A stretch of 64,000 nucleotides of DNA, from contig NZ_ATXB01000001.1 of the NCBI RefSeq assembly GCF_000421465.1, positions 2,201,001-2,265,000 of the forward strand, read 5' to 3'. This document shows positions 1 through 64,000 of the stretch, one piece after another. How positions within the stretch are numbered: position 1 is the first letter of the stretch; each line of letters starts with the position of its first letter. The DNA comes from Methylohalobius crimeensis 10Ki. GTDB lineage: Bacteria > Pseudomonadota > Gammaproteobacteria > Methylococcales > Methylothermaceae. The notes under the pieces are model-generated. The model was given only the letters and a program-made list of their open reading frames with translations, did no database searches and was not told where the DNA came from. The translations under genes were made by a program, and so were the position numbers.

Positions 1-166
1 TGGTATCGGGTTGGGCAATCAATTCGATATCCAAGGTGCGCTCGATTTTGGGAATATCGGGCATGCGGAAACGGATACCGAAAATCAACCCGGCATGCAC
101 CACCAAGGCCACGAGGACCGCGACCAACATTCGATCGGACGGACTGCCGAAGGTCCCTTGGGTCAT
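1..166 (-). CDS. TonB-family energy transducer, N-terminal part (cut by window edge)
   Basis: Reading the minus strand from an ATG at 166 gives 55 codons open to the window edge. They encode a short cytoplasmic start, a hydrophobic helix at about residues 13-32, then a charged periplasmic start. This is the N-terminal anchor expected of TonB proteins, which pass proton-motive energy from ExbB/ExbD to outer-membrane receptors. The ATG overlaps the TGA of gshB (ATGA at 163-166), so the genes are probably translationally coupled. A gshB-tonB pairing is known in Pseudomonas. The diagnostic C-terminal domain lies outside the window, so the family call rests on the anchor and the neighbour. A second, unrelated tonB lies at 18352-19023. 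Confidence 0.7.
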   Translation of the reverse strand, partial: MTQGTFGSPSDRMLVAVLVALVVHAGLIFGIRFRMPDIPKIERTLDIELIAQPDT

Positions 167-1125
167 CGCTTAAGCAATCCTTCGATTTCATTCATCAACT
201 GAGCACTGATATTTAATTTGAATAGTTTATCCAATTCCTGAACGCAAGTGGGGCTCGTCACATTGATTTCGGTGAGATAGTCGCCGATTACGTCGATACC
301 GACGAAGATCAAACCACGCTCGCGCAACTGCGGCCCCACCTGGGCGCAAATCCAGCGGTCGCGGTCGGTCAAGGCCCGCCCCTCGGCCCGTCCGCCGGCG
401 GCCAGATTGCCCCGTAATTCCCCCGACGCCGGCACTCTCGCCAGAGCATGGGGAACCGGCTCTCCGTTAATCAACAGAATACGCTTGTCGCCGGCCGCGA
501 TTTCCGGCAGGTATTTTTGCGCCATCACGAACCGGCGGCCATGGGCGGTCATCAACTCCATAACGACACTGAAGTTGGGATCATCGGGATGCAAGTAGAA
601 AATCGAAGCTCCTCCCATGCCATCCAACGGTTTGAGGATGATCTCCCCCTGCTCGCGCAAAAATTGCCGGAATTGCCGCACATCGCGAGACACCAAGGTG
701 GGTGCGCAACACTGGGGAAACCAAGCGGTGAAGAGTTTTTCATTGGCGTCCCGCAAGGAGCGGGGCTTGTTCACCACCAGCGTACCGCGCTGCTCGGCGC
801 ATTCAAGCAAATAGGTCGCATAAATGTATTCTTGATCGAAGGGAGGATCCTTGCGCATCAAGATCACATCCAAATCATCCAGCGGACGCTCGCATTCTTC
901 CTCGAAGGAATACCATCGCTGCGCATCGCGTTGGAGGGAAAGACGGCGCATGCGCGCATAAGTTCGACCGTCGCGGAGGTAAAGGTCATTCATTTCCATA
1001 TAAAATAAATCCCAACTCCGCGCCTGGGCTTCGAGCAGCAAGGCGAAGGTGGTGTCTTTATGAACTTTGATCTCCCCGATGGGATCCATGACAACGCCGA
1101 GTTCTATATTTGAGCTGGTGGCCAT
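163..1125 (-). CDS. gshB: Glutathione synthetase
   Basis: ATP-dependent ligase joining gamma-glutamylcysteine and glycine, the second step of glutathione synthesis in the cytoplasm. The 320-residue product matches the usual length (about 315). It carries the family start motif LGVVMDPI, the ATP-grasp segment ILKPLDGMGGASIF near residue 163, the glycine-rich GNLAAGGRAEG near 239 and the metal-binding TEINVTSPT near 285. The ATG at 1125 has a GGAGG sequence about 12 bases upstream. The stop overlaps the start of the next gene, a tonB homologue. It is divergent from rpmB. Confidence 0.97.
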   Translation of the reverse strand: MATSSNIELGVVMDPIGEIKVHKDTTFALLLEAQARSWDLFYMEMNDLYLRDGRTYARMRRLSLQRDAQRWYSFEEECERPLDDLDVILMRKDPPFDQEYIYATYLLECAEQRGTLVVNKPRSLRDANEKLFTAWFPQCCAPTLVSRDVRQFRQFLREQGEIILKPLDGMGGASIFYLHPDDPNFSVVMELMTAHGRRFVMAQKYLPEIAAGDKRILLINGEPVPHALARVPASGELRGNLAAGGRAEGRALTDRDRWICAQVGPQLRERGLIFVGIDVIGDYLTEINVTSPTCVQELDKLFKLNISAQLMNEIEGLLKR

Positions 1126-1201
1126 GAAGGAACTTTGCCTCCGCTGATTTCAATCGATTTGGCTTAAGATTGGATGCAAATGGAAATGGTATCATCCTTT
1201 T

Positions 1202-1230
1202 TTGCCGAAACGTCGCATTTGGGTTAAAAT
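1202..1230 (+). promoter_or_regulatory. Predicted sigma-70 promoter of rpmB-rpmG
   Basis: TTGCCG at 1202-1207 and TAAAAT at 1225-1230 are separated by exactly 17 bases and lie 38 bases before the rpmB start. Both boxes are close to the sigma-70 consensus. Predicted only. Confidence 0.6.
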
Positions 1231-1268
1231 TCACCGTTTAAATTCATTGGATAGATCGGGGTTAAACC

Positions 1269-1505
1269 ATGTCCAGAGTGTGTCAAGTAACGGGCAAACG
1301 ACCCATTACCGGCAACAATGTGTCCCATGCCAACAATAAAACCAAGCGGCGTTTTTTGCCCAATCTGCACGAGCACCGGTTTTGGGTGGAAAGCGAGAAC
1401 CGCTGGGTTAAACTGCGGATCTCCAGCCAAGGTATGCGCATCATCGACAAAAAAGGCATTGACGTGGTGCTGGCCGACATGCGTCAGCGCGGCATCAAGA
1501 TCTAA
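1269..1505 (+). CDS. rpmB: 50S ribosomal protein L28
   Basis: 78-residue basic protein with the canonical L28 start ([20 protein letters not shown]) and the [12 protein letters not shown] segment. Full length for the family. It is part of the large ribosomal subunit. The next gene is rpmG, 23 bases downstream, the usual bacterial rpmB-rpmG operon. A GGGG stretch precedes the ATG as a weak ribosome-binding site, and a good sigma-70 promoter lies at 1202-1230. Confidence 0.98.
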
Positions 1506-1528
1506 CTTACCTTCAGAGGTCACATAGC

Positions 1529-1684
1529 ATGCGGGATAAAATCAAGCTCGTCTCGACAGCCGGTACCGGCTATTACTACACCACCACCAAAAACAAGCGC
1601 ACCACGCCCGACAAGCTGGAATTCAAAAAATACGATCCGGTGGTTCGCAAACACGTGGTTTTTAAAGAAGCCAAAATCAAATAA
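1529..1684 (+). CDS. rpmG: 50S ribosomal protein L33
   Basis: 51 codons from ATG 1529 to TAA 1684. The product starts [20 protein letters not shown] and ends FKEAKIK, the classic L33 pattern. It lacks the four-residue MAKG extension of the E. coli protein, so it begins at the second half of that N-terminus. An AGAGG ribosome-binding site lies at 1515-1519. It lacks the CXXC zinc motifs of the zinc-binding L33 type, so it is the zinc-independent form. A strong hairpin follows at 1689-1718. Confidence 0.97.
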
Positions 1685-1688
1685 TTTT

Positions 1689-1718
1689 CTCCCCCGCAGC
1701 TCCCAGGTTGCGGGGGAG
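1689..1718 (+). terminator. Rho-independent terminator after rpmG
   Basis: Perfect 10-base-pair inverted repeat CTCCCCCGCA / TGCGGGGGAG with a 10-base loop, five bases after the rpmG stop. The downstream sequence is only moderately T-rich. The minus-strand gene ending at 1727 converges on it, so it may serve both directions. Confidence 0.7.
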
Positions 1719-1726
1719 ACTGTTTG

Positions 1727-3727
1727 TTATTGAGCGAATAGCTCCCCCGTTTCCGTCGCCGCGCCCTCTTCCTCGCCCAGCGACTGGACAGGCGCTCCGT
1801 ATTCCGGCGTCGTTTGCGCCGCATCATCGGCGAACAAATTCGAATCTTCCACCTCAGCCGGCGCCTCAATTTTTGCGCTCTCACTTCGCGCCGGCGGCTC
1901 AGACACAGCCGCACTATCCGCCTGCCCCCATCCCTGCAACCAATGGCGACCGCTCTCGGTTTGCAAGCCAATTCCCAATCCCGCCAGGCTTATCAACACG
2001 CCCACCAACAACCACAAGGCTTGAGAAAACCAGTGACCGGAAGCGTGCCGAATGGATGGGGGCGGCGGATTAAGCGGTAGCTTCTCGGGATTCACCGGTA
2101 CCAATCCGGACGGCAAGGCGGCCGTCGAATGGGTTGATTCCATCTCCTTTCTTAGGCGATCGCATTCTTGGCGGCTTGCTTCCACCTGGCGGCGCATGGC
2201 GGTCACATCCTCGTCCGCTTGCTCGCGCACCATGGCAAGCTCGCTCTGCAAGGCTTGAATGACCTCGTTCTCATCCTCGGCTTGGGCTGCTTCCCAATAC
2301 TGGCGGATCACTTCCTCCAAATCCGATATCCGGCGACGCAAGGTTTTAGTTGTTGTTTCCAATTCCTCCTTTTCTCGCCGCAAGCCTTTTATTTCCGCCT
2401 TCAATTTTTGATCCGAAACACTTGCCGGCGGTGGTGCCTGTCCTTGCTCGCGCGCTTTTTTTCTCTCTCTAAGCGCATCGTCATTTCGATTACCTTCAAG
2501 CTCGAATCGGGAGACCACGTCTTCTTGCGTCTCCTTCTCCAAGATATCATCGGCGGCAGGTTCCGAGCTTTCCTGAACAATCTTGCCGGCCTCCCCTTTC
2601 TCCTCAACCACCGGAGAAAAGGCGATGGTTGCGGCGGTTTCCGAATCATCCATTCGGTCATTGAAGGACCGACCTTCTTCCTGCAAGCACTTTTCCGGTA
2701 CGTTGGTCAATCCGCCCGTCAACGCCGCGGCTTCGAAACCGAAACGCAACAGGAGGAAAGTCGCCGCAACGCTCACCCCCCCCTGATCGCACACCAAAAT
2801 ATACCGGCGTTGACGTTGCAGTCCGCCCAATTGCATTCTCAGGGAAAAGAAGGGAATATTGAGGCTTCCCTCCAGATGATTGCGCCGATAACTCTCGCTA
2901 TCGCGCACATCCAACCAGACCGCTCCCTGTTCCACCTCGCGAAAGGCCGACTCGAAACTGACCTTCTCCAATACCGGCTCCACCACCAAAGACAAAAAAT
3001 CGTCCTTTTCCAAGCGCATCACGACGCCATCGGTGAGCATGGTCACATCCACCGCCCGGGGCTGCCCGGAAAGCAATGCATCCTCGCCGAACATATCTCC
3101 CGGCCGGAATTCCGCCAATTTAATCTCGCGCGCGTTGGGATGTGGCCTGCGGGTTACCCGGCATTTACCGGCTCGGAGAATATAGAGCGCGTCTCCGTAA
3201 TCGCCTTGAGCGATGACTTTCTCCCCACGACTGACTTCCATTTCTTGCAAGCGCGAGAGCACTTTTTGCAGATTACTCGCCGGCAGGCGTTGAAATATCG
3301 GCGATTTAAATAATTTGGTCATCCAGTCGGTGGTTTCTTCCATTTCTTTTTCCGGCTGGGACTGCATTTCCTCGTCTTGATAATGTTCCATAGGCTTCAA
3401 GCGTCGATGATCGATACGAATATAGCGAAGCTCCGTCAGCGCTCTGGCCGCCAGTTTTCGCGGCACTTGATGGGCGAGTGGAAAACGGGCGGCGTCGCTG
3501 GCGCCGCTAACTTGCTCCATGAGGATTCCATCCGCTTCCAATGCCACTTCCCCTTCCAGAAGATAAATCCAATCCGGATCCTCTTCTCCCCGCTGAAAAA
3601 GGACTTCTCCCGGGGCCGCCTCATTGATCGCCAACTGCTTACACAACTGTTCGCAGCGAGCTTGAGGCAATAAATGCAATGGAATCAAACGCCGTACATA
3701 CGGATACAATTCGGATAGGGTGCTCAC
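1727..3727 (-). CDS. Membrane-anchored cyclic-nucleotide-binding / rhodanese / coiled-coil protein
   Basis: 666 residues, GTG start at 3727 with GGGAGGAG upstream. There is a divergent cNMP-binding-like fold at about 15-115 and a clearer cNMP-binding domain at about 147-250 (GEKVIAQGDYGDALYILRAG, FRPGDMFGEDALLSGQPRA). A rhodanese domain follows at about 255-350 with the active-site-like loop CDQGGVS retaining its cysteine. Next come an acidic linker, a coiled coil at about 425-530, one membrane helix near 565-587 (ALWLLVGVLISLAGLGIGL) and an acidic tail. It probably senses a cyclic nucleotide or redox state at the inner membrane. Ligand and output are unknown. A run of eight G on the coding strand lies at the rhodanese loop (2776-2783). 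Confidence 0.8.
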   Translation of the reverse strand: MSTLSELYPYVRRLIPLHLLPQARCEQLCKQLAINEAAPGEVLFQRGEEDPDWIYLLEGEVALEADGILMEQVSGASDAARFPLAHQVPRKLAARALTELRYIRIDHRRLKPMEHYQDEEMQSQPEKEMEETTDWMTKLFKSPIFQRLPASNLQKVLSRLQEMEVSRGEKVIAQGDYGDALYILRAGKCRVTRRPHPNAREIKLAEFRPGDMFGEDALLSGQPRAVDVTMLTDGVVMRLEKDDFLSLVVEPVLEKVSFESAFREVEQGAVWLDVRDSESYRRNHLEGSLNIPFFSLRMQLGGLQRQRRYILVCDQGGVSVAATFLLLRFGFEAAALTGGLTNVPEKCLQEEGRSFNDRMDDSETAATIAFSPVVEEKGEAGKIVQESSEPAADDILEKETQEDVVSRFELEGNRNDDALRERKKAREQGQAPPPASVSDQKLKAEIKGLRREKEELETTTKTLRRRISDLEEVIRQYWEAAQAEDENEVIQALQSELAMVREQADEDVTAMRRQVEASRQECDRLRKEMESTHSTAALPSGLVPVNPEKLPLNPPPPSIRHASGHWFSQALWLLVGVLISLAGLGIGLQTESGRHWLQGWGQADSAAVSEPPARSESAKIEAPAEVEDSNLFADDAAQTTPEYGAPVQSLGEEEGAATETGELFAQ

Positions 3728-3930
3728 CTAATCCGTGCTCCTCCCTTGCAGCATCTCGTTATTTTTTCATCGCTGACTGACAATGAAATTTTTAATCAAA
3801 CCCGGAACTCACGTGGTGTCCGGCGGGGAAAGATTTAACCTCCCCCCTTAATAATAATGCCCTTGCAGGTAAATCTAGCCTAGCATTAAAAGAGACATCC
3901 ACTTTTTACGAAAATTTCAGGACTCCGTCA

Positions 3931-3963
3931 CCAAAAACAAAGAGGGCGTCCGAAGACGCCCTC
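3931..3963 (-). terminator. Rho-independent terminator of the tkt-fba-fba operon
   Basis: On the minus strand: GAGGGCGTC, a TTCG tetraloop, GACGCCCTC, then TTTGTTTTTGG. The nine-pair stem with a UUCG loop and a T-tract lies 34 bases after the fba stop at 3997. Confidence 0.93.
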
Positions 3964-3996
3964 ATCCGACTTGCAAAATTCCTAAAAAACGGGATA

Positions 3997-5061
3997 TTAG
4001 CGCACTTTCGGATCCAGTTCACCGGAAGCATACTTTTTATAGGTATCTTCCAGGTTGATCGGCTTGATTTTGGAGCCGTTACCGGCGCAACCGAAAGCCT
4101 CATAGCGCGCCTTGCAGATTTCCTTCATGGCTTGAGTCGCCACGGCAAAGATCTTGCGCGGGTCGAACTGCTTGGGGTTTTCCGCCATGAATTTGCGCAT
4201 CGCCCCCGTGGAGGCCATCCGCAAATCGGTATCGATGTTCACCTTGCGTACCCCGTGCTTGATGCCTTCGACCACTTCTTCCACGGGGACCCCGTAAGTC
4301 TGCCCCATGTCGCCGCCATAGGCATTGATGATTTCCAGCCAATCCTGCGGCACCGAAGAGGAGCCGTGCATCACCAGGTGGGTGTCGGGAATCCGCGCAT
4401 GGATTTCCTTGATGCGGTCGATGGCAAGAATATCGCCCGTCGGCGGACGGGTAAACTTGTACGCGCCGTGGCTGGTGCCGATAGCGATCGCCAGGGCATC
4501 CACCTTGGTTTTTTTGACGAAATCGGCCGCCTCATTGGGGTCGGTGAGAAGCATCTCCTTGGTCAGTTGACCTTCCGCGCCGACGCCGTCTTCCTTGCCC
4601 GCCTGCATGGTTTCCAGCGATCCCAGGCAACCCAGTTCGCCTTCCACCGAGACGCCGCAGGAATGGGCCATTTCCACCACTTTGGCGGTCACTTCCACGT
4701 TGTATTCGTAGGAAGCCGGGGTCTTGGCGTCCGGCATCAGGGAGCCGTCCATCATCACCGAGCTGAATCCGGATTGGATCGAGCGCGCGCACACGCCGGG
4801 GTCGGCGCCGTGGTCCTGGTGCAGCACCACGGGAACATCGGGCCACTGCTCTAACGCCGCCACAATCAGATGGCGCAAAAACGGCTCGCCCGCGTATTTG
4901 CGCGCGCCGGCCGAAGCCTGCATGATCACCGGGCTATCCACTTCGGACGCCGCGTCCATGATGGAATGCACCTGCTCCATGTTGTTCACGTTGAATGCCG
5001 GCACGCCATAGCCGTTCTCGGCGGCATGATCGAGTAATTGTCTAAGGGTGATAAGTGCCAT
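3997..5061 (-). CDS. fba: Class II fructose-bisphosphate aldolase, copy 1
   Basis: 354 residues. It cleaves or forms fructose-1,6-bisphosphate and, in Calvin-type members, sedoheptulose-1,7-bisphosphate. It carries the class II zinc-aldolase segments [11 protein letters not shown] near residue 78, [13 protein letters not shown] near 138, HGSSSVP near 238 and [10 protein letters not shown] near 275. It is a close paralogue of the adjacent copy (5168-6214). The most visible difference is a longer loop after SLETM ([13 protein letters not shown] against DKGDELT). GAGGAAA precedes the ATG. It is the last gene of the tkt-fba-fba run, with a hairpin in the 106-base gap before it and a terminator after it. 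Functional divergence from copy 2 cannot be read from the sequence. Confidence 0.95.
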
Positions 5062-5120
5062 TCAAATTTCCTCGTTGATTGAGTGATTGCCTGAGTCCAG
5101 GCATTCGCTTTTAAGATAGG

Positions 5121-5145
5121 CTCCGGGTGCAAGACGCACCCGGAG
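5121..5145 (-). promoter_or_regulatory. Intercistronic hairpin between the two fba genes
   Basis: Perfect 10-base-pair inverted repeat (CTCCGGGTGC / GCACCCGGAG) with a 5-base loop, 22 bases after the stop of fba copy 2. On the minus strand it is followed by CCTATCTTAAAA, not a T-tract. It is therefore more likely an mRNA-stabilising or processing hairpin, or a leaky terminator setting the ratio of the two aldolases. Confidence 0.6.
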
Positions 5146-5167
5146 ATAGGGGGTAAGTCGCGCTGGG

Positions 5168-6214
5168 TTACTTGATGCGGGGATCCAAGTCACCGGCGGC
5201 ATAGCGCTTGACCACATCGTCGATGAGAACGGGTTTGATCTTGGATGCATTCCCCGCGCAACCGAAGGCTTCGTAACGCGCCTTGCAGATATCCTTCATG
5301 GCCTGGGTGGCCGCCGCGAATATCTTGCGCGGATCGAACTGCTTGGGATTTTCCGCCATCAGCTTGCGCATCGCGCCGGTGGATGCCAGACGCAGATCGG
5401 TGTCGATATTCACCTTGCGCACGCCGTGCTTGATGCCTTCGACCACTTCTTCCACCGGTACCCCGTAGGCTTCGCCGATGTCTCCGCCGTACTCGTGGAT
5501 CGTCTTGACCCATTCCTGAGGCACCGAGGAAGAACCGTGCATCACCAGATGGGTATCCGGGATCCGGGCGTGGATCGCCTTGATCCGGTCGATCGCCAGG
5601 ACTTCTCCCGTCGGCGGCTTGGTGAATTTGTACGCCCCGTGACTGGTGCCGATGGCGACCGCCAAGGCATCCACCTTGGTCTGCTTGACGAAATCGGCGG
5701 CTTGCTCCGGGTCGGTCAGGAGCATGTCTTCGGTGAGCTCGTCGCCCTTATCCGATTTCATGGTTTCCAAGGATCCCAGACATCCCAGCTCGCCTTCCAC
5801 CGAAACCCCGCAGGCGTGGGCCATCTCCACCACCTTGGAAGTCACTTCCAGGTTGTATTCGTAACTGGAGGGCGTTTTCATATCCGGCATCAAGGAACCG
5901 TCCATCATCACCGAAGTGAATCCGGACTGGATCGAACGTGCGCACACGCCGGGATCGGCGCCGTGGTCCTGGTGCAGGACCACGGGAATATGAGGCCACT
6001 GCTCCAGCGCCGCATGCACCATATGACGAATAAAGGTCTCCCCGGCATACTTGCGGGCCCCGGCCGATACTTGCATAAGCACCGGACTGTCGACCTCCGC
6101 CGCCGCTTCCATGATGGAATGCACCTGCTCCATGTTGTTGATATTGAAGGACGGCACACCGTAGCCGTTTTCCGCGGCATGATCGAGCAATTGCCTTAAG
6201 GTAATGAGTGCCAT
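5168..6214 (-). CDS. fba: Class II fructose-bisphosphate aldolase, copy 2
   Basis: 348 residues from the ATG at 6214. An in-frame TTG at 6220 is rejected because an AGGAGG at 6221-6226 gives ideal 6-base spacing to the ATG and would abut the TTG. The zinc-aldolase motifs match copy 1 ([24 protein letters not shown]) and the sequence is largely collinear with it. It lies 23 bases after the tkt stop, so the two are almost certainly co-transcribed. Aldolase next to transketolase is typical of Calvin-cycle (cbbA-cbbT) and ribulose-monophosphate gene clusters. Confidence 0.95.
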
Positions 6215-6237
6215 AACCAACCTCCTTCTCTAAACGT

Positions 6238-8250
6238 TTATTGGTTTGCGAGAACCTCGTTGACCGTTTTGACGACGTTGTCCACGGTGAAGCCGAATTC
6301 TTTCATCAGCAGGCCGCCGGGCGCCGATTCGCCAAACCGGTCGAGGCCGATCACCTTACCACCGAGCCCCACATATTTGTACCAGCCATCGGTGGCGCCG
6401 GCTTCCACCGCCACCCGGGCGGTGACATCGGCGGGCAATACCGATTCCTTATATGCCGAGCTCTGGGCTTCGAAAATGTCCGCGCAGGGCATGGAGACGA
6501 CCCGGACTTTCTTACCTTCCGCACCCAGCTGCTTGGCCGCTTCGTCGGCCAGATGGACCTCGGAACCGGTGGCGATGATGATCGCGTCCGGCTTGCCCTC
6601 GCATTCCCGAAGGATATATCCGCCTTGGCTGATGGCTTCGATCTGTTCCGGCGTCCGCTCCAAATGCGGAATGCCTTGACGGGTCAAGGCCATCGCGGAG
6701 GGACCGTCCTGACGGTTGACCGCATCGCGCCATGCGACCGCCGTTTCCACCACGTCTCCCGGGCGCCAGAAATGCAGATTGGGAATGAGGCGCAAGGAAG
6801 CGTGCTGTTCCACCGGTTGGTGGGTGGGGCCGTCTTCCCCGAGACCGATGGAATCGTGGGTCAGCACGTAGATCACCGGCAGCTTCATCAGCGCCGACAT
6901 GCGGATACCGTTGCGGGCGTAGTCTGAGAAAATTTCGAAGGTCCCGCCGTACGGCCGGAAACCGCCGTGCAGCGCAATCCCGTTCATAAGCGCGGCCATG
7001 CCGAACTCCCGCACGCCATAATGGATGTAATTGCCGTCCTCATGGCTGTTGCCCGGATAGTTCAGAACCTTGCAGCCTTTCCAGTTAGTGTTGTTGGAAC
7101 CGGTCAAGTCGGCCGAACCGCCCAAGAATTCCGGCAAGCTCGGAGCATAGGCATTCAAAGCGGCCTGGGAAGCCTTGCGGGTAGCCACGGTTTCGGCCTT
7201 GGAATCCACCTCGGCGATATAGGCCTGGGCGATCTGGGACCAATCCTTGGGAAGCTCGCCCTTGAGCCGGCGTTCCAGCTCCGCGGCCAACTCGGGATAA
7301 TCCGCCCGATACGCTTCCATCCGTTGCTGCCATTCCTTTTCCCACTCGGCGCCTTTTTCGCGCGCGTCCCAGCCTGCGTAAATTTCCTGCGGCACCTCGA
7401 AAGGCGGGTGATTCCAACCCAACACTTCTCGCGCCAAGTTGATTTCATCGTCACCCAAGGGGGCACCGTGACATTCTTCCTTCCCTTGCTTGTTGGGGGA
7501 ACCGTAGCCGATGATGGTTTTGCAGCAGATCAGAGTGGGTTTGTCGGTGACGCTGCGGGCCTCCTCGATGGCCGCTTTGACGGCGTCGGCGCTGTGACCG
7601 TCCACACCGCGCACCACGTGCCAACCATAAGCTTCGAACCGCTTGGGCGTATCGTCGGCGAACCAACCTTCCACTTCACCGTCGATGGAGATGCCGTTGT
7701 CGTCCCAGAAGGCCACCAATTTACCCAGCTTCAAGGTGCCGGCCAAGGCGCAGGACTCATGGGAAACCCCTTCCATCATGCAGCCGTCGCCCAGGAAAGC
7801 ATACGTATAATGGTCGATAATGTTGTGGGCATCGCGGTTGAATTGCGCAGCCAAAATCTTTTCCGCCAGGGCCATACCGACGGCATTGGCGATCCCCTGC
7901 CCCAGCGGGCCGGTGGTGGTTTCCACGCCGGGGGCATAACCGTACTCGGGGTGACCCGGCGTTTTGGAGTGCAGTTGACGGAAATTCTTGAGCTCTTCCA
8001 ACGGCAGGTCGTAACCGGTCAGATGCAAAAGCGAGTAGACCAGCATCGAACCATGGCCGTTGGACAGGACAAACCGGTCGCGGTTGGCCCACTTCGGATT
8101 ACCGGGGTTGTGGCGCAGATAGTCGTTCCAAAGCACTTCGGCGATATCCGCCATACCCATCGGCGCGCCCGGATGTCCGGACTTTGCTTGTTGAACCGCG
8201 TCCATGGACAGGGCGCGGACGGCATTTGCAAGCTCTCGGCGTGAAGGCAT
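6238..8250 (-). CDS. tkt: Transketolase
   Basis: 670 residues, full length. Thiamine-diphosphate enzyme moving two-carbon units between sugar phosphates. It shows [21 protein letters not shown] near residue 60 (20 residues quoted), the cofactor motif [13 protein letters not shown] near 155 and [14 protein letters not shown] near 470. GGGAGGGAG precedes the ATG. It is the first gene of the tkt-fba-fba unit and is divergent from a CbbR-type regulator across 188 bases, the standard arrangement for CbbR control of Calvin-cycle genes. Confidence 0.96.
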
Positions 8251-8359
8251 ATTCTCCCTCCCTTATCGTTTATTCATCGAAGATCATCTAGCACCTCTCC
8301 CAGAGAGGCGCAATAACCGATACATTTTAGCCCGAATCTTGGCACTATAGCCGGAATCC

Positions 8360-8371
8360 GTTATAAATAAC
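8360..8371. promoter_or_regulatory. Palindrome in the tkt-cbbR intergenic region
   Basis: GTTATAAATAAC is a perfect palindrome with a 2-base centre, midway between the divergent starts. It could be a regulator half-site or part of a promoter. AT-rich palindromes here are plausible operators for the adjacent LysR protein, but no binding data exist. Confidence 0.4.
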
Positions 8372-8394
8372 AGTCAATGTTTTTTCAATTAAAC

Positions 8395-8409
8395 ATAAGA
8401 AATTCTTAT
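8395..8409. promoter_or_regulatory. Candidate LysR-type (CbbR) operator, T-N11-A dyad
   Basis: ATAAGAAATTCTTAT is a perfect 7-base inverted repeat around one central A. It contains T at 8396 and A at 8408, fitting the T-N11-A rule for LysR boxes. It lies 29 bases upstream of the cbbR start, where such regulators usually bind to repress themselves and activate the divergent operon. Confidence 0.55.
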
Positions 8410-8438
8410 TGCTACCGGCATTGATATAACATTGATGT

Positions 8439-9347
8439 ATGAATATCACTTTACGCCAGTTGCAAGTTTTCGAAAAAGTCGCCCGGCGCATGAGTTTCAC
8501 CCGGGCAGCCGAGGAATTATACTTGACCCAGCCGGCAGTCTCCATGCAGATCAAGCAATTAGAGGAAAGTGTCGGCCTGCCCTTATTCGAACGCCTGGGG
8601 AAACGACTGTTTCTCACCGAAGCCGGCCGAGAAATCTATCGCCTCAGCCGCACCATCGCGGCTCAATTGGAGGAAACCGGCCAAACCCTGGAAGCCCTCA
8701 AAGGCACCGAGGGGGGGACCTTGACGATTTCCGTGGTAAGCACGGTGCACTATTTCGCGATTCGGGCGCTCGCCAGCCATTGCCGCAAGCACCCCAAGGT
8801 CCGAATCGATCTAAGAGTCACCAACCGCAGGGGACTATTGCAGTTATTGGAGGAGAACGCCACCGACCTGGCTTTGATGGGGAAACCCCCGGCGGACTGG
8901 GATCTGATCGCCGAACCGTTCATGGACAATCCCCTGGTAGTGATCGCCCCCCACGCCCATCCCCTTACTCGGCGGCGAAGAATTCCCCTCGCCGAACTGG
9001 AAAATCAGACCTTTCTCATCCGGGAAGAGGGATCGGGCACCCGCAGCGCCGTCGAAGCTTTTTTCAACCGCCGCGGGATCGCCATCACCGGCAGCATGGA
9101 AATGAACACCAACACCGCCATCATTCACGGGGTGGAGGCGGGGTTGGGGCTCGGAATCGTTTCCTTGCATACCATCCAACGGGAACTCCAAGACAAGCGC
9201 TTGGCGGTCTTGGATGTGGAGTCGTTTCCAATCGTTCGAAAATGGTATCTTGCCCACCGCAGCGGCAAGAAACTATCGCGCGCCGCTCAGGCGTTTAAGC
9301 AATTCGTTCAACAAAACGCCTGGCAACTCATGGAAACCGGGGGATAG
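8439..9347 (+). CDS. cbbR: LysR-family transcriptional regulator, CbbR type
   Basis: 302 residues. N-terminal winged helix-turn-helix at about 1-62 (FTRAAEELYLTQPAVSMQIK, then GLPLFERLGKRLFLTEAGR). The effector-binding domain covers about 90-295, with the CbbR-like segment FLIREEGSGTR near 190. CbbR proteins activate Calvin-cycle operons in response to metabolites such as NADPH or RuBP. The divergent tkt-fba-fba operon and the dyad at 8395-8409 support this assignment. LysR subfamilies are hard to separate by eye, so the symbol is less certain than the family. It converges on fbp with 36 bases between stops. Confidence 0.85.
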   Translation: MNITLRQLQVFEKVARRMSFTRAAEELYLTQPAVSMQIKQLEESVGLPLFERLGKRLFLTEAGREIYRLSRTIAAQLEETGQTLEALKGTEGGTLTISVVSTVHYFAIRALASHCRKHPKVRIDLRVTNRRGLLQLLEENATDLALMGKPPADWDLIAEPFMDNPLVVIAPHAHPLTRRRRIPLAELENQTFLIREEGSGTRSAVEAFFNRRGIAITGSMEMNTNTAIIHGVEAGLGLGIVSLHTIQRELQDKRLAVLDVESFPIVRKWYLAHRSGKKLSRAAQAFKQFVQQNAWQLMETGG

Positions 9348-9383
9348 CAGACAAAAGCGCCCCCCTCAATCACCGCTTCGATT

Positions 9384-10412
9384 TCATTGCTGATTTTGAT
9401 CCCATTCCCGATGATAGCTTTCGATGAGCTCCATTTCCTTTTTGGCCCCCAAAAACAGCGGTACCCGCTGATGTATATCCTTGGGCTTTAAAGCCATCAC
9501 CCTCTCCCTGCCGGTGGAGATGACGCCGCCGGCCTGCTCCACGATGAATCCCATCGGATTCGCCTCGTACATCAGACGCAAACGCCCTTCCAACCCCCTG
9601 GTCTTCAGCTTGTCGTCCAAAGGATAGGTCCAAACGCCCCCGCGCATTAGAATGCGGTAAACCTCGGCGACGAAGGAAGCGATCCAGCGCATGTTGAATT
9701 CCTTGTCCAAAGGCCCTTCTTTTCCCTGCTCGCATTCTTCGATGAACCGACGAACCGGCGGCTCCCAGAAACGCCGATTGGACATATTGATCGCAAATTC
9801 CTTGGCTTCCTCGGCGATACGGATGTTGGGGTGGGTCAGAATGAATTCGCCCACGCCCTGATCCAGGGTAAAGCCATGGGCCCCGTTACCGGTGGTCATG
9901 ACCAGGGTGACTGCCGGACCGTAAACGCAGAAACCGGCGCAGACCTGCTCGCTTCCCGGTTGCAAAAAGTGCTCCTCGGCCGGTTCGTCCACGCCTTCCG
10001 GGCAACGCATCACCGAGAAAATCGTACCGATGCACATGTCGATATTGATATTGGACGAACCGTCCAACGGATCGAAACAGACCAGATACTTGCCTCGATT
10101 CTGCTTGGGCACTCGAATGACCTCGTCGTTTTCCTCCGAGATCATCGCCGCCACGTGGCCCGAGCGGCGGAGGATATTCACCATGATGTCATTGGAAAGC
10201 ACATCCAGCTTTTGCTGCGCTTCCCCTTGAATATTCTCCTCCCCCGCCTGACCGAGATTGCCCACCAAGGCGCCGTAACGAACCTCGCGGGCGATCGCCT
10301 TGCACGACCGGGCAATATCGCTGATCAACAGCGTCAATTCACCGGTGGCTCCGACCGCCTTGCGCTGCTCCTGAATCAAAAACTCGGTTAGGGAAATACC
10401 TTGACCTTGCAT
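9384..10412 (-). CDS. fbp: Fructose-1,6-bisphosphatase class I
   Basis: 342 residues from the ATG at 10412. An in-frame TTG at 10424 is less likely because GGAGG sits 5 bases before the ATG and overlaps that TTG region. It hydrolyses fructose-1,6-bisphosphate to fructose-6-phosphate (gluconeogenesis, Calvin cycle). The metal-binding motif FDPLDGSSNIN lies near residue 110, and GGVWTYP and LRLMYEANPMGFIVEQAGG near 255-290 are typical of class I. It is the last gene of gap-pyk-fbp, 30 bases after pyk. Having fbp beside pyk puts opposing glycolytic and gluconeogenic steps in one transcript. Confidence 0.96.
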   Translation of the reverse strand: MQGQGISLTEFLIQEQRKAVGATGELTLLISDIARSCKAIAREVRYGALVGNLGQAGEENIQGEAQQKLDVLSNDIMVNILRRSGHVAAMISEENDEVIRVPKQNRGKYLVCFDPLDGSSNINIDMCIGTIFSVMRCPEGVDEPAEEHFLQPGSEQVCAGFCVYGPAVTLVMTTGNGAHGFTLDQGVGEFILTHPNIRIAEEAKEFAINMSNRRFWEPPVRRFIEECEQGKEGPLDKEFNMRWIASFVAEVYRILMRGGVWTYPLDDKLKTRGLEGRLRLMYEANPMGFIVEQAGGVISTGRERVMALKPKDIHQRVPLFLGAKKEMELIESYHREWDQNQQ

Positions 10413-10442
10413 CACAACCTCCAACTTGATTAATGCCCTGGA

Positions 10443-11915
10443 TCAGCTTCCCACTTCCAGGGTCAATGCATCTTTCACCTTAACGATCTTGAGGGCATTG
10501 GTCCCTCCGCTCACACCGGTCAAGTCTCCTTTCGTGATGACCACTTGATCCTCTTCGGTTACCGCACGGCAATCCAAAAGTTTCCTGAGCCCCGCTTTGT
10601 TGAGCTCCACATGCTCGGTGGTGTTAAACTCAAAATAAATCGGATAGACCCCTCGGTAGAGCGTTACTTTTCGGCAAGTCTTGAGTTGTCGAGTCAAGGC
10701 ATAAATGGGAATCCCGGAACGAATTCGAGACATCCACTGCGGTGTGGAGCCGCTTTCGGTCATGGCGGCGATCGCCCGCACCGGCAGATGATTGGCCACG
10801 TACATGGTCGCCATGGCAATCGCCTCATCCACACGCTCGAACTGGCGATCCATCCGGTGGGATGAGCGCCGAACCTGAGGATGCTTCTCCGCTTCCAGGC
10901 ACACCCGGTCCATTGCTTGCACCGCCTCGACCGGAAAGTTGCCGGCCGCGGTTTCGGCGGAAAGCATGACGGCATCGGTGCCGTCGAAGACGGCATTGGC
11001 CACATCCAGCACTTCGGCACGCGTCGGTAACGGGCTATCAATCATGGACTCCATCATCTGGGTTGCCGTGATGACCACCCGATCCAAGTCTCTGGCCTTG
11101 GAGATCAAATCTTTTTGCACCTGGGGCAAGCGGGCGTCACCGATTTCCACCCCCAAATCGCCACGGGCCACCATGATGACATCGGAGGCTTCGATGACCT
11201 CCTCCATGACACCGGGCTGAACCGCTTCGGCCCGCTCGATCTTGGCGACGATACCGGCATCACCGCCCGCCTCGCGCAGCAGTTGCCGCGCCAGATGAAT
11301 ATCTGCGGCACTGCGGGGAAAAGAAACCGCCAAATAATCGGCTTCGATTTCCACCGCGGTTTTAATGTCCCGCTTATCCTTATCGGTCAGGGCCTCGGCC
11401 GAAAGGCCGCCGCCTTGCTTATTGATACCCTTGTTGTTGGACAATATCCCGCCCACGTCAACCCGGCATTCCACACGATTGCCGGTAATTTTCTCGACGG
11501 TCAGGACAATTCGTCCATCGTCCAGCAGCAGCTTATCCCTTGGCTGGACATCGCGGGGCAAATCAGGGTAAACGATGCCTACTTGGGTTTCGTCGCCTTC
11601 CTCCAGAGGCAAATCGGCGTCAAGAGAAAACGATGCGCCCTCTTGCAGTTCCACCTGACCTTCCTTGAAGCTTGCAATCCGGATTTTAGGCCCCTGGAGG
11701 TCGGCGAGAATGCCCACGTAATGGCCGCGTCCTTCGGATATCTCACGCACCAACTGGGCGCGATTGCGGTGGTCTTCAGCCTTGCCGTGGGAAAAGTTGA
11801 GCCGGACGACATCCACGCCGACATCAATCAACTTTTCCAACATCTCGGGGCTCTCGGAAGCCGGCCCCAAGGTGGCGACGATTTTAGTACGCCTAGGTAC
11901 GAATATATCTCCCAT
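10443..11915 (-). CDS. pyk: Pyruvate kinase
   Basis: 490 residues. It converts phosphoenolpyruvate and ADP to pyruvate and ATP. It shows RRTKIVATLGPAS near the start, VRLNFSHG near 38, the metal/active-site segment MVARGDLGVEIG near 250 and TATQMMESMI near 285. The C-terminal domain (about 350-490) is complete. It lies three bases downstream of gap and 30 bases upstream of fbp. The opposing enzyme PEP synthase is encoded at 53443-55848. Confidence 0.96.
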   Translation of the reverse strand: MGDIFVPRRTKIVATLGPASESPEMLEKLIDVGVDVVRLNFSHGKAEDHRNRAQLVREISEGRGHYVGILADLQGPKIRIASFKEGQVELQEGASFSLDADLPLEEGDETQVGIVYPDLPRDVQPRDKLLLDDGRIVLTVEKITGNRVECRVDVGGILSNNKGINKQGGGLSAEALTDKDKRDIKTAVEIEADYLAVSFPRSAADIHLARQLLREAGGDAGIVAKIERAEAVQPGVMEEVIEASDVIMVARGDLGVEIGDARLPQVQKDLISKARDLDRVVITATQMMESMIDSPLPTRAEVLDVANAVFDGTDAVMLSAETAAGNFPVEAVQAMDRVCLEAEKHPQVRRSSHRMDRQFERVDEAIAMATMYVANHLPVRAIAAMTESGSTPQWMSRIRSGIPIYALTRQLKTCRKVTLYRGVYPIYFEFNTTEHVELNKAGLRKLLDCRAVTEEDQVVITKGDLTGVSGGTNALKIVKVKDALTLEVGS

Positions 11916-11918
11916 AAA

Positions 11919-12932
11919 TTAGCGCGCCTCCGTCATCGCCTTGGCGGAATCCAGCATTCGGTTGGAGAATCCCCACTCGTTGTCGTACCAAGCCAGCACC
12001 TTGACCAGCGTACCGTCGATCACCTTGGTCAGGGTGGATTCATAAATGGAAGAGTGGGCGTTGTGATTGAAGTCCATGGACACCAGAGGCTCGTCGTTAT
12101 ACGCGAGAATCCCCTTCAATTCGCCGGCCACGGCATCCTTGATAATTTGATCGATTTCCTCCTTGGAGGTGGCGCGGGAAGCGTTGAAAGTCAAATCCAC
12201 CAGGGAGACGTTGACGGTCGGAACCCGCACGGCAAAACCGTCGAACTTGCCCGCCAATTCCGGCAGCACCAACCCCACCGCCGCCGCCGCGCCGGTCTTG
12301 GTGGGAATCATGTTCTGCGTGGCCGAACGCGCCCGCCGCAAATCCTTGTGGAACACGTCGGTTAGCACTTGGTCGTTGGTATAGGAGTGAATCGTAGTCA
12401 TCAGGCCGCGTTCGACCCCGATTTTATCATTGAGGGGCTTGACCAGCGGCGCCAGGCAGTTGGTGGTGCAGGAAGCATTGGAGACGACCGTATCGGAGGC
12501 CTTGAGCACTTGATGATTGACCCCGTAGACGACGGTAGCGTCCACGTCTTGACCGCCGGGCGCAGAAACCAATACCTTCTTGGCGCCGCCCTGCAGATGG
12601 GCCGAAGCCTTTTCCTTGGAGGTGAACAAGCCGGTGCATTCCAGGACCACCTCGACCCCCAAGTCCCCCCAAGGCAACTTGGTGGGATCCCGCTCGGCCA
12701 GCACTCGGATCTTGTGACCGTTGACGATCAAATAATCCCCGTCCACCGTCACTTCCCCGGGAAAACGACCGTGGACCGTATCATAGCGGGTCAAATGCGC
12801 ATTGGTTTGCGCATCCCCCAAATCGTTGATGGCAACGATTTCGAACTCATCCGTCCGCCCGGACTCGAAAAGGGCCCGCAGGACATTGCGCCCGATCCGC
12901 CCATAACCGTTGATTGCCAGCTTAATCGCCAT
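11919..12932 (-). CDS. gap: Glyceraldehyde-3-phosphate dehydrogenase
   Basis: 337 residues. NAD-binding start [19 protein letters not shown], catalytic cysteine in [11 protein letters not shown] near 153, substrate-binding [13 protein letters not shown] near 232 and [12 protein letters not shown] near the end. It interconverts glyceraldehyde-3-phosphate and 1,3-bisphosphoglycerate. GGAG lies 5-8 bases before the ATG. It heads gap-pyk-fbp. Phosphoglycerate kinase, often found between gap and pyk in related clusters, is absent here. Confidence 0.96.
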
Positions 12933-13289
12933 AAATGATTCTCCAAAGGGTTATACTTTCCACCCAACAAATGGGCGCCCATAATTCTGGAATTTAATGC
13001 ATCAACTATAACAAACTCGGCGAAGCCACGTCCAGATGCCGCCCTTCCGCGGGACTCACCGATACATAAAATCATTACAATATCCGCCGCCGCTCCTTTT
13101 TCTTCTTTGACGGCCCTTACCGCACCTCAAGCGCCAATGGTCCGCCAACTCTTCCCGTTGTCATCGTATCTTCATCCTCTCGTAAAAATTCTGAAACCTT
13201 CCCCCCCCACAATTGCGGCTTGAGCTCGCTGGGTTAGCCGCAACGCTTTCCCTTTTTATTAAGGTCAAATTTAAGAGGACATCGCGATC
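12933..13289. other. 357-base divergent intergenic region between gap and the uptake locus
   Basis: No gene. It holds a perfect 12-base palindrome ATGGGCGCCCAT at 12971-12982 upstream of gap, a run of eight C at 13201-13208, and a hairpin at 13213-13243 in front of the uptake locus. I found no promoter pair with convincing boxes and spacing in either direction. Confidence 0.7.
13213..13243 (+). promoter_or_regulatory. Leader hairpin upstream of the TonB uptake locus
   Basis: TTGCGGCT (13213-13220) and AGCCGCAA (13236-13243) form a perfect 8-base-pair stem with a 15-base loop. CGCTTTCCCTTTTTATT follows. It lies 46 bases before the start of the first gene. It resembles a weak terminator or attenuator, or an operator dyad. 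It is directly preceded by a C8 tract. Confidence 0.45.
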
Positions 13290-14984
13290 ATGACGTATCG
13301 AAAGATGAGCAAGACCATAGTGCTCTCATTAGGACTCGGCCTGATTTCCGGGGGCACTCATGCAATCACCATCAATCAATCTCTCAACGGTATTTGGTGG
13401 GAAGGTCAAGAGCGCTGGGGACGCGGCATCATCGTCGAGGTAGTAGACAAAGCCAATGGCCAAGAGATCGACCCGGCCCTGACCATCGACTGGTTCACTT
13501 ACGACAACGGCGGCAATCAAATTTGGCTCCACGGCGCAGCACCGATCGAAAGCAGCGGCAACGCCATCCAAGTTCCGCTGCAGCGCTTCACCGGCGGTCG
13601 CTTCGACGATCAGCACCGCTTCGCCGATACGTCTGCGATCGATTGGGGCAACGCAACATTCACTTTCAATACCTGCGATTCCGCAACCGTGGAGTTCCAA
13701 GGCCAAGACGGCAACGGCAGCATGCAGGTGAGCCGGTTCTCCTCCCTCGAAGGCAGCCAGTGCGTGCATGAACAAGCCTTCCAAAGCTGCCCGGATTTCT
13801 CGCAACCCTTGGATACCCCGGGTTTCTGCCTGCTACAAGGGACCATCACCCAGGATGCGACTCTCACCAACGACATTACCTGGGTACTGCAAGGCGGCGT
13901 ATTTATCGGCAACGACAACGCCAACAGCGCCACCCTCACCATCGAGCCGGGCACCCGCATCATCGGTCAGCAAGGCCCCGACTTCTTGTGGATTCGGCGC
14001 GGCTCTAAGATCAACGCCGTGGGCACGCCTCAGCATCCGATCATCTTTACCGGCACCCAAGAACAAGCACCCGGTGAATGGGGCGGGCTGGTGATTGCAG
14101 GCAACGCGCCTGTCAACGGTTGTAATGAAACCGTCGAGGTTTGCGAAACGCCCTTTGAAGCCATCACCAGCGAGCTGTTCGGCGGCAATAACCCCCACGA
14201 AAGCAGCGGGGTATTGAAATACGTTCAGATTCGCTACGCCGGCAACCAGGTTCGTCCGGACGAGGAATTGAATGCCCTCACCCTGCTCGGCGTCGGCGAT
14301 GGCACTTTGATCGATTACGTCCAATCTCATGAAGGTCTGGACGACGGCGTGGAGATGTTCGGCGGCACCGTCAAACTTAAACACATAGTCCTGACCAATA
14401 TCCACGACGACAGTCTGGACTGGGGATCCGGCTGGACCGGTTCGGCTCAGTTTGTCTTGGCTAAACAAAGAGAAGACGACGCCGACCGCTGCATCGAGGC
14501 GGACAACAACGAGGACGCTTTCGACAGCCAACCGCGCTCCAAACCGACGATCGCCAATATGACCTGCATCGGTTCCCCCATCAGCGGCCAGGGTTTCGAA
14601 TTGCGTCGCGGCACGGGCGCCAACCTCTTTAACTCGGTAATCGTCAATTCTTCCACCTGCATTCGGGTCTCCGACGAAGCCACGTTTACCAACGCCGGCA
14701 CGCCCGACAACTTGACGGGTGAGTTGACCATCCAGCACAGCTACGTGGACTGCCCGAGCAATTTCGCCGACGGCAACGGCGCCACTTTTGCGGTCAGCGA
14801 CTGGTTCGCCGCCCAGGCGGGCAATGTCGCCGGCAATCCGCAATTGGACGGCTTCTTGCCCGCGGAGGGTTCGCCTCTGATCAACGGAGGCACTTCCGCG
14901 GAAGGTCTGGACCCGGCGGATTTCGTCGGCGCCTTCAAAAGCCGCTACGACGATTGGACCTTCGGCTGGACCACCGGCCTGTAA
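13290..14984 (+). CDS. Secreted two-domain protein, predicted beta-helix
   Basis: 564 residues with a signal peptide (hydrophobic core IVLSLGLGLISGG, likely cut after THA). Residues about 28-155 form a small beta domain of the type seen in other proteobacterial secreted proteins (SLNGIWWEGQERWGRGI, then DWFTYDNGGNQIWLHG). Residues about 160-560 contain repeating strands typical of right-handed beta-helices: LTIEPGTRIIGQ, INAVGTPQHPIIFTGT, LKYVQIRYAG, then repeated short hydrophobic strands with N, D and G turns. Cysteines are paired (VNGCNETVEVC). It is the first gene of the uptake locus, and such proteins often accompany TonB-dependent receptors. No catalytic residues are recognisable. It may bind the substrate or act on it at the cell surface. 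Confidence 0.7.
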   Translation: MTYRKMSKTIVLSLGLGLISGGTHAITINQSLNGIWWEGQERWGRGIIVEVVDKANGQEIDPALTIDWFTYDNGGNQIWLHGAAPIESSGNAIQVPLQRFTGGRFDDQHRFADTSAIDWGNATFTFNTCDSATVEFQGQDGNGSMQVSRFSSLEGSQCVHEQAFQSCPDFSQPLDTPGFCLLQGTITQDATLTNDITWVLQGGVFIGNDNANSATLTIEPGTRIIGQQGPDFLWIRRGSKINAVGTPQHPIIFTGTQEQAPGEWGGLVIAGNAPVNGCNETVEVCETPFEAITSELFGGNNPHESSGVLKYVQIRYAGNQVRPDEELNALTLLGVGDGTLIDYVQSHEGLDDGVEMFGGTVKLKHIVLTNIHDDSLDWGSGWTGSAQFVLAKQREDDADRCIEADNNEDAFDSQPRSKPTIANMTCIGSPISGQGFELRRGTGANLFNSVIVNSSTCIRVSDEATFTNAGTPDNLTGELTIQHSYVDCPSNFADGNGATFAVSDWFAAQAGNVAGNPQLDGFLPAEGSPLINGGTSAEGLDPADFVGAFKSRYDDWTFGWTTGL

Positions 14985-15059
14985 GGGCACTTTTCCCCTG
15001 CGCAAGGAGCACGGTGGCGCACGGAATGCGCCATTTTCTCTTTATGAAGATCAACGATC

Positions 15060-15845
15060 ATGAACGGCTATTCAAACTGGAAACCTTCTAAATACCTGCT
15101 GCTGTCCGGGTTGATACTAGCGGGACTTATAAGTGCTGATGCTGCAATCGCCAAAACGCCTGACCTGGATCGGCTGGCGCAAGAATTGGCGCGGCTGCGC
15201 AGCGAAGTCAATCAACTCCAGCAGAAGCTCGACCAGGCCAAAACCCATCACCACCATCAAATGGAAGCGCTAGGCGCTCAAATCGCCCAGCTGGAGGCCG
15301 AAAAAAGGCGCCAGGTGCTGTCCGTAAAAAAACTCGAGGCCAATCTGGAAGATATTCGCCGGCAAGTGCCGGCCGATCAAGTCACCGGCGCCGAACTCGT
15401 TCCAGCCTTGCAACACGCCATCGGCGTGCTCAATGAATACATCCAATCAAGCTTGCCTTTCAAACGGAAAGAACGGCTCCAAGCAGTGGATGCAATCGCA
15501 AACAAATTAGATCAGGGGACGGTTCCTCCCAAAAAACTGGCCAATCAATTGTGGGCGTTGGTGGAGGACGAATTGCGTCTGACCCGGGAAAACGGCCTTT
15601 ATCGGCAAACCGTTTCCGTGAATGGACAAAATGCGCTTGTAGATACGGCGAAGCTGGGTATGACCCTGCTGTATTTCCGTACCCCCGATGGGCGCTACGG
15701 CATGGCCCGCCGGAAAAATGAAGAGTGGCGGTTCGAAGTCACCGCCAACCCGGAAGACAGTCAACGAATCGAACACTTGATGGAATCCCTGCGCAAACAG
15801 ATCCGCCAGGGTTATTTCGAACTCCCCAATCCAGGGTATCAATGA
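15060..15845 (+). CDS. DUF3450 family periplasmic coiled-coil protein
   Basis: 261 residues with a signal peptide (YLLLSGLILAGLISADAAIAK). A long coiled coil at about 30-100 contains HHHH, followed by a globular part. DUF3450 proteins are encoded directly upstream of TtpC-type ExbB-like proteins in Vibrio and Shewanella TonB2-like loci and presumably form part of the energising complex. The stop TGA overlaps the start of the next gene (ATGA at 15842-15845). The gap to the preceding gene is 75 bases with no clear terminator. Confidence 0.85.
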   Translation: MNGYSNWKPSKYLLLSGLILAGLISADAAIAKTPDLDRLAQELARLRSEVNQLQQKLDQAKTHHHHQMEALGAQIAQLEAEKRRQVLSVKKLEANLEDIRRQVPADQVTGAELVPALQHAIGVLNEYIQSSLPFKRKERLQAVDAIANKLDQGTVPPKKLANQLWALVEDELRLTRENGLYRQTVSVNGQNALVDTAKLGMTLLYFRTPDGRYGMARRKNEEWRFEVTANPEDSQRIEHLMESLRKQIRQGYFELPNPGYQ

Positions 15846-17320
15846 TGAGGATGCGAATTTATCCCTTGAGCTTGTTGTGCTGCCTGCTGGGCATCGGTGC
15901 AGCGTACGCCGGATCGGCGTCGAATACCGCGCCGACCGCAGCACCTGAAAGTACCCCCAAAGCTGCCGGCGCACCCCCTGGCGCATCGCTGGAAGCAGTC
16001 TACAAACGGGAGTTCGCTTTTTTGGATACCCAGAAAAAGGAGCTCCAACGCCTTCTGAATGAATTCGCCGCGACCAGTGCCGCCGACGAACGCCGACTGG
16101 ATCGCAAAATCTCGGCCCTGCAAAACCGCATCATGGAAATATCCCTTCAAGCCAAGCGGCTGGAAAAATCCATCATCGAAGCGGAACAGCACAACAGCCA
16201 AATCCAGGAAAACGAATCGCTGCTGGAGATGACCTTTACCCAAGCTGAGACCAGCCTTGCCGATTACGGTCTCTCGAGCCAGGAAATGAAAAACAGCGAA
16301 TTGAGCGATGCCGACAAGCTCGCCCAACTATTCGATCGCGCACAGCAAGCGCTGATTAAAAGCGCCGGCTTGCATCAGCGAGACGGGAAATTTTTCCTGG
16401 AGGACGGTACGGAAGTGCCGGGCCGCTTGATCTTTGTCGGCAATATCGCCGCCTACGGAGTCAGCCCATCCGGCAGCGGCCTATTGATACCGGCGGGAGA
16501 AGGTCGCCTGAAATTACTGAATAAGCCGGGCGGCGCAAAAACCGCTAACGCCCTGGCCGAAGGAGAATCCTTATCCCATTTCAGCCTTTTCCTGTTCGAA
16601 AATCTGAACAAAGCCGTGGAAATCCAGGCCGAGAAAACCTGGAGAGGTATTTTGAACGACGGCGGACCGATCGCTTGGATTATCGCCGGACTGGGCGCTT
16701 TAGGCGGGCTGCTGATCCTGGTTCGCTTGGGGATCATTATCGGTGCCGGAAGAGGCGGAAAAAAACAGGTGAACCAGGTATTGCATGAAATGGCCCAGGG
16801 CGACAAGGATCAACTCCTGACGACACTCCCACGTGCCCCAGGCGCTTACGCGAGGGTCCTGGAGGCGAGCATCGCCCATCTGCAGATGCCGGAGGATGAA
16901 TGGGAGATCGCCGTTTCCGACGCACTGCTGCAACAATCGGTACGTCTCGATCGCTTTTCCGGATTGATTCTGGTGATCGCGGCGGTGGCGCCTCTTCTGG
17001 GGCTGCTAGGGACAGTCACAGGGATGATTTCCACTTTCGACGTGATTACCCAATTCGGAACCGGCGATCCCAAGCTGTTGGCGACCGGGATTTCCATCGC
17101 CTTGATCACGACCCAAGTGGGCCTGATCGTCGCCATCCCCACCCTGCTTTTAGGCAATGTGCTGAACGGTTGGAGCAGTAGCTTAAAAAACGACCTGGAA
17201 TTGGCCGCGCTGGGTGCCCGCGAGGCGGCCCAGGACCATACTTCTCCGGCGGAGTTGGAAGAAACCCTCGCTGAAGAAGAAGCCCAAGAAGCGCCTAGAA
17301 CAGCGTTTGCCGGAACATGA
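15842..17320 (+). CDS. TtpC-like protein: coiled coil plus MotA/TolQ/ExbB proton-channel domain
   Basis: 492 residues from the ATG at 15842 (second ATG at 15845). The upstream open frame is rejected because it runs inside the DUF3450 gene. There is a signal peptide (SLLCCLLGIGAAYAG), a periplasmic coiled coil at about 50-130 and a membrane helix at about 276-300. The TolQ/ExbB channel domain follows, with helices near 375-395 (APLLGLLGTVTGMISTF) and 425-445 (TTQVGLIVAIPTLLLG). This layout is that of Vibrio TtpC, the extra channel-like subunit required by TonB2 systems. The stop overlaps exbB (ATGA at 17317-17320). Confidence 0.88.
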   Translation: MMRMRIYPLSLLCCLLGIGAAYAGSASNTAPTAAPESTPKAAGAPPGASLEAVYKREFAFLDTQKKELQRLLNEFAATSAADERRLDRKISALQNRIMEISLQAKRLEKSIIEAEQHNSQIQENESLLEMTFTQAETSLADYGLSSQEMKNSELSDADKLAQLFDRAQQALIKSAGLHQRDGKFFLEDGTEVPGRLIFVGNIAAYGVSPSGSGLLIPAGEGRLKLLNKPGGAKTANALAEGESLSHFSLFLFENLNKAVEIQAEKTWRGILNDGGPIAWIIAGLGALGGLLILVRLGIIIGAGRGGKKQVNQVLHEMAQGDKDQLLTTLPRAPGAYARVLEASIAHLQMPEDEWEIAVSDALLQQSVRLDRFSGLILVIAAVAPLLGLLGTVTGMISTFDVITQFGTGDPKLLATGISIALITTQVGLIVAIPTLLLGNVLNGWSSSLKNDLELAALGAREAAQDHTSPAELEETLAEEEAQEAPRTAFAGT

Positions 17321-17937
17321 GTCTGAACTGGAATACGCTCTGGGGGCTTATCGCTTCCTATTTGGAAGCCGGCGGCTGGGTCATGCCGGTGCTGGTGGTC
17401 ATCCTGTTCCTGCTCTGGTTCAGCATCGGCTATCGCTTCATGCTCCTGCGCCGCGGCACTCGCATGAGTCTTGAATCCCTCTGGCAATCCATTCGCCAGG
17501 GACGGCCGATCCGCGGCGACGGCGTCTTGACGGAAACCGGACGTTTGGTCGCCCAAATCCTGCAGCGCCACCCGGAGCGCCTCGGTCAACTGGATTATCT
17601 GTTCAAGACGCTGCAGGGCCGGCTCAATCGATTCGAGATTCTGGCCAAATCCCTGGTGGTCACCGCGCCGCTGTTGGGACTCCTGGGAACGGTTTCGGGC
17701 ATGATCGAGACCTTCGATTCCCTGGCCGAAATGGCCTTGTTTCGTCAATCGGGCGGTATCGCCGGCGGCATTTCCAAAGCGCTATTCACTACCCAGATGG
17801 GCCTGGCGGTAGCCATCCCCGGATACTTTCTCCTGGCGGTGCAACAACGCAGGCAAAAGAATTTGGAAAGCGAGTTACTGCGTCTTCAGGACTTGATCCA
17901 TGAATCGCTGCATGAAGGATCGTCTCAAAATCATTAA
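17317..17937 (+). CDS. exbB: ExbB-type proton channel subunit
   Basis: 206 residues. Three predicted membrane helices near 18-40 (WVMPVLVVILFLLWFSIGY), 108-130 (APLLGLLGTVSGMIETFDSL) and 155-180 (TTQMGLAVAIPGYFLL). The MotA/TolQ/ExbB motif LLGLLGTVSGMI is intact. With ExbD it forms the inner-membrane motor that energises TonB. It is translationally coupled to the TtpC-like gene and five bases before exbD. It is the short ExbB2 form without a periplasmic extension. Confidence 0.92.
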   Translation: MSLNWNTLWGLIASYLEAGGWVMPVLVVILFLLWFSIGYRFMLLRRGTRMSLESLWQSIRQGRPIRGDGVLTETGRLVAQILQRHPERLGQLDYLFKTLQGRLNRFEILAKSLVVTAPLLGLLGTVSGMIETFDSLAEMALFRQSGGIAGGISKALFTTQMGLAVAIPGYFLLAVQQRRQKNLESELLRLQDLIHESLHEGSSQNH

Positions 17938-17942
17938 AAATT

Positions 17943-18347
17943 ATGCGTAGATTAAGACAAGACACCGAACAAGAAAGCCGCGTCGACATCTCCCCGCTGA
18001 TCGACGTGGTCTTCATCCTGCTGATTTTCTTCGTGGTAACCACCACTTTCGTCAAGGACATGAACCTGGACATCAACCGTCCGTCGGCCTCCAGCGCCAC
18101 CATGGCTCCCAGCAAGGCGGTTCGCATCTATATCGACAACCAGGGCGCGGTATACATCGACGAGCAACCCGTCCGGGTTTGGATGGTGCAAAGCAAGGTG
18201 CGAACGCTGCTCAGGGAAGGCAGCGAAGATGTATTGGTCGTCACCGATACCGAAGTTCCCGCCGGTCGCCTGGTGGAAGTCGTCGACCAAGCGCGTCTGG
18301 CGGGCGCCCAAAACGTGGGCGTGGCCACTCAGCAGGAGGCGGGCTAA
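17943..18347 (+). CDS. exbD: ExbD/TolR-type biopolymer transport protein
   Basis: 134 residues. One N-terminal membrane helix preceded by DISPLIDVVFILLIFFVVTT. The aspartate in LIDVVFILLIFF is the conserved proton-relay residue of ExbD/TolR. The periplasmic domain follows at about 45-130. It partners the ExbB encoded immediately upstream and sits four bases before tonB. Confidence 0.93.
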   Translation: MRRLRQDTEQESRVDISPLIDVVFILLIFFVVTTTFVKDMNLDINRPSASSATMAPSKAVRIYIDNQGAVYIDEQPVRVWMVQSKVRTLLREGSEDVLVVTDTEVPAGRLVEVVDQARLAGAQNVGVATQQEAG

Positions 18348-18351
18348 TTCC

Positions 18352-19023
18352 ATGACGGCCTCGGGAATACATTCTCAGCACAATCCGCAGCACCGGGGTT
18401 CGGAGTGGCGGCGCTGGACCGGCGCCACTCTGGTAGCCGCCACGGGTACATTAGGGGTGCTGGCGCTGGTGATCTGGATGAACGAATTTTCGTCGGCACC
18501 GGAGAAACAAGAGGAAGCTCGTACGGTAGCGTTGGATCTCTCCCCTGCCCCAAAACCCAAGCCCAAACCCAAATCCCGCAAGGTGCGCAAACAGGTCCAA
18601 CAAAGAAACCTTAAGCCGATTCCGACGCCGGATCTTGGCGCCGCCCTTTCCGGCATCGACTTTGGTTTGCCCGACGTCGGCTTGGAAGGTCTCGGAATGG
18701 ACGACCGTCTGCTGGGCGACACCCAAGTGGATAGTATGACCCAAGACAGTGTGGACACCCCCCCTGAAGCGGTGGTCACTGGAAACTTCCGATATCCGCC
18801 CGATGCCAAGAAAAAGGGAATCCAGGGTTATGTCTTACTCTCTATTTTGGTGGATAAGTCCGGCTCCGTCGAGGAAGCACGCGTGCTGGAATCCTCTCCG
18901 CCTGGCGTATTCAATGACAGCGCCCTGGAAGGAATCCGCTACTGGCACTTCAAACCCGCCCAATACCAAGGAAAACCGGTCAAAACCTGGGTCCAACAAA
19001 AAATCGTCTTCCAATTCGGTTAA
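18352..19023 (+). CDS. tonB: TonB energy transducer of the TonB2-type complex
   Basis: 223 residues from the ATG at 18352, with AGGAGG upstream at 18333-18338. Earlier in-frame starts lie inside exbD and are rejected. N-terminal membrane helix at about 25-45, a lysine-proline stretch PAPKPKPKPKSRK, and a C-terminal TonB domain at about 135-223 (KGIQGYVLLSILVDKSGSVEEA, then IRYWHFKPAQYQGKPVKTWV, ending in QFG). It should carry energy from the upstream ExbB/ExbD/TtpC-like complex to a receptor, most simply the one at 20232-23354. It is distinct from the tonB fragment at the left window edge. Confidence 0.92.
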   Translation: MTASGIHSQHNPQHRGSEWRRWTGATLVAATGTLGVLALVIWMNEFSSAPEKQEEARTVALDLSPAPKPKPKPKSRKVRKQVQQRNLKPIPTPDLGAALSGIDFGLPDVGLEGLGMDDRLLGDTQVDSMTQDSVDTPPEAVVTGNFRYPPDAKKKGIQGYVLLSILVDKSGSVEEARVLESSPPGVFNDSALEGIRYWHFKPAQYQGKPVKTWVQQKIVFQFG

Positions 19024-19027
19024 ATTC

Positions 19028-20197
19028 ATGATGCCCCGTTACTTGATTTATGGATTACTTGCCTTTCTCCTGGCGTCCGATGTTGTTTTCGCCGCTTCCA
19101 AACCCCAAAACTTCGGTGAGCAGCTCAATCTGGCGGCGCTGTTGGTCAAGGATAGGCATTACTCGCGGGCTTTGGGCATTTTATTGCGTCTCCCTCTGCC
19201 CGAAGGAGAGGATGAGGACGATAAGCAGAGTCGCCAGCGATTCCACACCTTGACAGGCCTTGCCTACCTGGGTTTGGAACAATATTCACAAGCCGGCGAG
19301 CGTTTCGAAAATGCGCTGGCATCCGGTCAGACCGATCCCCTCATTTATATCTATTTGGCCCAGGTCTATCACCAATTGAAACGCCATCAGAAAACCCTGG
19401 AGGCCATCGAGAAGGCAACGCCTCTGATCGATAAGTATCCCGCTCTCTATGAGATGAAAGCCCAAAGCCAGTGGGCGTTAAAACAATACGATCAAGCCTG
19501 GCGCACTTTAGTCATTGCCCGGGATCGATTTCCCAAAGACCCCCGATTTCTACGCCGGCAGGTTTTTTATCTGATAGAAAAACAATTGTATCGGCAAGCC
19601 GCGGATCTGGGCATGCTTTATCTTGATCTCAGTGAAAGGGGCCCCAAGGATTATGCCGCATTGGGCAACGCCCTGCGACACGGGGGACAGATGGAGCTGG
19701 CCAGCCATATCCTCGAACAAGGGCGGCTTTTATATCCACAAGATACAACCCTCGCCAAACTGCTGGCGAACACCTATTTCAGTCGGGAAATGCCTCTGGC
19801 TGCCGCCTGGATCATGGAACAAGCCGCCTGGGTGGACGCTTCCCTCTTCGCCGATGCAGCGGAGCTCTATCGCCGCGCAGGAGAACTCTACAAAGCGTTG
19901 CAAATCAATGCTTCGGTGCCGGACCCGAAAAGCAACCGGCGCGAACGAGTCGCCATTCTCTTGGCACTCAAACGCTACGAGCAAGTACTGGCGATGCACC
20001 GTTCCCTGGATCGGGTGGGGCTACTCCAGGACGATTCAATTCGCTACGCCCTCGCCTTCGCCGCCTATCGATCAGGGCATTTCGAGAAGGCCAAAACCTA
20101 TTTGAGCGCCATCCGAACCCCGAAGATTTTCCGACAGGCTTCAGAACTGAGGCGCTTGATCAAGGAATGCAAGGCCGAGCCTTGGCGCTGCGCATAA
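19028..20197 (+). CDS. Periplasmic TPR protein of the TonB2-type locus
   Basis: 389 residues from ATG 19028 (a second ATG follows at 19031). Signal peptide LIYGLLAFLLASDVVFAAS. The rest is helical repeats recognisable as tetratricopeptide units, for example LTGLAYLGLEQYSQAGERFENAL, quoted in part, and YIYLAQVYHQLKRHQKTLEA. A TPR gene directly after tonB2 is part of the Vibrio TonB2 cluster. It is probably a scaffold in the periplasm. It lies four bases after the tonB stop. Confidence 0.85.
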   Translation: MMPRYLIYGLLAFLLASDVVFAASKPQNFGEQLNLAALLVKDRHYSRALGILLRLPLPEGEDEDDKQSRQRFHTLTGLAYLGLEQYSQAGERFENALASGQTDPLIYIYLAQVYHQLKRHQKTLEAIEKATPLIDKYPALYEMKAQSQWALKQYDQAWRTLVIARDRFPKDPRFLRRQVFYLIEKQLYRQAADLGMLYLDLSERGPKDYAALGNALRHGGQMELASHILEQGRLLYPQDTTLAKLLANTYFSREMPLAAAWIMEQAAWVDASLFADAAELYRRAGELYKALQINASVPDPKSNRRERVAILLALKRYEQVLAMHRSLDRVGLLQDDSIRYALAFAAYRSGHFEKAKTYLSAIRTPKIFRQASELRRLIKECKAEPWRCA

Positions 20198-20231
20198 GAA
20201 AATTTCAACCCTACCGAAATCCAAAATATAA

Positions 20232-23200
20232 ATGATGAATTTTGTTATTCGCACTTTTTTGTGGGGATTGCTATGGCTTCCTATTATCGTCCAGGCGACT
20301 GAAGGAGCACACCTCCAACTCTACTTATTCTTGGCCGATCAGCCACTGGCCGGTGCTCAAGTTTATTTAGACGGGGATCTTAAAGGCGTAACCGACAAGA
20401 ATGGTGCGCTCTGGGTGAAATTGTCTGCCGGCGAGCACCGGCTTGAACTGCGTTCCGAAAACAAAACCGTTGCCGTCGTCCGACGTCGGTTCAAACCGAA
20501 CGAAGATATCCAAATTCTGATCACCACCCAACCGGACGGCTCGCCGTCGCGGGTTGCCGTAGAAAGCTCAGCAACCCATCGTCCATCAACGTCAGAAACC
20601 TCCACTCAAGAGAAGTCGGCGCCCCCTGGGACACTCGCAGGCAGAGTGATCGCCGCCGATACCGGTAAACCGATCGCCGGTGCCGAGATTTATTTAAGCG
20701 GCCTGGAACAACCGCTCGTCAGCGATAAAAAAGGACGGTTTACCACCCAAGCTCCTACCGGCAATTACAGCCTTTCGGTTACGGCCGGTGGCTATAACAT
20801 GCTGGTCAAAGAAAACATAAGCATTAACACAGAGCACACCGCTTCGGTGAATCTAGAGCTCACCCCGGCAGGCGTGGCATTACCGCCTTACATCGTCATC
20901 GAACCGCACCTGGCCGGCAGCGTGGCATCGGCCATCACCCAGGAACGTAGTTCCACCGCCGTCACCAATATTCTGGGTGCCGAGCAAATCAGCCGGGCCG
21001 GCGACAGCGATGTGGCCTCGGCTTTGAAACGGGTGTCCGGGGTCACCATCGTGGACGGCAAATATGCCTATATCCGGGGTTTGGGGGAACGCTATTCCAA
21101 CGTACTGGTCAACAGCATCAATGTCCCTTCGCCGAATCCCACCCGCCGCGTGGTTCCCTTGGATTTCTTTCCGTCGGGCATGCTGGACAGCCTCAACGTA
21201 CAAAAGTCCTTTTCCGTGGATATGCCCGCGGAATTCGCCGGAGGGGTGATCGACCTCCAAACCCGAAGCGTGCCCGACGATTTCTTGCTGAAATTCAGCG
21301 GCAAAATCGGGTTCAAAACCGGCACCACCTTCGATGACGGAGCAACCTACAACGGCGGCGATTACGACTGGATCGGGGTCGACGACGGCACCCGGGATCT
21401 GCCGGATTCCCTCGCCAAAGCACTCGCCAGCGGCACCCCGCTGCGTCCCGAGACGCCTTTCTCCGATGGCTTCACGCCCGAGGAAATCGAACAATTCGGG
21501 GAGAGCTTTTCCAATGTTTGGGAGATAGATGCAGAAACCATCCCCCCCGACGGAAGAATCAGCGGCGCGATCGGCGACAAGTTTCATTTCGGGGATTTCA
21601 ACTTCGGCTTCTATGCCTTGGGCCGCTGGGACCAAAGCTGGCAAACCACCGATGAAAGCCGCCGCTTCTATACCCCCAGCAGCACAGGACTTCAATTGAC
21701 CGATGATTTTGAGATTCGCCGAACCGTCCAAGAGGTCAATACCAACGCTTATTTGAACGTGGAAGCCGATTACCAGGAAGATCATAAAGTATTCGGTCGG
21801 GTCATGTTGGTTCGCCAAACCACCAACGAAGCCAGAGGTATGCAGGGGTTCAGCACCAGTAATGGGGCCGGCGGCGATCGCATACGGACGACACGATTGT
21901 GGTATGTGGAAAACGAGTTGTTCAATTGGCAGGCGGGCACCGAACATACCTTCAAGCGCTTGAACGATCTCTGGCTACGCTTTTTGTATTCGGGTTCCAC
22001 CGCCAGCCGTTCGGAGCCCAATCAACGGCGCACGCGTGCCGACGAACTCGGCAGCGATCCCGGAAACTTCATATTGGTAGGGAGAAATTTAAGCAACAAC
22101 CAAATCATCTTCGGGGATTTGGAAGACGAAGACGACAGCTGGCGGCTGGACCTTGAACTTCCGTTTCAATTGCTGGACGATCGCATAGAAGGATCGCTGG
22201 CATCCGGCTACTGGACCACCGAACGTTATCGGGATTCCGGCATACGTCGATTCAGTTTCGACATCTCGCAAATCAGCGACCCGGCCATCACCTCTCAATC
22301 GCCCGAGGACATATTCACCCCCGAGAATATCAGCCCGGAAGGCGCTTTTTTGAAGGAAACGACGCGTACCACCGACAGCTACACCGCCAGTCAGGCACTC
22401 GAAGCCTATTTCGGCCAACTGGATGTGACCTTCTTCAATCTCCTGCGCCTTACCGGCGGAGTTCGATTCGAGGACAACTTGCAAACGGTGGAGACGGTCC
22501 AGGAGTTCACGCCGGGCAGCGAACCCATTACCTCGATTCTCGAAAGCCGCGACGCATTGCCATCGGTCGCTTTGACCTGGCTGATCTCGGACAAACAACA
22601 ACTGCGTCTGACCTGGAGCGAAACCCTGTCGCGCCCGGACTTCCGGGAGCTTTCTCCCGCCCCGTTCATCGACCCCGAAACCGACCTCGAAACGACCGGC
22701 AATCCCAACCTACAGCAAGCCGAAATAACCAGCTATGACGCGCGCTGGGAGTATTATTTCTCCCCCGAAGAGAATGTGAGTTTCGGTTTGTTTTATAAGG
22801 AATTGATCCAACCCATCGAAAAGACCCAATTGGGAGGGACGGCCAACGTTTTAACGTTTCAAAACGCCGGTACCGGCGAAATTTATGGCTTGGAAATAGC
22901 CTTTCGCAAGAATCTCGATTTTATCCATCCTTGGTTGAACGGATTTTTCTTCGGCGGCAACTACACGCTTTCCGAGTCGGAAATCAAACTGTTACCGGAA
23001 AACCTGGAGGCGTTGACCAACCCGAAACGCCCCTTGCAAGGCCATTCCAAACACATCGTCAATGCTCGCTTGGGTTATGACAACGAAGACCTGGGCACCC
23101 AGGCCACCCTGCTCTACAACTTTTTCAGCCCCCGCATTTCCCAAGTGGGCGCCTTGGGGGCTCCGGATATTTACCGGCAACCTTTCCATCAACTGGACTT

Positions 23201-23354
23201 CATCGTTCAGCAGAACCTCGACGAGCACTGGTCGGCCCAGTTGCGTTTCCGCAATCTATTGGACAGCAAGGTCAAGTTTTCCCAAGGCAGCGAGACAACC
23301 CGCGAATATCGCAAAGGGCGCGAGTTCGCTTTAGCGATCAATTTTGCCTTCTAG
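20232..23354 (+). CDS. TonB-dependent outer-membrane receptor with two N-terminal accessory domains
   Basis: 1040 residues with a signal peptide ending near VQA. Residues about 27-105 are a PEGA or carboxypeptidase-regulatory-like domain, and about 133-215 a second regulatory-like domain (LAGRVIAADTGKPIAGAEIYL). The plug covers about 225-350 (AGDSDVASALKRVSGVTIVD, YIRGLGERYSNVLVNS, DMPAEFAGGVIDL). A long 22-strand-type barrel follows, ending in an aromatic residue (ALAINFAF). It imports an unknown substrate across the outer membrane using TonB. It is the last gene of the locus, 34 bases after the TPR gene. No substrate can be read from the plug. Confidence 0.9.
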   Translation: MMNFVIRTFLWGLLWLPIIVQATEGAHLQLYLFLADQPLAGAQVYLDGDLKGVTDKNGALWVKLSAGEHRLELRSENKTVAVVRRRFKPNEDIQILITTQPDGSPSRVAVESSATHRPSTSETSTQEKSAPPGTLAGRVIAADTGKPIAGAEIYLSGLEQPLVSDKKGRFTTQAPTGNYSLSVTAGGYNMLVKENISINTEHTASVNLELTPAGVALPPYIVIEPHLAGSVASAITQERSSTAVTNILGAEQISRAGDSDVASALKRVSGVTIVDGKYAYIRGLGERYSNVLVNSINVPSPNPTRRVVPLDFFPSGMLDSLNVQKSFSVDMPAEFAGGVIDLQTRSVPDDFLLKFSGKIGFKTGTTFDDGATYNGGDYDWIGVDDGTRDLPDSLAKALASGTPLRPETPFSDGFTPEEIEQFGESFSNVWEIDAETIPPDGRISGAIGDKFHFGDFNFGFYALGRWDQSWQTTDESRRFYTPSSTGLQLTDDFEIRRTVQEVNTNAYLNVEADYQEDHKVFGRVMLVRQTTNEARGMQGFSTSNGAGGDRIRTTRLWYVENELFNWQAGTEHTFKRLNDLWLRFLYSGSTASRSEPNQRRTRADELGSDPGNFILVGRNLSNNQIIFGDLEDEDDSWRLDLELPFQLLDDRIEGSLASGYWTTERYRDSGIRRFSFDISQISDPAITSQSPEDIFTPENISPEGAFLKETTRTTDSYTASQALEAYFGQLDVTFFNLLRLTGGVRFEDNLQTVETVQEFTPGSEPITSILESRDALPSVALTWLISDKQQLRLTWSETLSRPDFRELSPAPFIDPETDLETTGNPNLQQAEITSYDARWEYYFSPEENVSFGLFYKELIQPIEKTQLGGTANVLTFQNAGTGEIYGLEIAFRKNLDFIHPWLNGFFFGGNYTLSESEIKLLPENLEALTNPKRPLQGHSKHIVNARLGYDNEDLGTQATLLYNFFSPRISQVGALGAPDIYRQPFHQLDFIVQQNLDEHWSAQLRFRNLLDSKVKFSQGSETTREYRKGREFALAINFAF

Positions 23355-23390
23355 GAGCTGTTAATATTTAGAGCACTCGCCTAGAATCAC

Positions 23391-23491
23391 GAGCCGGGGA
23401 AAACACTCCGGAACACGCTGTAAATACCTCCATGTACGCTCGTATCGCAGCATCCCTGCTGCGAACGGTTCCAGACTGTTCTCCCCGGCTC
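23391..23491. repeat. Structured intergenic repeat, copy A
   Basis: Nested inverted repeats. The outer arms 23391-23405 and 23477-23491 pair at 14 of 15 positions. Inner arms are GGAAC / GTTCC (23410-23414, 23468-23472). A perfect hairpin CGCAGCA-TCCC-TGCTGCG lies at 23446-23463. The core 23416-23467 shares order and motifs with copy B at 55995-56047 (GCTCG then ATCGC, then a TCC-containing loop, then GCGAACG). It lies between the convergent receptor and miaA genes. Confidence 0.75.
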
Positions 23492-23533
23492 TCCTCTCTC
23501 AATGAACGCGGAATTCGCTGTAGGAAGGTTGGG

Positions 23534-24475
23534 TTAGGACTGCTTTTCACCTAGCGCCGCTATGATTTTCCCCGAGGCATTCGCATCATCCGATGCCAGC
23601 CATAAAGCATCCTCTTCCCGCCTGAGCCAAGTGAACTGCCGCTTGGCCAATTGGCGGGTGGCGCTCACGGCTTTGTTGATCATGGTGGAAAAATCGCAGT
23701 CTCCCTCCAGATACGACCAGACCTGACGGTAACCGACACTGCGGATCGCGGGTAAGCCGGGATGGAGGTCCGCGCGCCGATGGAGCTGTTCGACCTCTTC
23801 CACCAATCCCTGGTCCAACATGGCACGGAAGCGTCGTTCGATGCGTCGATGAAGTTCCGCCCGCGCCAGGGGCGAGATAGCAACTTTCAGAGGCCGGAAC
23901 GGCAATGTCTCGGAAGGTTCTTTTTTCCACCAAGCACTCAACGGCCGCCCGGTGAGTCGGTATACTTCCAGCGCCCGCTGAATCCGCTGGGCATCGTTGG
24001 GGTGGATACGCGTCGCCGCCTCCGAATCCACCTTGGCCAAGTGTCGGTGCAGAGCGGGCCATCCCATCTCGGCGGCCTCGGCATCGATCTCGGCCCGGGT
24101 AGCGGAATCGCCCGGCGGCAAGGGGGCCAAACCGTAAACCAGCGCCTGAAAATACAGCATGGTCCCGCCGGCCAAGATGGGCAAACGCCCGCGACCGTGG
24201 ATGGCGGCAATGAGTGCTAACGCTTCCTCTCGGAAACGACCGGCGGAAAAATGTTCGCTGGGGTCAAGGATATCGATCAAATGATGGGGAATCTCGGCGC
24301 GGATATCGAGCGACGGCTTGGCGGTGCCAATATCCATTCCCCGATACACCTGACTGGAATCCACGCTAACGATCTCGCCCTCCATGCGCCGGGCCAAATC
24401 CACCGCCAATTCGGATTTGCCCGAAGCCGTCGGCCCCATGAGCAACAAGGCGACCGGACGCTCCTGCATCATCAT
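23534..24475 (-). CDS. miaA: tRNA dimethylallyltransferase
   Basis: 313 residues from the ATG at 24475, which overlaps the mutL TGA (24472-24474). Two more ATG codons follow immediately. Longer upstream frames lie within mutL. It transfers dimethylallyl to A37 of tRNAs reading UNN codons. It has the P-loop GPTASGKSELAVDLA, the segment VSVDSSQVYRGMDIGTAKP, the catalytic-site region HHLIDILDP and AGGTMLYFQAL. The amiC-mutL-miaA order is conserved in gammaproteobacteria. The usual next gene hfq is missing, because the receptor locus and a repeat abut instead. Confidence 0.96.
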   Translation of the reverse strand: MMMQERPVALLLMGPTASGKSELAVDLARRMEGEIVSVDSSQVYRGMDIGTAKPSLDIRAEIPHHLIDILDPSEHFSAGRFREEALALIAAIHGRGRLPILAGGTMLYFQALVYGLAPLPPGDSATRAEIDAEAAEMGWPALHRHLAKVDSEAATRIHPNDAQRIQRALEVYRLTGRPLSAWWKKEPSETLPFRPLKVAISPLARAELHRRIERRFRAMLDQGLVEEVEQLHRRADLHPGLPAIRSVGYRQVWSYLEGDCDFSTMINKAVSATRQLAKRQFTWLRREEDALWLASDDANASGKIIAALGEKQS

Positions 24476-26328
24476 CGGCCCCGGTCGAAAAACCGGTCCA
24501 AGGCCTTGAAATCCAAGGTAACCCAAGTGGGACGACCGTGGTTGCACTGACCGCCCCGCTCGGTCTGCTCCAGTTCGCGCAACAGCGCATTCATTTCTCC
24601 GCGGCTGAGACGCTGACCGGCCCGTACCGCCCGGTGACAAGCCCGGGTCGCCAAGCGTTCGCGCAAAGTGGTTTGGAGTTGGGTGGCAGTCTCCCGATGG
24701 GCCAGTTCGGATAAAAGATCGCGGACCAATTCGGCGACATCGACACCGGACAAGAGGGCCGGCACGGACCGCACCACCAGCTTGTCCGGTCCCAGCAGAT
24801 CGATTTCGAGCCCCAATTCCGCCAACAAATCCTGAGAGCGCTGAACCTGATCGGCTTCGCTGCGGCTCACTTCGACTTTCAATGGAATCAGCAATGGCTG
24901 ACTGACCACTTCGCCGCTTTCCACTTGAGTCTTGAGTTTTTCATAGACGATCCGCTCGTGGGCGGCGTGGGCATCGACGATCACCAACCCCTCTTCCGCT
25001 TCCGCGAGGATATAGATGCCGTGAAGATGGGTAATCGCCTCTCCCAAAGGCGGTATCGAATCGTCGCCCTGCTTCCAATCCGGATTTTCCGATGCGATGG
25101 GTTGCGACGGAAATGGCTCGGTCGGGGCGCGGAAAGCCTCATAGAACGCCAGCGATTCATTCACTTGGGATGGGGATGGCGTTTCGCTCCGCCCGATTTG
25201 ACCGCCCCAACCGGCTCGAGGTGCTTGCGCCTTGCCGGCGGGCGTTTGCAGCTCGAGGCGTCCCGCCGCATCGTGCCCTCCGACGATTCGGCTTGTCTCG
25301 CCAGAAGGGCGGGCTCTGCCCAATACCCGATAAAGGGATTGGGAGACGAAGTCGCGCACATTTCGGGCATCCCGGAAACGCACCTCGAGTTTGGCCGGAT
25401 GGGCGTTGACATCCACCAGGGTCGGATCCAGTTCCAGATACAACACCGCCACCGGTTGGCGACCGTGGGGCAAGACATCCCGAAACGCGATGCGCAAGGC
25501 GTGGCCTAGCAGCTTGTCCCGAACCGGCCGGCCGTTGACATACCAGAACTGCAGGTCGGATTGCCGACGGGACAAAGCGGGCAATCCGATCCAACCGGTA
25601 AGTCGGAGATCGCCTGCCGCACAATCCACCTGCAAGGCTTGCTCCGGAAAACGCCGCCCCAGGATTTCCGCCAGGCGGCCCTCCTGCTCCGACGGGGTGC
25701 GCGCAGGCTTCATTTTCAGAACCTCACGCTGATTGTGGCGCAAAGTAAAAGCGACATCGAAACGGCTCAAAGCACAGCGTTCGATCCACCTTTGGATATG
25801 CCCGAATTCCGTCTGCTCGGTGCGCAAAAATTTGCGCCGGGCCGGTACGGAGTAGAATAAATCAGCCACACTGACGGTCGTCCCCGGGGGATGGGCCACC
25901 GGGATTGGATCGGAAGGGGGCTCTCCGGGCGAGACGAGGTAACGCCAACCGCGCGTATCCTCGGCGGTTCGCGACATCAACTCCACCCTGGCCACTGAAG
26001 CGATGCTCGGAAGCGCTTCGCCGCGAAACCCAAAACTGGACACCCGCGTCAGGTCTTCCAGGGAGGCAATTTTGCTGGTGGCATGGCGGGCAATAGCCAG
26101 CGGCAGATCGTCTCGGGCGATCCCCGTGCCGTCGTCGCGCACACGAATCAATCCGGCGCCTCCTGCTTCAACGGTCACGTCGATCCGGCCGGCGCCGGCA
26201 TCCAGACTGTTTTCCACCAATTCCTTGACCACCGACGCCGGTCGTTCGATCACCTCTCCCGCCGCGATTTGGTTGATCAGCTGCGACGAAAGCAAATGTA
26301 TCCTGTTTTGCGCGGCAGCGTGACTCAT
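24472..26328 (-). CDS. mutL: DNA mismatch repair protein MutL, endonuclease-type
   Basis: 618 residues. N-terminal GHKL ATPase with ENSLDAGAG near 36, RDDGTGI near 63 and SFGFRGEALPSI near 95. The C-terminal dimerisation domain holds DAHAAHERIVYE, ACHRA and QCNHGRPT. These correspond to the D-x-HA-x2-E-x4-E, AC-R and C-x-HGRP motifs of MutL proteins with latent endonuclease activity, as in Pseudomonas and unlike E. coli. It starts within the amiC stop (ATGA at 26325-26328) and its stop overlaps miaA. Confidence 0.96.
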   Translation of the reverse strand: MSHAAAQNRIHLLSSQLINQIAAGEVIERPASVVKELVENSLDAGAGRIDVTVEAGGAGLIRVRDDGTGIARDDLPLAIARHATSKIASLEDLTRVSSFGFRGEALPSIASVARVELMSRTAEDTRGWRYLVSPGEPPSDPIPVAHPPGTTVSVADLFYSVPARRKFLRTEQTEFGHIQRWIERCALSRFDVAFTLRHNQREVLKMKPARTPSEQEGRLAEILGRRFPEQALQVDCAAGDLRLTGWIGLPALSRRQSDLQFWYVNGRPVRDKLLGHALRIAFRDVLPHGRQPVAVLYLELDPTLVDVNAHPAKLEVRFRDARNVRDFVSQSLYRVLGRARPSGETSRIVGGHDAAGRLELQTPAGKAQAPRAGWGGQIGRSETPSPSQVNESLAFYEAFRAPTEPFPSQPIASENPDWKQGDDSIPPLGEAITHLHGIYILAEAEEGLVIVDAHAAHERIVYEKLKTQVESGEVVSQPLLIPLKVEVSRSEADQVQRSQDLLAELGLEIDLLGPDKLVVRSVPALLSGVDVAELVRDLLSELAHRETATQLQTTLRERLATRACHRAVRAGQRLSRGEMNALLRELEQTERGGQCNHGRPTWVTLDFKALDRFFDRGR

Positions 26329-27629
26329 CCGCCCATAGGGATTTTCAGCACCTGGCCGGCCTGGATCGCGGAATCGTGAAGCTCGTTATCCGCCATCAGA
26401 CGACGCAAACTGACCCCGTAACGGGCCGCGATCTCGGACAAGGTCTCGCCGCGGCTGATGACGTGCCGGCGCTCTTGTGCCAAGATCGTTCCCGGCGGTG
26501 CATAAGTGGTGAAATAATCCTGAATGCCGCGATGAATCGCCTTGGCCCAATGGCTCTGATAGCGCGAGCTGCGCAGCCGCTGTTCCTCGGTGGGATTGGA
26601 TATAAAGGCGGTTTCCACCAAAACGGACGGAATATCCGGAGATTTAAGCACAACGAAGCCTGCCGATTGGACGCTCTTCTTATGGATTCTCCCAATCCGT
26701 TCAAGTTCCGTCAGCACCTCCTTGGCCAATGTCTGGCTGTGCTCGCGGGTGGCGGTCAGGGACAAATCCAACAATACCTTGGCCAGCACGTCGTCCTTGT
26801 CGTCCAGGCTCACGCCGCCCACCAAATCGGCCGCGTTCTCCCGCGCCGCCAGCCAACGCGCCGCCTCGCTGGAAGCACCGCGCTCGGAAAGAATATAGAC
26901 GCCCGATCCTCGGGCACTGGCATGCTTGAAGGAATCGGCATGAATGGACACAAATAAATCCGCTTTTGATCGGCGGGCCAAGTCTATCCGTTTCCTGAGC
27001 GGTACGTAATAATCCCCGTCCCGAGTCAGCACCGCCTTCATGCCTTTGGTCCGATTGATCAACCAAGCCAACTTGCGAGCGATCGCCAGCACCACATCCT
27101 TCTCCCGGGTTCCTCGCCGCCCGATGGCGCCGGGGTCCTCGCCGCCGTGACCGGCATCGATGGCCACCACTACTTCGCGTGGCTGAGACGGTTTGGGGGA
27201 AGCGTTTTGCTTCACCTCTTCCGGCTCGGCGACCGCCTTATTCTCACCATATAGGTCCACCACCAGGCGATGCCCATAGTGCGCGTTCGGTGCCAAGACG
27301 AAGACCTTGGGCTGGATTTCCTTCTTCAAATCCAGCACGACTCGAAGCACCTTCGATTTGGGACGGCCGGCTCGAATCTTTTGCAGGAAAGGGTTCGCCT
27401 CCAGTTCGGGCAGGGCGGCCTCCAATTCGGCTCGGGGCATATCGATCACCAGCCGGCGGGGATTTTCCAATCCGAACACCTTGGGCTTGACCGGTTCCGA
27501 GGTGTCGAGCACCACCCGAATATGATCCGGTGCGTTCCAATAGCGGACGCCTTCGATCTCGAGCGCAAAACCGGCGTGAGCGAAAGCGAACCCGATCAAA
27601 AGCCACCACCATAGCTTTCTTCGCGCCAT
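26325..27629 (-). CDS. amiC: N-acetylmuramoyl-L-alanine amidase with AMIN and LysM domains
   Basis: 434 residues with a signal peptide (LWWWLLIGFAFAHAGFA). AMIN domain at about 24-125 targets the division site. The zinc amidase domain covers about 152-372, with ligand motifs DAGHGGEDPGA, FVSIHAD and VETAFISN. LysM peptidoglycan-binding domain at about 388-431 (ISRGETLSEIAARYGV). It cuts the peptide from MurNAc during cell separation. The LysM tail resembles AmiB of Enterobacteria, so amiB is an equally valid name. GGGGGGAAA precedes the ATG. Confidence 0.93.
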   Translation of the reverse strand: MARRKLWWWLLIGFAFAHAGFALEIEGVRYWNAPDHIRVVLDTSEPVKPKVFGLENPRRLVIDMPRAELEAALPELEANPFLQKIRAGRPKSKVLRVVLDLKKEIQPKVFVLAPNAHYGHRLVVDLYGENKAVAEPEEVKQNASPKPSQPREVVVAIDAGHGGEDPGAIGRRGTREKDVVLAIARKLAWLINRTKGMKAVLTRDGDYYVPLRKRIDLARRSKADLFVSIHADSFKHASARGSGVYILSERGASSEAARWLAARENAADLVGGVSLDDKDDVLAKVLLDLSLTATREHSQTLAKEVLTELERIGRIHKKSVQSAGFVVLKSPDIPSVLVETAFISNPTEEQRLRSSRYQSHWAKAIHRGIQDYFTTYAPPGTILAQERRHVISRGETLSEIAARYGVSLRRLMADNELHDSAIQAGQVLKIPMGG

Positions 27630-27779
27630 GACTCATTTCCCCCCGAGACAACTCATTGACCACCTTCGATTATATGCCAAAATCATTGGTTATTTCGCAA
27701 TTCTTTGTCGTTAATCGGTCACAATAACCCTAATCATATTGTCCACCAACTCGGTTTCCAATAAAATGCAGAAGATAAT

Positions 27780-27825
27780 GGCAGCTCCGCGAGCGGCTGG
27801 GCTTCGCGGCTGCCTTTTTGTTTTT
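27780..27825 (+). terminator. Rho-independent terminator in the argD leader
   Basis: GGCAGC with CCGCGAGC pairs with GCTTCGCGG and CTGCC around a short loop (27780-27814, one bulge). TTTTTGTTTTT follows at 27815-27825. It is oriented with argD and ends 38 bases before its start. No gene precedes it on the plus strand, because amiC is divergent from 27629. It therefore ends a short leader RNA or a small RNA, as in attenuation. Confidence 0.75.
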
Positions 27826-27863
27826 CAACCCACTCCATTATCTATTATTCTGAACGCAAGCCC

Positions 27864-29033
27864 ATGACCGACCCCATTATGCCCACGTATGCCAGACTCC
27901 CGGTCGCTTTCTCCCGCGGCGAAGGTATCTGGCTTTGGGACACCCAGGGCAAACGCTACCTTGACGCAATTTCGGGCATCGCCGTCTGCAATCTCGGCCA
28001 TGCCCATCCCACTTTGGCACGAGCTTTATGCGACCAGTCCCAACGACTTTGGCATACTTCCAATCTGTACCGGATTGAGCCGCAGGAAGCGCTGGCCGAG
28101 ACGCTCACTCGTCTCAGCGGAATGGAGAACGTCTTTTTCTGCAACTCCGGCGCCGAAGCCAACGAAGCCGCCCTCAAAATCGCCCGCGCCTACGGACATC
28201 TCCAGGGCATCGATACCCCTCGGGTCGTGGTCGCCGACCAAAGTTTCCACGGCCGCACCCTAGCCACCTTGAGCGCCACGGGCAACCCTCGGATTCAACA
28301 AGGCTTCGAGCCATTGCTGCCGGGATTCTTGCGGGTTCCTTTCGGAGATCCGAATGCCGTCGCGGTGCTGGAAGACCGAAGCGACGTGGTCGCCGTGCTG
28401 GTGGAACCGATTCAAGGCGAAGGCGGAGTCCGGATGCCGCCCAACGGCTATCTAGCCGAGCTACGTCGATTATGCGATCGAAACGGCTGGCTGTTGATGC
28501 TGGACGAGGTCCAAACCGGCATCGGCCGAACGGGACGCTGGTTCGGCGGCCAACACGAAGCGGTCACCCCGGATGTCATGACCCTGGCCAAATCCCTGGG
28601 CAACGGTTTTCCTATCGGGGCGTGCTTGGCCAAAGGGAAAGCCGCGGAAGTCTTAACGGCGGGAAGGCATGGCTCCACCTTCGGCGGCAATTTTCTCGGC
28701 TGCCGGGTGGCTTTGGAAGTACTGCGCATCATCGAGCAAGAAGGACTCATTGACCGTGCCGCGCGTCTGGGCGATCAATTGAAGGAAGCCCTTGCCCATC
28801 GGCTAGGCCGACACCCCCAAGTCAAAAACATTCGCGGCCGGGGGTTGATATTGGCCATCGAACTGGACCATCCCTGCGCCCATCTGGTCCCCGAAGCCTT
28901 GGAACGGGGACTATTGATCAACGTGACCGCAACCAACGTCCTACGATTGCTACCGCCTTTGATTCTGGAAAACAGCCAAGCCGAGCAACTGGTGGACACC
29001 CTGGTGGACCTCATCCAAGGAAAGCAACCATGA
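27864..29033 (+). CDS. argD: Acetylornithine aminotransferase
   Basis: 389 residues. PLP-dependent class III aminotransferase making N-acetylornithine. It may also act as succinyl-diaminopimelate aminotransferase. It shows [20 protein letters not shown] near 93, [11 protein letters not shown] near 213 and the PLP lysine in [14 protein letters not shown] near 242. No good ribosome-binding site precedes ATG 27864, and an in-frame ATG at 27879 is possible but shows none either. A strong terminator lies in its leader. The stop overlaps argF (ATGA at 29030-29033). Confidence 0.94.
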
Positions 29034-29926
29034 CCCGTCATTTTCTCACTTTACTGGATTTGAGCACGGATGAACTACGTGCCTTGATTCGACGCGCCAG
29101 CGAACTCAAACAAATTCAGGAACCCTTCGAGCCGCTCAAGAACAAGGTTCTGGGGATGATTTTCGAAAAGGCCTCCACGCGAACCCGAGTGTCTTTCGAG
29201 GCGGGCATCGTACAATTGGGGGGCGCGGCCATTTTTCTCTCGCCGCGCGATTCCCAGCTGGATCGGGGGGAGCCATTGGAAGACACTGCCCGCGTGATGT
29301 CGCGAATGGTAGACTGCATGGTCCTGAGGACCCATCGACACGAAAGCGTGACCCGATTCGCCGAATACTCGCGAGTACCGGTCATCAACGCCTTGACCGA
29401 CCGATTCCATCCTTGTCAATTGCTGGCCGACATGCAAACCTATTTCGAGCATCGCGGCGATATCGAGGGACGGAAGGTGGCCTGGATCGGAGATGGCAAT
29501 AATATGTGCCAGTCCTATATCAACGCCGCGCGGCAATTGAACTTTCGCCTCCATCTGGCCTGCCCGAAGGGTTACCTGCCGGAGACGGAACGGGTCGCAA
29601 CGGACGACGAACGAATTATTCTGGATCACGATCCCGCCGCGGCCGCCCAAGGAGCCGATCTGGTGGTCACCGATGTCTGGGCCAGCATGGGGCAGGAAGA
29701 AGAACAGCAACAACGCATCGAGGCTTTTAGGGAATTTCAGGTCACCGAGCAACTGATGGCCATGGCGGCACCGAATGCCCTTTTCATGCACTGTCTGCCC
29801 GCCCATCGCGGCGAAGAAGTGAGCGCCGAGGTACTGGAAGGACCGCGAAGCGTGGTATGGGACGAGGCGGAAAACCGGTTGCACGCCCAGAAAGCTCTGT
29901 TGGAATTTCTATTGCAGACTCATTGA
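29030..29926 (+). CDS. argF: Ornithine carbamoyltransferase
   Basis: 298 residues. Forms citrulline from ornithine and carbamoyl phosphate. The carbamoyl-phosphate motif is [15 protein letters not shown] near 45, with [13 protein letters not shown] near 100 and ornithine-binding and catalytic [11 protein letters not shown] near 262. The length is normal for the short anabolic type. Coupled to argD by a 4-base overlap. Confidence 0.96.
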
Positions 29927-29977
29927 TAGCGGCCTTATCGCTGGAGGTCATTTGAAAACCGGATCCAGGAGACGAGC

Positions 29978-30676
29978 ATGTTAATCTTTAGCACGCCTCG
30001 GCAAAACTACGCCAGAGCCGCGCTGCTCTCGTTGCTGATGGCATTTTCCATATCGGTCGAGGCCCAAGAGCCCGCTTACATCACCGATCAGATCAAGGTG
30101 CTTTTACGCTCCGGAAAAGGCATCCAGTACAAGATACTCAGCCGCATCACCAGCGGCACCCCGGTCACCGTTCTGGAACACGACTCCCCAAGCGGATACA
30201 GCCGCATCCGCTTGCGCAACGGCACCGAGGGTTGGCTGCTGACCCGCTACCTCAGCGACAAACCCAGCGCCCATGCGCGACTCAGGCAAACCTCGAGGGA
30301 ACTGCAACAATTAACCGAAGAAAACGCTCGCTTGAAACAGGAGTTGGAATCACTCCAAGCACAGCAACGCACGCTCGCCGATCAAAAAACCGAACTGTCC
30401 GACCGCACGGGACAATTGACCTCGGAGATTCAACGGATTCGGAATGTCGCCGCCAATGCGCTGGCCATCGAATCCGAGCGTAATCAATTGCGGGAAAAAG
30501 TGGCCAACCTGGAACGGAATCTTAAACAGCTGCAACTGGAAAACCGGGCGCTCAACAGCGACAACTCCCAACGCTGGTTTTTAATCGGAGCCGGCGTGCT
30601 GGTCGGCGGCCTTGTGCTAGGTCTGATTTTGCCCCACCTTAGATGGCGCCGTCGTCATCAATGGAATTCCCTTTGA
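29978..30676 (+). CDS. SH3-domain membrane protein, YgiM/TIGR04211 type
   Basis: 232 residues. Signal-peptide-like N-terminus ending near VEAQE, an SH3b domain at about 32-95 (VLLRSGKGIQYKILSRITSGT, quoted in part), then a leucine- and glutamine-rich coiled coil at about 100-190, one membrane helix at about 198-220 (WFLIGAGVLVGGLVLGLIL) and a short basic tail. This is the layout of E. coli YgiM. The domain would face the periplasm. The function is unknown. It sits between argF and ilvD, 51 and 33 bases away. Confidence 0.85.
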   Translation: MLIFSTPRQNYARAALLSLLMAFSISVEAQEPAYITDQIKVLLRSGKGIQYKILSRITSGTPVTVLEHDSPSGYSRIRLRNGTEGWLLTRYLSDKPSAHARLRQTSRELQQLTEENARLKQELESLQAQQRTLADQKTELSDRTGQLTSEIQRIRNVAANALAIESERNQLREKVANLERNLKQLQLENRALNSDNSQRWFLIGAGVLVGGLVLGLILPHLRWRRRHQWNSL

Positions 30677-30709
30677 TCTTGAGAAAATACCCACTGGAGA
30701 ATTTTACCG

Positions 30710-32410
<1,701 letters not shown>

Positions 32411-32416
32411 CCTCCT

Positions 32417-33565
32417 ATGGCGCTCCCCACCCCCATCGAGATGATTGCCGCCCTGGTGGGCGAACCTTCGGTCAGTAGCGCCGATCCGCGCTTCGATCAA
32501 TCCAATCGGGGGGTGGTCAACCAGTTGGCGCAGTGGCTGGACGAGGCCGGATTCGAAGTCACCCTGCAAGCGGTAACGAAAAACAAAGTCAACTTGATCG
32601 CCACTCTGGGTCCCGCCGCAGCAGGCGAAGGACTGGTACTCAGCGGTCATACCGACACCGTTCCTTTCGATGAAGGACAGTGGTCCCAAGATCCATTTCG
32701 ACTAACTCAGCGAGACGGACGCTTGTACGGTCTCGGAACGGCGGATATGAAATCCTTCTTCGCCTTGATTCTGGCTGCGGTGCAAGAAATTTTACCCCGG
32801 CGGCTTAAGCGGCCATTGGTCGTCTTGGCCACCGCCGACGAGGAAAGCACCATGGATGGCGCTCGCCTGCTGGCCGATACCGGACTTCCCGCGGGGCGCT
32901 TCGCGGTCATCGGCGAACCCACCGACCTCAAACCGGTCCGAATGCACAAGGGCGTGCTAATGGAATCGGTGGAAGTCATCGGCCGCAGCGGCCATGCCAG
33001 CAATCCCGCTTTGGGGGCCAATGCCCTGGAAGGCATGACGTCGGTACTCCAAGCGCTCCTGGGTTGGCGCGACGAACTCAGCCAAGACCAAAACCCGGAC
33101 TTCGAGGTCCCCTTCCCTACCCTCAATCTGGGCGCCATTCACGGCGGGGACAGTCCCAACCGAATTTGCGGCCACTGCCGGACCTATTTGGATCTGCGCC
33201 TCCTACCGGGGATGCCCCCCGATGCGGTCCGAAGCGAACTTAAGCGGCGGGTGGAAACCGCTCTGACCGTCCATCCCAAACTCAAATCTCATGTCGAATC
33301 CTTGTTCGCCGGCGTCCCCGCATTCGAAACCAGCGCCGATGCCGACTTGGTGCGGCTTTGTGAAACCCTCACCGGTCAAACTGCCGGTGCCGTGGCCTTC
33401 GCCACCGAGGCCCCCTATTTGGCCGCGCTCGGATTGGAAACGATCGTCTTGGGGGCCGGTTCCATCGACCAGGCTCATCAACCCGACGAATATCTCTCTC
33501 TGCACCAGATCGATCCGGCCATCGGGATCTTGCGCCGGTTGATCGAACGCCACTGCCTGGCATGA
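32417..33565 (+). CDS. argE: Acetylornithine deacetylase
   Basis: 382 residues, M20 zinc peptidase family. Metal-binding motifs are SGHTDTVPFD near 76, GLGTADMKSFFA near 105, and TADEESTMDGA near 138. It removes acetate from N-acetylornithine. It lies six bases after ilvD and three bases before argA. Having argE together with an ArgA-type synthase shows the linear, non-recycling arginine route. Confidence 0.93.
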   Translation: MALPTPIEMIAALVGEPSVSSADPRFDQSNRGVVNQLAQWLDEAGFEVTLQAVTKNKVNLIATLGPAAAGEGLVLSGHTDTVPFDEGQWSQDPFRLTQRDGRLYGLGTADMKSFFALILAAVQEILPRRLKRPLVVLATADEESTMDGARLLADTGLPAGRFAVIGEPTDLKPVRMHKGVLMESVEVIGRSGHASNPALGANALEGMTSVLQALLGWRDELSQDQNPDFEVPFPTLNLGAIHGGDSPNRICGHCRTYLDLRLLPGMPPDAVRSELKRRVETALTVHPKLKSHVESLFAGVPAFETSADADLVRLCETLTGQTAGAVAFATEAPYLAALGLETIVLGAGSIDQAHQPDEYLSLHQIDPAIGILRRLIERHCLA

Positions 33566-33568
33566 ACG

Positions 33569-34876
33569 ATGGACACGACTTCCTATGTTCGCTGGCTCCG
33601 TAGTTCCTCTCCTTACATTCACGCCCATCGTGGCCGAACCTTCGTGGTCACCTTCGGCGGAGAAACCCTGCTCGATCCAACCTTTCCTCATCTAATCCAT
33701 GATTTGGCCCTGCTCCACGGGCTGGGCGCCCGTCTGGTCCTGGTGTATGGCATTCGTCCTCAGATCGAAAACCGCCTTTCGGCTCGAGGAATTGCCTGGC
33801 GCTACGCCGACGGGCTTCGCATCACCGATGCGGCGGCGCTGGCTTGCGTCAAGGAAGCGGCCGGTACCGCCCGCGTGGAAATCGAAGCGCTGTTATCCAT
33901 GGGACTGGCCGACTCTCCGATGGCGGGGGTGCGGTTGAGGGTCAGTTCGGGAAATTTCGTAACCGCTAAGCCCCTAGGGGTGCGAGATGGAGTTGATTTC
34001 GAGTTCACCGGGGAAGTCCGGCGGGTGGATAAAGAGGCGATTCATCGGCAATTGGATCAAGGCAACCTCGTAACGCTGGCGCCGCTCGGATATTCACCCA
34101 CCGGCGAAATCTTCAATTTGAGTGCGGAAGAAGTGGCGACCTCAGTGGCGAGTGCGCTAAACGCAGACAAATTATTGATCTTGATGGAAACCGCCTGTCG
34201 GGATTCCGCCACGGAACAAGCCATTCCCCAGATGACCTGCCAAGAAGCCCGTGACTTACTGGTGGCAAAAACCTTCGATCCGGAAACCAGCCGTCACCTT
34301 GAGGCGGCGGTTGCCGCCATCAACCGAGGCGTGGCGAGGGTTCATCTTCTCGACCGGCACACGGACGGTGCTCTGCTCCTGGAGCTTTTCACCCGCGACG
34401 GCATCGGCACCCTGATCTCGGCCGAGCCCTTCGAGAACCTGCGCCCGGCACGACTCGAAGATATCCCGGGAATCCTGGAACTCATCGAGCCTTTCGAACG
34501 GCAAGGCATACTGGTCAAGCGTTCGAGGGAAAAATTGGAAATGGAAATCGGTGATTTTTGGGTCATCGACCGCGACGGCCTGGTCGTCGGCTGCGCCGCC
34601 CTGCACGCATTTCCCACCGACCGCATCGGAGAACTCGCCTGTCTGGTCCTGCATCCGGACTACCGCGGCCAGGATCATGGCCGTCGCCTGCTCGAGCACA
34701 TCGAATATCAAGCACGCCGGAAAGGATTAACCCAATTGGTCGCGCTCACCACCCGAACCGCCCATTGGTTCCTGGAACGAGGTTTCCAACTGACGGATTT
34801 TAAAGCCCTTCCAACTCAACGCAGGAAATATTACAACAATACCCGAAACTCCAAAGTGCTCATCAAAGCCTTATGA
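33569..34876 (+). CDS. argA: N-acetylglutamate synthase
   Basis: 435 residues. N-terminal amino-acid-kinase-like domain (about 1-280: RTFVVTFGGETLLD, LVLVYGIRPQIE) fused to a GNAT acetyltransferase (about 290-435: LACLVLHPDYRGQDHGRRLL). It performs the first step of arginine synthesis and is normally feedback-inhibited by arginine through the kinase-like domain. The downstream cpdA-like gene overlaps its stop (34873-34876). Confidence 0.94.
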   Translation: MDTTSYVRWLRSSSPYIHAHRGRTFVVTFGGETLLDPTFPHLIHDLALLHGLGARLVLVYGIRPQIENRLSARGIAWRYADGLRITDAAALACVKEAAGTARVEIEALLSMGLADSPMAGVRLRVSSGNFVTAKPLGVRDGVDFEFTGEVRRVDKEAIHRQLDQGNLVTLAPLGYSPTGEIFNLSAEEVATSVASALNADKLLILMETACRDSATEQAIPQMTCQEARDLLVAKTFDPETSRHLEAAVAAINRGVARVHLLDRHTDGALLLELFTRDGIGTLISAEPFENLRPARLEDIPGILELIEPFERQGILVKRSREKLEMEIGDFWVIDRDGLVVGCAALHAFPTDRIGELACLVLHPDYRGQDHGRRLLEHIEYQARRKGLTQLVALTTRTAHWFLERGFQLTDFKALPTQRRKYYNNTRNSKVLIKAL

Positions 34877-35724
34877 CCCTGCATTCCGATTCAAAACCTA
34901 CCCCCGTCACCTGGCATTTAGCCCACCACGGGAAACCGCTCAGGCTGTTGCAAATCTCCGACTCACACTTGCTGGAGCATCCCCGGCAAACACTCATGGG
35001 CGTCAATACGGAACGAAGTTTTCGCGAAGTATTAATCCGACTTCAGAACACCGAAGAATGGCCGCCCGATTTGATCCTCGTGACCGGGGATCTGGTCCAA
35101 GACCCTTTCCCGGGCGCCTATGAGCGTTTGTTCGACTATCTCGAAAAACTTGAAATTCCGTGGGCCTGCCTTCCGGGTAATCACGACGATCCGGCGATGA
35201 TGGCTCGCATCATGTGCCGAAAAGAACAACATTGCGCCGGACGTATCCTGAGTCGGTCCTGGCAGATTATCTGTTTAAATAGTCACCGCCACGGCTCTCA
35301 CGGCGGGCATCTCAACCCGAAGGAATTGGAGTACTTGACCGGTTGCCTGGCGGAAACCTCCGATTTTTTCAGCCTGATCGCCCTTCACCACCCTCCCCTC
35401 TCGGTGGGAAGCGCCTGGATGGATACCATGCGGCTCGACAACGGCCCGGAACTTTTGGATTGTCTCGCGCGTTTTCCCAACGTGAAAGGCGTCATTTTCG
35501 GCCACGTCCATCAAGTATTCGAGAGCCGGTATCGGTCGATTCGATTGTGGAGCACTCCCTCCACTTGCTTCCAATTCCAGCCCAAATCGGAAACCTTCGC
35601 GCTCGATGTCGAAGCGGCCGGGTGGCGTTGGTTGGAACTTCACCCCAGCGGCCAAATTCATACGTGGGTAAAGCGACTGGACCACCCGCCGCCGGACCTC
35701 GATTTTTCCCTGGCGGGCTACTGA
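34873..35724 (+). CDS. cpdA: CpdA-like metallophosphoesterase
   Basis: 283 residues. Calcineurin-like phosphoesterase motifs in order: LLQISDSHL near 27, LVTGDLVQD near 72, PGNHDD near 103, ALHHPP near 174 and IFGHVHQ near 212. This pattern is typical of 3',5'-cyclic-AMP phosphodiesterase CpdA. Coupled to argA by ATGA. A cyclic-nucleotide-degrading enzyme is interesting beside the cNMP-binding protein encoded at 1727-3727. Related class III enzymes act on other phosphodiesters, so the substrate is inferred. Confidence 0.82.
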   Translation: MTLHSDSKPTPVTWHLAHHGKPLRLLQISDSHLLEHPRQTLMGVNTERSFREVLIRLQNTEEWPPDLILVTGDLVQDPFPGAYERLFDYLEKLEIPWACLPGNHDDPAMMARIMCRKEQHCAGRILSRSWQIICLNSHRHGSHGGHLNPKELEYLTGCLAETSDFFSLIALHHPPLSVGSAWMDTMRLDNGPELLDCLARFPNVKGVIFGHVHQVFESRYRSIRLWSTPSTCFQFQPKSETFALDVEAAGWRWLELHPSGQIHTWVKRLDHPPPDLDFSLAGY

Positions 35725-35725
35725 C

Positions 35726-36922
35726 TCAAAAACGGAAAGACGCCAACAACGCAAACATATGCCAATGCCGCTGGCGCTCGGAAAGATCCGGGCTTTCCGA
35801 AAAAGCCAGCCAGCCGGTGCCATCCACATTGTGGTATTCGGCGCGCACCATAAACGCATTGGTAATATCCCAACGGATGCCTACCGTCCAATCGCGGGCA
35901 AAGCGGGTGTGACGGGGACGGCCGGTGAGGGCGGCGAATTTACGACCGCTGGTATCGTCGCGGTCGGCGAAAAACACATCGTAGCGGGCGACTAGCTCCA
36001 CGGAAGGCAACGGACGATAGCCTGCTTGAAGATAATAACTCTCACTGGTGACACTCATATCGGGTAATAAACGACCAAAATTATTAACCTCACTAAAACG
36101 CAGTGCGTATTCACCGGTCAGAGAAAACTTTTCACCGTCGTATTGGGCAGAAAAAATGACTGGTGCTATCGTTGCATCTCCAGCCTGAAAAGGATTGCTC
36201 CTAGAAGGATCATATCGGGAATGTACTTGAGCCCCCGTCAAGGCCAAACGTATCAATCCGCCTTGCAGCTCATAAGATAAACGCCCGATATAAGAAAACC
36301 TCGGCTCAAAACGACCGGGAAAATTTCCACCAATAACTAAACGCTCAAATTCCTTATCCTTAGTACCATTAGGCCAACCCGCTCCCAGACGAAGAAACCA
36401 ATCACCCCAGTTGGTGGAATATTCTCCATAGAATTGAAATCCGTCGCTGGCAAGACCAAAATTACGGGTTCGATCAAAATAAATACTCTGGGGGAGGAAA
36501 ATCGTCGGCCGAGTAAAAGCCACATCCCGAGTTTCGTTATAGAAACCCAAGGGATTTTTGACCCGGCCTAACATGATCCCCGCGCGGCCCTCGGTACCGG
36601 ACCAAAAGGCATAGTCGGCCAGGGCATAATCGAGCCGAAATTCATTGGGGTTGATCCGTCCGACACGGCGAAATACACCTTGCGCCGCCAGCATCAACGG
36701 CCCGTAAGGTCGTACCGAGAGATTGACGCCGGCCTCGGTAAAATCCAGGCTGCCGCTTTCACTGTCGCCGTAAAAATTATTCGCCGAAGTCAGGACAAAA
36801 CCTTGACTCAAAAAGCCATGAATTTGAGCGGTCCCTAACCATCCTTGCTCTTCCGCGCCACAGATCGAGCTCCATCCTAAAAAAACCGCCGCAGTCAGAA
36901 GTTGTTTCATATTGGAAATCAT
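35726..36922 (-). CDS. Outer-membrane beta-barrel (porin-like) protein
   Basis: 398 residues. Signal peptide ending at CGAEEQ (SIC-GA region), then alternating amphipathic strands rich in Y, W and G, ending in an aromatic residue (FALLASFRF), as outer-membrane barrels do. Segments such as LGRVKNPLGFYNETRDVAFTR resemble specific porins. ATG 36922 has GAGG 12 bases upstream, and ATG 36910 is an alternative. The middle part (about 36050-36550) is visibly more AT-rich than its neighbours. It is 13 bases after the PstS-like gene and ends one base from cpdA. Confidence 0.75.
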   Translation of the reverse strand: MISNMKQLLTAAVFLGWSSICGAEEQGWLGTAQIHGFLSQGFVLTSANNFYGDSESGSLDFTEAGVNLSVRPYGPLMLAAQGVFRRVGRINPNEFRLDYALADYAFWSGTEGRAGIMLGRVKNPLGFYNETRDVAFTRPTIFLPQSIYFDRTRNFGLASDGFQFYGEYSTNWGDWFLRLGAGWPNGTKDKEFERLVIGGNFPGRFEPRFSYIGRLSYELQGGLIRLALTGAQVHSRYDPSRSNPFQAGDATIAPVIFSAQYDGEKFSLTGEYALRFSEVNNFGRLLPDMSVTSESYYLQAGYRPLPSVELVARYDVFFADRDDTSGRKFAALTGRPRHTRFARDWTVGIRWDITNAFMVRAEYHNVDGTGWLAFSESPDLSERQRHWHMFALLASFRF

Positions 36923-36935
36923 TGACCAGGAAACC

Positions 36936-37382
36936 TCAATGGACTGTGACAGCCTTCACCGATGTATCAAGACCCTCCCCCCCCAAATAACCGATCGCGC
37001 CATCCATAGAAGCGATTTGTTTACGCATTTCCTCCACACTGTCAACTTCAATAGGCGCTTGACCAGTGCCGGAAAACACATTCCGGTCCCAGATTCGGCG
37101 CAATTGATGGGGATAGATTCTCAAAACCTTTTTACAAAAGGCGCGATGAAGCGGGTGATTATCCGGTAGGACGAAAACTTTTATCGGGGTATCATCCGGC
37201 CAGGTACGGCGACGCATGGCAAAAATCGCACGCGCCTCGTTGCGGCGCAACGAATCGACCACAACGTCGGGATGCGTAATCGTGACGGGAGCGGACACTG
37301 ATTCATCACCATAGCAAAGCAAATCGCCGATCAACAAAATCGGCAGCAAAACCAGCCAACTTACCCAACGCAATCCAGGCAA
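36936..37382 (-). CDS. Small PstS-like periplasmic binding-domain protein
   Basis: 148 residues. Signal peptide (VSWLVLLPILLIGDLLCYG), then a short fold similar to part of phosphate-binding PstS proteins (SLRRNEARAIFAMRRRTWPD, PIKVFVLPDNHPLHRAFCKK, ASMDGAIGYLGG). It is half the usual length of a substrate-binding protein. Such short proteins often precede porin-like genes, as here. Anion binding is possible but not shown. It contains a G8 tract on the coding strand at 36977-36984, near its C-terminus. Confidence 0.65.
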   Translation of the reverse strand: MPGLRWVSWLVLLPILLIGDLLCYGDESVSAPVTITHPDVVVDSLRRNEARAIFAMRRRTWPDDTPIKVFVLPDNHPLHRAFCKKVLRIYPHQLRRIWDRNVFSGTGQAPIEVDSVEEMRKQIASMDGAIGYLGGEGLDTSVKAVTVH

Positions 37383-37418
37383 CCTTCCCCCTAATGCCTG
37401 CGTTCAATCATCCTGACT

Positions 37419-37943
37419 TTAGAACTGACCGCGGGTCGTCAGAAAACCCTTAGGATCGACCGGAACCGTGCCTTGAATCAACAACTCCCCCAATTCCGCC
37501 AATGCTTGCCGGTAGACGGCCCGCTTAAAATAAACAACTTCCCGGACCGGACGCCAATAATCCACCCATCGCCAGGCATCGAACTCCGGCTTGTGACAGC
37601 GGTCCAATTGAATGCGATTTTCCTGCCCTCGCAACCGCAGCAAAAACCAGACTTGTTTTTGTCCGATACAAAGAGGAAACGAATGACGCCGGATATATCG
37701 TTCCGGAAGCCGATAACGCAACCAGTTCTGGGTTCGGCCGATCACGTCGACATCTTTTCGGATAAGCCCGGTTTCCTCGTATAACTCGCGAAACATGGCA
37801 ACCTCCGGACTCTCCCTCGACTTGATCCCCCCTTGGGGAAACTGCCAGGAACGCATCCCCACCCGCCGCGCCCAAAAAACCTGGCCGGAATCGTTGCACA
37901 AAACGATTCCCACATTTAGGCGATAACCTTCAGAATCAATCAT
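37419..37943 (-). CDS. rppH: RNA pyrophosphohydrolase (Nudix)
   Basis: 174 residues. Nudix box at about 38-61 ([20 protein letters not shown], followed by TGLI), preceded by SWQFPQG, both typical of RppH/NudH. It removes pyrophosphate from mRNA 5' ends to trigger decay. Full length. It is divergent from the HAD phosphatase gene across an AT-rich 90-base gap. Confidence 0.95.
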
Positions 37944-37970
37944 AGCCTAATGCTGCAGGTAAGATTGGAT

Positions 37971-37999
37971 TTGATGATAAAATTTATTGTTCATATATA
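37971..37999 (+). promoter_or_regulatory. Predicted sigma-70 promoter of the HAD phosphatase gene
   Basis: TTGATG (37971-37976), a 17-base spacer, and TATATA (37994-37999). Transcription would start about 28 bases before the GTG start at 38034. Predicted only. Confidence 0.55.
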
Positions 38000-38033
38000 A
38001 ATATAACCTACACAACCCACCAAAGCATCGCAA

Positions 38034-38735
38034 GTGATTCCAAACCAGTCTCTCACCTTGTTCGACCTGGACAATACGCTCCTCGGTGGCGATAGCGACT
38101 ACCTATGGGGCCAATTTTTGGTGGAACAGGGCATTGTCGATCCCGAAACTTATGCAGCGGCCAACCGCCGCTTTTATCAGCAATACCGGCAAGGCAGCTT
38201 GGACATTGCCGAATTTCTCACCTTTTCCCTCAAACCCTTGAGCGAGCATCCTCCGGAACGCCTGTACGCTTGGCGCGAACGGTTCGTCGCTGAAAAAATC
38301 GAGCCTCTCGTTCTTCCCGCGGCCCAGATCCTGGTACACTACCATCGAGAACGCGGCGATCGATTAGCGATTATTACCGCAACCAATGCTTTCGTTACCG
38401 AGCCGATCGCTGAATTATTCGGCATCCAGCACCTGATAGCCACTCAGCCGGAATTTCGTCAAGGACGCTACACCGGCCGATTCACCGGCACCCCTTGCTT
38501 TCAAGCAGGCAAGGTCACGCGCCTGATGGCATGGCTTAGGGAACAAGGTCTGAGTATGAAACAGTCCACTTTCTACAGCGACTCCCACAACGATCTGCCC
38601 CTACTGGAGAAAGTCCGCCAGCCGGTGGCCGTCGATCCGGATTCTTCTCTGGAACAAACGGCCAGACACCGCAATTGGCCGATTCTAACCTTGCGTCAAA
38701 CCGCTGAGCCTGTACGCTTAGATGGTCCCTCTTAG
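38034..38735 (+). CDS. HAD-IB family phosphatase, SerB-like
   Basis: 233 residues with a GTG start. HAD motif I is FDLDNTLL (D11 and D13), motif II IITATNAFV, and motif III with KVTRL then YSDSHNDLPLLE. It belongs to the HAD-IB group that includes phosphoserine phosphatase. The real substrate is unknown. No Shine-Dalgarno sequence is evident, and a near-consensus promoter lies at 37971-37999, so the leader is short. Confidence 0.82.
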   Translation: MIPNQSLTLFDLDNTLLGGDSDYLWGQFLVEQGIVDPETYAAANRRFYQQYRQGSLDIAEFLTFSLKPLSEHPPERLYAWRERFVAEKIEPLVLPAAQILVHYHRERGDRLAIITATNAFVTEPIAELFGIQHLIATQPEFRQGRYTGRFTGTPCFQAGKVTRLMAWLREQGLSMKQSTFYSDSHNDLPLLEKVRQPVAVDPDSSLEQTARHRNWPILTLRQTAEPVRLDGPS

Positions 38736-38760
38736 CCGTCCCCGGAGGGAATTGTTTCAT

Positions 38761-38856
38761 GTAGGGGCAAAAGGCCCCCGTGCCTGCCCCCTATAGGGAT
38801 GGGACAACCCTGCCTGCCCCTATAAGGACTGGGCAACCACAGGGGGTTGCCCCTAC
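38761..38856. repeat. GC-rich intergenic repeat with tandem units and terminal inverted arms
   Basis: Arms GTAGGGGCA (38761-38769) and TGCCCCTAC (38848-38856) enclose two similar 30-base direct units (38781-38810 and 38811-38840, each starting TGCCTGCCCC and ending in a CAAC segment). The phrase GGGCAACCACAGGGGGTTGC resembles dispersed repeats seen in many bacteria. Its end touches the 3' end of the TusA-like gene (stop at 38853). Confidence 0.7.
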
Positions 38857-39080
38857 TTCTTGCGGACCCAATAATGGTAGATACCGTTGGCCTCGATCTG
38901 TTCTAAAATGCCATGACCGGTCTGATCGGCAAAAACGCCAAAATCCAATATAGAAGCGGGGTCGGTGGCGATGACGTGGACGACCTGGCCGCTTCCCATT
39001 TCATTCAGGGTTTTCTTAAGGCGTAACAAAGGTAAAGGACAATTCAGTCCACTGGTATCCAGCTCCCGGTCAAACTCCAT
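38853..39080 (-). CDS. TusA/SirA-like sulfur-carrier protein
   Basis: 75 residues from the ATG at 39080. A longer upstream frame runs into cysG and is rejected. It carries the family motif TSGLNCPLPLLRLKKTL with the sulfur-carrying cysteine at residue 14 in the CPxP motif, and VHVIATDPAS later. TusA proteins relay persulfide sulfur for tRNA thiolation or other uses. Its last bases lie inside the repeat at 38761-38856. The ribosome-binding site is weak. It is divergent from cysG by 54 bases. Confidence 0.85.
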   Translation of the reverse strand: MEFDRELDTSGLNCPLPLLRLKKTLNEMGSGQVVHVIATDPASILDFGVFADQTGHGILEQIEANGIYHYWVRKK

Positions 39081-39134
39081 AGATTGACTTATGCGCAAGT
39101 ACAATAAAAACAAAATGATAGCAGATTTATTATT

Positions 39135-40541
39135 ATGGACTTCTTGCCAATTTTCCTCAATCCGCATAAAAAACCTTGCCTGATCATCGGTGGCGGTCCG
39201 GTCGCTTTGCGCAAAGCTGAACTGCTGTCGCACACCGACGCTATCGTGACCGCCCTCGCACCCGCATTCCACCCTAATTTCGAGCCACTGGTCCGGTCCG
39301 GCAAAGTCGTGCTGAGGCGGAAAGCTTTCGATTCCTCCGATTTGAAAGGTTTCGCGCTGGTCATCGCCGCCACCGATGACACCACCCTCAATGCCACCAT
39401 CGCTCATAGCGCTCGAAAAAGCGGCCTATGGGTCAACGTGGTGGATCAACCCGAGCTGTGCGATTTCATCATGCCGGCCATCGTCGATCGATCGCCACTG
39501 ATTATCGCCGTATCCAGCGGGGGACGTGCCCCCGTCTTGGCCCGAATGATCCGGGCGCGGCTGGAAAGCCTGATCCCGGCCAATTTCGGACGCTTGGCGG
39601 AACTCGCCGGCCGATTCCGTACTCGCGTTAAACCGGTCGTTCCCAATCCCAAGGAACGACGCCGATTCTGGGAACGAGTTCTGCAAGGATCGGTGGGCGA
39701 ACTGATGCTGGCCGGTCAAACCACCGCCGCGGCGGAAGCGATGGAAGCAGCCCTTAAATCTACGAACAAAGATCACGTCCCGTTAGGTCATGTGGCGCTT
39801 GTGGGAGCCGGCCCCGGCGATCCGGATCTATTAACCTTCCGCGCCCTGCGCCTGATGCAAGAAGCCGATACGGTCGTATTCGACCGTTTGGTATCGGCGG
39901 AAATTCTGGCATTAGTCCGCCGCGATGCGGAAAAAATCTATGCCGGCAAGGCCCGCTCCGAGCATACCCTGCCCCAAGAGCAAATCAATCATTTATTGGT
40001 CCGCCTGGCCAAAGAAGGCAAGCGGGTGGTCCGTCTCAAGGGAGGCGACCCCTTCATTTTCGGACGCGGAGGCGAAGAAATCGAGAGTCTCGCCGCCGAA
40101 AAAATCCCCTTCACCGTCGTTCCCGGAATCACCGCCGCCTCGGGTTGCGCGAGCTACGCGGGCATTCCTCTGACCCACCGCGACCATGCCCAATCCTGCC
40201 TATTCGTCACCGGCCACCGCCGGGGTGACCAACCTAATCTCGACTGGAACAAGCTGGTGGTGCCGCAACAAACCCTGGTGATCTACATGGGATTGCTGGG
40301 TCTGCAAGAAATCTGTCAAGCGCTCATTCGACATGGAATGGCTCCGGACATGCCGGCCGCATTGATTCAATCGGGCACCACCCCCCAGCAAAAAGTCATC
40401 ATCGCCACCGTTTCCACCCTGGCCGAGCGGGCTCGAGAGAAAAATGCAGCCGCGCCGACCTTAATCATAATCGGCGAAGTGGTGAAATTAAGCGAGAAAC
40501 TTTCCTGGTTTCAGGGCCAGGAAAAAGGAGAAGAGAAATAA
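39135..40541 (+). CDS. cysG: Siroheme synthase (multifunctional CysG)
   Basis: 468 residues. N-terminal precorrin-2 dehydrogenase/ferrochelatase domain (about 1-200, NAD motif CLIIGGGPVALRKAE) fused to uroporphyrinogen-III C-methyltransferase (about 215-468, GAGPGDPDLLTFRALRLM, VVRLKGGDPFIFGRGGEE). It makes siroheme for sulfite and nitrite reductases. Full length. Confidence 0.95.
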   Translation: MDFLPIFLNPHKKPCLIIGGGPVALRKAELLSHTDAIVTALAPAFHPNFEPLVRSGKVVLRRKAFDSSDLKGFALVIAATDDTTLNATIAHSARKSGLWVNVVDQPELCDFIMPAIVDRSPLIIAVSSGGRAPVLARMIRARLESLIPANFGRLAELAGRFRTRVKPVVPNPKERRRFWERVLQGSVGELMLAGQTTAAAEAMEAALKSTNKDHVPLGHVALVGAGPGDPDLLTFRALRLMQEADTVVFDRLVSAEILALVRRDAEKIYAGKARSEHTLPQEQINHLLVRLAKEGKRVVRLKGGDPFIFGRGGEEIESLAAEKIPFTVVPGITAASGCASYAGIPLTHRDHAQSCLFVTGHRRGDQPNLDWNKLVVPQQTLVIYMGLLGLQEICQALIRHGMAPDMPAALIQSGTTPQQKVIIATVSTLAERAREKNAAAPTLIIIGEVVKLSEKLSWFQGQEKGEEK

Positions 40542-40543
40542 CA

Positions 40544-40570
40544 GCCGGCCCGGAGATGTCCCGGACCGGC
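40544..40570 (-). terminator. Hairpin terminator after the cytochrome c gene
   Basis: On the minus strand: GCCGGTCCGG, a 7-base loop, CCGGGCCGGC. This is a 10-pair stem with one G-U pair, followed by TGTTATTTCTCTTCTCC. It lies 30 bases after the stop at 40601. The + strand gene cysG ends three bases before it and may share it. Confidence 0.75.
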
Positions 40571-40600
40571 CGAGGAAAGGCTAATCAATCGACGGGCGAA

Positions 40601-41035
40601 TTATTTTCCGCACGCTTTTTTCTTATCCCGGATGGACCTGGGTGTTTTTACCTTGCCCTTGATTTCCCCATCCGCTACGCCTTTCAAATACATATATAAT
40701 GCATCCAGCGCCTGCTCTTCGGTCATGCACACGCTTTCCACCAAACCGATTTCCATAATCTGCGGCGCCATAGGAGTCATAATGGTCCCTTTACGGCCAT
40801 TTTTGACCACACCGAGAAACTCTTCCTTGCTCAGCTGCTGAATGCTTTTGTCCAGTTCCGGAAAAGGGCGCACGTCGTGACAGGTACCGCAACCGCGACC
40901 GGCGGCCCGCTGATAGATCTTCATGCCCATCCACTTCATCTCATCGTTGCTGAACTCCAACGCGGATGCCGTGGAAGCCATGCCCAAGGTAGTGATCGTC
41001 ATAGCCGCGCCAAAAATCAATTTGCGTAGACGCAT
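40601..41035 (-). CDS. Periplasmic monohaem c-type cytochrome
   Basis: 144 residues from the ATG at 41035. AGGAGGAG lies 8 bases upstream, which excludes the in-frame ATG at 41068. Signal peptide LIFGAAMTITTLGMASTASA. Haem-binding CGTCH at 49-53, and a candidate distal methionine in TIMTPMAPQIME. The C-terminus is basic (KTPRSIRDKKKACGK). It is probably a soluble periplasmic electron carrier. No known oxidase or dehydrogenase partner lies beside it. It has an extended -10 promoter and a long structured leader. Confidence 0.85.
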   Translation of the reverse strand: MRLRKLIFGAAMTITTLGMASTASALEFSNDEMKWMGMKIYQRAAGRGCGTCHDVRPFPELDKSIQQLSKEEFLGVVKNGRKGTIMTPMAPQIMEIGLVESVCMTEEQALDALYMYLKGVADGEIKGKVKTPRSIRDKKKACGK

Positions 41036-41082
41036 AATATCTACTCCTCCTTTTTGGATTAGTTTCAATGGGGTGGTGACAA

Positions 41083-41134
41083 GGTAACAGCCGCCCCGTG
41101 AACCGAGGCTGAACCGGTCGCCATGACCGTTACC
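41083..41134 (-). promoter_or_regulatory. Predicted structured leader (three-way junction) of the cytochrome c mRNA
   Basis: GGTAAC (41083-41088) pairs with GTTACC (41129-41134). It encloses one hairpin AGCC / GGCT (41089-41092, 41107-41110) and one CGGTC / GACCG with a 5-base loop (41115-41119, 41125-41129; G41129 would be shared with the closing stem). The element lies in the roughly 116-base leader between the predicted start site and ATG 41035. It matches no riboswitch I recognise. Confidence 0.4.
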
Positions 41135-41157
41135 CGACCTTTAAACATGAGCTGCGC

Positions 41158-41166
41158 AGTATAGCA
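41158..41166 (-). promoter_or_regulatory. Extended -10 promoter of the cytochrome c gene
   Basis: Minus strand TGCTATACT: a TATACT box with the TGn extension. No good -35 box is required or seen. It predicts a 5' leader of about 116 bases. Confidence 0.5.
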
Positions 41167-41247
41167 AATCCCTTCCCGGAGAATAATGGGAAATTATCAT
41201 AGTAGATGCAGTGCGGCAGGTGATGCATGGATATAGGATAAGCATGT

Positions 41248-42828
41248 TCACAACTCACGGGTCGCTTTGAATTTGACCTGTGGCCAGCGCTCTTCGGCCA
41301 ACTGGAGATTGACCCGGGTCGGCGCCAGATAGACCAGGAAATCGCCCCCGTCTTCGGCCAAATATTCATAATTCTTGCGCTTGAAGTCCTCCAATACTTT
41401 GGGGTCTTCGCATTCGATCCAACGCGCGGTGGCCACATTGATCGGCTCGTAGCTGCATTCCACGTTATATTCGCTCTTGAGCCGAAATGCAGTCACGTCG
41501 AACTGGAGCACGCCCACCGCTCCCAAGATCAAATCGTTGTTTTTCAAAGGCCGAAACACCTGTGTCGCGCCTTCCTCGCTGAGTTGGATCAAGCCTTTAT
41601 GGAGCGCTTTGGCGCGCAAGGGATCTCTCAAGACGACTCGCCGAAACAGTTCCGGCGCAAAATAAGGAATCCCGCCGAATTTCAGCGACTTCCCTTGGGT
41701 AAACGTATCGGCCACTTGAATGGTGCCGTGATTGTATAGACCGATAATGTCTCCCGGCCACGCCTCTTCCACGTGCTGGCGGCTGGCGGCCTGAAAGGTA
41801 ATGGCGTTGGCTGCGGTGATATTTTTTCCCAGCCGCACGTGGTGCAATTTCATTCCTTTGGCGTACTTGCCGGAACAGATCCTCACAAAAGCGATCCGGT
41901 CACGGTGTTGAGGGTCCATGTTGGCCTGTACCTTGAATACGAAGCCGCTGAAATCGGGGTCGTCCGCCGCCACCATCCGTTCCTCCGCTTGTCGGGGCCG
42001 GGGCGGCGGCGCATAGCGGGCGAAGGCGTCGAGCAATTCCAATACCCCGAAATTGTTGATCGCCGAACCGAAAAAAACCGGCGTCTGTCTGCCCGTCAAA
42101 TAGGCTTTAGGATCGAAGGGATGACTGGCGCCGCGCACCAATTCCACTTCCTCGCGCAGTTCCTCGGCTTGATCACCGAGGCGTTCCTCCAAGGTCGGAT
42201 TATCCAACCTTTCGATCATCTCTCCCTTGACCACTCGATCGCGATGGCGAGTATCAAAAAAATGAACCGCATCCTCGTAGAGATGGTAGACGCCCTTGAA
42301 ACGCTTCCCCATGCCGATGGGCCAAGTCACCGGCGCGCATTGGATCCCCAAAACCGACTCGATTTCGTCCAACAATTCAATGGGGTCCCGCCCTTCCCGG
42401 TCGAGCTTGTTGACAAAGGTGATGATGGGCGTATCGCGCAGGCGACAGACCTCCATCAACTTGATGGTGCGTTCCTCCACCCCCTTGGCGCTATCGATCA
42501 CCATCAAGGCCGAATCCACCGCCGTCAAGGTGCGGTAGGTATCCTCCGAGAAATCGGCGTGGCCGGGGGTATCGAGCAAGTTCAACAAGCAGCCGCCGTG
42601 CTCGAACTGCATCACCGAGGTGGTCACCGAAATGCCCCGTTGCTTTTCCATTTCCATCCAATCGGAAGTGGCGTGGCGCGAGGACTTGCGCCCTTTCACC
42701 GCCCCCGCCATTTGAATCGCCCCGCCGAAAAGGAGCAATTTTTCCGTCAAAGTGGTTTTACCGGCATCGGGGTGGGAAATGATGGCGAAAGTGCGTCGTT
42801 TTTGTATTTCCTGGGAAGAATCAGCCAT
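41248..42828 (-). CDS. prfC: Peptide chain release factor 3
   Basis: 526 residues, normal length. Translational GTPase recycling RF1/RF2. G1 motif [17 protein letters not shown]3 DTPGHADF and G4 [14 protein letters not shown]3-specific segments such as [11 protein letters not shown] and [15 protein letters not shown] are present. It is divergent from gltA by 144 bases. Confidence 0.97.
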
Positions 42829-42972
42829 AAATCGCTTATTTACTCGAAAAATCCAATATTATAACGTGAGTGTTGGACACGCATACCCGGCTTTTATTCC
42901 CCTTCTTTCGTGGTACTCTATGAAAAATAGATTCCCGATGAGGGCCTCGATGAGCTGCGAAGGAGACATGCC

Positions 42973-44352
42973 ATGACAGATCATCCCACCTCCAAAAGCA
43001 ATGGCAACGGAGACGGTTTCGTTCTCACGCGGGAACGCACCGGCCAAAATTATAATCGCTCTCTCCTGCACGGCACCCTCGGACCTGCCGCCATCGACAT
43101 TCGCAATTTTTACTCGGATACCGACGTACTGACGTACGATCCAGGGTTTACCTCGACCGCCTCGTGCAAATCCGCGATCACCTTTATCGACGGCGATAAC
43201 GGCATCCTTTTGTACCGCGGTTATCCCATCCAGGAACTGGCCGTCCAGAGCGATTACATGGAGGTGTGTTACTTATTGCTTTACGGAGAATTGCCCTCGC
43301 CGGAGGAAAAAGCCGAATTCGAACGGGACATCAAACGCCACACCCTCCTCCACGATCAATTGATGCTGTTTTTCCGCGGTTTTACCCGCAAATCCCATCC
43401 CATGGCGATCATGGTCGGCGTCGTCGGCGCCCTTTCCGCTTTCTACCATGACGACATGGACATCACCAATCCGGAGCAGCGGATGTTGGCGGCCTATCGG
43501 ATCATCGCCAAAATGCCCACCATCGGGGCGTGCGCTTATCGTTACGCCATGGGTTGGCCTTTCGTCTATCCCCAAAACCGTTACAGCTACGCCGAGAATC
43601 TCCTCTACCTGACCTTCTCGCTTCCAACCCAGGACTACCAAGCCAATCCGGTCCTGGCCAAAGCCTTGGATCGAATCCTGATTCTCCACGCCGATCACGA
43701 ACAGAACGCCTCCACCTCCACTGTCCGCTTGGCCGGCTCTTCGGGCGCCAATCCCTTCGCCTGCATCGCCGCGGGCATCGCCTCCTTATGGGGACCCGCC
43801 CACGGCGGGGCGAACGAAGCGGTGCTTAAAATGCTGAGGGAAATCGGCGACATAAAGCGGATTCCCGAATTCATCGACCGGGCCAAGGATAAGAACGATC
43901 CGTTCCGCTTGATGGGCTTCGGTCACCGGGTTTACAAACACTACGACCCGCGCGCCGAAATCATGCGCCAAACCTGCCACGAAGTTTTGGCGGAACTGGG
44001 TCACCGCAACGACCCGCTGCTGGAACTGGCGGTGGAACTCGAACGAATCGCCCTCCAGGACGATTATTTCATCGAGCGCAAGCTCTATCCCAACGTGGAC
44101 TTCTATACCGGAATCGTACTTCGGGCGATGGGTTTCCCCACCAACATGTTCACGGTCTTGTTCGCCATCGGCCGCACCGTGGGATGGGTCGCCCATTGGA
44201 AGGAAATGATCGCCGATCCCAAGATCAAAATCGGCCGACCGCGCCAACTCTATGTGGGCAGTCCTCAACGCCCCTACGTCCCCATGGATCAGCGCCCCCG
44301 CCCCGGTCAGCGGACTTGGAGCCGGTTTTGGGGCGGCGGTAACAACACCTGA
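42973..44352 (+). CDS. gltA: Citrate synthase (type II)
   Basis: 459 residues. First step of the citric-acid cycle. Catalytic histidines lie in [15 protein letters not shown] and [14 protein letters not shown], with a downstream aspartate in NVDFYTG. The N-terminal beta domain ([20 protein letters not shown]) marks the hexameric, NADH-sensitive gram-negative type. It has extra residues at both ends compared with the 427-residue E. coli enzyme. GAAGGAGA precedes the ATG. Confidence 0.96.
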
Positions 44353-44362
44353 ATTCATCACC

Positions 44363-46255
44363 ATGCCCGCGACGATCCAGGTTCGATGGCTTCAAGGCAG
44401 CTTCACGGTCTTCCTGCTGTTGCTGGCCGCCTGCGCGCCACTCCAACGCCCCTCCGAAAATTTAGCCGCCCCCCTATTGCGTCAAGCAGAGACGCTTGCC
44501 GCAGCGGGCAAACACCGTGAAGCAGCTCAATACTATTTAAGCGCAGCCGACCGGCAGTCGGGTCAGGAACGCAGCCATTCCCTCTTGCGCGCCGCCGAAT
44601 TATCGTATCGCGCAGGCGAGCTAAAAGCCCTCGAAAAACGGCTAAGAGACCTGAGGCCGGAGCGGATGGCCGCCCATGATCGCAACGCCCTCGCCTTACT
44701 GCGGGCCCGCCTGGCGTTGGATCAAGACGATCCCGCCGGCGCCTTGGATTTCATCGGCGAGATCGACCCCGACCGCTTGACGGAATCGAAGTTAACCAGC
44801 TACCGTCTCCTGCGGGCTCGGGCCTTTTCCCTTCAGGGAAGGCTGGCGGACGCTATCCGTGAGCGAGTACGCCTCCTTCCACGGCTCCAATCCCCTCAAA
44901 CCGTGGAAAGAAACCAGCAGGCGATTTTGGAGGCCTTGCTGCTACTGCCCGAGACCGAGCTGGAGCAGATTCAGGCCAAGCCCCACGGCGACCTGGCCGG
45001 CTGGATCGAACTGGCGCAAACCCTGCGGGCCCACCCCTATCATTCCCCGGAGCTCGATCGCGCCTTATCCCGGTGGCGACAGGTCTATCCTTATCATCCC
45101 GCCGATCGCGCACGTTTCCTGGAACGCCATCTTGCCGCTCGTCTCCCGAGTTATCGCACCCCCCAAAGCATCGCCCTCTGGTTACCCGGGGAAGGCCCCT
45201 TTCAGTCGGCCGCCGATGCGGTTCGAAGCGGCATACTCTCGGCCCGCAGACTCGCTGACAGCCCTTACCCTTCCGCCGCGAATAGCGAGCCGGTCGAATT
45301 CATGGAATACGACAGCACGGACACCGACCCGCTCGACTTATACCGGCGGTCGACCGATGAGGGGGCCGAACTGATTATCGGGCCACTCCAAAAAACCGAA
45401 CTAGAGCAACTGGCTAGCCAGGCACAATTCAACCCGCCGGTACTCGCTCTCAACGCGCTGGACCATCTGACCCGCTCCGGCTTATATCAGTTCGCCCTAT
45501 CCCCCGAAGAAGGCGTCGCACAGGTAGCCGACAGCGCCTGGCAGCACGATCGCCGACGCGCACTGGTATTGGTACCGACCACGCCGTTCGGAGAGCGGAT
45601 CGCAACCTTTTTTACCGCTTACTGGGAAAACTTGGGCGGACGCGTACTGGAAATCCAGCCGTACGATCCGGAGGCCAATGATTTTTCTCCCGCCATCCGG
45701 GGATTGCTCGACCTGGATGAAAGCGAACGTCGTTTCAAGCGCCTGCGTCAAGTGGTCTGGGAGGTGAAGTTCGAACCGCGCATTCGCCGGGATGCGGATT
45801 TCTTATTTCTCCAAGCCAAACCCCGCCAAGGACGATTGATTCGACCGCAGCTCCTTTTCTATCGAGCAGAAACCCTTCCCGTCTATGCAACCCGGGACAT
45901 CTACAGTGGACATCCCGAACCCCGCTGGGACCGCGACCTGGAAGGGGTTCGCTTCTGCGACATCCCCTGGCTGCTTCAAGGCGAACGGACCGATACCCCT
46001 TCCAGAGAGCGCTTCGAAACCGAATGGGGAATCCATTCCGGCGCTTATTTACGCTTGGTCGCCCTGGGCATGGATGCTTATCGGATCCCCTTCCGTTTAC
46101 TTGCCACCGGCCAGCGCTATGCGGGCGCCACCGGCGTCCTGGAACTGGGCAATGGCGGGCATATTAAACGCCGCCTGACGTGTGCCGAATTCCGCCAAGG
46201 CACACCGGTGATTTACGGTTTGGCCCCCGAAAAAACGATCGATGCGATCCCGTAG
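44363..46255 (+). CDS. lpoA: LpoA-like lipoprotein, activator of penicillin-binding protein 1A
   Basis: 630 residues from ATG 44363. Earlier in-frame starts lie in gltA. Lipoprotein signal with lipobox LAAC (Cys24). The N-terminal half is TPR-like helices (about 30-270), and the C-terminal half a periplasmic-binding-protein fold (about 290-630: IALWLPGEGPFQSAADAV, ELIIGPLQKTELEQL, LVLVPTTPFGERI). This is the LpoA/YraM layout. It lies 10 bases after gltA and overlaps yraN by 14 bases, and LpoA-YraN adjacency is conserved in gammaproteobacteria. Confidence 0.9.
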   Translation: MPATIQVRWLQGSFTVFLLLLAACAPLQRPSENLAAPLLRQAETLAAAGKHREAAQYYLSAADRQSGQERSHSLLRAAELSYRAGELKALEKRLRDLRPERMAAHDRNALALLRARLALDQDDPAGALDFIGEIDPDRLTESKLTSYRLLRARAFSLQGRLADAIRERVRLLPRLQSPQTVERNQQAILEALLLLPETELEQIQAKPHGDLAGWIELAQTLRAHPYHSPELDRALSRWRQVYPYHPADRARFLERHLAARLPSYRTPQSIALWLPGEGPFQSAADAVRSGILSARRLADSPYPSAANSEPVEFMEYDSTDTDPLDLYRRSTDEGAELIIGPLQKTELEQLASQAQFNPPVLALNALDHLTRSGLYQFALSPEEGVAQVADSAWQHDRRRALVLVPTTPFGERIATFFTAYWENLGGRVLEIQPYDPEANDFSPAIRGLLDLDESERRFKRLRQVVWEVKFEPRIRRDADFLFLQAKPRQGRLIRPQLLFYRAETLPVYATRDIYSGHPEPRWDRDLEGVRFCDIPWLLQGERTDTPSRERFETEWGIHSGAYLRLVALGMDAYRIPFRLLATGQRYAGATGVLELGNGGHIKRRLTCAEFRQGTPVIYGLAPEKTIDAIP

Positions 46256-46610
46256 TACCACCGCCCTCGGACAGGCCGCCGAAAATCATGCCCTGGCTTA
46301 TTTGGAAAAGCGGGGACTCAAATTGTTGACGCGCAATTATCGTTGGCGCGGTGGAGAGATCGACCTCATTCTGGAAGATCGCGGCACCCTGGTCTTTGCC
46401 GAGGTACGCTTCCGCCGAAACAACCGCTTTGGAGGCGCGCTGGCCAGTGTCGACGCTCGCAAACAAAAACGTCTCATCCAATGCGCCCAGCATTATCTCG
46501 TCCGTCACCGCGAGGATGCGCCGGTCCGCTTCGATGTCGTGGCGCTAACCGCCACCACGGGAGGATTCGAGTTGGAATGGGTCCGCGACGCTTTCCAGGC
46601 CGAAGCTTAG
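46242..46610 (+). CDS. yraN: YraN/UPF0102 endonuclease-like protein
   Basis: 122 residues. UPF0102 pattern: GQAAENHALAYLEKRG, NYRWRGGEIDLI, then VFAEVRFRR. The E/D/E-V-R arrangement is that of Holliday-junction-resolvase-like nucleases, though activity is unproven. It overlaps lpoA by 14 bases in another frame, a conserved gene pair. Confidence 0.93.
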   Translation: MRSRSTTALGQAAENHALAYLEKRGLKLLTRNYRWRGGEIDLILEDRGTLVFAEVRFRRNNRFGGALASVDARKQKRLIQCAQHYLVRHREDAPVRFDVVALTATTGGFELEWVRDAFQAEA

Positions 46611-46618
46611 GCTTGACC

Positions 46619-47143
46619 TTAATCGGCCTGCAAGGCCATTACCACGGCATGGCGGACGGTCAAGAGCCCCACGGCCAGGGGATAGATCAAATAATGGCCG
46701 GTCATCAGCAAGCTTGCCAGGACCAAGCCGGCCAACAGGCGCCCGTCGAACCACCATTGCTGCACTAAAGCGGCAAGGAACCGCCGCTCTTCCACGCTCC
46801 ACCGCTCGCGATGGCCGAGAACGAAATGCCCGGTCAAGGCGTCGAGGAGGACAAAATACACCGGATAAACCTTGAATACCAAGGCCTCCAGGGAAAAGAC
46901 CGGCGACCACCCGGCCAGCCACAGCCAAAGACTTCCCCATAACAAGAGATCATAGACATGGCGCACCGCCAACTTCTTGCGCCAACCCAAAATCAGCGCC
47001 AGGGCCACCGCCACTCCCCCTGCCAATCCGACCCACCAGGAGGCGAACCAGACCGACCATTGAGGCAGCCACAAAAAAACCAGAACCAACCCCACCGAGG
47101 TGAAAGCGAATCCCGGAAAAATAAAATTATGTTTTGTGCTCAC
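46619..47143 (-). CDS. Multi-pass membrane protein of unknown function
   Basis: 174 residues, not recognised. Five or so hydrophobic segments rich in W, L and V (VGLVLVFLWLPQW, FASWWVGLAGGVAVALALIL, LLLWGSLWLWLAGW, AGLVLASLLMTGHYLIYPLA). Basic loops RKKLAVRH and GHRERWSVEERR suggest cytoplasmic turns. The start overlaps the nadC stop by 17 bases, so it is probably the last gene of the recJ-nadC transcript. It converges on yraN. Confidence 0.7.
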   Translation of the reverse strand: MSTKHNFIFPGFAFTSVGLVLVFLWLPQWSVWFASWWVGLAGGVAVALALILGWRKKLAVRHVYDLLLWGSLWLWLAGWSPVFSLEALVFKVYPVYFVLLDALTGHFVLGHRERWSVEERRFLAALVQQWWFDGRLLAGLVLASLLMTGHYLIYPLAVGLLTVRHAVVMALQAD

Positions 47144-47987
47144 CGTGCTCTTTTAGAGAAATCCGCATGGATAAGTCGATCGTTTGAAGGTTCTTGGTGA
47201 TCGCACCCACCGAAATCCGATCCACGCCAGTCTCAGCCACTCGACGCATGTTGGTCAAGTCGATATTGCCGGAAGCCTCCAGAAGCGCGCTTCCCGAAGC
47301 GAGCTTTACCGCCGTGCGCATTTCCTCAAGGGAAAAATTATCCAGCAAAATAATATCGGCCCCTGCCGTCAACGCTTCTTCCAATTCCGCTAAGCTCTCC
47401 ACTTCCACTTCCACCGGGAGCGCCTCCGCAAACGTCCGGGCCTGCCGCACCGCTTGCGTGAGCGAGCCGGAAGCGAGGATGTGATTTTCCTTGAGGAGGA
47501 TACCATCGTAAAGACCGAAGCGATGGTTTTCGCATCCCCCCACTTTGACCGCATACTTCTGTAGGCGACGCAATCCCGGGATAGTTTTGCGGGTATCCAA
47601 AACCACCGTCCCGGTGCCGGCCACCGCCTCGGCGAAACGCCGCGCGCGGGTGGCCGTACCGGAAAGGGTTTGAAGCAAATTGATCGCGGTGCGCTCCCCG
47701 GTCAGCAGCGCCCGGGCCGGGCCCAGGACGCGGCAAAGCTCGGTGTCCGCCCCCACCTCGTCGCCTTCCCCCACCCGCCACTCGACGAGACAACTCGGGG
47801 CCAGTTCGTAGAATACCGCTTCGAACCAATCCCGACCGCACATAACCATCGGCTCGCGGGTGATCACCGTCGCCTCGGCCCGGACGGATTCGGGAATAAT
47901 CCGGGCGGTCACATCTCCCGGCCCCACGTCTTCGGCCAAAAAACGGCGGATTTCCTCGCGATCGACATTTTCAGCATTTACCGTCAT
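47127..47987 (-). CDS. nadC: Nicotinate-nucleotide pyrophosphorylase (quinolinate phosphoribosyltransferase)
   Basis: 286 residues from ATG 47987, which overlaps the recJ TGA (47984-47986). The longer upstream frame lies in recJ. It shows LAEDVGPGDVTARII near 16, LQTLSGTATRARRF near 105, DTRKTIPGLRRLQKYAV near 130 and SVGAITKN near the end. It makes nicotinate mononucleotide in NAD synthesis. Full length. Confidence 0.96.
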   Translation of the reverse strand: MTVNAENVDREEIRRFLAEDVGPGDVTARIIPESVRAEATVITREPMVMCGRDWFEAVFYELAPSCLVEWRVGEGDEVGADTELCRVLGPARALLTGERTAINLLQTLSGTATRARRFAEAVAGTGTVVLDTRKTIPGLRRLQKYAVKVGGCENHRFGLYDGILLKENHILASGSLTQAVRQARTFAEALPVEVEVESLAELEEALTAGADIILLDNFSLEEMRTAVKLASGSALLEASGNIDLTNMRRVAETGVDRISVGAITKNLQTIDLSMRISLKEHGEHKT

Positions 47988-49711
47988 TGAATCGGCTCCA
48001 GATATTCGGCTTTCAATTGCAATCGGCGGCGGCCGCGAAAATCGTTGATGTCCAACTGATAAGCCATTCGCAACGCGCCGCAACCCAGCCACTTGGCGGG
48101 GTCGTCCAGGCCAAAAACGATCCCGTCCAAAGGGGGACCTCCCCGGGGCCGCAGGGACATTTTCAGATGCCGCTCTCCCACGACGCGAGCGTTCAACAAC
48201 TCGAAATCTCCCTCGAACACCGGTTCGGGAAAACCTTGTCCCCACGGCCCGCCCCGGCGCAGTTCGGTGGCCAGCCGAAGGGAGAAATCGGCTACCTGCA
48301 AAGGGCCGTCCGTATGAATCACGCTTTCCGGCGCGGATTCGCCCAGTTGCGCTTTCACCCGAGCGGCGAATAGTTCGGCGAAGAGATCGAAATCGCCGCT
48401 TTTCAAGGTCAAACCCGCCGCCATGGCGTGACCTCCGTAACGCACGATCAGGCCGGGACGGATAGCGTCGATTTCACTCAAAAAATCGCGAATGTGCAGG
48501 CCGGCTATGGAACGGGCCGATCCCTTCAAATAACCGTCTTCCCCTTGGGCGAAGGCGATGACCGGCAACCCCAATCGATCCTTGATGCGGGAAGCCAGAA
48601 TGCCGATCACTCCCTCGTGCCAAGCCGGATCGAACAAACATACCCCGGAAGACGCCCCGCGGTCCCACTCATCGGATTGCAAATATTCGAGCGCATCACT
48701 CTGCATTCGAGCCTCGATTTCCCGCCGTTCCCGGTTGAGCGTATCCAAGCGCCGGGCCAAAGAGCGCGCCTCGTCGAGATCGGCGCTGAGCAGGCACCGG
48801 ATACCCAAACCCATGTCCTCCAAGCGGCCGGCGGCATTCAGACGCGGCCCCAAGGCAAATCCCAAATCCGCAGCCACCAAGCCTTCCGGATCCCGGCCGG
48901 CCACCTCCAATAGCGCCCGAACGCCGGGGCGGGCGCGACCGGCGCGCATCCGCTCCAACCCCTGATGCACCAGAATGCGGTTGACCTCATCCAAGGGCAC
49001 CACGTCGGCCACCGTCCCCAAGGCGACCAGATCGAGCAATTCCGCCAAATTCGGCTCGGCCATACCCTGGAGTTGGAACCAATCCTGCGCGCGCAATCGG
49101 GTTCGCAAAGCGGTCAAAACGTAGAACATCACCCCCACCCCGGCCAAAGCCCGGCTGGGAAAGGAATCATCGGGCAAATTGGGATCGACGATCACATCGG
49201 CGTCCGGCAGACGTTCGCCCGGCAGGTGATGATCGGTGATCAGCACGTCCAGACCCGCGGCCTTGGCCGCCGCCACTCCCTCCAGGCTGGCGATCCCGTT
49301 ATCCACCGTCACCAACACTTGAGGCTTGCGATCCAAGATTTGCTCGACCAGTTGCGGTGTCAACCCGTAACCGAGGCGGAAGCGATCCGGAACGATGAAA
49401 TCCACCTGCCGTGCGCCCATGGCACGCAGGCCGGTGACCGCCAGGGCGCAGGCGGTGGCCCCGTCGGCGTCGTAATCGGCCACCACGAGTAGGCGTTCCC
49501 CGCGCTCCAAGGCCTGCGCCAATCGCGCGCTCATGGCATCGATGCCGGTCAAGGTCCACGGCGGCGGCAAGGCAGCCAGCGTTCGGTCGAGTTCGTCGGG
49601 ATGACGAATGCCCCGACTCAGATAGACGCGGGTCAGAACGGGATGCAGTCGGGACGGGAGGGAGTGAGGCTGCGCAGGTATCGGACGCTGGCGAATTTTT
49701 TTCCTACGCAT
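47984..49711 (-). CDS. recJ: Single-stranded-DNA-specific exonuclease RecJ
   Basis: 575 residues. 5'-3' single-strand exonuclease. The DHH phosphoesterase motifs are VADYDADGATA near 78, VTVDNGIAS near 130 and LITDHHLPGERLPDADVIVD near 157. A DHHA1 domain follows (RYGGHAMAAGL). Four bases after thrC and coupled to nadC. Confidence 0.96.
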   Translation of the reverse strand: MRRKKIRQRPIPAQPHSLPSRLHPVLTRVYLSRGIRHPDELDRTLAALPPPWTLTGIDAMSARLAQALERGERLLVVADYDADGATACALAVTGLRAMGARQVDFIVPDRFRLGYGLTPQLVEQILDRKPQVLVTVDNGIASLEGVAAAKAAGLDVLITDHHLPGERLPDADVIVDPNLPDDSFPSRALAGVGVMFYVLTALRTRLRAQDWFQLQGMAEPNLAELLDLVALGTVADVVPLDEVNRILVHQGLERMRAGRARPGVRALLEVAGRDPEGLVAADLGFALGPRLNAAGRLEDMGLGIRCLLSADLDEARSLARRLDTLNRERREIEARMQSDALEYLQSDEWDRGASSGVCLFDPAWHEGVIGILASRIKDRLGLPVIAFAQGEDGYLKGSARSIAGLHIRDFLSEIDAIRPGLIVRYGGHAMAAGLTLKSGDFDLFAELFAARVKAQLGESAPESVIHTDGPLQVADFSLRLATELRRGGPWGQGFPEPVFEGDFELLNARVVGERHLKMSLRPRGGPPLDGIVFGLDDPAKWLGCGALRMAYQLDINDFRGRRRLQLKAEYLEPIQ

Positions 49712-49715
49712 CCCC

Positions 49716-50786
49716 TCACAACCGTTCCAAAATCGCGCGCTTGACCGCCTCCAGTTCCGCCGCCACCGTTTGCGGGGTGACCTGGCACTGACGGATCGCG
49801 GTATCGGGATCCTTGAGGCCGTTGCCGGTAAGCGTGCAGACGAGCGTACTTCCCTCCGGAATTTTGCCGGTCTTCAGATCGTTGAGCGCCCCGGCGATGG
49901 AAACGGCCGAAGCCGGCTCACAGAAAATGCCTTCGTGATCGGCAAGCAATTTTTGCGCCTCGAGGATCTCGGCATCGGAAAAGCAGGCGAACCAGCCCCC
50001 CGATTCCCGCTGCGCCGTCCACGCTCCGTCCCAGGACTGGGGATGACCGATGCGGATCGCGGTGGCTACCGTTTCGGGATGATCCACCGGCTCGCCCTTG
50101 ACGAAAGGCGCCGCCCCTTCGGCCTGATAGCCGCACATCACCGGTCGTTTCGCCGCCACCCCATCGGCGTGGTATTCCCGATAGCCCTTCCAATAGGCGG
50201 TGATATTGCCCGCATTGCCCACCGGCAGGCAGTGATAATCGGGCGCTTTCCCCAAGGCATCCACGATCTCGAAGGCGGCGGTTTTCTGGCCCTCGATGCG
50301 ATAGGGGTTGATGGAATTGACGATGGAGACCGGCGCGTGATCGGCGATTTCCTTGACGATCCGCATGCCCGCATCGAAATTCCCTTGGATCTGGATCACC
50401 TCGGCGCCGTGCATCAGCGCCTGGGCGAGCTTGCCCATGGCGATCTTGCCTTCGGGAATCAACACGAAAGCGTGGATTCCGGCGCGCGCCGCGTAAGCCG
50501 CCGCCGATGCCGAGGTATTCCCGGTGGAAGCGCAAATCACCGCGCGGCTGCCTTCCTCGCGCACCGCGCGGGTCACCGCCACCGTCATGCCACGATCCTT
50601 GAAGGAACCGGTCGGGTTGAGGCCTTCGAATTTGACGTAGATCTCCGCCTCCTTGCCGATCAAACGCGGCAGATTTTCCAACCGGATCAGCGGGGTATCG
50701 CCCTCGCACAGACTGATGGGGGAGGTCTCCGGGGCGATGGGCAGGCGGTCGCGGTAACGGTCGATCAGACCAGTGTAACGGTTCAT
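49716..50786 (-). CDS. thrC: Threonine synthase
   Basis: 356 residues from ATG 50786. GGAG lies 5 bases before it, whereas the alternative GTG at 50792 overlaps that site and the hom TGA. PLP-dependent, converting O-phosphohomoserine to threonine. The PLP lysine lies in [12 protein letters not shown] near 60, with [17 protein letters not shown] near 83 and [13 protein letters not shown]. It follows hom directly. Confidence 0.95.
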
Positions 50787-50788
50787 GG

Positions 50789-52117
50789 TCACTCCAAGGT
50801 TTCCAGTCGAATTCGGTAAAGGGGTGCCTTGACGGCGGGCAAGGCTTCGATTTTCGCGGCAGCCGCATCCAAGGCTTTTTCCTTGACTTTGTGGGTGAGG
50901 AAAATCAACGGCAGATCCATTTGCCCCTCCTGGGGCTCTTTTTGGATCACCGCTTCGATGCTGATTTCGTGATCGGCCAAAATGCGGGCGATATCGGCCA
51001 GGACACCGGGCTGATCGGCCACCTTGAGGCGCAGATAGTAGGCGGTCTCGATCTCGCTGATGGGAAGGACCGGCAGATCGCTCAACGCATCGGGTTGAAA
51101 CGCCAAATGGGGCACTCGATTACCCGGATCGGCGGTGAATACCCGAACGACATCCACCAGATCGGCCACTACCGCCGACGCGGTCGGTTCGGCTCCGGCA
51201 CCCGGGCCGTAGTACAAAGTCGGCCCCACCGCGTCGCCCTTGACCACCACCGCGTTCATCACCCCTTCCACATTGGCCAGCAGGCGGCGTGCGGGAATCA
51301 AGCAGAGATGGACGCGCAATTCGATGCCATCGGGGGTCTGTCGGGCGATGCCCAGATGCTTGATCTGATAACCCAGCTCCTGGGCATAACGGATATCCTC
51401 GGGCGTGATCCGGGTGATACCCTCGGTATAGACCTTGTCGTACTGAAGGGGGATGCCGAAAGCGATGGCGGCGAGAATGGTCAGCTTATGGGCGGCGTCG
51501 ATTCCTTCCACGTCGAAGGCGGGATTGGCCTCGGCATAGCCCAACGCCTGGGCTTCGGTCAGCACATCGTCGAAAACCCGCCCTTGATCGCGCATGCCGG
51601 TGAGAATGAAATTGCCGGTGCCGTTGATGATCCCGGCCACCCACTCGATCCGGTTGCCCGTCAACCCTTCCCGAAGCACCTTGATGATGGGGATCCCCCC
51701 CGCCACCGCCGCTTCGAAGGCCACCATCACCCCCTGCTCCGAGGCCCGAGAAAAGATCTCGTTGCCGTGCAAGGCGATCAGGGCCTTGTTGGCGGTGACC
51801 ACGTGCTTGCCCAGCTCGATGGCGCGCAGCACCAACTCCTTGGCCAAGGAAGTACCGCCGATCAGTTCGGCGACGATGGCGATCTCGGGATCTTCCACCA
51901 CCTCCCAAGGATCGGTGACCAAATCGATGCCTTCGGTCCCGCAGATACGCGGCTTCTCCGGATCCCGGGTAAAAGCCTTGGCCACCTGAATTTCACGCCC
52001 GGCGCGGCGGGTGATCTCACGGGTGTTCCGGGCCAACACGTTCACCGTCCCGCCGCCCACGGTTCCCAGGCCTAAAAGGCCTATTTTGACCGGGTGCAAT
52101 TGTTTCTCCTCGTGCAT
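50789..52117 (-). CDS. hom: Homoserine dehydrogenase
   Basis: 442 residues. NAD(P) motif [15 protein letters not shown], then [18 protein letters not shown] and NGTGNFIL. C-terminal ACT regulatory domain at about 355-435 ([20 protein letters not shown]). It lacks a fused aspartokinase, so it is the monofunctional type. It makes homoserine for threonine and methionine. A hairpin lies in the gap upstream (52160-52176). Confidence 0.96.
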
Positions 52118-52159
52118 ACTGAAAATTAATTGGGTTTCAATCCGGCTCGCTCAGACGCT

Positions 52160-52176
52160 CCCCTCTCGCAGAGGGG
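52160..52176 (-). promoter_or_regulatory. Short hairpin between alaC and hom
   Basis: CCCCTCT-CGC-AGAGGGG, a perfect 7-pair stem extendable by one G-T pair, in the 65-base gap. No T-tract follows, so it is not a typical terminator. It could be a processing or attenuation structure. Confidence 0.4.
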
Positions 52177-52182
52177 GCGGCA

Positions 52183-53367
52183 TTATAGCGTGCCGTCCTT
52201 CCGCATCATATGGCGGATTCCACGAATGGCCTGACGCGTGCGGTGCTCGTTCTCGATCAGGCCGAAACGCACAAATCCCTCCCCGTACTGGCCGAAACCG
52301 ATGCCCGGGGAGACCGCCACCTTGGCTTCCAACAACAATTTCTTGGAAAATTCCAACGAACCCATCGCTCGATAGGGTTCCGGAATGGGCGTCCAAACGA
52401 ACATGGTCGCCTTGGGTTTTTCCACCTCCCAACCCAATTGCATGAGCCCGTCGCACAACACATCCCTGCGGCGGCGATACATGTCGCGAATTTCGGCGAC
52501 GCAATCCTGCGGTCCTTCCAAAGCGGTGATCGCGGCGATCTGAATCGGGGTGAACATGCCGTAGTCGAGATAGGACTTAAGCCTTCCCAGCGCCGCCACC
52601 AATTCCCGATTGCCGCACATGAAGCCTACCCGCCAACCGGGCATATTGTAGCTTTTGGAGAGAGAATAAAACTCCACCGCCATATCCATCGCCCCCGGCA
52701 CTTGCAATATCGAGGGCGCCTTGTAGCCGTCGAAAACGATGTCGGCGTAGGCGATATCGTTGACCAACCAAATCCGGTACTCCCGGGCAATCGCCACCAC
52801 CCGCTCGAAAAATTCCAGCTCCACGCACTGAGTGGTGGGGTTGGCCGGGAAGTTCAGGATCAGCATCTTGGGACGCGGCCACAAATCGCGGATGGCCTGC
52901 TCCAATTCCTCGAAGAAATCGCGGCCCGAAGTCAACGGCACATGGCGGATATCCGCTCCCGCGATCACGCATCCGTAGGGATGGATGGGATAGGCCGGAT
53001 TGGGTACCAACACCACATCCCCGGGGCCGAGGGTGGCAAGCGCCAGATGGGCCAACCCCTCCTTGGAGCCGATGGTGACGATCGCCTGGGACTCGGGGTC
53101 CAATTGGACATCGTAACGCTGCGCGTACCAGTCGCAAATCGCCTTGCGCAAACGGGGGATGCCCTTGGACAGGGAATAGCGATGGGTCGTCTCCCGCTGA
53201 GCCGCCTCCACCAGCTTGTCGGTGATGTGGCGGGGAGGCGGCTGGTCGGGATTGCCCATCCCGAAATCGATAATGTCCTCTCCCGCCGCCCGCTGCTTGG
53301 CCTTGAGCTGATTGACGATATTGAACACATAGGGGGGAAGGCGCTTGATGCGCTGAAATTCTTCCAT
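52183..53367 (-). CDS. alaC: Class I aminotransferase, AlaC type
   Basis: 394 residues. PLP lysine in [15 protein letters not shown] near 233 and the PLP-binding [11 protein letters not shown] near 165. N-terminal [19 protein letters not shown] matches the glutamate-pyruvate transaminase AlaC/YfdZ, which is frequently encoded before hom and thrC. Start ATG 53367 has only a weak ribosome-binding site. Confidence 0.88.
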
Positions 53368-53442
53368 GGAAATTTCTCAGAACTTCTTTCGCTTGAATAA
53401 ACGAATATTGTGCTACTTAATAAGTATTAATGCCACTGGCTT

Positions 53443-55848
53443 CTAGCCGGATCGCTCCGAACTCTCGAGGCGCTTTTCCGCGTCCAGAACGATCTGGGTG
53501 GTTTTGAGCACCGCATCGGGATTCAAACTCATGGAATCGATACCGCAAGCGACCAAGAATTCGGCCATTTCAGGATAATCCGAGGGGGCCTGGCCGCACA
53601 AACCCGAATGCACGCCGTTGCGGCGGCAACCCTCGACGGCCAAGCGGATCATGTTTTTCACCCCCTCGTCGCGTTCGTCGTAATCGAAGGCCACCAGCGC
53701 CGAATCCCGGTCCACTCCCAAGGTCAACTGGGTCAGATCGTTAGAGCCGATGGAAAAACCGTCGAAATACTCGGCAAACCGGTCGATCTGGACCACGTTG
53801 TTGGGAATTTCGCACATGCAATAGACCTTGAGATCCCGCTTGCCGCGCTCGAGCCCCAATTCGGCCATTTTCGCCATTACCTTCTCGGCCTCGTCCACCC
53901 GCCGCACGAACGGCAACATCAACACCACGTTGGTCAACCCCATCTCCTCGCGCACCCGCTTCATCGCCGCGCACTCCAGGGCGAACCCTTCCGAGTACGC
54001 CGAATGGGCATAGCGGGCCGAGCCGCGGAATCCCAGCATGGGGTTGGCCTCGTCGGGTTCGAACCAACGCCCGCCTAGCAAGGATGCGTATTCGTTGGTC
54101 TTGAAGTCGGACATCCGGACCACCACCGGCTTGGGATAGAAAGCCGCGGCGATGGTGCCAATCCCTTCGGCAAGGTTGCGGATGAAAAATTCCTTCGGAT
54201 CGCGATAACCCCGGGTCAATTTCTCGATCGCCGCCCGCTCCTGCGAATCTTCCACTTGCTCGGGGTGCACCAGCGCCATGGGGTGGACTTTGATCGATTC
54301 GTTGATGATGAATTCCATGCGCGCCAAGCCGACGCCGTCATTGGGGATGAACGAGGTTTGGAATGCCAAATCCGGGTTGCCGAGGTTGATCATGATCTCC
54401 GTCTTGGGGCGCGCCATATCGGACAAGTCCACCTCTTCCACCGTATACGAGACTTCCCCTTCATAGATTCTCCCCACGTCCCCCTCGGCACAGGAGACGG
54501 TAACCATTTGACCGTCCTTCAAAACCTCGGTGGCCTCGCCGCCGCCCACCACCGCCGGGATCCCGAGCTCCCGGGCGACGATCGCCGCATGGCAGGTTCT
54601 GCCGCCGCGGTTGGTGACGATCGCGGCGGCGGTTTTCATGACCGGCTCCCAATCCGGGGTGGTGATATCCGCCACCAGCACTTCGCCGGGCCGAAATTCG
54701 GACAGGCGGCGCACATCGGAAATCACCTGCGCCTTTCCCGCCGCGATTTTATTGCCCACCGCGCGCCCTTCCAACAACACCTTGCCGCTCCCGGTCAGGC
54801 GATGCTCCTCCAGGACGGTCGCGCTCTTCTGGGAGGCGACCGTCTCGGGACGCGCCTGGACCAGATACAATTGATCGTCGATCCCGTCCTTGGCCCACTC
54901 CATATCCATGGGACGCCCATAGTGGTCTTCCACCTTGATCGCATACTCGGCCAGGAGATGGACATCGTCGTCACTGAGACAGAAAAGCTCCCGCTCGGCG
55001 TGAGGGACCGGCACGTTGCGAGTGGTCTGCTGGCCGCCTTCGGCATAAATCATTTTGATCTTTTTCGAGCCGGGCCGGCGTCGCAGCACCGACCGATATC
55101 CTTGGCGGAAGGTGGGTTTGAAAACGTAAAATTCGTCCGGATCCACCGCCCCCTGCACCACGTTTTCACCCAACCCGTAACTGCCGGTAATAAACACGGC
55201 ATCGCGAAAACCGGTTTCCGTATCCAGCGAGAACATGACGCCGCTGGCGGCCAGATCGGAACGCACCATTTTCTGCACCCCCACCGACAAGGCGACCTTG
55301 AAGTGATCGAATCCGCGATCGACGCGGTAATGGATGGCGCGGTCGGTGAACAAACTGGCGAAACAGCGCCGAATCGATTCGACCAGCGCCTCTCCACTGC
55401 GAATGTTGAGATAGGTTTCCTGCTGGCCGGCGAAACTGGCGGTGGGCAAATCCTCGGCGGTCGCGGACGACCGTACCGCGACGCTCAGATCCTCCCCGTA
55501 CTCCGCTTCCAATTTTTCATAAGCGGCGAAGATTTCCTCGCGCAGATCGTCCGGAACACCCGCTTCATAGACAATTTGCCGGGCACGGCTGCCGGCTCGC
55601 TTCAGATCGCTCATATTATCGGAATCCAGTCCGTCCAGGGCTTGATGCAGCGACTGCCAGGCATCCGCCTTGTCGAGCATGTAGCGGTAACCTTCCGCGG
55701 TGATCGCAAACCCATTGGGCACCTTGACCCCCTCGGACATCAACGCCCGGTACATCTCCCCCAGGGAAGCGTTTTTACCTCCCACCGAAGGCACATCGTC
55801 GATACCCAGCTCGGAAAAAAAACGGATGAACCGATAATCCTGCGCCAT
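53443..55848 (-). CDS. ppsA: Phosphoenolpyruvate synthase
   Basis: 801 residues, full length. It converts pyruvate and ATP to PEP, AMP and phosphate. N-terminal ATP-binding domain (SVGGKNASLGEMYRAL; AVRSSATAEDLPTASFAGQQ). The phosphohistidine domain has catalytic GGRTCHAAIVARELG near 415. The C-terminal TIM barrel has GSNDLTQLTLGVDRDS and GLCGQAPSD. GGGGAGGGCG precedes the ATG. The long upstream gap contains the structured repeat at 55941-56104. Confidence 0.97.
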   Translation of the reverse strand: MAQDYRFIRFFSELGIDDVPSVGGKNASLGEMYRALMSEGVKVPNGFAITAEGYRYMLDKADAWQSLHQALDGLDSDNMSDLKRAGSRARQIVYEAGVPDDLREEIFAAYEKLEAEYGEDLSVAVRSSATAEDLPTASFAGQQETYLNIRSGEALVESIRRCFASLFTDRAIHYRVDRGFDHFKVALSVGVQKMVRSDLAASGVMFSLDTETGFRDAVFITGSYGLGENVVQGAVDPDEFYVFKPTFRQGYRSVLRRRPGSKKIKMIYAEGGQQTTRNVPVPHAERELFCLSDDDVHLLAEYAIKVEDHYGRPMDMEWAKDGIDDQLYLVQARPETVASQKSATVLEEHRLTGSGKVLLEGRAVGNKIAAGKAQVISDVRRLSEFRPGEVLVADITTPDWEPVMKTAAAIVTNRGGRTCHAAIVARELGIPAVVGGGEATEVLKDGQMVTVSCAEGDVGRIYEGEVSYTVEEVDLSDMARPKTEIMINLGNPDLAFQTSFIPNDGVGLARMEFIINESIKVHPMALVHPEQVEDSQERAAIEKLTRGYRDPKEFFIRNLAEGIGTIAAAFYPKPVVVRMSDFKTNEYASLLGGRWFEPDEANPMLGFRGSARYAHSAYSEGFALECAAMKRVREEMGLTNVVLMLPFVRRVDEAEKVMAKMAELGLERGKRDLKVYCMCEIPNNVVQIDRFAEYFDGFSIGSNDLTQLTLGVDRDSALVAFDYDERDEGVKNMIRLAVEGCRRNGVHSGLCGQAPSDYPEMAEFLVACGIDSMSLNPDAVLKTTQIVLDAEKRLESSERSG

Positions 55849-56261
55849 GACGCCCTCCCCGGTGCTCGTTCAAATTATTTCCATTATGCCTGTTTCGGCG
55901 CCGGGAAACAGACCCAAAACGCGCTCCCTTTTCATTCTATGAGGCTGTTTACAAAGCTGACCCGAAGTAGGGTCCGGCGGCTTGACCTCCGGGACGCCAT
56001 GAACCCGTCCCTGGGGGCTCGAATCGCGACCGTCCGGGTCGCGAACGCCCTCCGGTCAAGCCGCCGGACCCCACCCCAATTTGAATCGCTTTGCAAATAG
56101 CCTCTATGAAGCGGCTCGACCGCCGCTGGCAATGCTGTCGGGAGGGTTCTTGTTCGGCGGCCTCTGGCACTGGCGGGGCGCGCCGGCGGCGTTTTTGCCC
56201 ACGGCCGCCCCTACCGCCGTCTCAACAAGTGGGTTGGTGATTCTTACGCGGCGTACCCCGC
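55849..56261. other. 413-base intergenic region between ppsA and pfkB
   Basis: It holds the structured repeat copy B (55941-56104). 55849-55940 is ppsA upstream DNA with no confident promoter. 56105-56261 is GC-rich with no supported gene. A plus-strand open frame ending at TAA 56265 looks partly protein-like (RPYRRLNKWVGDSYAAYPA) and could be a gene remnant, but no start, ribosome-binding site or family is evident. Confidence 0.6.
55941..56104. repeat. Structured intergenic repeat, copy B, with MITE-like outer arms
   Basis: Outer arms 55941-55957 and 56088-56104 (GAGGCTGTTTACAAAGC against GAGGCTATTTGCAAAGC, 15 of 17 matched) are flanked by TAT on both sides, a possible target duplication. 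Inside, arms 55971-55987 and 56054-56070 pair perfectly over 17 bases. A further hairpin spans 56024-56044 (TCGCGACC / GGTCGCGA). The core 55995-56047 is homologous in layout to copy A at 23416-23467. It has no coding content. Confidence 0.8.
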
Positions 56262-57200
56262 CTAATCGACGACCCGCATTTCAATCTGTTCCATCAGCTC
56301 CGGCAGATCCTCCGGATCAAACAGCTCGGTCCCCGGTTGCCCCACGGTGCCGACACTGCACGCCACCGCCAGCCGCAGGATGTCGTCGAGCGCGTCCTCC
56401 CGGGCGAATCCCGCCACCAAGCCTCCCACCATGGAATCGCCGGCGCCCACGCTGGAACGGACCTTCACTTTGGGCGGTATCGCGTGATAGGTGCCTTCCG
56501 CCCCGGTCAGCAAAGCTCCCTCCTTGCCCAAGGAAACACATACATAGTCCACGCCGGACCGCTGAATCCGTTGGGCTTCGGTCGCTACCGCCCGGATATC
56601 GGTTAATTTGCGTCCGGTGATCAACTCCAGTTCATAGAGATTCGGCTTGATCAAAAAAGGCTTGGCTTCGATCCCTCGCCTGAGAAGCGCCCCATGGGCA
56701 TCCAAAACCGGTCGCCCGCCCGCGGCGCGGATTGGATGGATGAAAGTCGCATACACGTCTTCCGAAACGCCCGGAGGAACGGATCCGGTCACCACGCCGT
56801 AGCCGTTCCCCACCCGGCCAACGAAACGTTGCCGCAAGGAATCCAGAATTGTCTGGGGAAACTGCGGCCCGATTCCGCTGACCTCGTATTGGGAGGCGGT
56901 TTCCGACTCGAGGATGGTGGCATTGATACGGGTCTCTCCATCCACCCAGACATAGACCGGATCGTCTACATGCTGGCCCAACAGGCGTTCCAAAAATTGC
57001 CCCGTTTCTCCCGCCAGCAAGCAAACATTGCTCGCGGTCACATCGAGGCGTTTGAGCGCTCTGCCCACATTGATCCCATTACCGCCGGGATCGAAGCGGG
57101 TGGCGTCCGCATGGGCTTTTTGGTCGCGGATCAAGCGTTCGATTTCGTAGGTGACATCCACCGCCGGATTGAGGGTTAGGGTTGCGATGGGCATAGGCAT
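56262..57200 (-). CDS. pfkB: PfkB-family sugar-phosphate kinase (6-phosphofructokinase II-like)
   Basis: 312 residues. PfkB signatures are FDPGGNGINVGRALKRL near 37 and the ATP/catalytic motif VRSSVGAGDSMVGG near 250. LTLNPAVDVTYEI, VTGSVPPGV and VSLGKEGALLTGAEG follow E. coli Pfk-2 (PfkB) closely. It probably phosphorylates fructose-6-phosphate, although 1-phosphofructokinase (FruK) and tagatose-6-phosphate kinase look similar. It begins immediately after the siaD stop, so it is in the sia transcript. Confidence 0.85.
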   Translation of the reverse strand: MPMPIATLTLNPAVDVTYEIERLIRDQKAHADATRFDPGGNGINVGRALKRLDVTASNVCLLAGETGQFLERLLGQHVDDPVYVWVDGETRINATILESETASQYEVSGIGPQFPQTILDSLRQRFVGRVGNGYGVVTGSVPPGVSEDVYATFIHPIRAAGGRPVLDAHGALLRRGIEAKPFLIKPNLYELELITGRKLTDIRAVATEAQRIQRSGVDYVCVSLGKEGALLTGAEGTYHAIPPKVKVRSSVGAGDSMVGGLVAGFAREDALDDILRLAVACSVGTVGQPGTELFDPEDLPELMEQIEMRVVD

Positions 57201-58019
57201 TCAAGCGTTGACATATCGATTTCTGCCCCGATGTTTGGCCTTGTACAAGGCGTCATCGGCGCGTTTAAGCACATGATCCACCGGTTCGCCCATGCGCCAC
57301 TGGGTCAAACCGACGCTCACCGTGACCTGGCAACGGGCATTTTCTTCGGAAAGCGGTATCGTGCAGGAAGAGATGGTCCGGCAAAGACGCTCAACAATCG
57401 GCTGCGCCGCGGCCTGATCGGTCTGGGGCAACAAAATCAGAAACTCTTCTCCGCCCCAGCGGCCGCAGACATCATATTCACGGAGCATTCCCTTGAGGGT
57501 CGAGGCGACCCACACGAGCACCTCGTCCCCGACGACGTGGCCGTATCGGTCATTGATTTGCTTGAAATGATCGATATCCACCAGCGCCACGGTCAATTCT
57601 TGCATTAAGCGCTTGGCTTGACTGATTTCGGTATTCAAGCGCTCCATCATGCAGCGGCGGTTGGGCAAGTCGGTCAGCTCGTCGCGCATGGACAAATAAT
57701 GCAAACGCCGATTCACATCGCGCAACATATACTGATAGCGGTCGCTGATCCGGATGATTTTCTCCAGCTTCCGCAGCTGCCGTTGATAACGCATGGCGTA
57801 ACTCTTGCCACGCTCCCGCTCGGCATTCTGGTAGCGATCGGCGATCCGAGTGATCTTCTCCAATTGATGCAAATGTTGCCGATAGCGGGAGAATAAATCT
57901 GCTAAAGCTTCCCGCAAGGGTTGACCGGCATAGCTCGGATCTTCCAACAATTCCTCGATGACTTGATCGAGGGAAGTTTCGTCCCGGTGAAATTGAATTT
58001 CCGCTCGGCTTTCTCCCAT
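57201..58019 (-). CDS. siaD: Diguanylate cyclase SiaD
   Basis: 272 residues from the ATG at 58019, which overlaps the siaC TGA (ATGA). A longer frame from 58061 would overlap siaC by 43 bases. The N-terminal half is helical (coiled coil about 40-110). GGDEF domain covers about 112-272 with the active-site motif GGEEF at 189-193 and an RxxD inhibitory site REYD at 180-183, five residues before it. It makes cyclic di-GMP. In Pseudomonas, SiaD is active only when bound by unphosphorylated SiaC. pfkB follows with no gap. Confidence 0.92.
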   Translation of the reverse strand: MGESRAEIQFHRDETSLDQVIEELLEDPSYAGQPLREALADLFSRYRQHLHQLEKITRIADRYQNAERERGKSYAMRYQRQLRKLEKIIRISDRYQYMLRDVNRRLHYLSMRDELTDLPNRRCMMERLNTEISQAKRLMQELTVALVDIDHFKQINDRYGHVVGDEVLVWVASTLKGMLREYDVCGRWGGEEFLILLPQTDQAAAQPIVERLCRTISSCTIPLSEENARCQVTVSVGLTQWRMGEPVDHVLKRADDALYKAKHRGRNRYVNA

Positions 58020-58408
58020 CACTCTTCCGCAAGCGTCAAAATATGGAATGGAAAAGTACAATCTTCCTTGAATTCTTCCGCCAACTCGGCCAATCGTTCG
58101 TTTTCCTGATCATAGTACCAACTAACCCGGACCGGTTTGTCAGCCCGATGCGCGGCTTCCAGCAAATCCAGGATCTCCATCAACGAACGGATACTGCTGG
58201 TATTCAGATAAAGCAGGAACAAATCCACCTGGAGCGTCCTGTCGGTTTCGACCAGAAACCGTTCGACCCAATCGATCACCGGTTGAAAAAATTCGAAAGA
58301 ATTTTCCGGATAGGAATCCCCCCGCATTACCAACCGTCCAGCCGCCCAATTGGAGATGATCTCGGGCGTGGACCCCGTACTCGGAATGGTGAAATCTTGC
58401 ATAGCCAT
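58019..58408 (-). CDS. siaC: SiaC regulator (DUF1987)
   Basis: 129 residues. Full-length SiaC with GDSYPENSFEFFQPVIDWVE and YLNTSSIRSLMEILDLLEAA. The threonine in LNTSS is residue 70 from ATG 58408, or 68 if the ATG two codons later is used. That is the position phosphorylated by SiaB in Pseudomonas. When unphosphorylated, SiaC binds and activates SiaD. It lies five bases after siaB and overlaps siaD. Confidence 0.92.
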   Translation of the reverse strand: MAMQDFTIPSTGSTPEIISNWAAGRLVMRGDSYPENSFEFFQPVIDWVERFLVETDRTLQVDLFLLYLNTSSIRSLMEILDLLEAAHRADKPVRVSWYYDQENERLAELAEEFKEDCTFPFHILTLAEE

Positions 58409-58413
58409 TGATT

Positions 58414-58947
58414 TTAAATTACGACGCGAAGGCTGAAAAAAGCATAATCCTCATCCAGAGATTTCAAAGAGGCTTTCAAGGGCTCCCGGGCCTTCCTCGC
58501 CACCGCAATCAAGCCCAATCCCGCACCGGCTGAATGCCGCGGTTGTCGCAACTGGGCCTTGTATGCGGCCTTTAATTCGTATTTATCCATTTTCGCAAGG
58601 GATCGGATGCGTTCGGATAAAACCTCACCATCCGTTTTTTTCACGATATTGCCCACGCTGACGATGTATGTACCGCTGTCGGCGCGAGATACCACCACCG
58701 TCGCCGTGGCCTGCCGTTCGTCGAAATTTTGGGCCAAGGCATATTTGTGAATGTTTTGGGTGGTTTCAATATATACCGAAAATACATCCATCACCGCGGA
58801 GGGAGATTCCGAGAGCCTCCCCATGTAGTTACGTAACGCCCGTCCGGTTTCTTGAATCAACATGGAAGAAAAAGGACCGTTGAAGCATAACACGATATTC
58901 TGCTGTACGAACCTTTCCCGGAGGGCCAATATATCCAATTGTTCCAT
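58414..58947 (-). CDS. siaB: SiaB kinase
   Basis: 177 residues. Divergent GHKL-like fold: NIVLCFNGPFSSMLIQETG, VFSVYIETTQNIHKYA, then SAGAGLGLIAVARKA, which holds the G-x-G-L-G-L nucleotide-lid-type motif. SiaB phosphorylates SiaC and opposes SiaA. Gene order siaA-siaB-siaC-siaD is the same as in Pseudomonas. Confidence 0.9.
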   Translation of the reverse strand: MEQLDILALRERFVQQNIVLCFNGPFSSMLIQETGRALRNYMGRLSESPSAVMDVFSVYIETTQNIHKYALAQNFDERQATATVVVSRADSGTYIVSVGNIVKKTDGEVLSERIRSLAKMDKYELKAAYKAQLRQPRHSAGAGLGLIAVARKAREPLKASLKSLDEDYAFFSLRVVI

Positions 58948-59008
58948 GGTTGCTTATCGAAAGTTTTAAATCAGGCAATTGACGATAACCGGCGGACACA
59001 GGTCCGAT

Positions 59009-61036
59009 TCAAGGGACACGAAACCCCAACACGGTAATATCGTCCCGTTGCGGAAAGTTTCCTTGATACGCCTTCAGGCAGTCGGCCAGCGCTACTTTTT
59101 GCGCGTCCATGGATAGAGGGGAATGCCGTTCCATAAATTCGGCGAAACGCCTTCTGCCGAAACCGTAACCTTTGTTCCCGCCGGACTGATCGAGCAGTCC
59201 GTCGGTGGTTAGGTAAAAACCTTGCCCCGCCTCCAGGGAAAAACGCCTATTTTCAAAGCGGCCGCGCTTGCGTTCTCCCAGACTCCGCCTTTGCCCTTTA
59301 ATTTCTTCGACGCCGTCCTTGCCGCTCCGGTAGAGAGACAGCCTGGCGCCGGCGAATTTCAAGCTCTGCTCACGCCGATCGATGTGGCACAAACCCACAT
59401 CCATATTGGTCGCCAACGAGGCAAGATTTCCCCGAGACGGCAGCATCGCACGGACCGCCGCATCGGCCCGCGACAAAAGCGCCGCCGGATCGGCGATGCT
59501 CGTTTCCTTGATCGCCGAATCGAAGGCCGCCTGAGCAATTATAGTCATAAATGCCCCGGGCACGCCGTGGCCGGCACAGTCCACCAGTCCGAGCAGATAA
59601 GCTTCCCCGTCTTCATGAAACAAGACAAAATCTCCGCCAACCGCATCGCGAGGTTTCCACAGAATAAAGTGTTCGATCCCGACTTGCTCGGCCAGCTGGC
59701 GGGTCGGAAAAATCGCCGTCTGAATCATGCCGGCATAACGCAGGCTCTCGTGAATCTTTTGCTGGGCCAGGGTCATTTCGTCGTTGGCCCGCCGCAAATC
59801 CCGGGTTCGCTGCTGGACCCGTTCCTCCAGTTCGTCGGCATGGCGGCGCACCTGCTGTGTCATATAGGCGAACATGCGCGTCAGTTCACCGATTTCGTCT
59901 TGCGTCGTCGAATTCAAGCGAAGCTGATAATCGCCGGCGGCGACTTGACGCACGGAACGGGTCAACAGCATCAACGGCGCCAATAGGATCCGATGAACCC
60001 CCGCCGCGACCACCAGAACCACAATAATCACGCCGCCCACGGCACTTAAAGCGAAAACCAGCAAAAGGCGCTCGTTAAGCAAACGGGCGATATCGAGATC
60101 CACCGCAGTGACGAAAAACCAACCCAGCTCCGGCATGAAAGACAAGCCGTAGAGCCGATGTTTTCCGTTGTGCCGAAGTTTAACCACTTCCACACCGCCA
60201 TAGGTTTTTTCCAGTTCGGCCATGGCTTTTTGAAGGGTGGTCGCAGGCACCTCCCCCAACAATTTAAACAAGGTGTTATCCGCGTGCGCTTTAGAAACGG
60301 AGCTATATTCGATCAGGTTCGGATCGGGATGCATCTGGATGCGGCCGGCGCGGTCAACGATCAGGTTGGTGACGCCGCTTTCGCTGGAAGCAAAGAAATC
60401 CGCCAACAGTTCGGACAACGGCAAACCCGTGCTCGCCACCCCGATGGGTTGCGAATCGTCAGTCACGATGACGTTGAACCAGAGGTTGGTCAATTTCAGC
60501 TTGGCATCGCGATTCACATTGAGGGTATAGCCTGGCGAGATTTCCAGGGTCGCGAAATACCATGCGTCGTCGGGATTGTCGGGGCTCAAGGTATAGCGCG
60601 GACGAGTGCTGTAAGGCTGACTTTCGTCGTTCAGATAATAATGGCCGGAACCATGCACGATGACGGAATAGAGATGCCCCCTGAAAAGCCGGCGAAACCC
60701 TTCCGCTTCACGAAAAAACCGGGCTTTTTTGCGGGGATCCTCTTCGTCCAGCATCCATTGCCGGGTGACCTCCGCCTGGGCGAGGCGTTTGGTCAGCGCC
60801 AATTCCCGCTCGATCAAAGTGAGTAATTTCTGACGGCTGAGCAAGGTGTGATCGCGCACGAAGGCGGTACCGAAATACTCGCGAATCGTACTGATCAGAT
60901 AATCGCCCACCACCATTCCCGTCAGACCGATCACGATCAAGAGGGCCGCCACGCCCAAGATCATTTTGCCCCGCAACCCCAAAGCCAAACGCCGACTTCG
61001 GAGCGAAATGTCGCTCTCCTCCAAGGTCTCCTTCAT
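59009..61036 (-). CDS. siaA: SiaA: membrane sensor with HAMP and PP2C-type phosphatase
   Basis: 675 residues. First membrane helix at about 25-47 (KMILGVAALLIVIGLTGMVV), a periplasmic dCache-like sensor domain at about 50-315, second helix at about 318-345 (VFALSAVGGVIIVVLVVAAG), HAMP at about 345-400 and a coiled linker. The SpoIIE-type PP2C phosphatase covers about 440-675 with metal motifs AVGGDFVLFHEDG, LVDCAGHGVPGAF and LTTDGLLDQ. It dephosphorylates SiaC to switch on SiaD. No good ribosome-binding site precedes the ATG. It lies 13 bases after the metallo-hydrolase gene. Confidence 0.93.
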   Translation of the reverse strand: MKETLEESDISLRSRRLALGLRGKMILGVAALLIVIGLTGMVVGDYLISTIREYFGTAFVRDHTLLSRQKLLTLIERELALTKRLAQAEVTRQWMLDEEDPRKKARFFREAEGFRRLFRGHLYSVIVHGSGHYYLNDESQPYSTRPRYTLSPDNPDDAWYFATLEISPGYTLNVNRDAKLKLTNLWFNVIVTDDSQPIGVASTGLPLSELLADFFASSESGVTNLIVDRAGRIQMHPDPNLIEYSSVSKAHADNTLFKLLGEVPATTLQKAMAELEKTYGGVEVVKLRHNGKHRLYGLSFMPELGWFFVTAVDLDIARLLNERLLLVFALSAVGGVIIVVLVVAAGVHRILLAPLMLLTRSVRQVAAGDYQLRLNSTTQDEIGELTRMFAYMTQQVRRHADELEERVQQRTRDLRRANDEMTLAQQKIHESLRYAGMIQTAIFPTRQLAEQVGIEHFILWKPRDAVGGDFVLFHEDGEAYLLGLVDCAGHGVPGAFMTIIAQAAFDSAIKETSIADPAALLSRADAAVRAMLPSRGNLASLATNMDVGLCHIDRREQSLKFAGARLSLYRSGKDGVEEIKGQRRSLGERKRGRFENRRFSLEAGQGFYLTTDGLLDQSGGNKGYGFGRRRFAEFMERHSPLSMDAQKVALADCLKAYQGNFPQRDDITVLGFRVP

Positions 61037-61049
61037 CCAAGCAAAGCAC

Positions 61050-62435
61050 TCAAAGCGAATAGCGGCTGTGCAGATCGGGGAGTTCCACTCGGCCGTCGAG
61101 GCGGCCCGCCATGGCGTTTCGGGCTTCGTCTTCGCCGTGAACCAGAAAAGTCAGTTCCGGACGACCGGTCTGTCGATGCCAGTCCGCCAATTCATGGCAA
61201 TCGGCATGAGCGGAAAATCCGCCAATCGTGTACCGCTTGGCCCGCACTTGGATCTCTCGGCCGAACAGGCGTACCGTTTGGGCGCCGTCGATAATGATCC
61301 GCGCCAAGGTGCCGCGCGCGGCAAACCCGACGAACACGAGACTACATTCGGGACGCCACAGATTGTGCTTGAGATGATGCCGTACCCGGCCGCCGGTGCA
61401 CATCCCCGAGCCGGCCAGAATCACCGCGCCGCTGTCGATCTGATTCAAGCGCATGGATTCGGCCGTCTCGCGGGTGAAATACAAATTGGGCAAGTCGAGC
61501 GGATCGCGCCCACTGTGAAAAATTTCATTGGCTTCGCGGTCGTAACATTCGGGATGGCGGCGAAAGATCTCGGTGGCGGAGATGGCCATGGGGGAATCCA
61601 GAAACACCGGCAAATGCCGCGGCAGAATTTTCGATTCGATCCCTTCCCGCAGAAAATAAAGAAGCTCCTGAGCCCGTTCCAGAGCGAAGGTGGGAATGAT
61701 CACATTACCCCCCCGATCCAGGGTATCCAGAATCGCTTCGTACAATTCGGTCACGGAAGGGGCGAGCGGCTTGTGGGGACGATTGCCGTAGGTGGTTTCC
61801 ATCACCACCACGTCCGCATGAGGGGGATGGGCCGGATCGCGCACGATCGGCTTGCCCCGATTGCCCAAATCGCCGGAAAAAAGCACTTTACGATGACGGC
61901 CGCTTTCCTGAAGATCCAGCAGAATGGCAGCCGATCCGAGAATATGACCGGCATCGATGAAAGTCGCCCGAATCCCCTTGGCGATCCGAGTGGGCCGGTT
62001 GTACTCCATTCGACGCCCGAAAAAGTCGAGGGTATCCAGCGCGTCGAGCACGCTGTAGAGCGGCTCTATCGGCTCCTTTCGCCCGGCTTTCCGAGCCTGA
62101 TAAGTTTTACGTCGCGCTTCCTCCTCGGCCAGGTGGGCGGAATCCATCAATATGATCTTGGCCAGGTCGCGGCTGGCCCCGGTAGTGATGATTTCCCCCC
62201 GAAACCCTTGTTTGACCAATAGCGGCAAGCGCCCGCAGTGATCCAGATGCGCGTGGGTGAGCAGCACATAATCGATCTCCGCCGGATCGAAACCGAAGGG
62301 CTTGGCGTTTTCCTCTTCGATTTCCCGTCCCCCCTGATACAAGCCGCAATCGATCAGGAGTTTTTGATCCGCCACCTCGAGCAAATAGCAAGAGCCGGTC
62401 ACTCCGCCCGCGGCACCGTGAAATTCGATCTGCAT
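61050..62435 (-). CDS. MBL-fold beta-CASP RNA-processing exonuclease-like protein
   Basis: 461 residues. Metallo-beta-lactamase motif THAHLDHCG (H61, H63, D65, H66). The beta-CASP domain follows with MAISATEIFRRH, ILAGSGMCTGGRVRHHL and a C-terminal HGEDEARNAM (motif C-like histidine). Bacterial members of this group (YSH1/CPSF-like) are assumed to act on RNA. The genuine substrate here is unknown. It is 28 bases after the LOG gene and directly before siaA. Confidence 0.88.
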   Translation of the reverse strand: MQIEFHGAAGGVTGSCYLLEVADQKLLIDCGLYQGGREIEEENAKPFGFDPAEIDYVLLTHAHLDHCGRLPLLVKQGFRGEIITTGASRDLAKIILMDSAHLAEEEARRKTYQARKAGRKEPIEPLYSVLDALDTLDFFGRRMEYNRPTRIAKGIRATFIDAGHILGSAAILLDLQESGRHRKVLFSGDLGNRGKPIVRDPAHPPHADVVVMETTYGNRPHKPLAPSVTELYEAILDTLDRGGNVIIPTFALERAQELLYFLREGIESKILPRHLPVFLDSPMAISATEIFRRHPECYDREANEIFHSGRDPLDLPNLYFTRETAESMRLNQIDSGAVILAGSGMCTGGRVRHHLKHNLWRPECSLVFVGFAARGTLARIIIDGAQTVRLFGREIQVRAKRYTIGGFSAHADCHELADWHRQTGRPELTFLVHGEDEARNAMAGRLDGRVELPDLHSRYSL

Positions 62436-62463
62436 GGTTCTTCTCGCTCCTCGTATTTAACGA

Positions 62464-63459
62464 TCAATCATCCTCCGATGGCATCGGACAGAGGTCTCCA
62501 TTAATCAAGGCTTCCCCCCGACTCTCGTACCACCAAACGATTTCATCCCAAATTTCCCGAGCGGTTTCCACATAGCGGAAGGATTGACGGTCCTCCTGAT
62601 CGATCGTGCCTTCCTCCACCAGAAAATCGAAATCCACCGCGCGGCGCCAGTATTCCTCCCCCACCAACACCACCGGCACCGATCGAATCTTGCGGGTCTG
62701 GATCAAAGTCAAGGTTTCGAACAGTTCATCCAGCGTACCGTATCCGCCGGGAAACACCACCAGCGCCTTGGCCCGCAGCAGGAAATGCAGCTTCCGAATG
62801 GCGAAGTAGTGGAACTGGAAACACAGTTCCGGCGTGATATAGGGATTGGGAAATTGTTCATAAGGCAAGGTGATATTGAGCCCCACGCTTTTGGCTCCCC
62901 GATCGAAGGCCCCTCGGCTGGCCGCCTCCATGATCCCGGGCCCTCCGCCGGTCATCACCACCAACCGGCAATCCAAGGGTCCCCGTCCGGAATCGCCCAC
63001 CAAGCGGCCGAATTCCCGGGCGATGTCGTAGTATTTGGCCTTGGCGGCGATCCGCTCGGCCACTTGCACGCGGCGTCGGAGCTCCTCGCTATGGGGCCGC
63101 TTTGCCAAAGCCTCCTTAAGCACCCGCAACTTGCGCCGGGCGGCGACCGGCTCCGGAATCCGGGTACTGCCGAAGACCACGATACTGTTTTGCACGCCCT
63201 CCCGCTGAAGCTCCAATTCCGGCTTGAGATAGTCCAGCTGCAGGCGGGTGGAGCGGGTTTCGTAACGATTGAGAAATTCCACATCGCGAACCGCCGGACG
63301 ATAGCTGGGACTGGCCAGGATCCGCTGAACCCGCCTGGGCGCCTCCGGATCCTCTTCGGGGGGCTTGGGGGTCTGCCAAGGCAAAGGCTCCACTCGCTGC
63401 AAAGCGGGCGCCTCGGCCGATGGTCGGGATTTGGATGACGAATCGTGCGTATCTGTCAT
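62464..63459 (-). CDS. LOG-family protein (cytokinin riboside phosphoribohydrolase-like)
   Basis: 331 residues, longer than usual LOG proteins because of a charged N-terminal extension of about 100 residues. The core carries VVMTGGGPGIMEAASRGAFD near 165 and VVFPGGYGTLDELFETLT near 233, the PGGxGTxxE motif of LOG/TIGR00730 proteins. They are often misannotated as lysine decarboxylase. Enzymatically they remove ribose-5-phosphate from nucleotide bases. The start overlaps the stop of the antiporter gene (63456-63459). Confidence 0.88.
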   Translation of the reverse strand: MTDTHDSSSKSRPSAEAPALQRVEPLPWQTPKPPEEDPEAPRRVQRILASPSYRPAVRDVEFLNRYETRSTRLQLDYLKPELELQREGVQNSIVVFGSTRIPEPVAARRKLRVLKEALAKRPHSEELRRRVQVAERIAAKAKYYDIAREFGRLVGDSGRGPLDCRLVVMTGGGPGIMEAASRGAFDRGAKSVGLNITLPYEQFPNPYITPELCFQFHYFAIRKLHFLLRAKALVVFPGGYGTLDELFETLTLIQTRKIRSVPVVLVGEEYWRRAVDFDFLVEEGTIDQEDRQSFRYVETAREIWDEIVWWYESRGEALINGDLCPMPSEDD

Positions 63460-64000
63460 GGGGAGCGCTCCTCTTCAACCATCACCGATTCGGAAAGCTG
63501 CCTTTGCAACATGTAAGGGGCGATCAGCATGGTGCCCACCATCATCATCACGAAGGCCGCATAGACATCATCCGTTAATAAACCGAAGCCTTTGGCCAAA
63601 GCCACAACGATCATGGCGATTTCACCCCGCGGCACCATGGCCCAGCCTAGCACCCACCCGCGAACGTCTGGAACGGCCATTCGCGCAGCGAGTAATTTCG
63701 CCCCCATCGCCACAATCGTCAAAAGCAAAGCCATACCCACAATCTTAAGGGAAAACAAAGACGCCAAATTGATTTGCATGCCCATCAGGACAAAGAAAAT
63801 GGGAGCGAACACTTTTTCCAGAGGGGTTATCAGATCCTGCATCGTAACCCGACCTTCGCATCTTTCTTCGAGGTTCAGGCTGTTTAGAATCAAGCCCGCT
63901 TCGAACACCCCTAAAATACCGGACAAGCCCAGTAGGTCGGCAAACCAAGCCATAATAAACGCCAACCCCAAAGGCAACAGCAGCTTGGCCTGATATTCTT
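63456..64000 (-). CDS. Kef-type monovalent cation/proton antiporter, C-terminal part (cut by window edge)
   Basis: The last 180 or so residues of a CPA2 antiporter membrane domain; the N-terminus is beyond the right edge. Hydrophobic helices include GLSGILGVFEAGLILNSLNL, VFAPIFFVLMGMQINLASLF, MVPRGEIAMIVVALAKGFGL and VYAAFVMMMVGTMLIAPYML. FAPIFFVLMGMQ and PRGEIAMIV are typical of the Kef/NhaP-like CPA2 group. There is no TrkA-N domain after the last helix. The stop overlaps the LOG gene start. Confidence 0.85.
   Translation of the reverse strand, partial: EYQAKLLLPLGLAFIMAWFADLLGLSGILGVFEAGLILNSLNLEERCEGRVTMQDLITPLEKVFAPIFFVLMGMQINLASLFSLKIVGMALLLTIVAMGAKLLAARMAVPDVRGWVLGWAMVPRGEIAMIVVALAKGFGLLTDDVYAAFVMMMVGTMLIAPYMLQRQLSESVMVEEERSP

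Follow-up and report, generated by a model that had tools for sequence, protein, structure and literature searches.

The window analysed here, a stretch of 64,000 nucleotides of DNA, carries a locus that raises the question of which nutrient is taken up by a secreted protein, a TonB-dependent receptor and an energising motor encoded side by side. The initial annotation had placed eight genes in a given order on one strand, and this was borne out by the ORF list and by Pfam searches (Table 1). The first gene encodes a secreted protein, referred to below as BH, and the last encodes the receptor; the DUF3450, TtpC-like, ExbB, ExbD, TonB and TPR genes stand in one run and, as judged by ORFs and Pfam, represent the gene set of a TonB2/TtpC-type energiser. 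Overlaps of 4 bp occur between genes 2 and 3 and between genes 3 and 4, and the intergenic gaps are 75 bp (genes 1–2), 5 bp (genes 4–5), 4 bp (genes 5–6), 4 bp (genes 6–7) and 34 bp (genes 7–8); the starts of genes 3, 6 and 7, each an ATG, were chosen by us. The host is a probable methane-oxidising bacterium.

Table 1. Genes and putative regulatory features of the locus, with positions in the window
Feature	Position	Strand	Evidence or remark
Degenerate Pho-box array, four half-sites 11 bp apart	13158..13198	+	131 bp before BH start
Array half-sites	TGTCAT 13159, CTTCAT 13170, CGTAAA 13181, TGAAAC 13192	+	
BH, secreted ElpS-like protein, 564 aa	13290..14984	+	ORF list; signal peptide; AlphaFold2 model
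Hairpin, 9 pairs and T-rich tail, in the BH-DUF3450 gap	15013..15045	+	Candidate attenuator or terminator; window z -1.9
DUF3450 protein (TtpB-like), 261 aa	15060..15845	+	PF11932, 112.6 bits; own clade in tree
TtpC-like MotA_ExbB-domain protein, 492 aa, long N-terminal part	15842..17320	+	PF01618 at 339-452
ExbB, 206 aa	17317..17937	+	PF01618 (MotA_ExbB)
ExbD, 134 aa	17943..18347	+	PF02472
TonB, about 223 aa	18352..19023	+	PF03544 (TonB_C); start chosen by analyst
TPR protein (TtpD-like), about 389 aa	19028..20197	+	TPR families; start chosen by analyst
TonB-dependent receptor, 1040 aa, N-terminal CarboxypepD_reg	20232..23354	+	PF00593, PF07715, PF13620

That motor, receptor and secreted partner belong together, as had been proposed, was confirmed in relatives. 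A scan of named genomes with an alignment of eight BH relatives resulted in 156 confirmed relatives, the best 80 of which were used for counting. The same type of receptor was found in the DNA around BH in 64 of these 80 loci and the full eight-gene set in 38, and the arrangement is therefore not due to chance. Among the 16 other loci, seven were interrupted by contig ends (L065, L068, L078, L086, L096, L097 and L099), one contained a broken receptor next to BH (L064) and eight were of the Nitrosomonas type (L037–L042, L050 and L052). Five genomes of the latter type were searched (L037, L038, L041, L042 and L052), and each encoded one full-length receptor elsewhere, 44–46% identical to that of the window and preceded by the six-gene motor. 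The suggested check, whether BH homologs neighbour this receptor subtype, thus gave a positive answer in most loci, with the receptor found at a distance in the five exceptions searched. The closest named loci were from Methylothermaceae, Methylohalobius among them; the BH family was present in 51 of 398 genomes sampled across the phylum, and BH, receptor and a motor of this type were seen as a module in methane oxidisers, ammonia oxidisers, marine Alteromonadales and relatives of Bdellovibrio.

The motor of the window also goes with the module, as had been assumed. Two further DUF3450 loci of the host genome score higher than the family cut-off (294 and 271 bits, compared with 112 for the window copy), and a midpoint-rooted tree of 70 DUF3450 proteins, in which long branches make deep joins unsure, was split into two sides at 100/99 support. 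The side with the window copy comprised 43 rows: 42 from the module, including five split loci (L195–L199) and one identical pair (L036 and L201), and L228, which was found via DUF3450 alone and whose neighbourhood turned out to contain this module too, DUF3450 and BH each being preceded by a Pho pair. Both other host copies were placed on the opposite side, together with eight Alteromonadales module rows and 17 further rows from the DUF3450 search; one row of this side, L223, also from that search, was BH-linked, the wider neighbourhood having been examined for 4 of the 19 DUF3450-search rows. Judging from this topology, the module perhaps took up a TonB2-type motor twice or more.

The substrate had initially been left equally open between metal, haem, polymer and chelate, a view that did not hold, because Pho boxes and phoBR/pst neighbours point to phosphorus as the cargo. 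Using profiles built for this analysis, phoB/phoR or pst/phoU genes were identified in 25 of the best 80 loci, which are not independent of each other since relatives share synteny, the other 55 showing none in the DNA around the locus. The arrangement varied, with phoBR after the receptor, phoBR before BH or pst genes after BH, and the conserved neighbours by Pfam were PhoR, PhoU, a PstS-type binding protein, PstA/C-type permeases and an ABC ATPase; the label PhoB denotes a response regulator with Trans_reg_C and, mostly, a position beside PhoR. Expectation-maximisation without a prior on 75 non-redundant regions upstream of BH identified TGT[AC]A[TC]ANNNCTGTCAT, a tandem Pho box, with a log-likelihood of 360 compared with 64–78 in four mononucleotide-shuffled sets. 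With a general Pho matrix, the 95th percentile set by 857 other ORFs of the same loci was reached upstream of BH in 24 of 65 cases, upstream of long-form BH in 9 of 13 and upstream of TtpC in none of 41.

In a per-locus control, each region was scored with the general matrix and compared with 100 dinucleotide shuffles (p <= 0.02), excluding L068, L181, L201, L202, L232–L235, gene-less loci, upstream regions of less than 100 bp and N stretches, and using group labels that we assigned from record titles and similarity. Significant sites preceded BH in 27 of 42 gammaproteobacterial and other loci, 12 of 25 Nitrosomonas-like loci and 9 of 16 loci from other classes of the phylum, that is in 48 of 83 loci outside the Bdellovibrionota-like group, compared with 0 of 36 for TtpC and 3 of 39 for ExbD; in Bdellovibrionota-like loci the number was 0 of 17. 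Across all groups, the corresponding values were 20 of 51 for DUF3450, 0 of 50 for TtpC, 3 of 51 for ExbD and 8 of 92 for the receptor. In all five split genomes, a Pho-like pair scoring 14.2 or more was located before DUF3450. Separate promoters with unrelated regulation had been named as an argument against a common system; in Nitrosomonas-type loci BH and the motor are indeed under separate promoters, but both carry Pho boxes.

In the window itself, the array before BH is weak as a classical Pho box and notable as an array. Scored with a half-site matrix derived from the de novo motif set, which included the window, the four-repeat array at 13159 ranked first among 127,922 positions (whole window, both strands) and was matched by none of 1000 shuffles, with the same outcome for three repeats; taken as a pair it ranked second, and its score was reached by 11 of 1000 shuffles. 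The general matrix gave p 0.03. All four half-sites are in register with the stronger arrays of L036 and L046, in a comparison that leaves out L200, the locus of the congener G003, where no significant Pho site was found (p 0.149). The host encodes PhoR with an adjoining response-regulator gene, and a perfect triple Pho array precedes a Porin_O_P gene; PhoD was not found in the host genome, and PhoX gave only a partial match.

Secreted proteins encoded next to TonB receptors have been linked to phosphate before. In the accessible part of the report on ElpS (CC0170) of Caulobacter crescentus (PMC2996285), this protein is described as a lipoprotein of the cell surface that is produced during phosphate starvation and later released; it is no phosphatase itself, although its overexpression raised phosphatase activity in the supernatant; deletion of elpS left the activity unchanged. 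The elpS gene adjoins type II secretion genes and the receptor gene cc0171, which is expressed in both rich and poor media (PMC2996285), so that, like the window, the Caulobacter locus combines a secreted-protein gene and a TonB receptor gene in a phosphate-starvation setting. The order BH, receptor, gspC, gspD, gspE in L164 and L176 (gsp genes by Pfam, the two loci examined) is that of Caulobacter, and a GspE-like gene was present on the strand of the receptor in 7 of the 16 loci L163–L178. It is gene order alone that points to BH being akin to ElpS. ElpS is a lipoprotein, whereas the signal peptide of BH in the window is a plain one; the window protein also contains an additional N-terminal domain, and its locus includes the six-gene motor besides. 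The exoproteins FI, FII and FIII of Flavobacterium johnsoniae, set beside BH here by description, are phosphate-induced and reportedly show weak homology to the Caulobacter protein, with 31–36% identity across roughly half of that protein; Tbdt genes adjoin those of FI and FII, the latter being located within a phoBR operon (PMC8115612, accessible part). Unlike BH of the window, they are lipoproteins from another phylum, and no motor genes are mentioned in that part of the report (PMC8115612).

Based on the BH-receptor association, the pho/pst neighbours, the Pho motif, the window array, the Pho genes of the host and the motor clade, we consider the locus likely to be a Pho-controlled, self-energised TonB-dependent uptake module for phosphorus, a reading that the published phosphate induction of ElpS and FI/FII supports as far as the accessible texts go (PMC2996285; PMC8115612). 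Against it stand the weak Pho pair of the window, the null results in G003 and Bdellovibrionota-like loci, the 55 of 80 loci without pho/pst genes, and, from the accessible part of PMC2996285, the expression of cc0171 irrespective of rich or poor medium and the phosphatase activity unaffected by the loss of elpS. From the combined data we infer phosphate control of the window operon, an excess of BH and transport of a phosphorus compound. In such a scheme, PhoB would bind the array at 13159 and switch the operon on, and the product of the first gene, an ElpS-like beta-helix protein, would be secreted and probably made in excess, since the hairpin behind that gene would hold back some of the transcription. 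BH might then bind or trim a phosphorus compound whose size or scarcity puts it beyond the reach of porins, the 1040-residue receptor, driven by the DUF3450-TtpC-ExbB-ExbD-TonB-TPR motor encoded with it, would import the compound, and periplasmic phosphatases and Pst would take over.

The role of BH within this scheme could differ. The protein consists of a signal peptide, a variable N-terminal domain (about residues 30–160) and a right-handed parallel beta-helix (about 160–564) according to an AlphaFold2 model (pLDDT 86.1); it matched no Pfam or NCBIfam family at E 0.001 and no Pfam family at E 5, and a search of PDB sequences with the BH family gave no matches up to E 1. Among the structural matches listed, the model was near PL6 alginate lyases, mannuronan epimerases and polygalacturonases (VIA-align Z 19.4–23.1), the best alignment having Z 23.1 and rmsd 3.8 over 305 aligned residues. 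Nine residues (D351, D352, E355, D373, D374, D377, E403, D405 and R439) were invariant in 43 BH sequences and sit on or beside successive strands of the model. BH may act enzymatically, as a beta-helix of the lyase, hydrolase or epimerase-like kind that cuts a phosphate-bearing polysaccharide or other polymer, of which the receptor would import the fragments, an alternative that we rate as a serious if less probable one, and for which both the fold and the invariant Asp, Glu and Arg residues speak, as does a polygalacturonase-like model of FI/FII obtained by others (PMC8115612, accessible part). However, identities in these alignments were 6–14%, many beta-helices have the fold without the activity, and the likeness rests on fold with no catalytic set matched; Foldseek against the PDB gave nothing at E <= 0.001, the top rows being nitrophorins over about 150 columns. 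An enzymatic BH would keep the phosphorus purpose and differ in what BH does.

Whether the eight genes form one operon depends on the hairpin in the gap after BH. Folding of the 80 bases past the stop codon was compared with shuffles, excluding L068, L090, L104, L181, L201, L202 and junctions over 1200 bp, and z <= -2 was obtained at 42 of 46 BH-receptor, 17 of 21 BH-DUF3450, 5 of 5 receptor-DUF3450 and 2 of 2 TPR-BH junctions. The values were 1 of 44 for TonB-TPR, 10 of 43 for ExbB-ExbD, 8 of 42 for TtpC-ExbB, 2 of 42 for ExbD-TonB, 0 of 41 for DUF3450-TtpC and 4 of 35 for TPR-receptor as control junctions, and because most of these overlap coding sequence, receptor-BH junctions, where BH comes last, are the fairer control (5 of 21). 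Terminator-like sites in the whole window were barely more numerous than in shuffles (19 compared with 14.3, sd 3.4). We read the hairpin as a candidate partial terminator that may keep BH in excess; such a candidate attenuator predicts that the secreted partner acts in excess, which would set a scavenger or enzyme apart from a one-to-one receptor lid. It is rather less probable that the hairpin terminates completely, BH being its own unit and another promoter driving the rest of what would be a gene cluster and not one operon. The T-rich tail behind the stem fits complete termination, as does a Pho-box-like site of its own before the receptor behind BH in six relatives (L077, L080, L081, L082, L085 and L087), but in the BH-DUF3450 gap of the window no sigma-70-like match was found on the + strand, by a type of scan that cannot exclude a promoter, and no Pho-like site (score 4.9).

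The receptor carries Plug (PF07715) and TonB-dependent barrel (PF00593) domains, and its predicted model (pLDDT 85.5) matched TonB receptors, the best being BtuB (Z 35.8); since receptors for haem, iron chelates, B12 and other substrates are all among the matches, the fold does not indicate the substrate. A PDB sequence search gave two weak matches, both to the N-terminal domain. A SusD-like lid was dropped as a candidate, no SusD-family lipoprotein partner having been found among the eight proteins (Pfam, E 0.001). The six kinds of motor genes are shared with the TonB2 systems of Vibrio (TtpB2, TtpC2, ExbB2, ExbD2, TonB2 and TtpD2), of which TtpB2 (DUF3450) and TtpD2 (TPR) are required for TonB2 iron uptake in Vibrio vulnificus (PMC6957404, accessible part). 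An importer of metal, haem or a metal chelate, with Pho control incidental or reflecting metal phosphates, would accord with the iron siderophores that the Vibrio systems studied serve (PMC6957404), with the acidic face of BH as a possible site of cation binding. We nevertheless consider this improbable, and metal or haem cargo was set aside, as the promoter motif and the phoBR/pst neighbours are those of the Pho system; unlike the Pho-linked module, the Vibrio systems are induced by iron limitation (PMC6957404, accessible part). On the lanthanide phosphate angle, the accessible part of PMC10875860 names nothing of the BH family. A surface signalling device, in which the receptor would serve to sense phosphate or a ligand and to control genes instead of importing nutrient in bulk, as considered for Cc0171 (PMC2996285), is very improbable given that no STN domain was detected (Pfam, E 0.001), that no sigma/anti-sigma pair adjoins (ORFs read by eye) and that deletion of cc0171 did not stop ElpS production, according to the accessible part of the report (PMC2996285).

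The description of the locus as an undescribed system needs to be divided: pairs of secreted protein and TonB receptor have been published (ElpS/CC0171, PMC2996285; FI/FII, PMC8115612), while the accompanying motor is apparently new. A literature search combining DUF3450, phosphate starvation and TonB-dependent receptors found no paper, and no link of a TtpC/DUF3450 motor to phosphate control was seen in the literature searched (titles and the beginnings of abstracts, with few subscription papers). Apparently new are therefore a dedicated TonB2/TtpC-type motor with a BH-receptor pair and the presence of Pho boxes on each half of split modules, and also, from a search that covered motor and phosphate control, the conserved hairpin after BH.

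The best-known cargoes of TonB-dependent transport are iron, B12 and glycans, and in the haemophore system HasA/HasR a secreted scavenger and a receptor are combined with a dedicated TonB, HasB. This system works like the window locus might, by analogy and with another nutrient and regulator; HasR was among the fold matches of the window receptor, as were many other TonB receptors. A haemophore-like strategy for phosphorus is a speculation that we think unlikely in its full form: the cell would release BH as a 'phosphophore', produced in large excess from a Pho operon that contains an attenuator of its own. Outside the cell, BH would pick up organic phosphate, either metal-bridged or polymeric, and pass it on to the receptor, which is served by its own TonB2-type motor. 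Motors of this kind would have been acquired by the BH-receptor pair at least twice, on the one side in Methylothermaceae, Nitrosomonas and Bdellovibrionota and on the other in Alteromonadales and relatives, and the result would be a widespread high-affinity route for phosphorus in addition to porin plus Pst. For the Pho-controlled uptake module as such, the occurrence of receptors that are linked to Pho and equipped with a motor of their own in the groups listed above suggests a widespread route for phosphorus; uncharacterised ElpS-type proteins gain a concrete context, and promoters and genomes to test are indicated.

By a simple pattern, lipoprotein signals of BH were detected in 15 of the 16 loci L163–L178 and in all three Alteromonadales-type rows checked, and no lipobox was detected in BH of the window or in five further methanotroph- or Nitrosomonas-type rows. 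A gspE gene of the host scored above the family cut-off, and type II secretion of BH is possible.

The long form of BH, the secreted beta-helix protein that opens the TonB module, is about 930 amino acids in size at loci L100-L115. A phylum search with the profile gave two tandem matches in one frame within the genes encoding it, and the Alteromonadales-type form therefore looks like a duplicated beta-helix. At L100, L105, L106, L108 and L115 the long-form gene was preceded by a gene of the 2OG-Fe(II) oxygenase family (PF13640, assigned by a scan of one member). The N-terminal domain of BH had no Pfam match; in two relatives, G011 and G018, this domain is found again in many proteins.

In Nitrosomonas-type loci, a conserved ORF without a Pfam match was located between the receptor gene and BH, or directly 5' of BH. 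Gene content at three loci (L063, L068 and L085) was Nitrosomonas-like and gammaproteobacterial, at odds with record titles naming a Planctomycetota MAG and a Klebsiella pneumoniae MAG; the mismatch probably reflects wrong labels or mixed bins. At L064, which comes from Nitrosomonas mobilis, the receptor adjoining BH, upstream of BH at 9563, was split up into short fragments; BH was retained, together with its Pho-like (phosphate-starvation) site. The receptor of the congener (genome G003, locus L200) reads as two overlapping frames of 337 and 943 amino acids, and no significant Pho site was found in the promoter at this locus.

Coordinates of the features discussed
Feature	Location	Strand	Remarks
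BH N-terminal domain	window 13365-13770		BH residues about 25-160
Conserved ORF, ~92 aa	L049 9177-9452		similar in 7 loci
Porin-like ORF, 398 aa	window 35726-36922	-	no Pfam family at E 0.001

The porin-like ORF of the window had no Pfam family match at E 0.001; its predicted product reads like an outer-membrane porin. Elsewhere in the host genome (L117 1501-3016; C1:309577), a Porin_O_P gene was preceded by a perfect triple Pho-box array.
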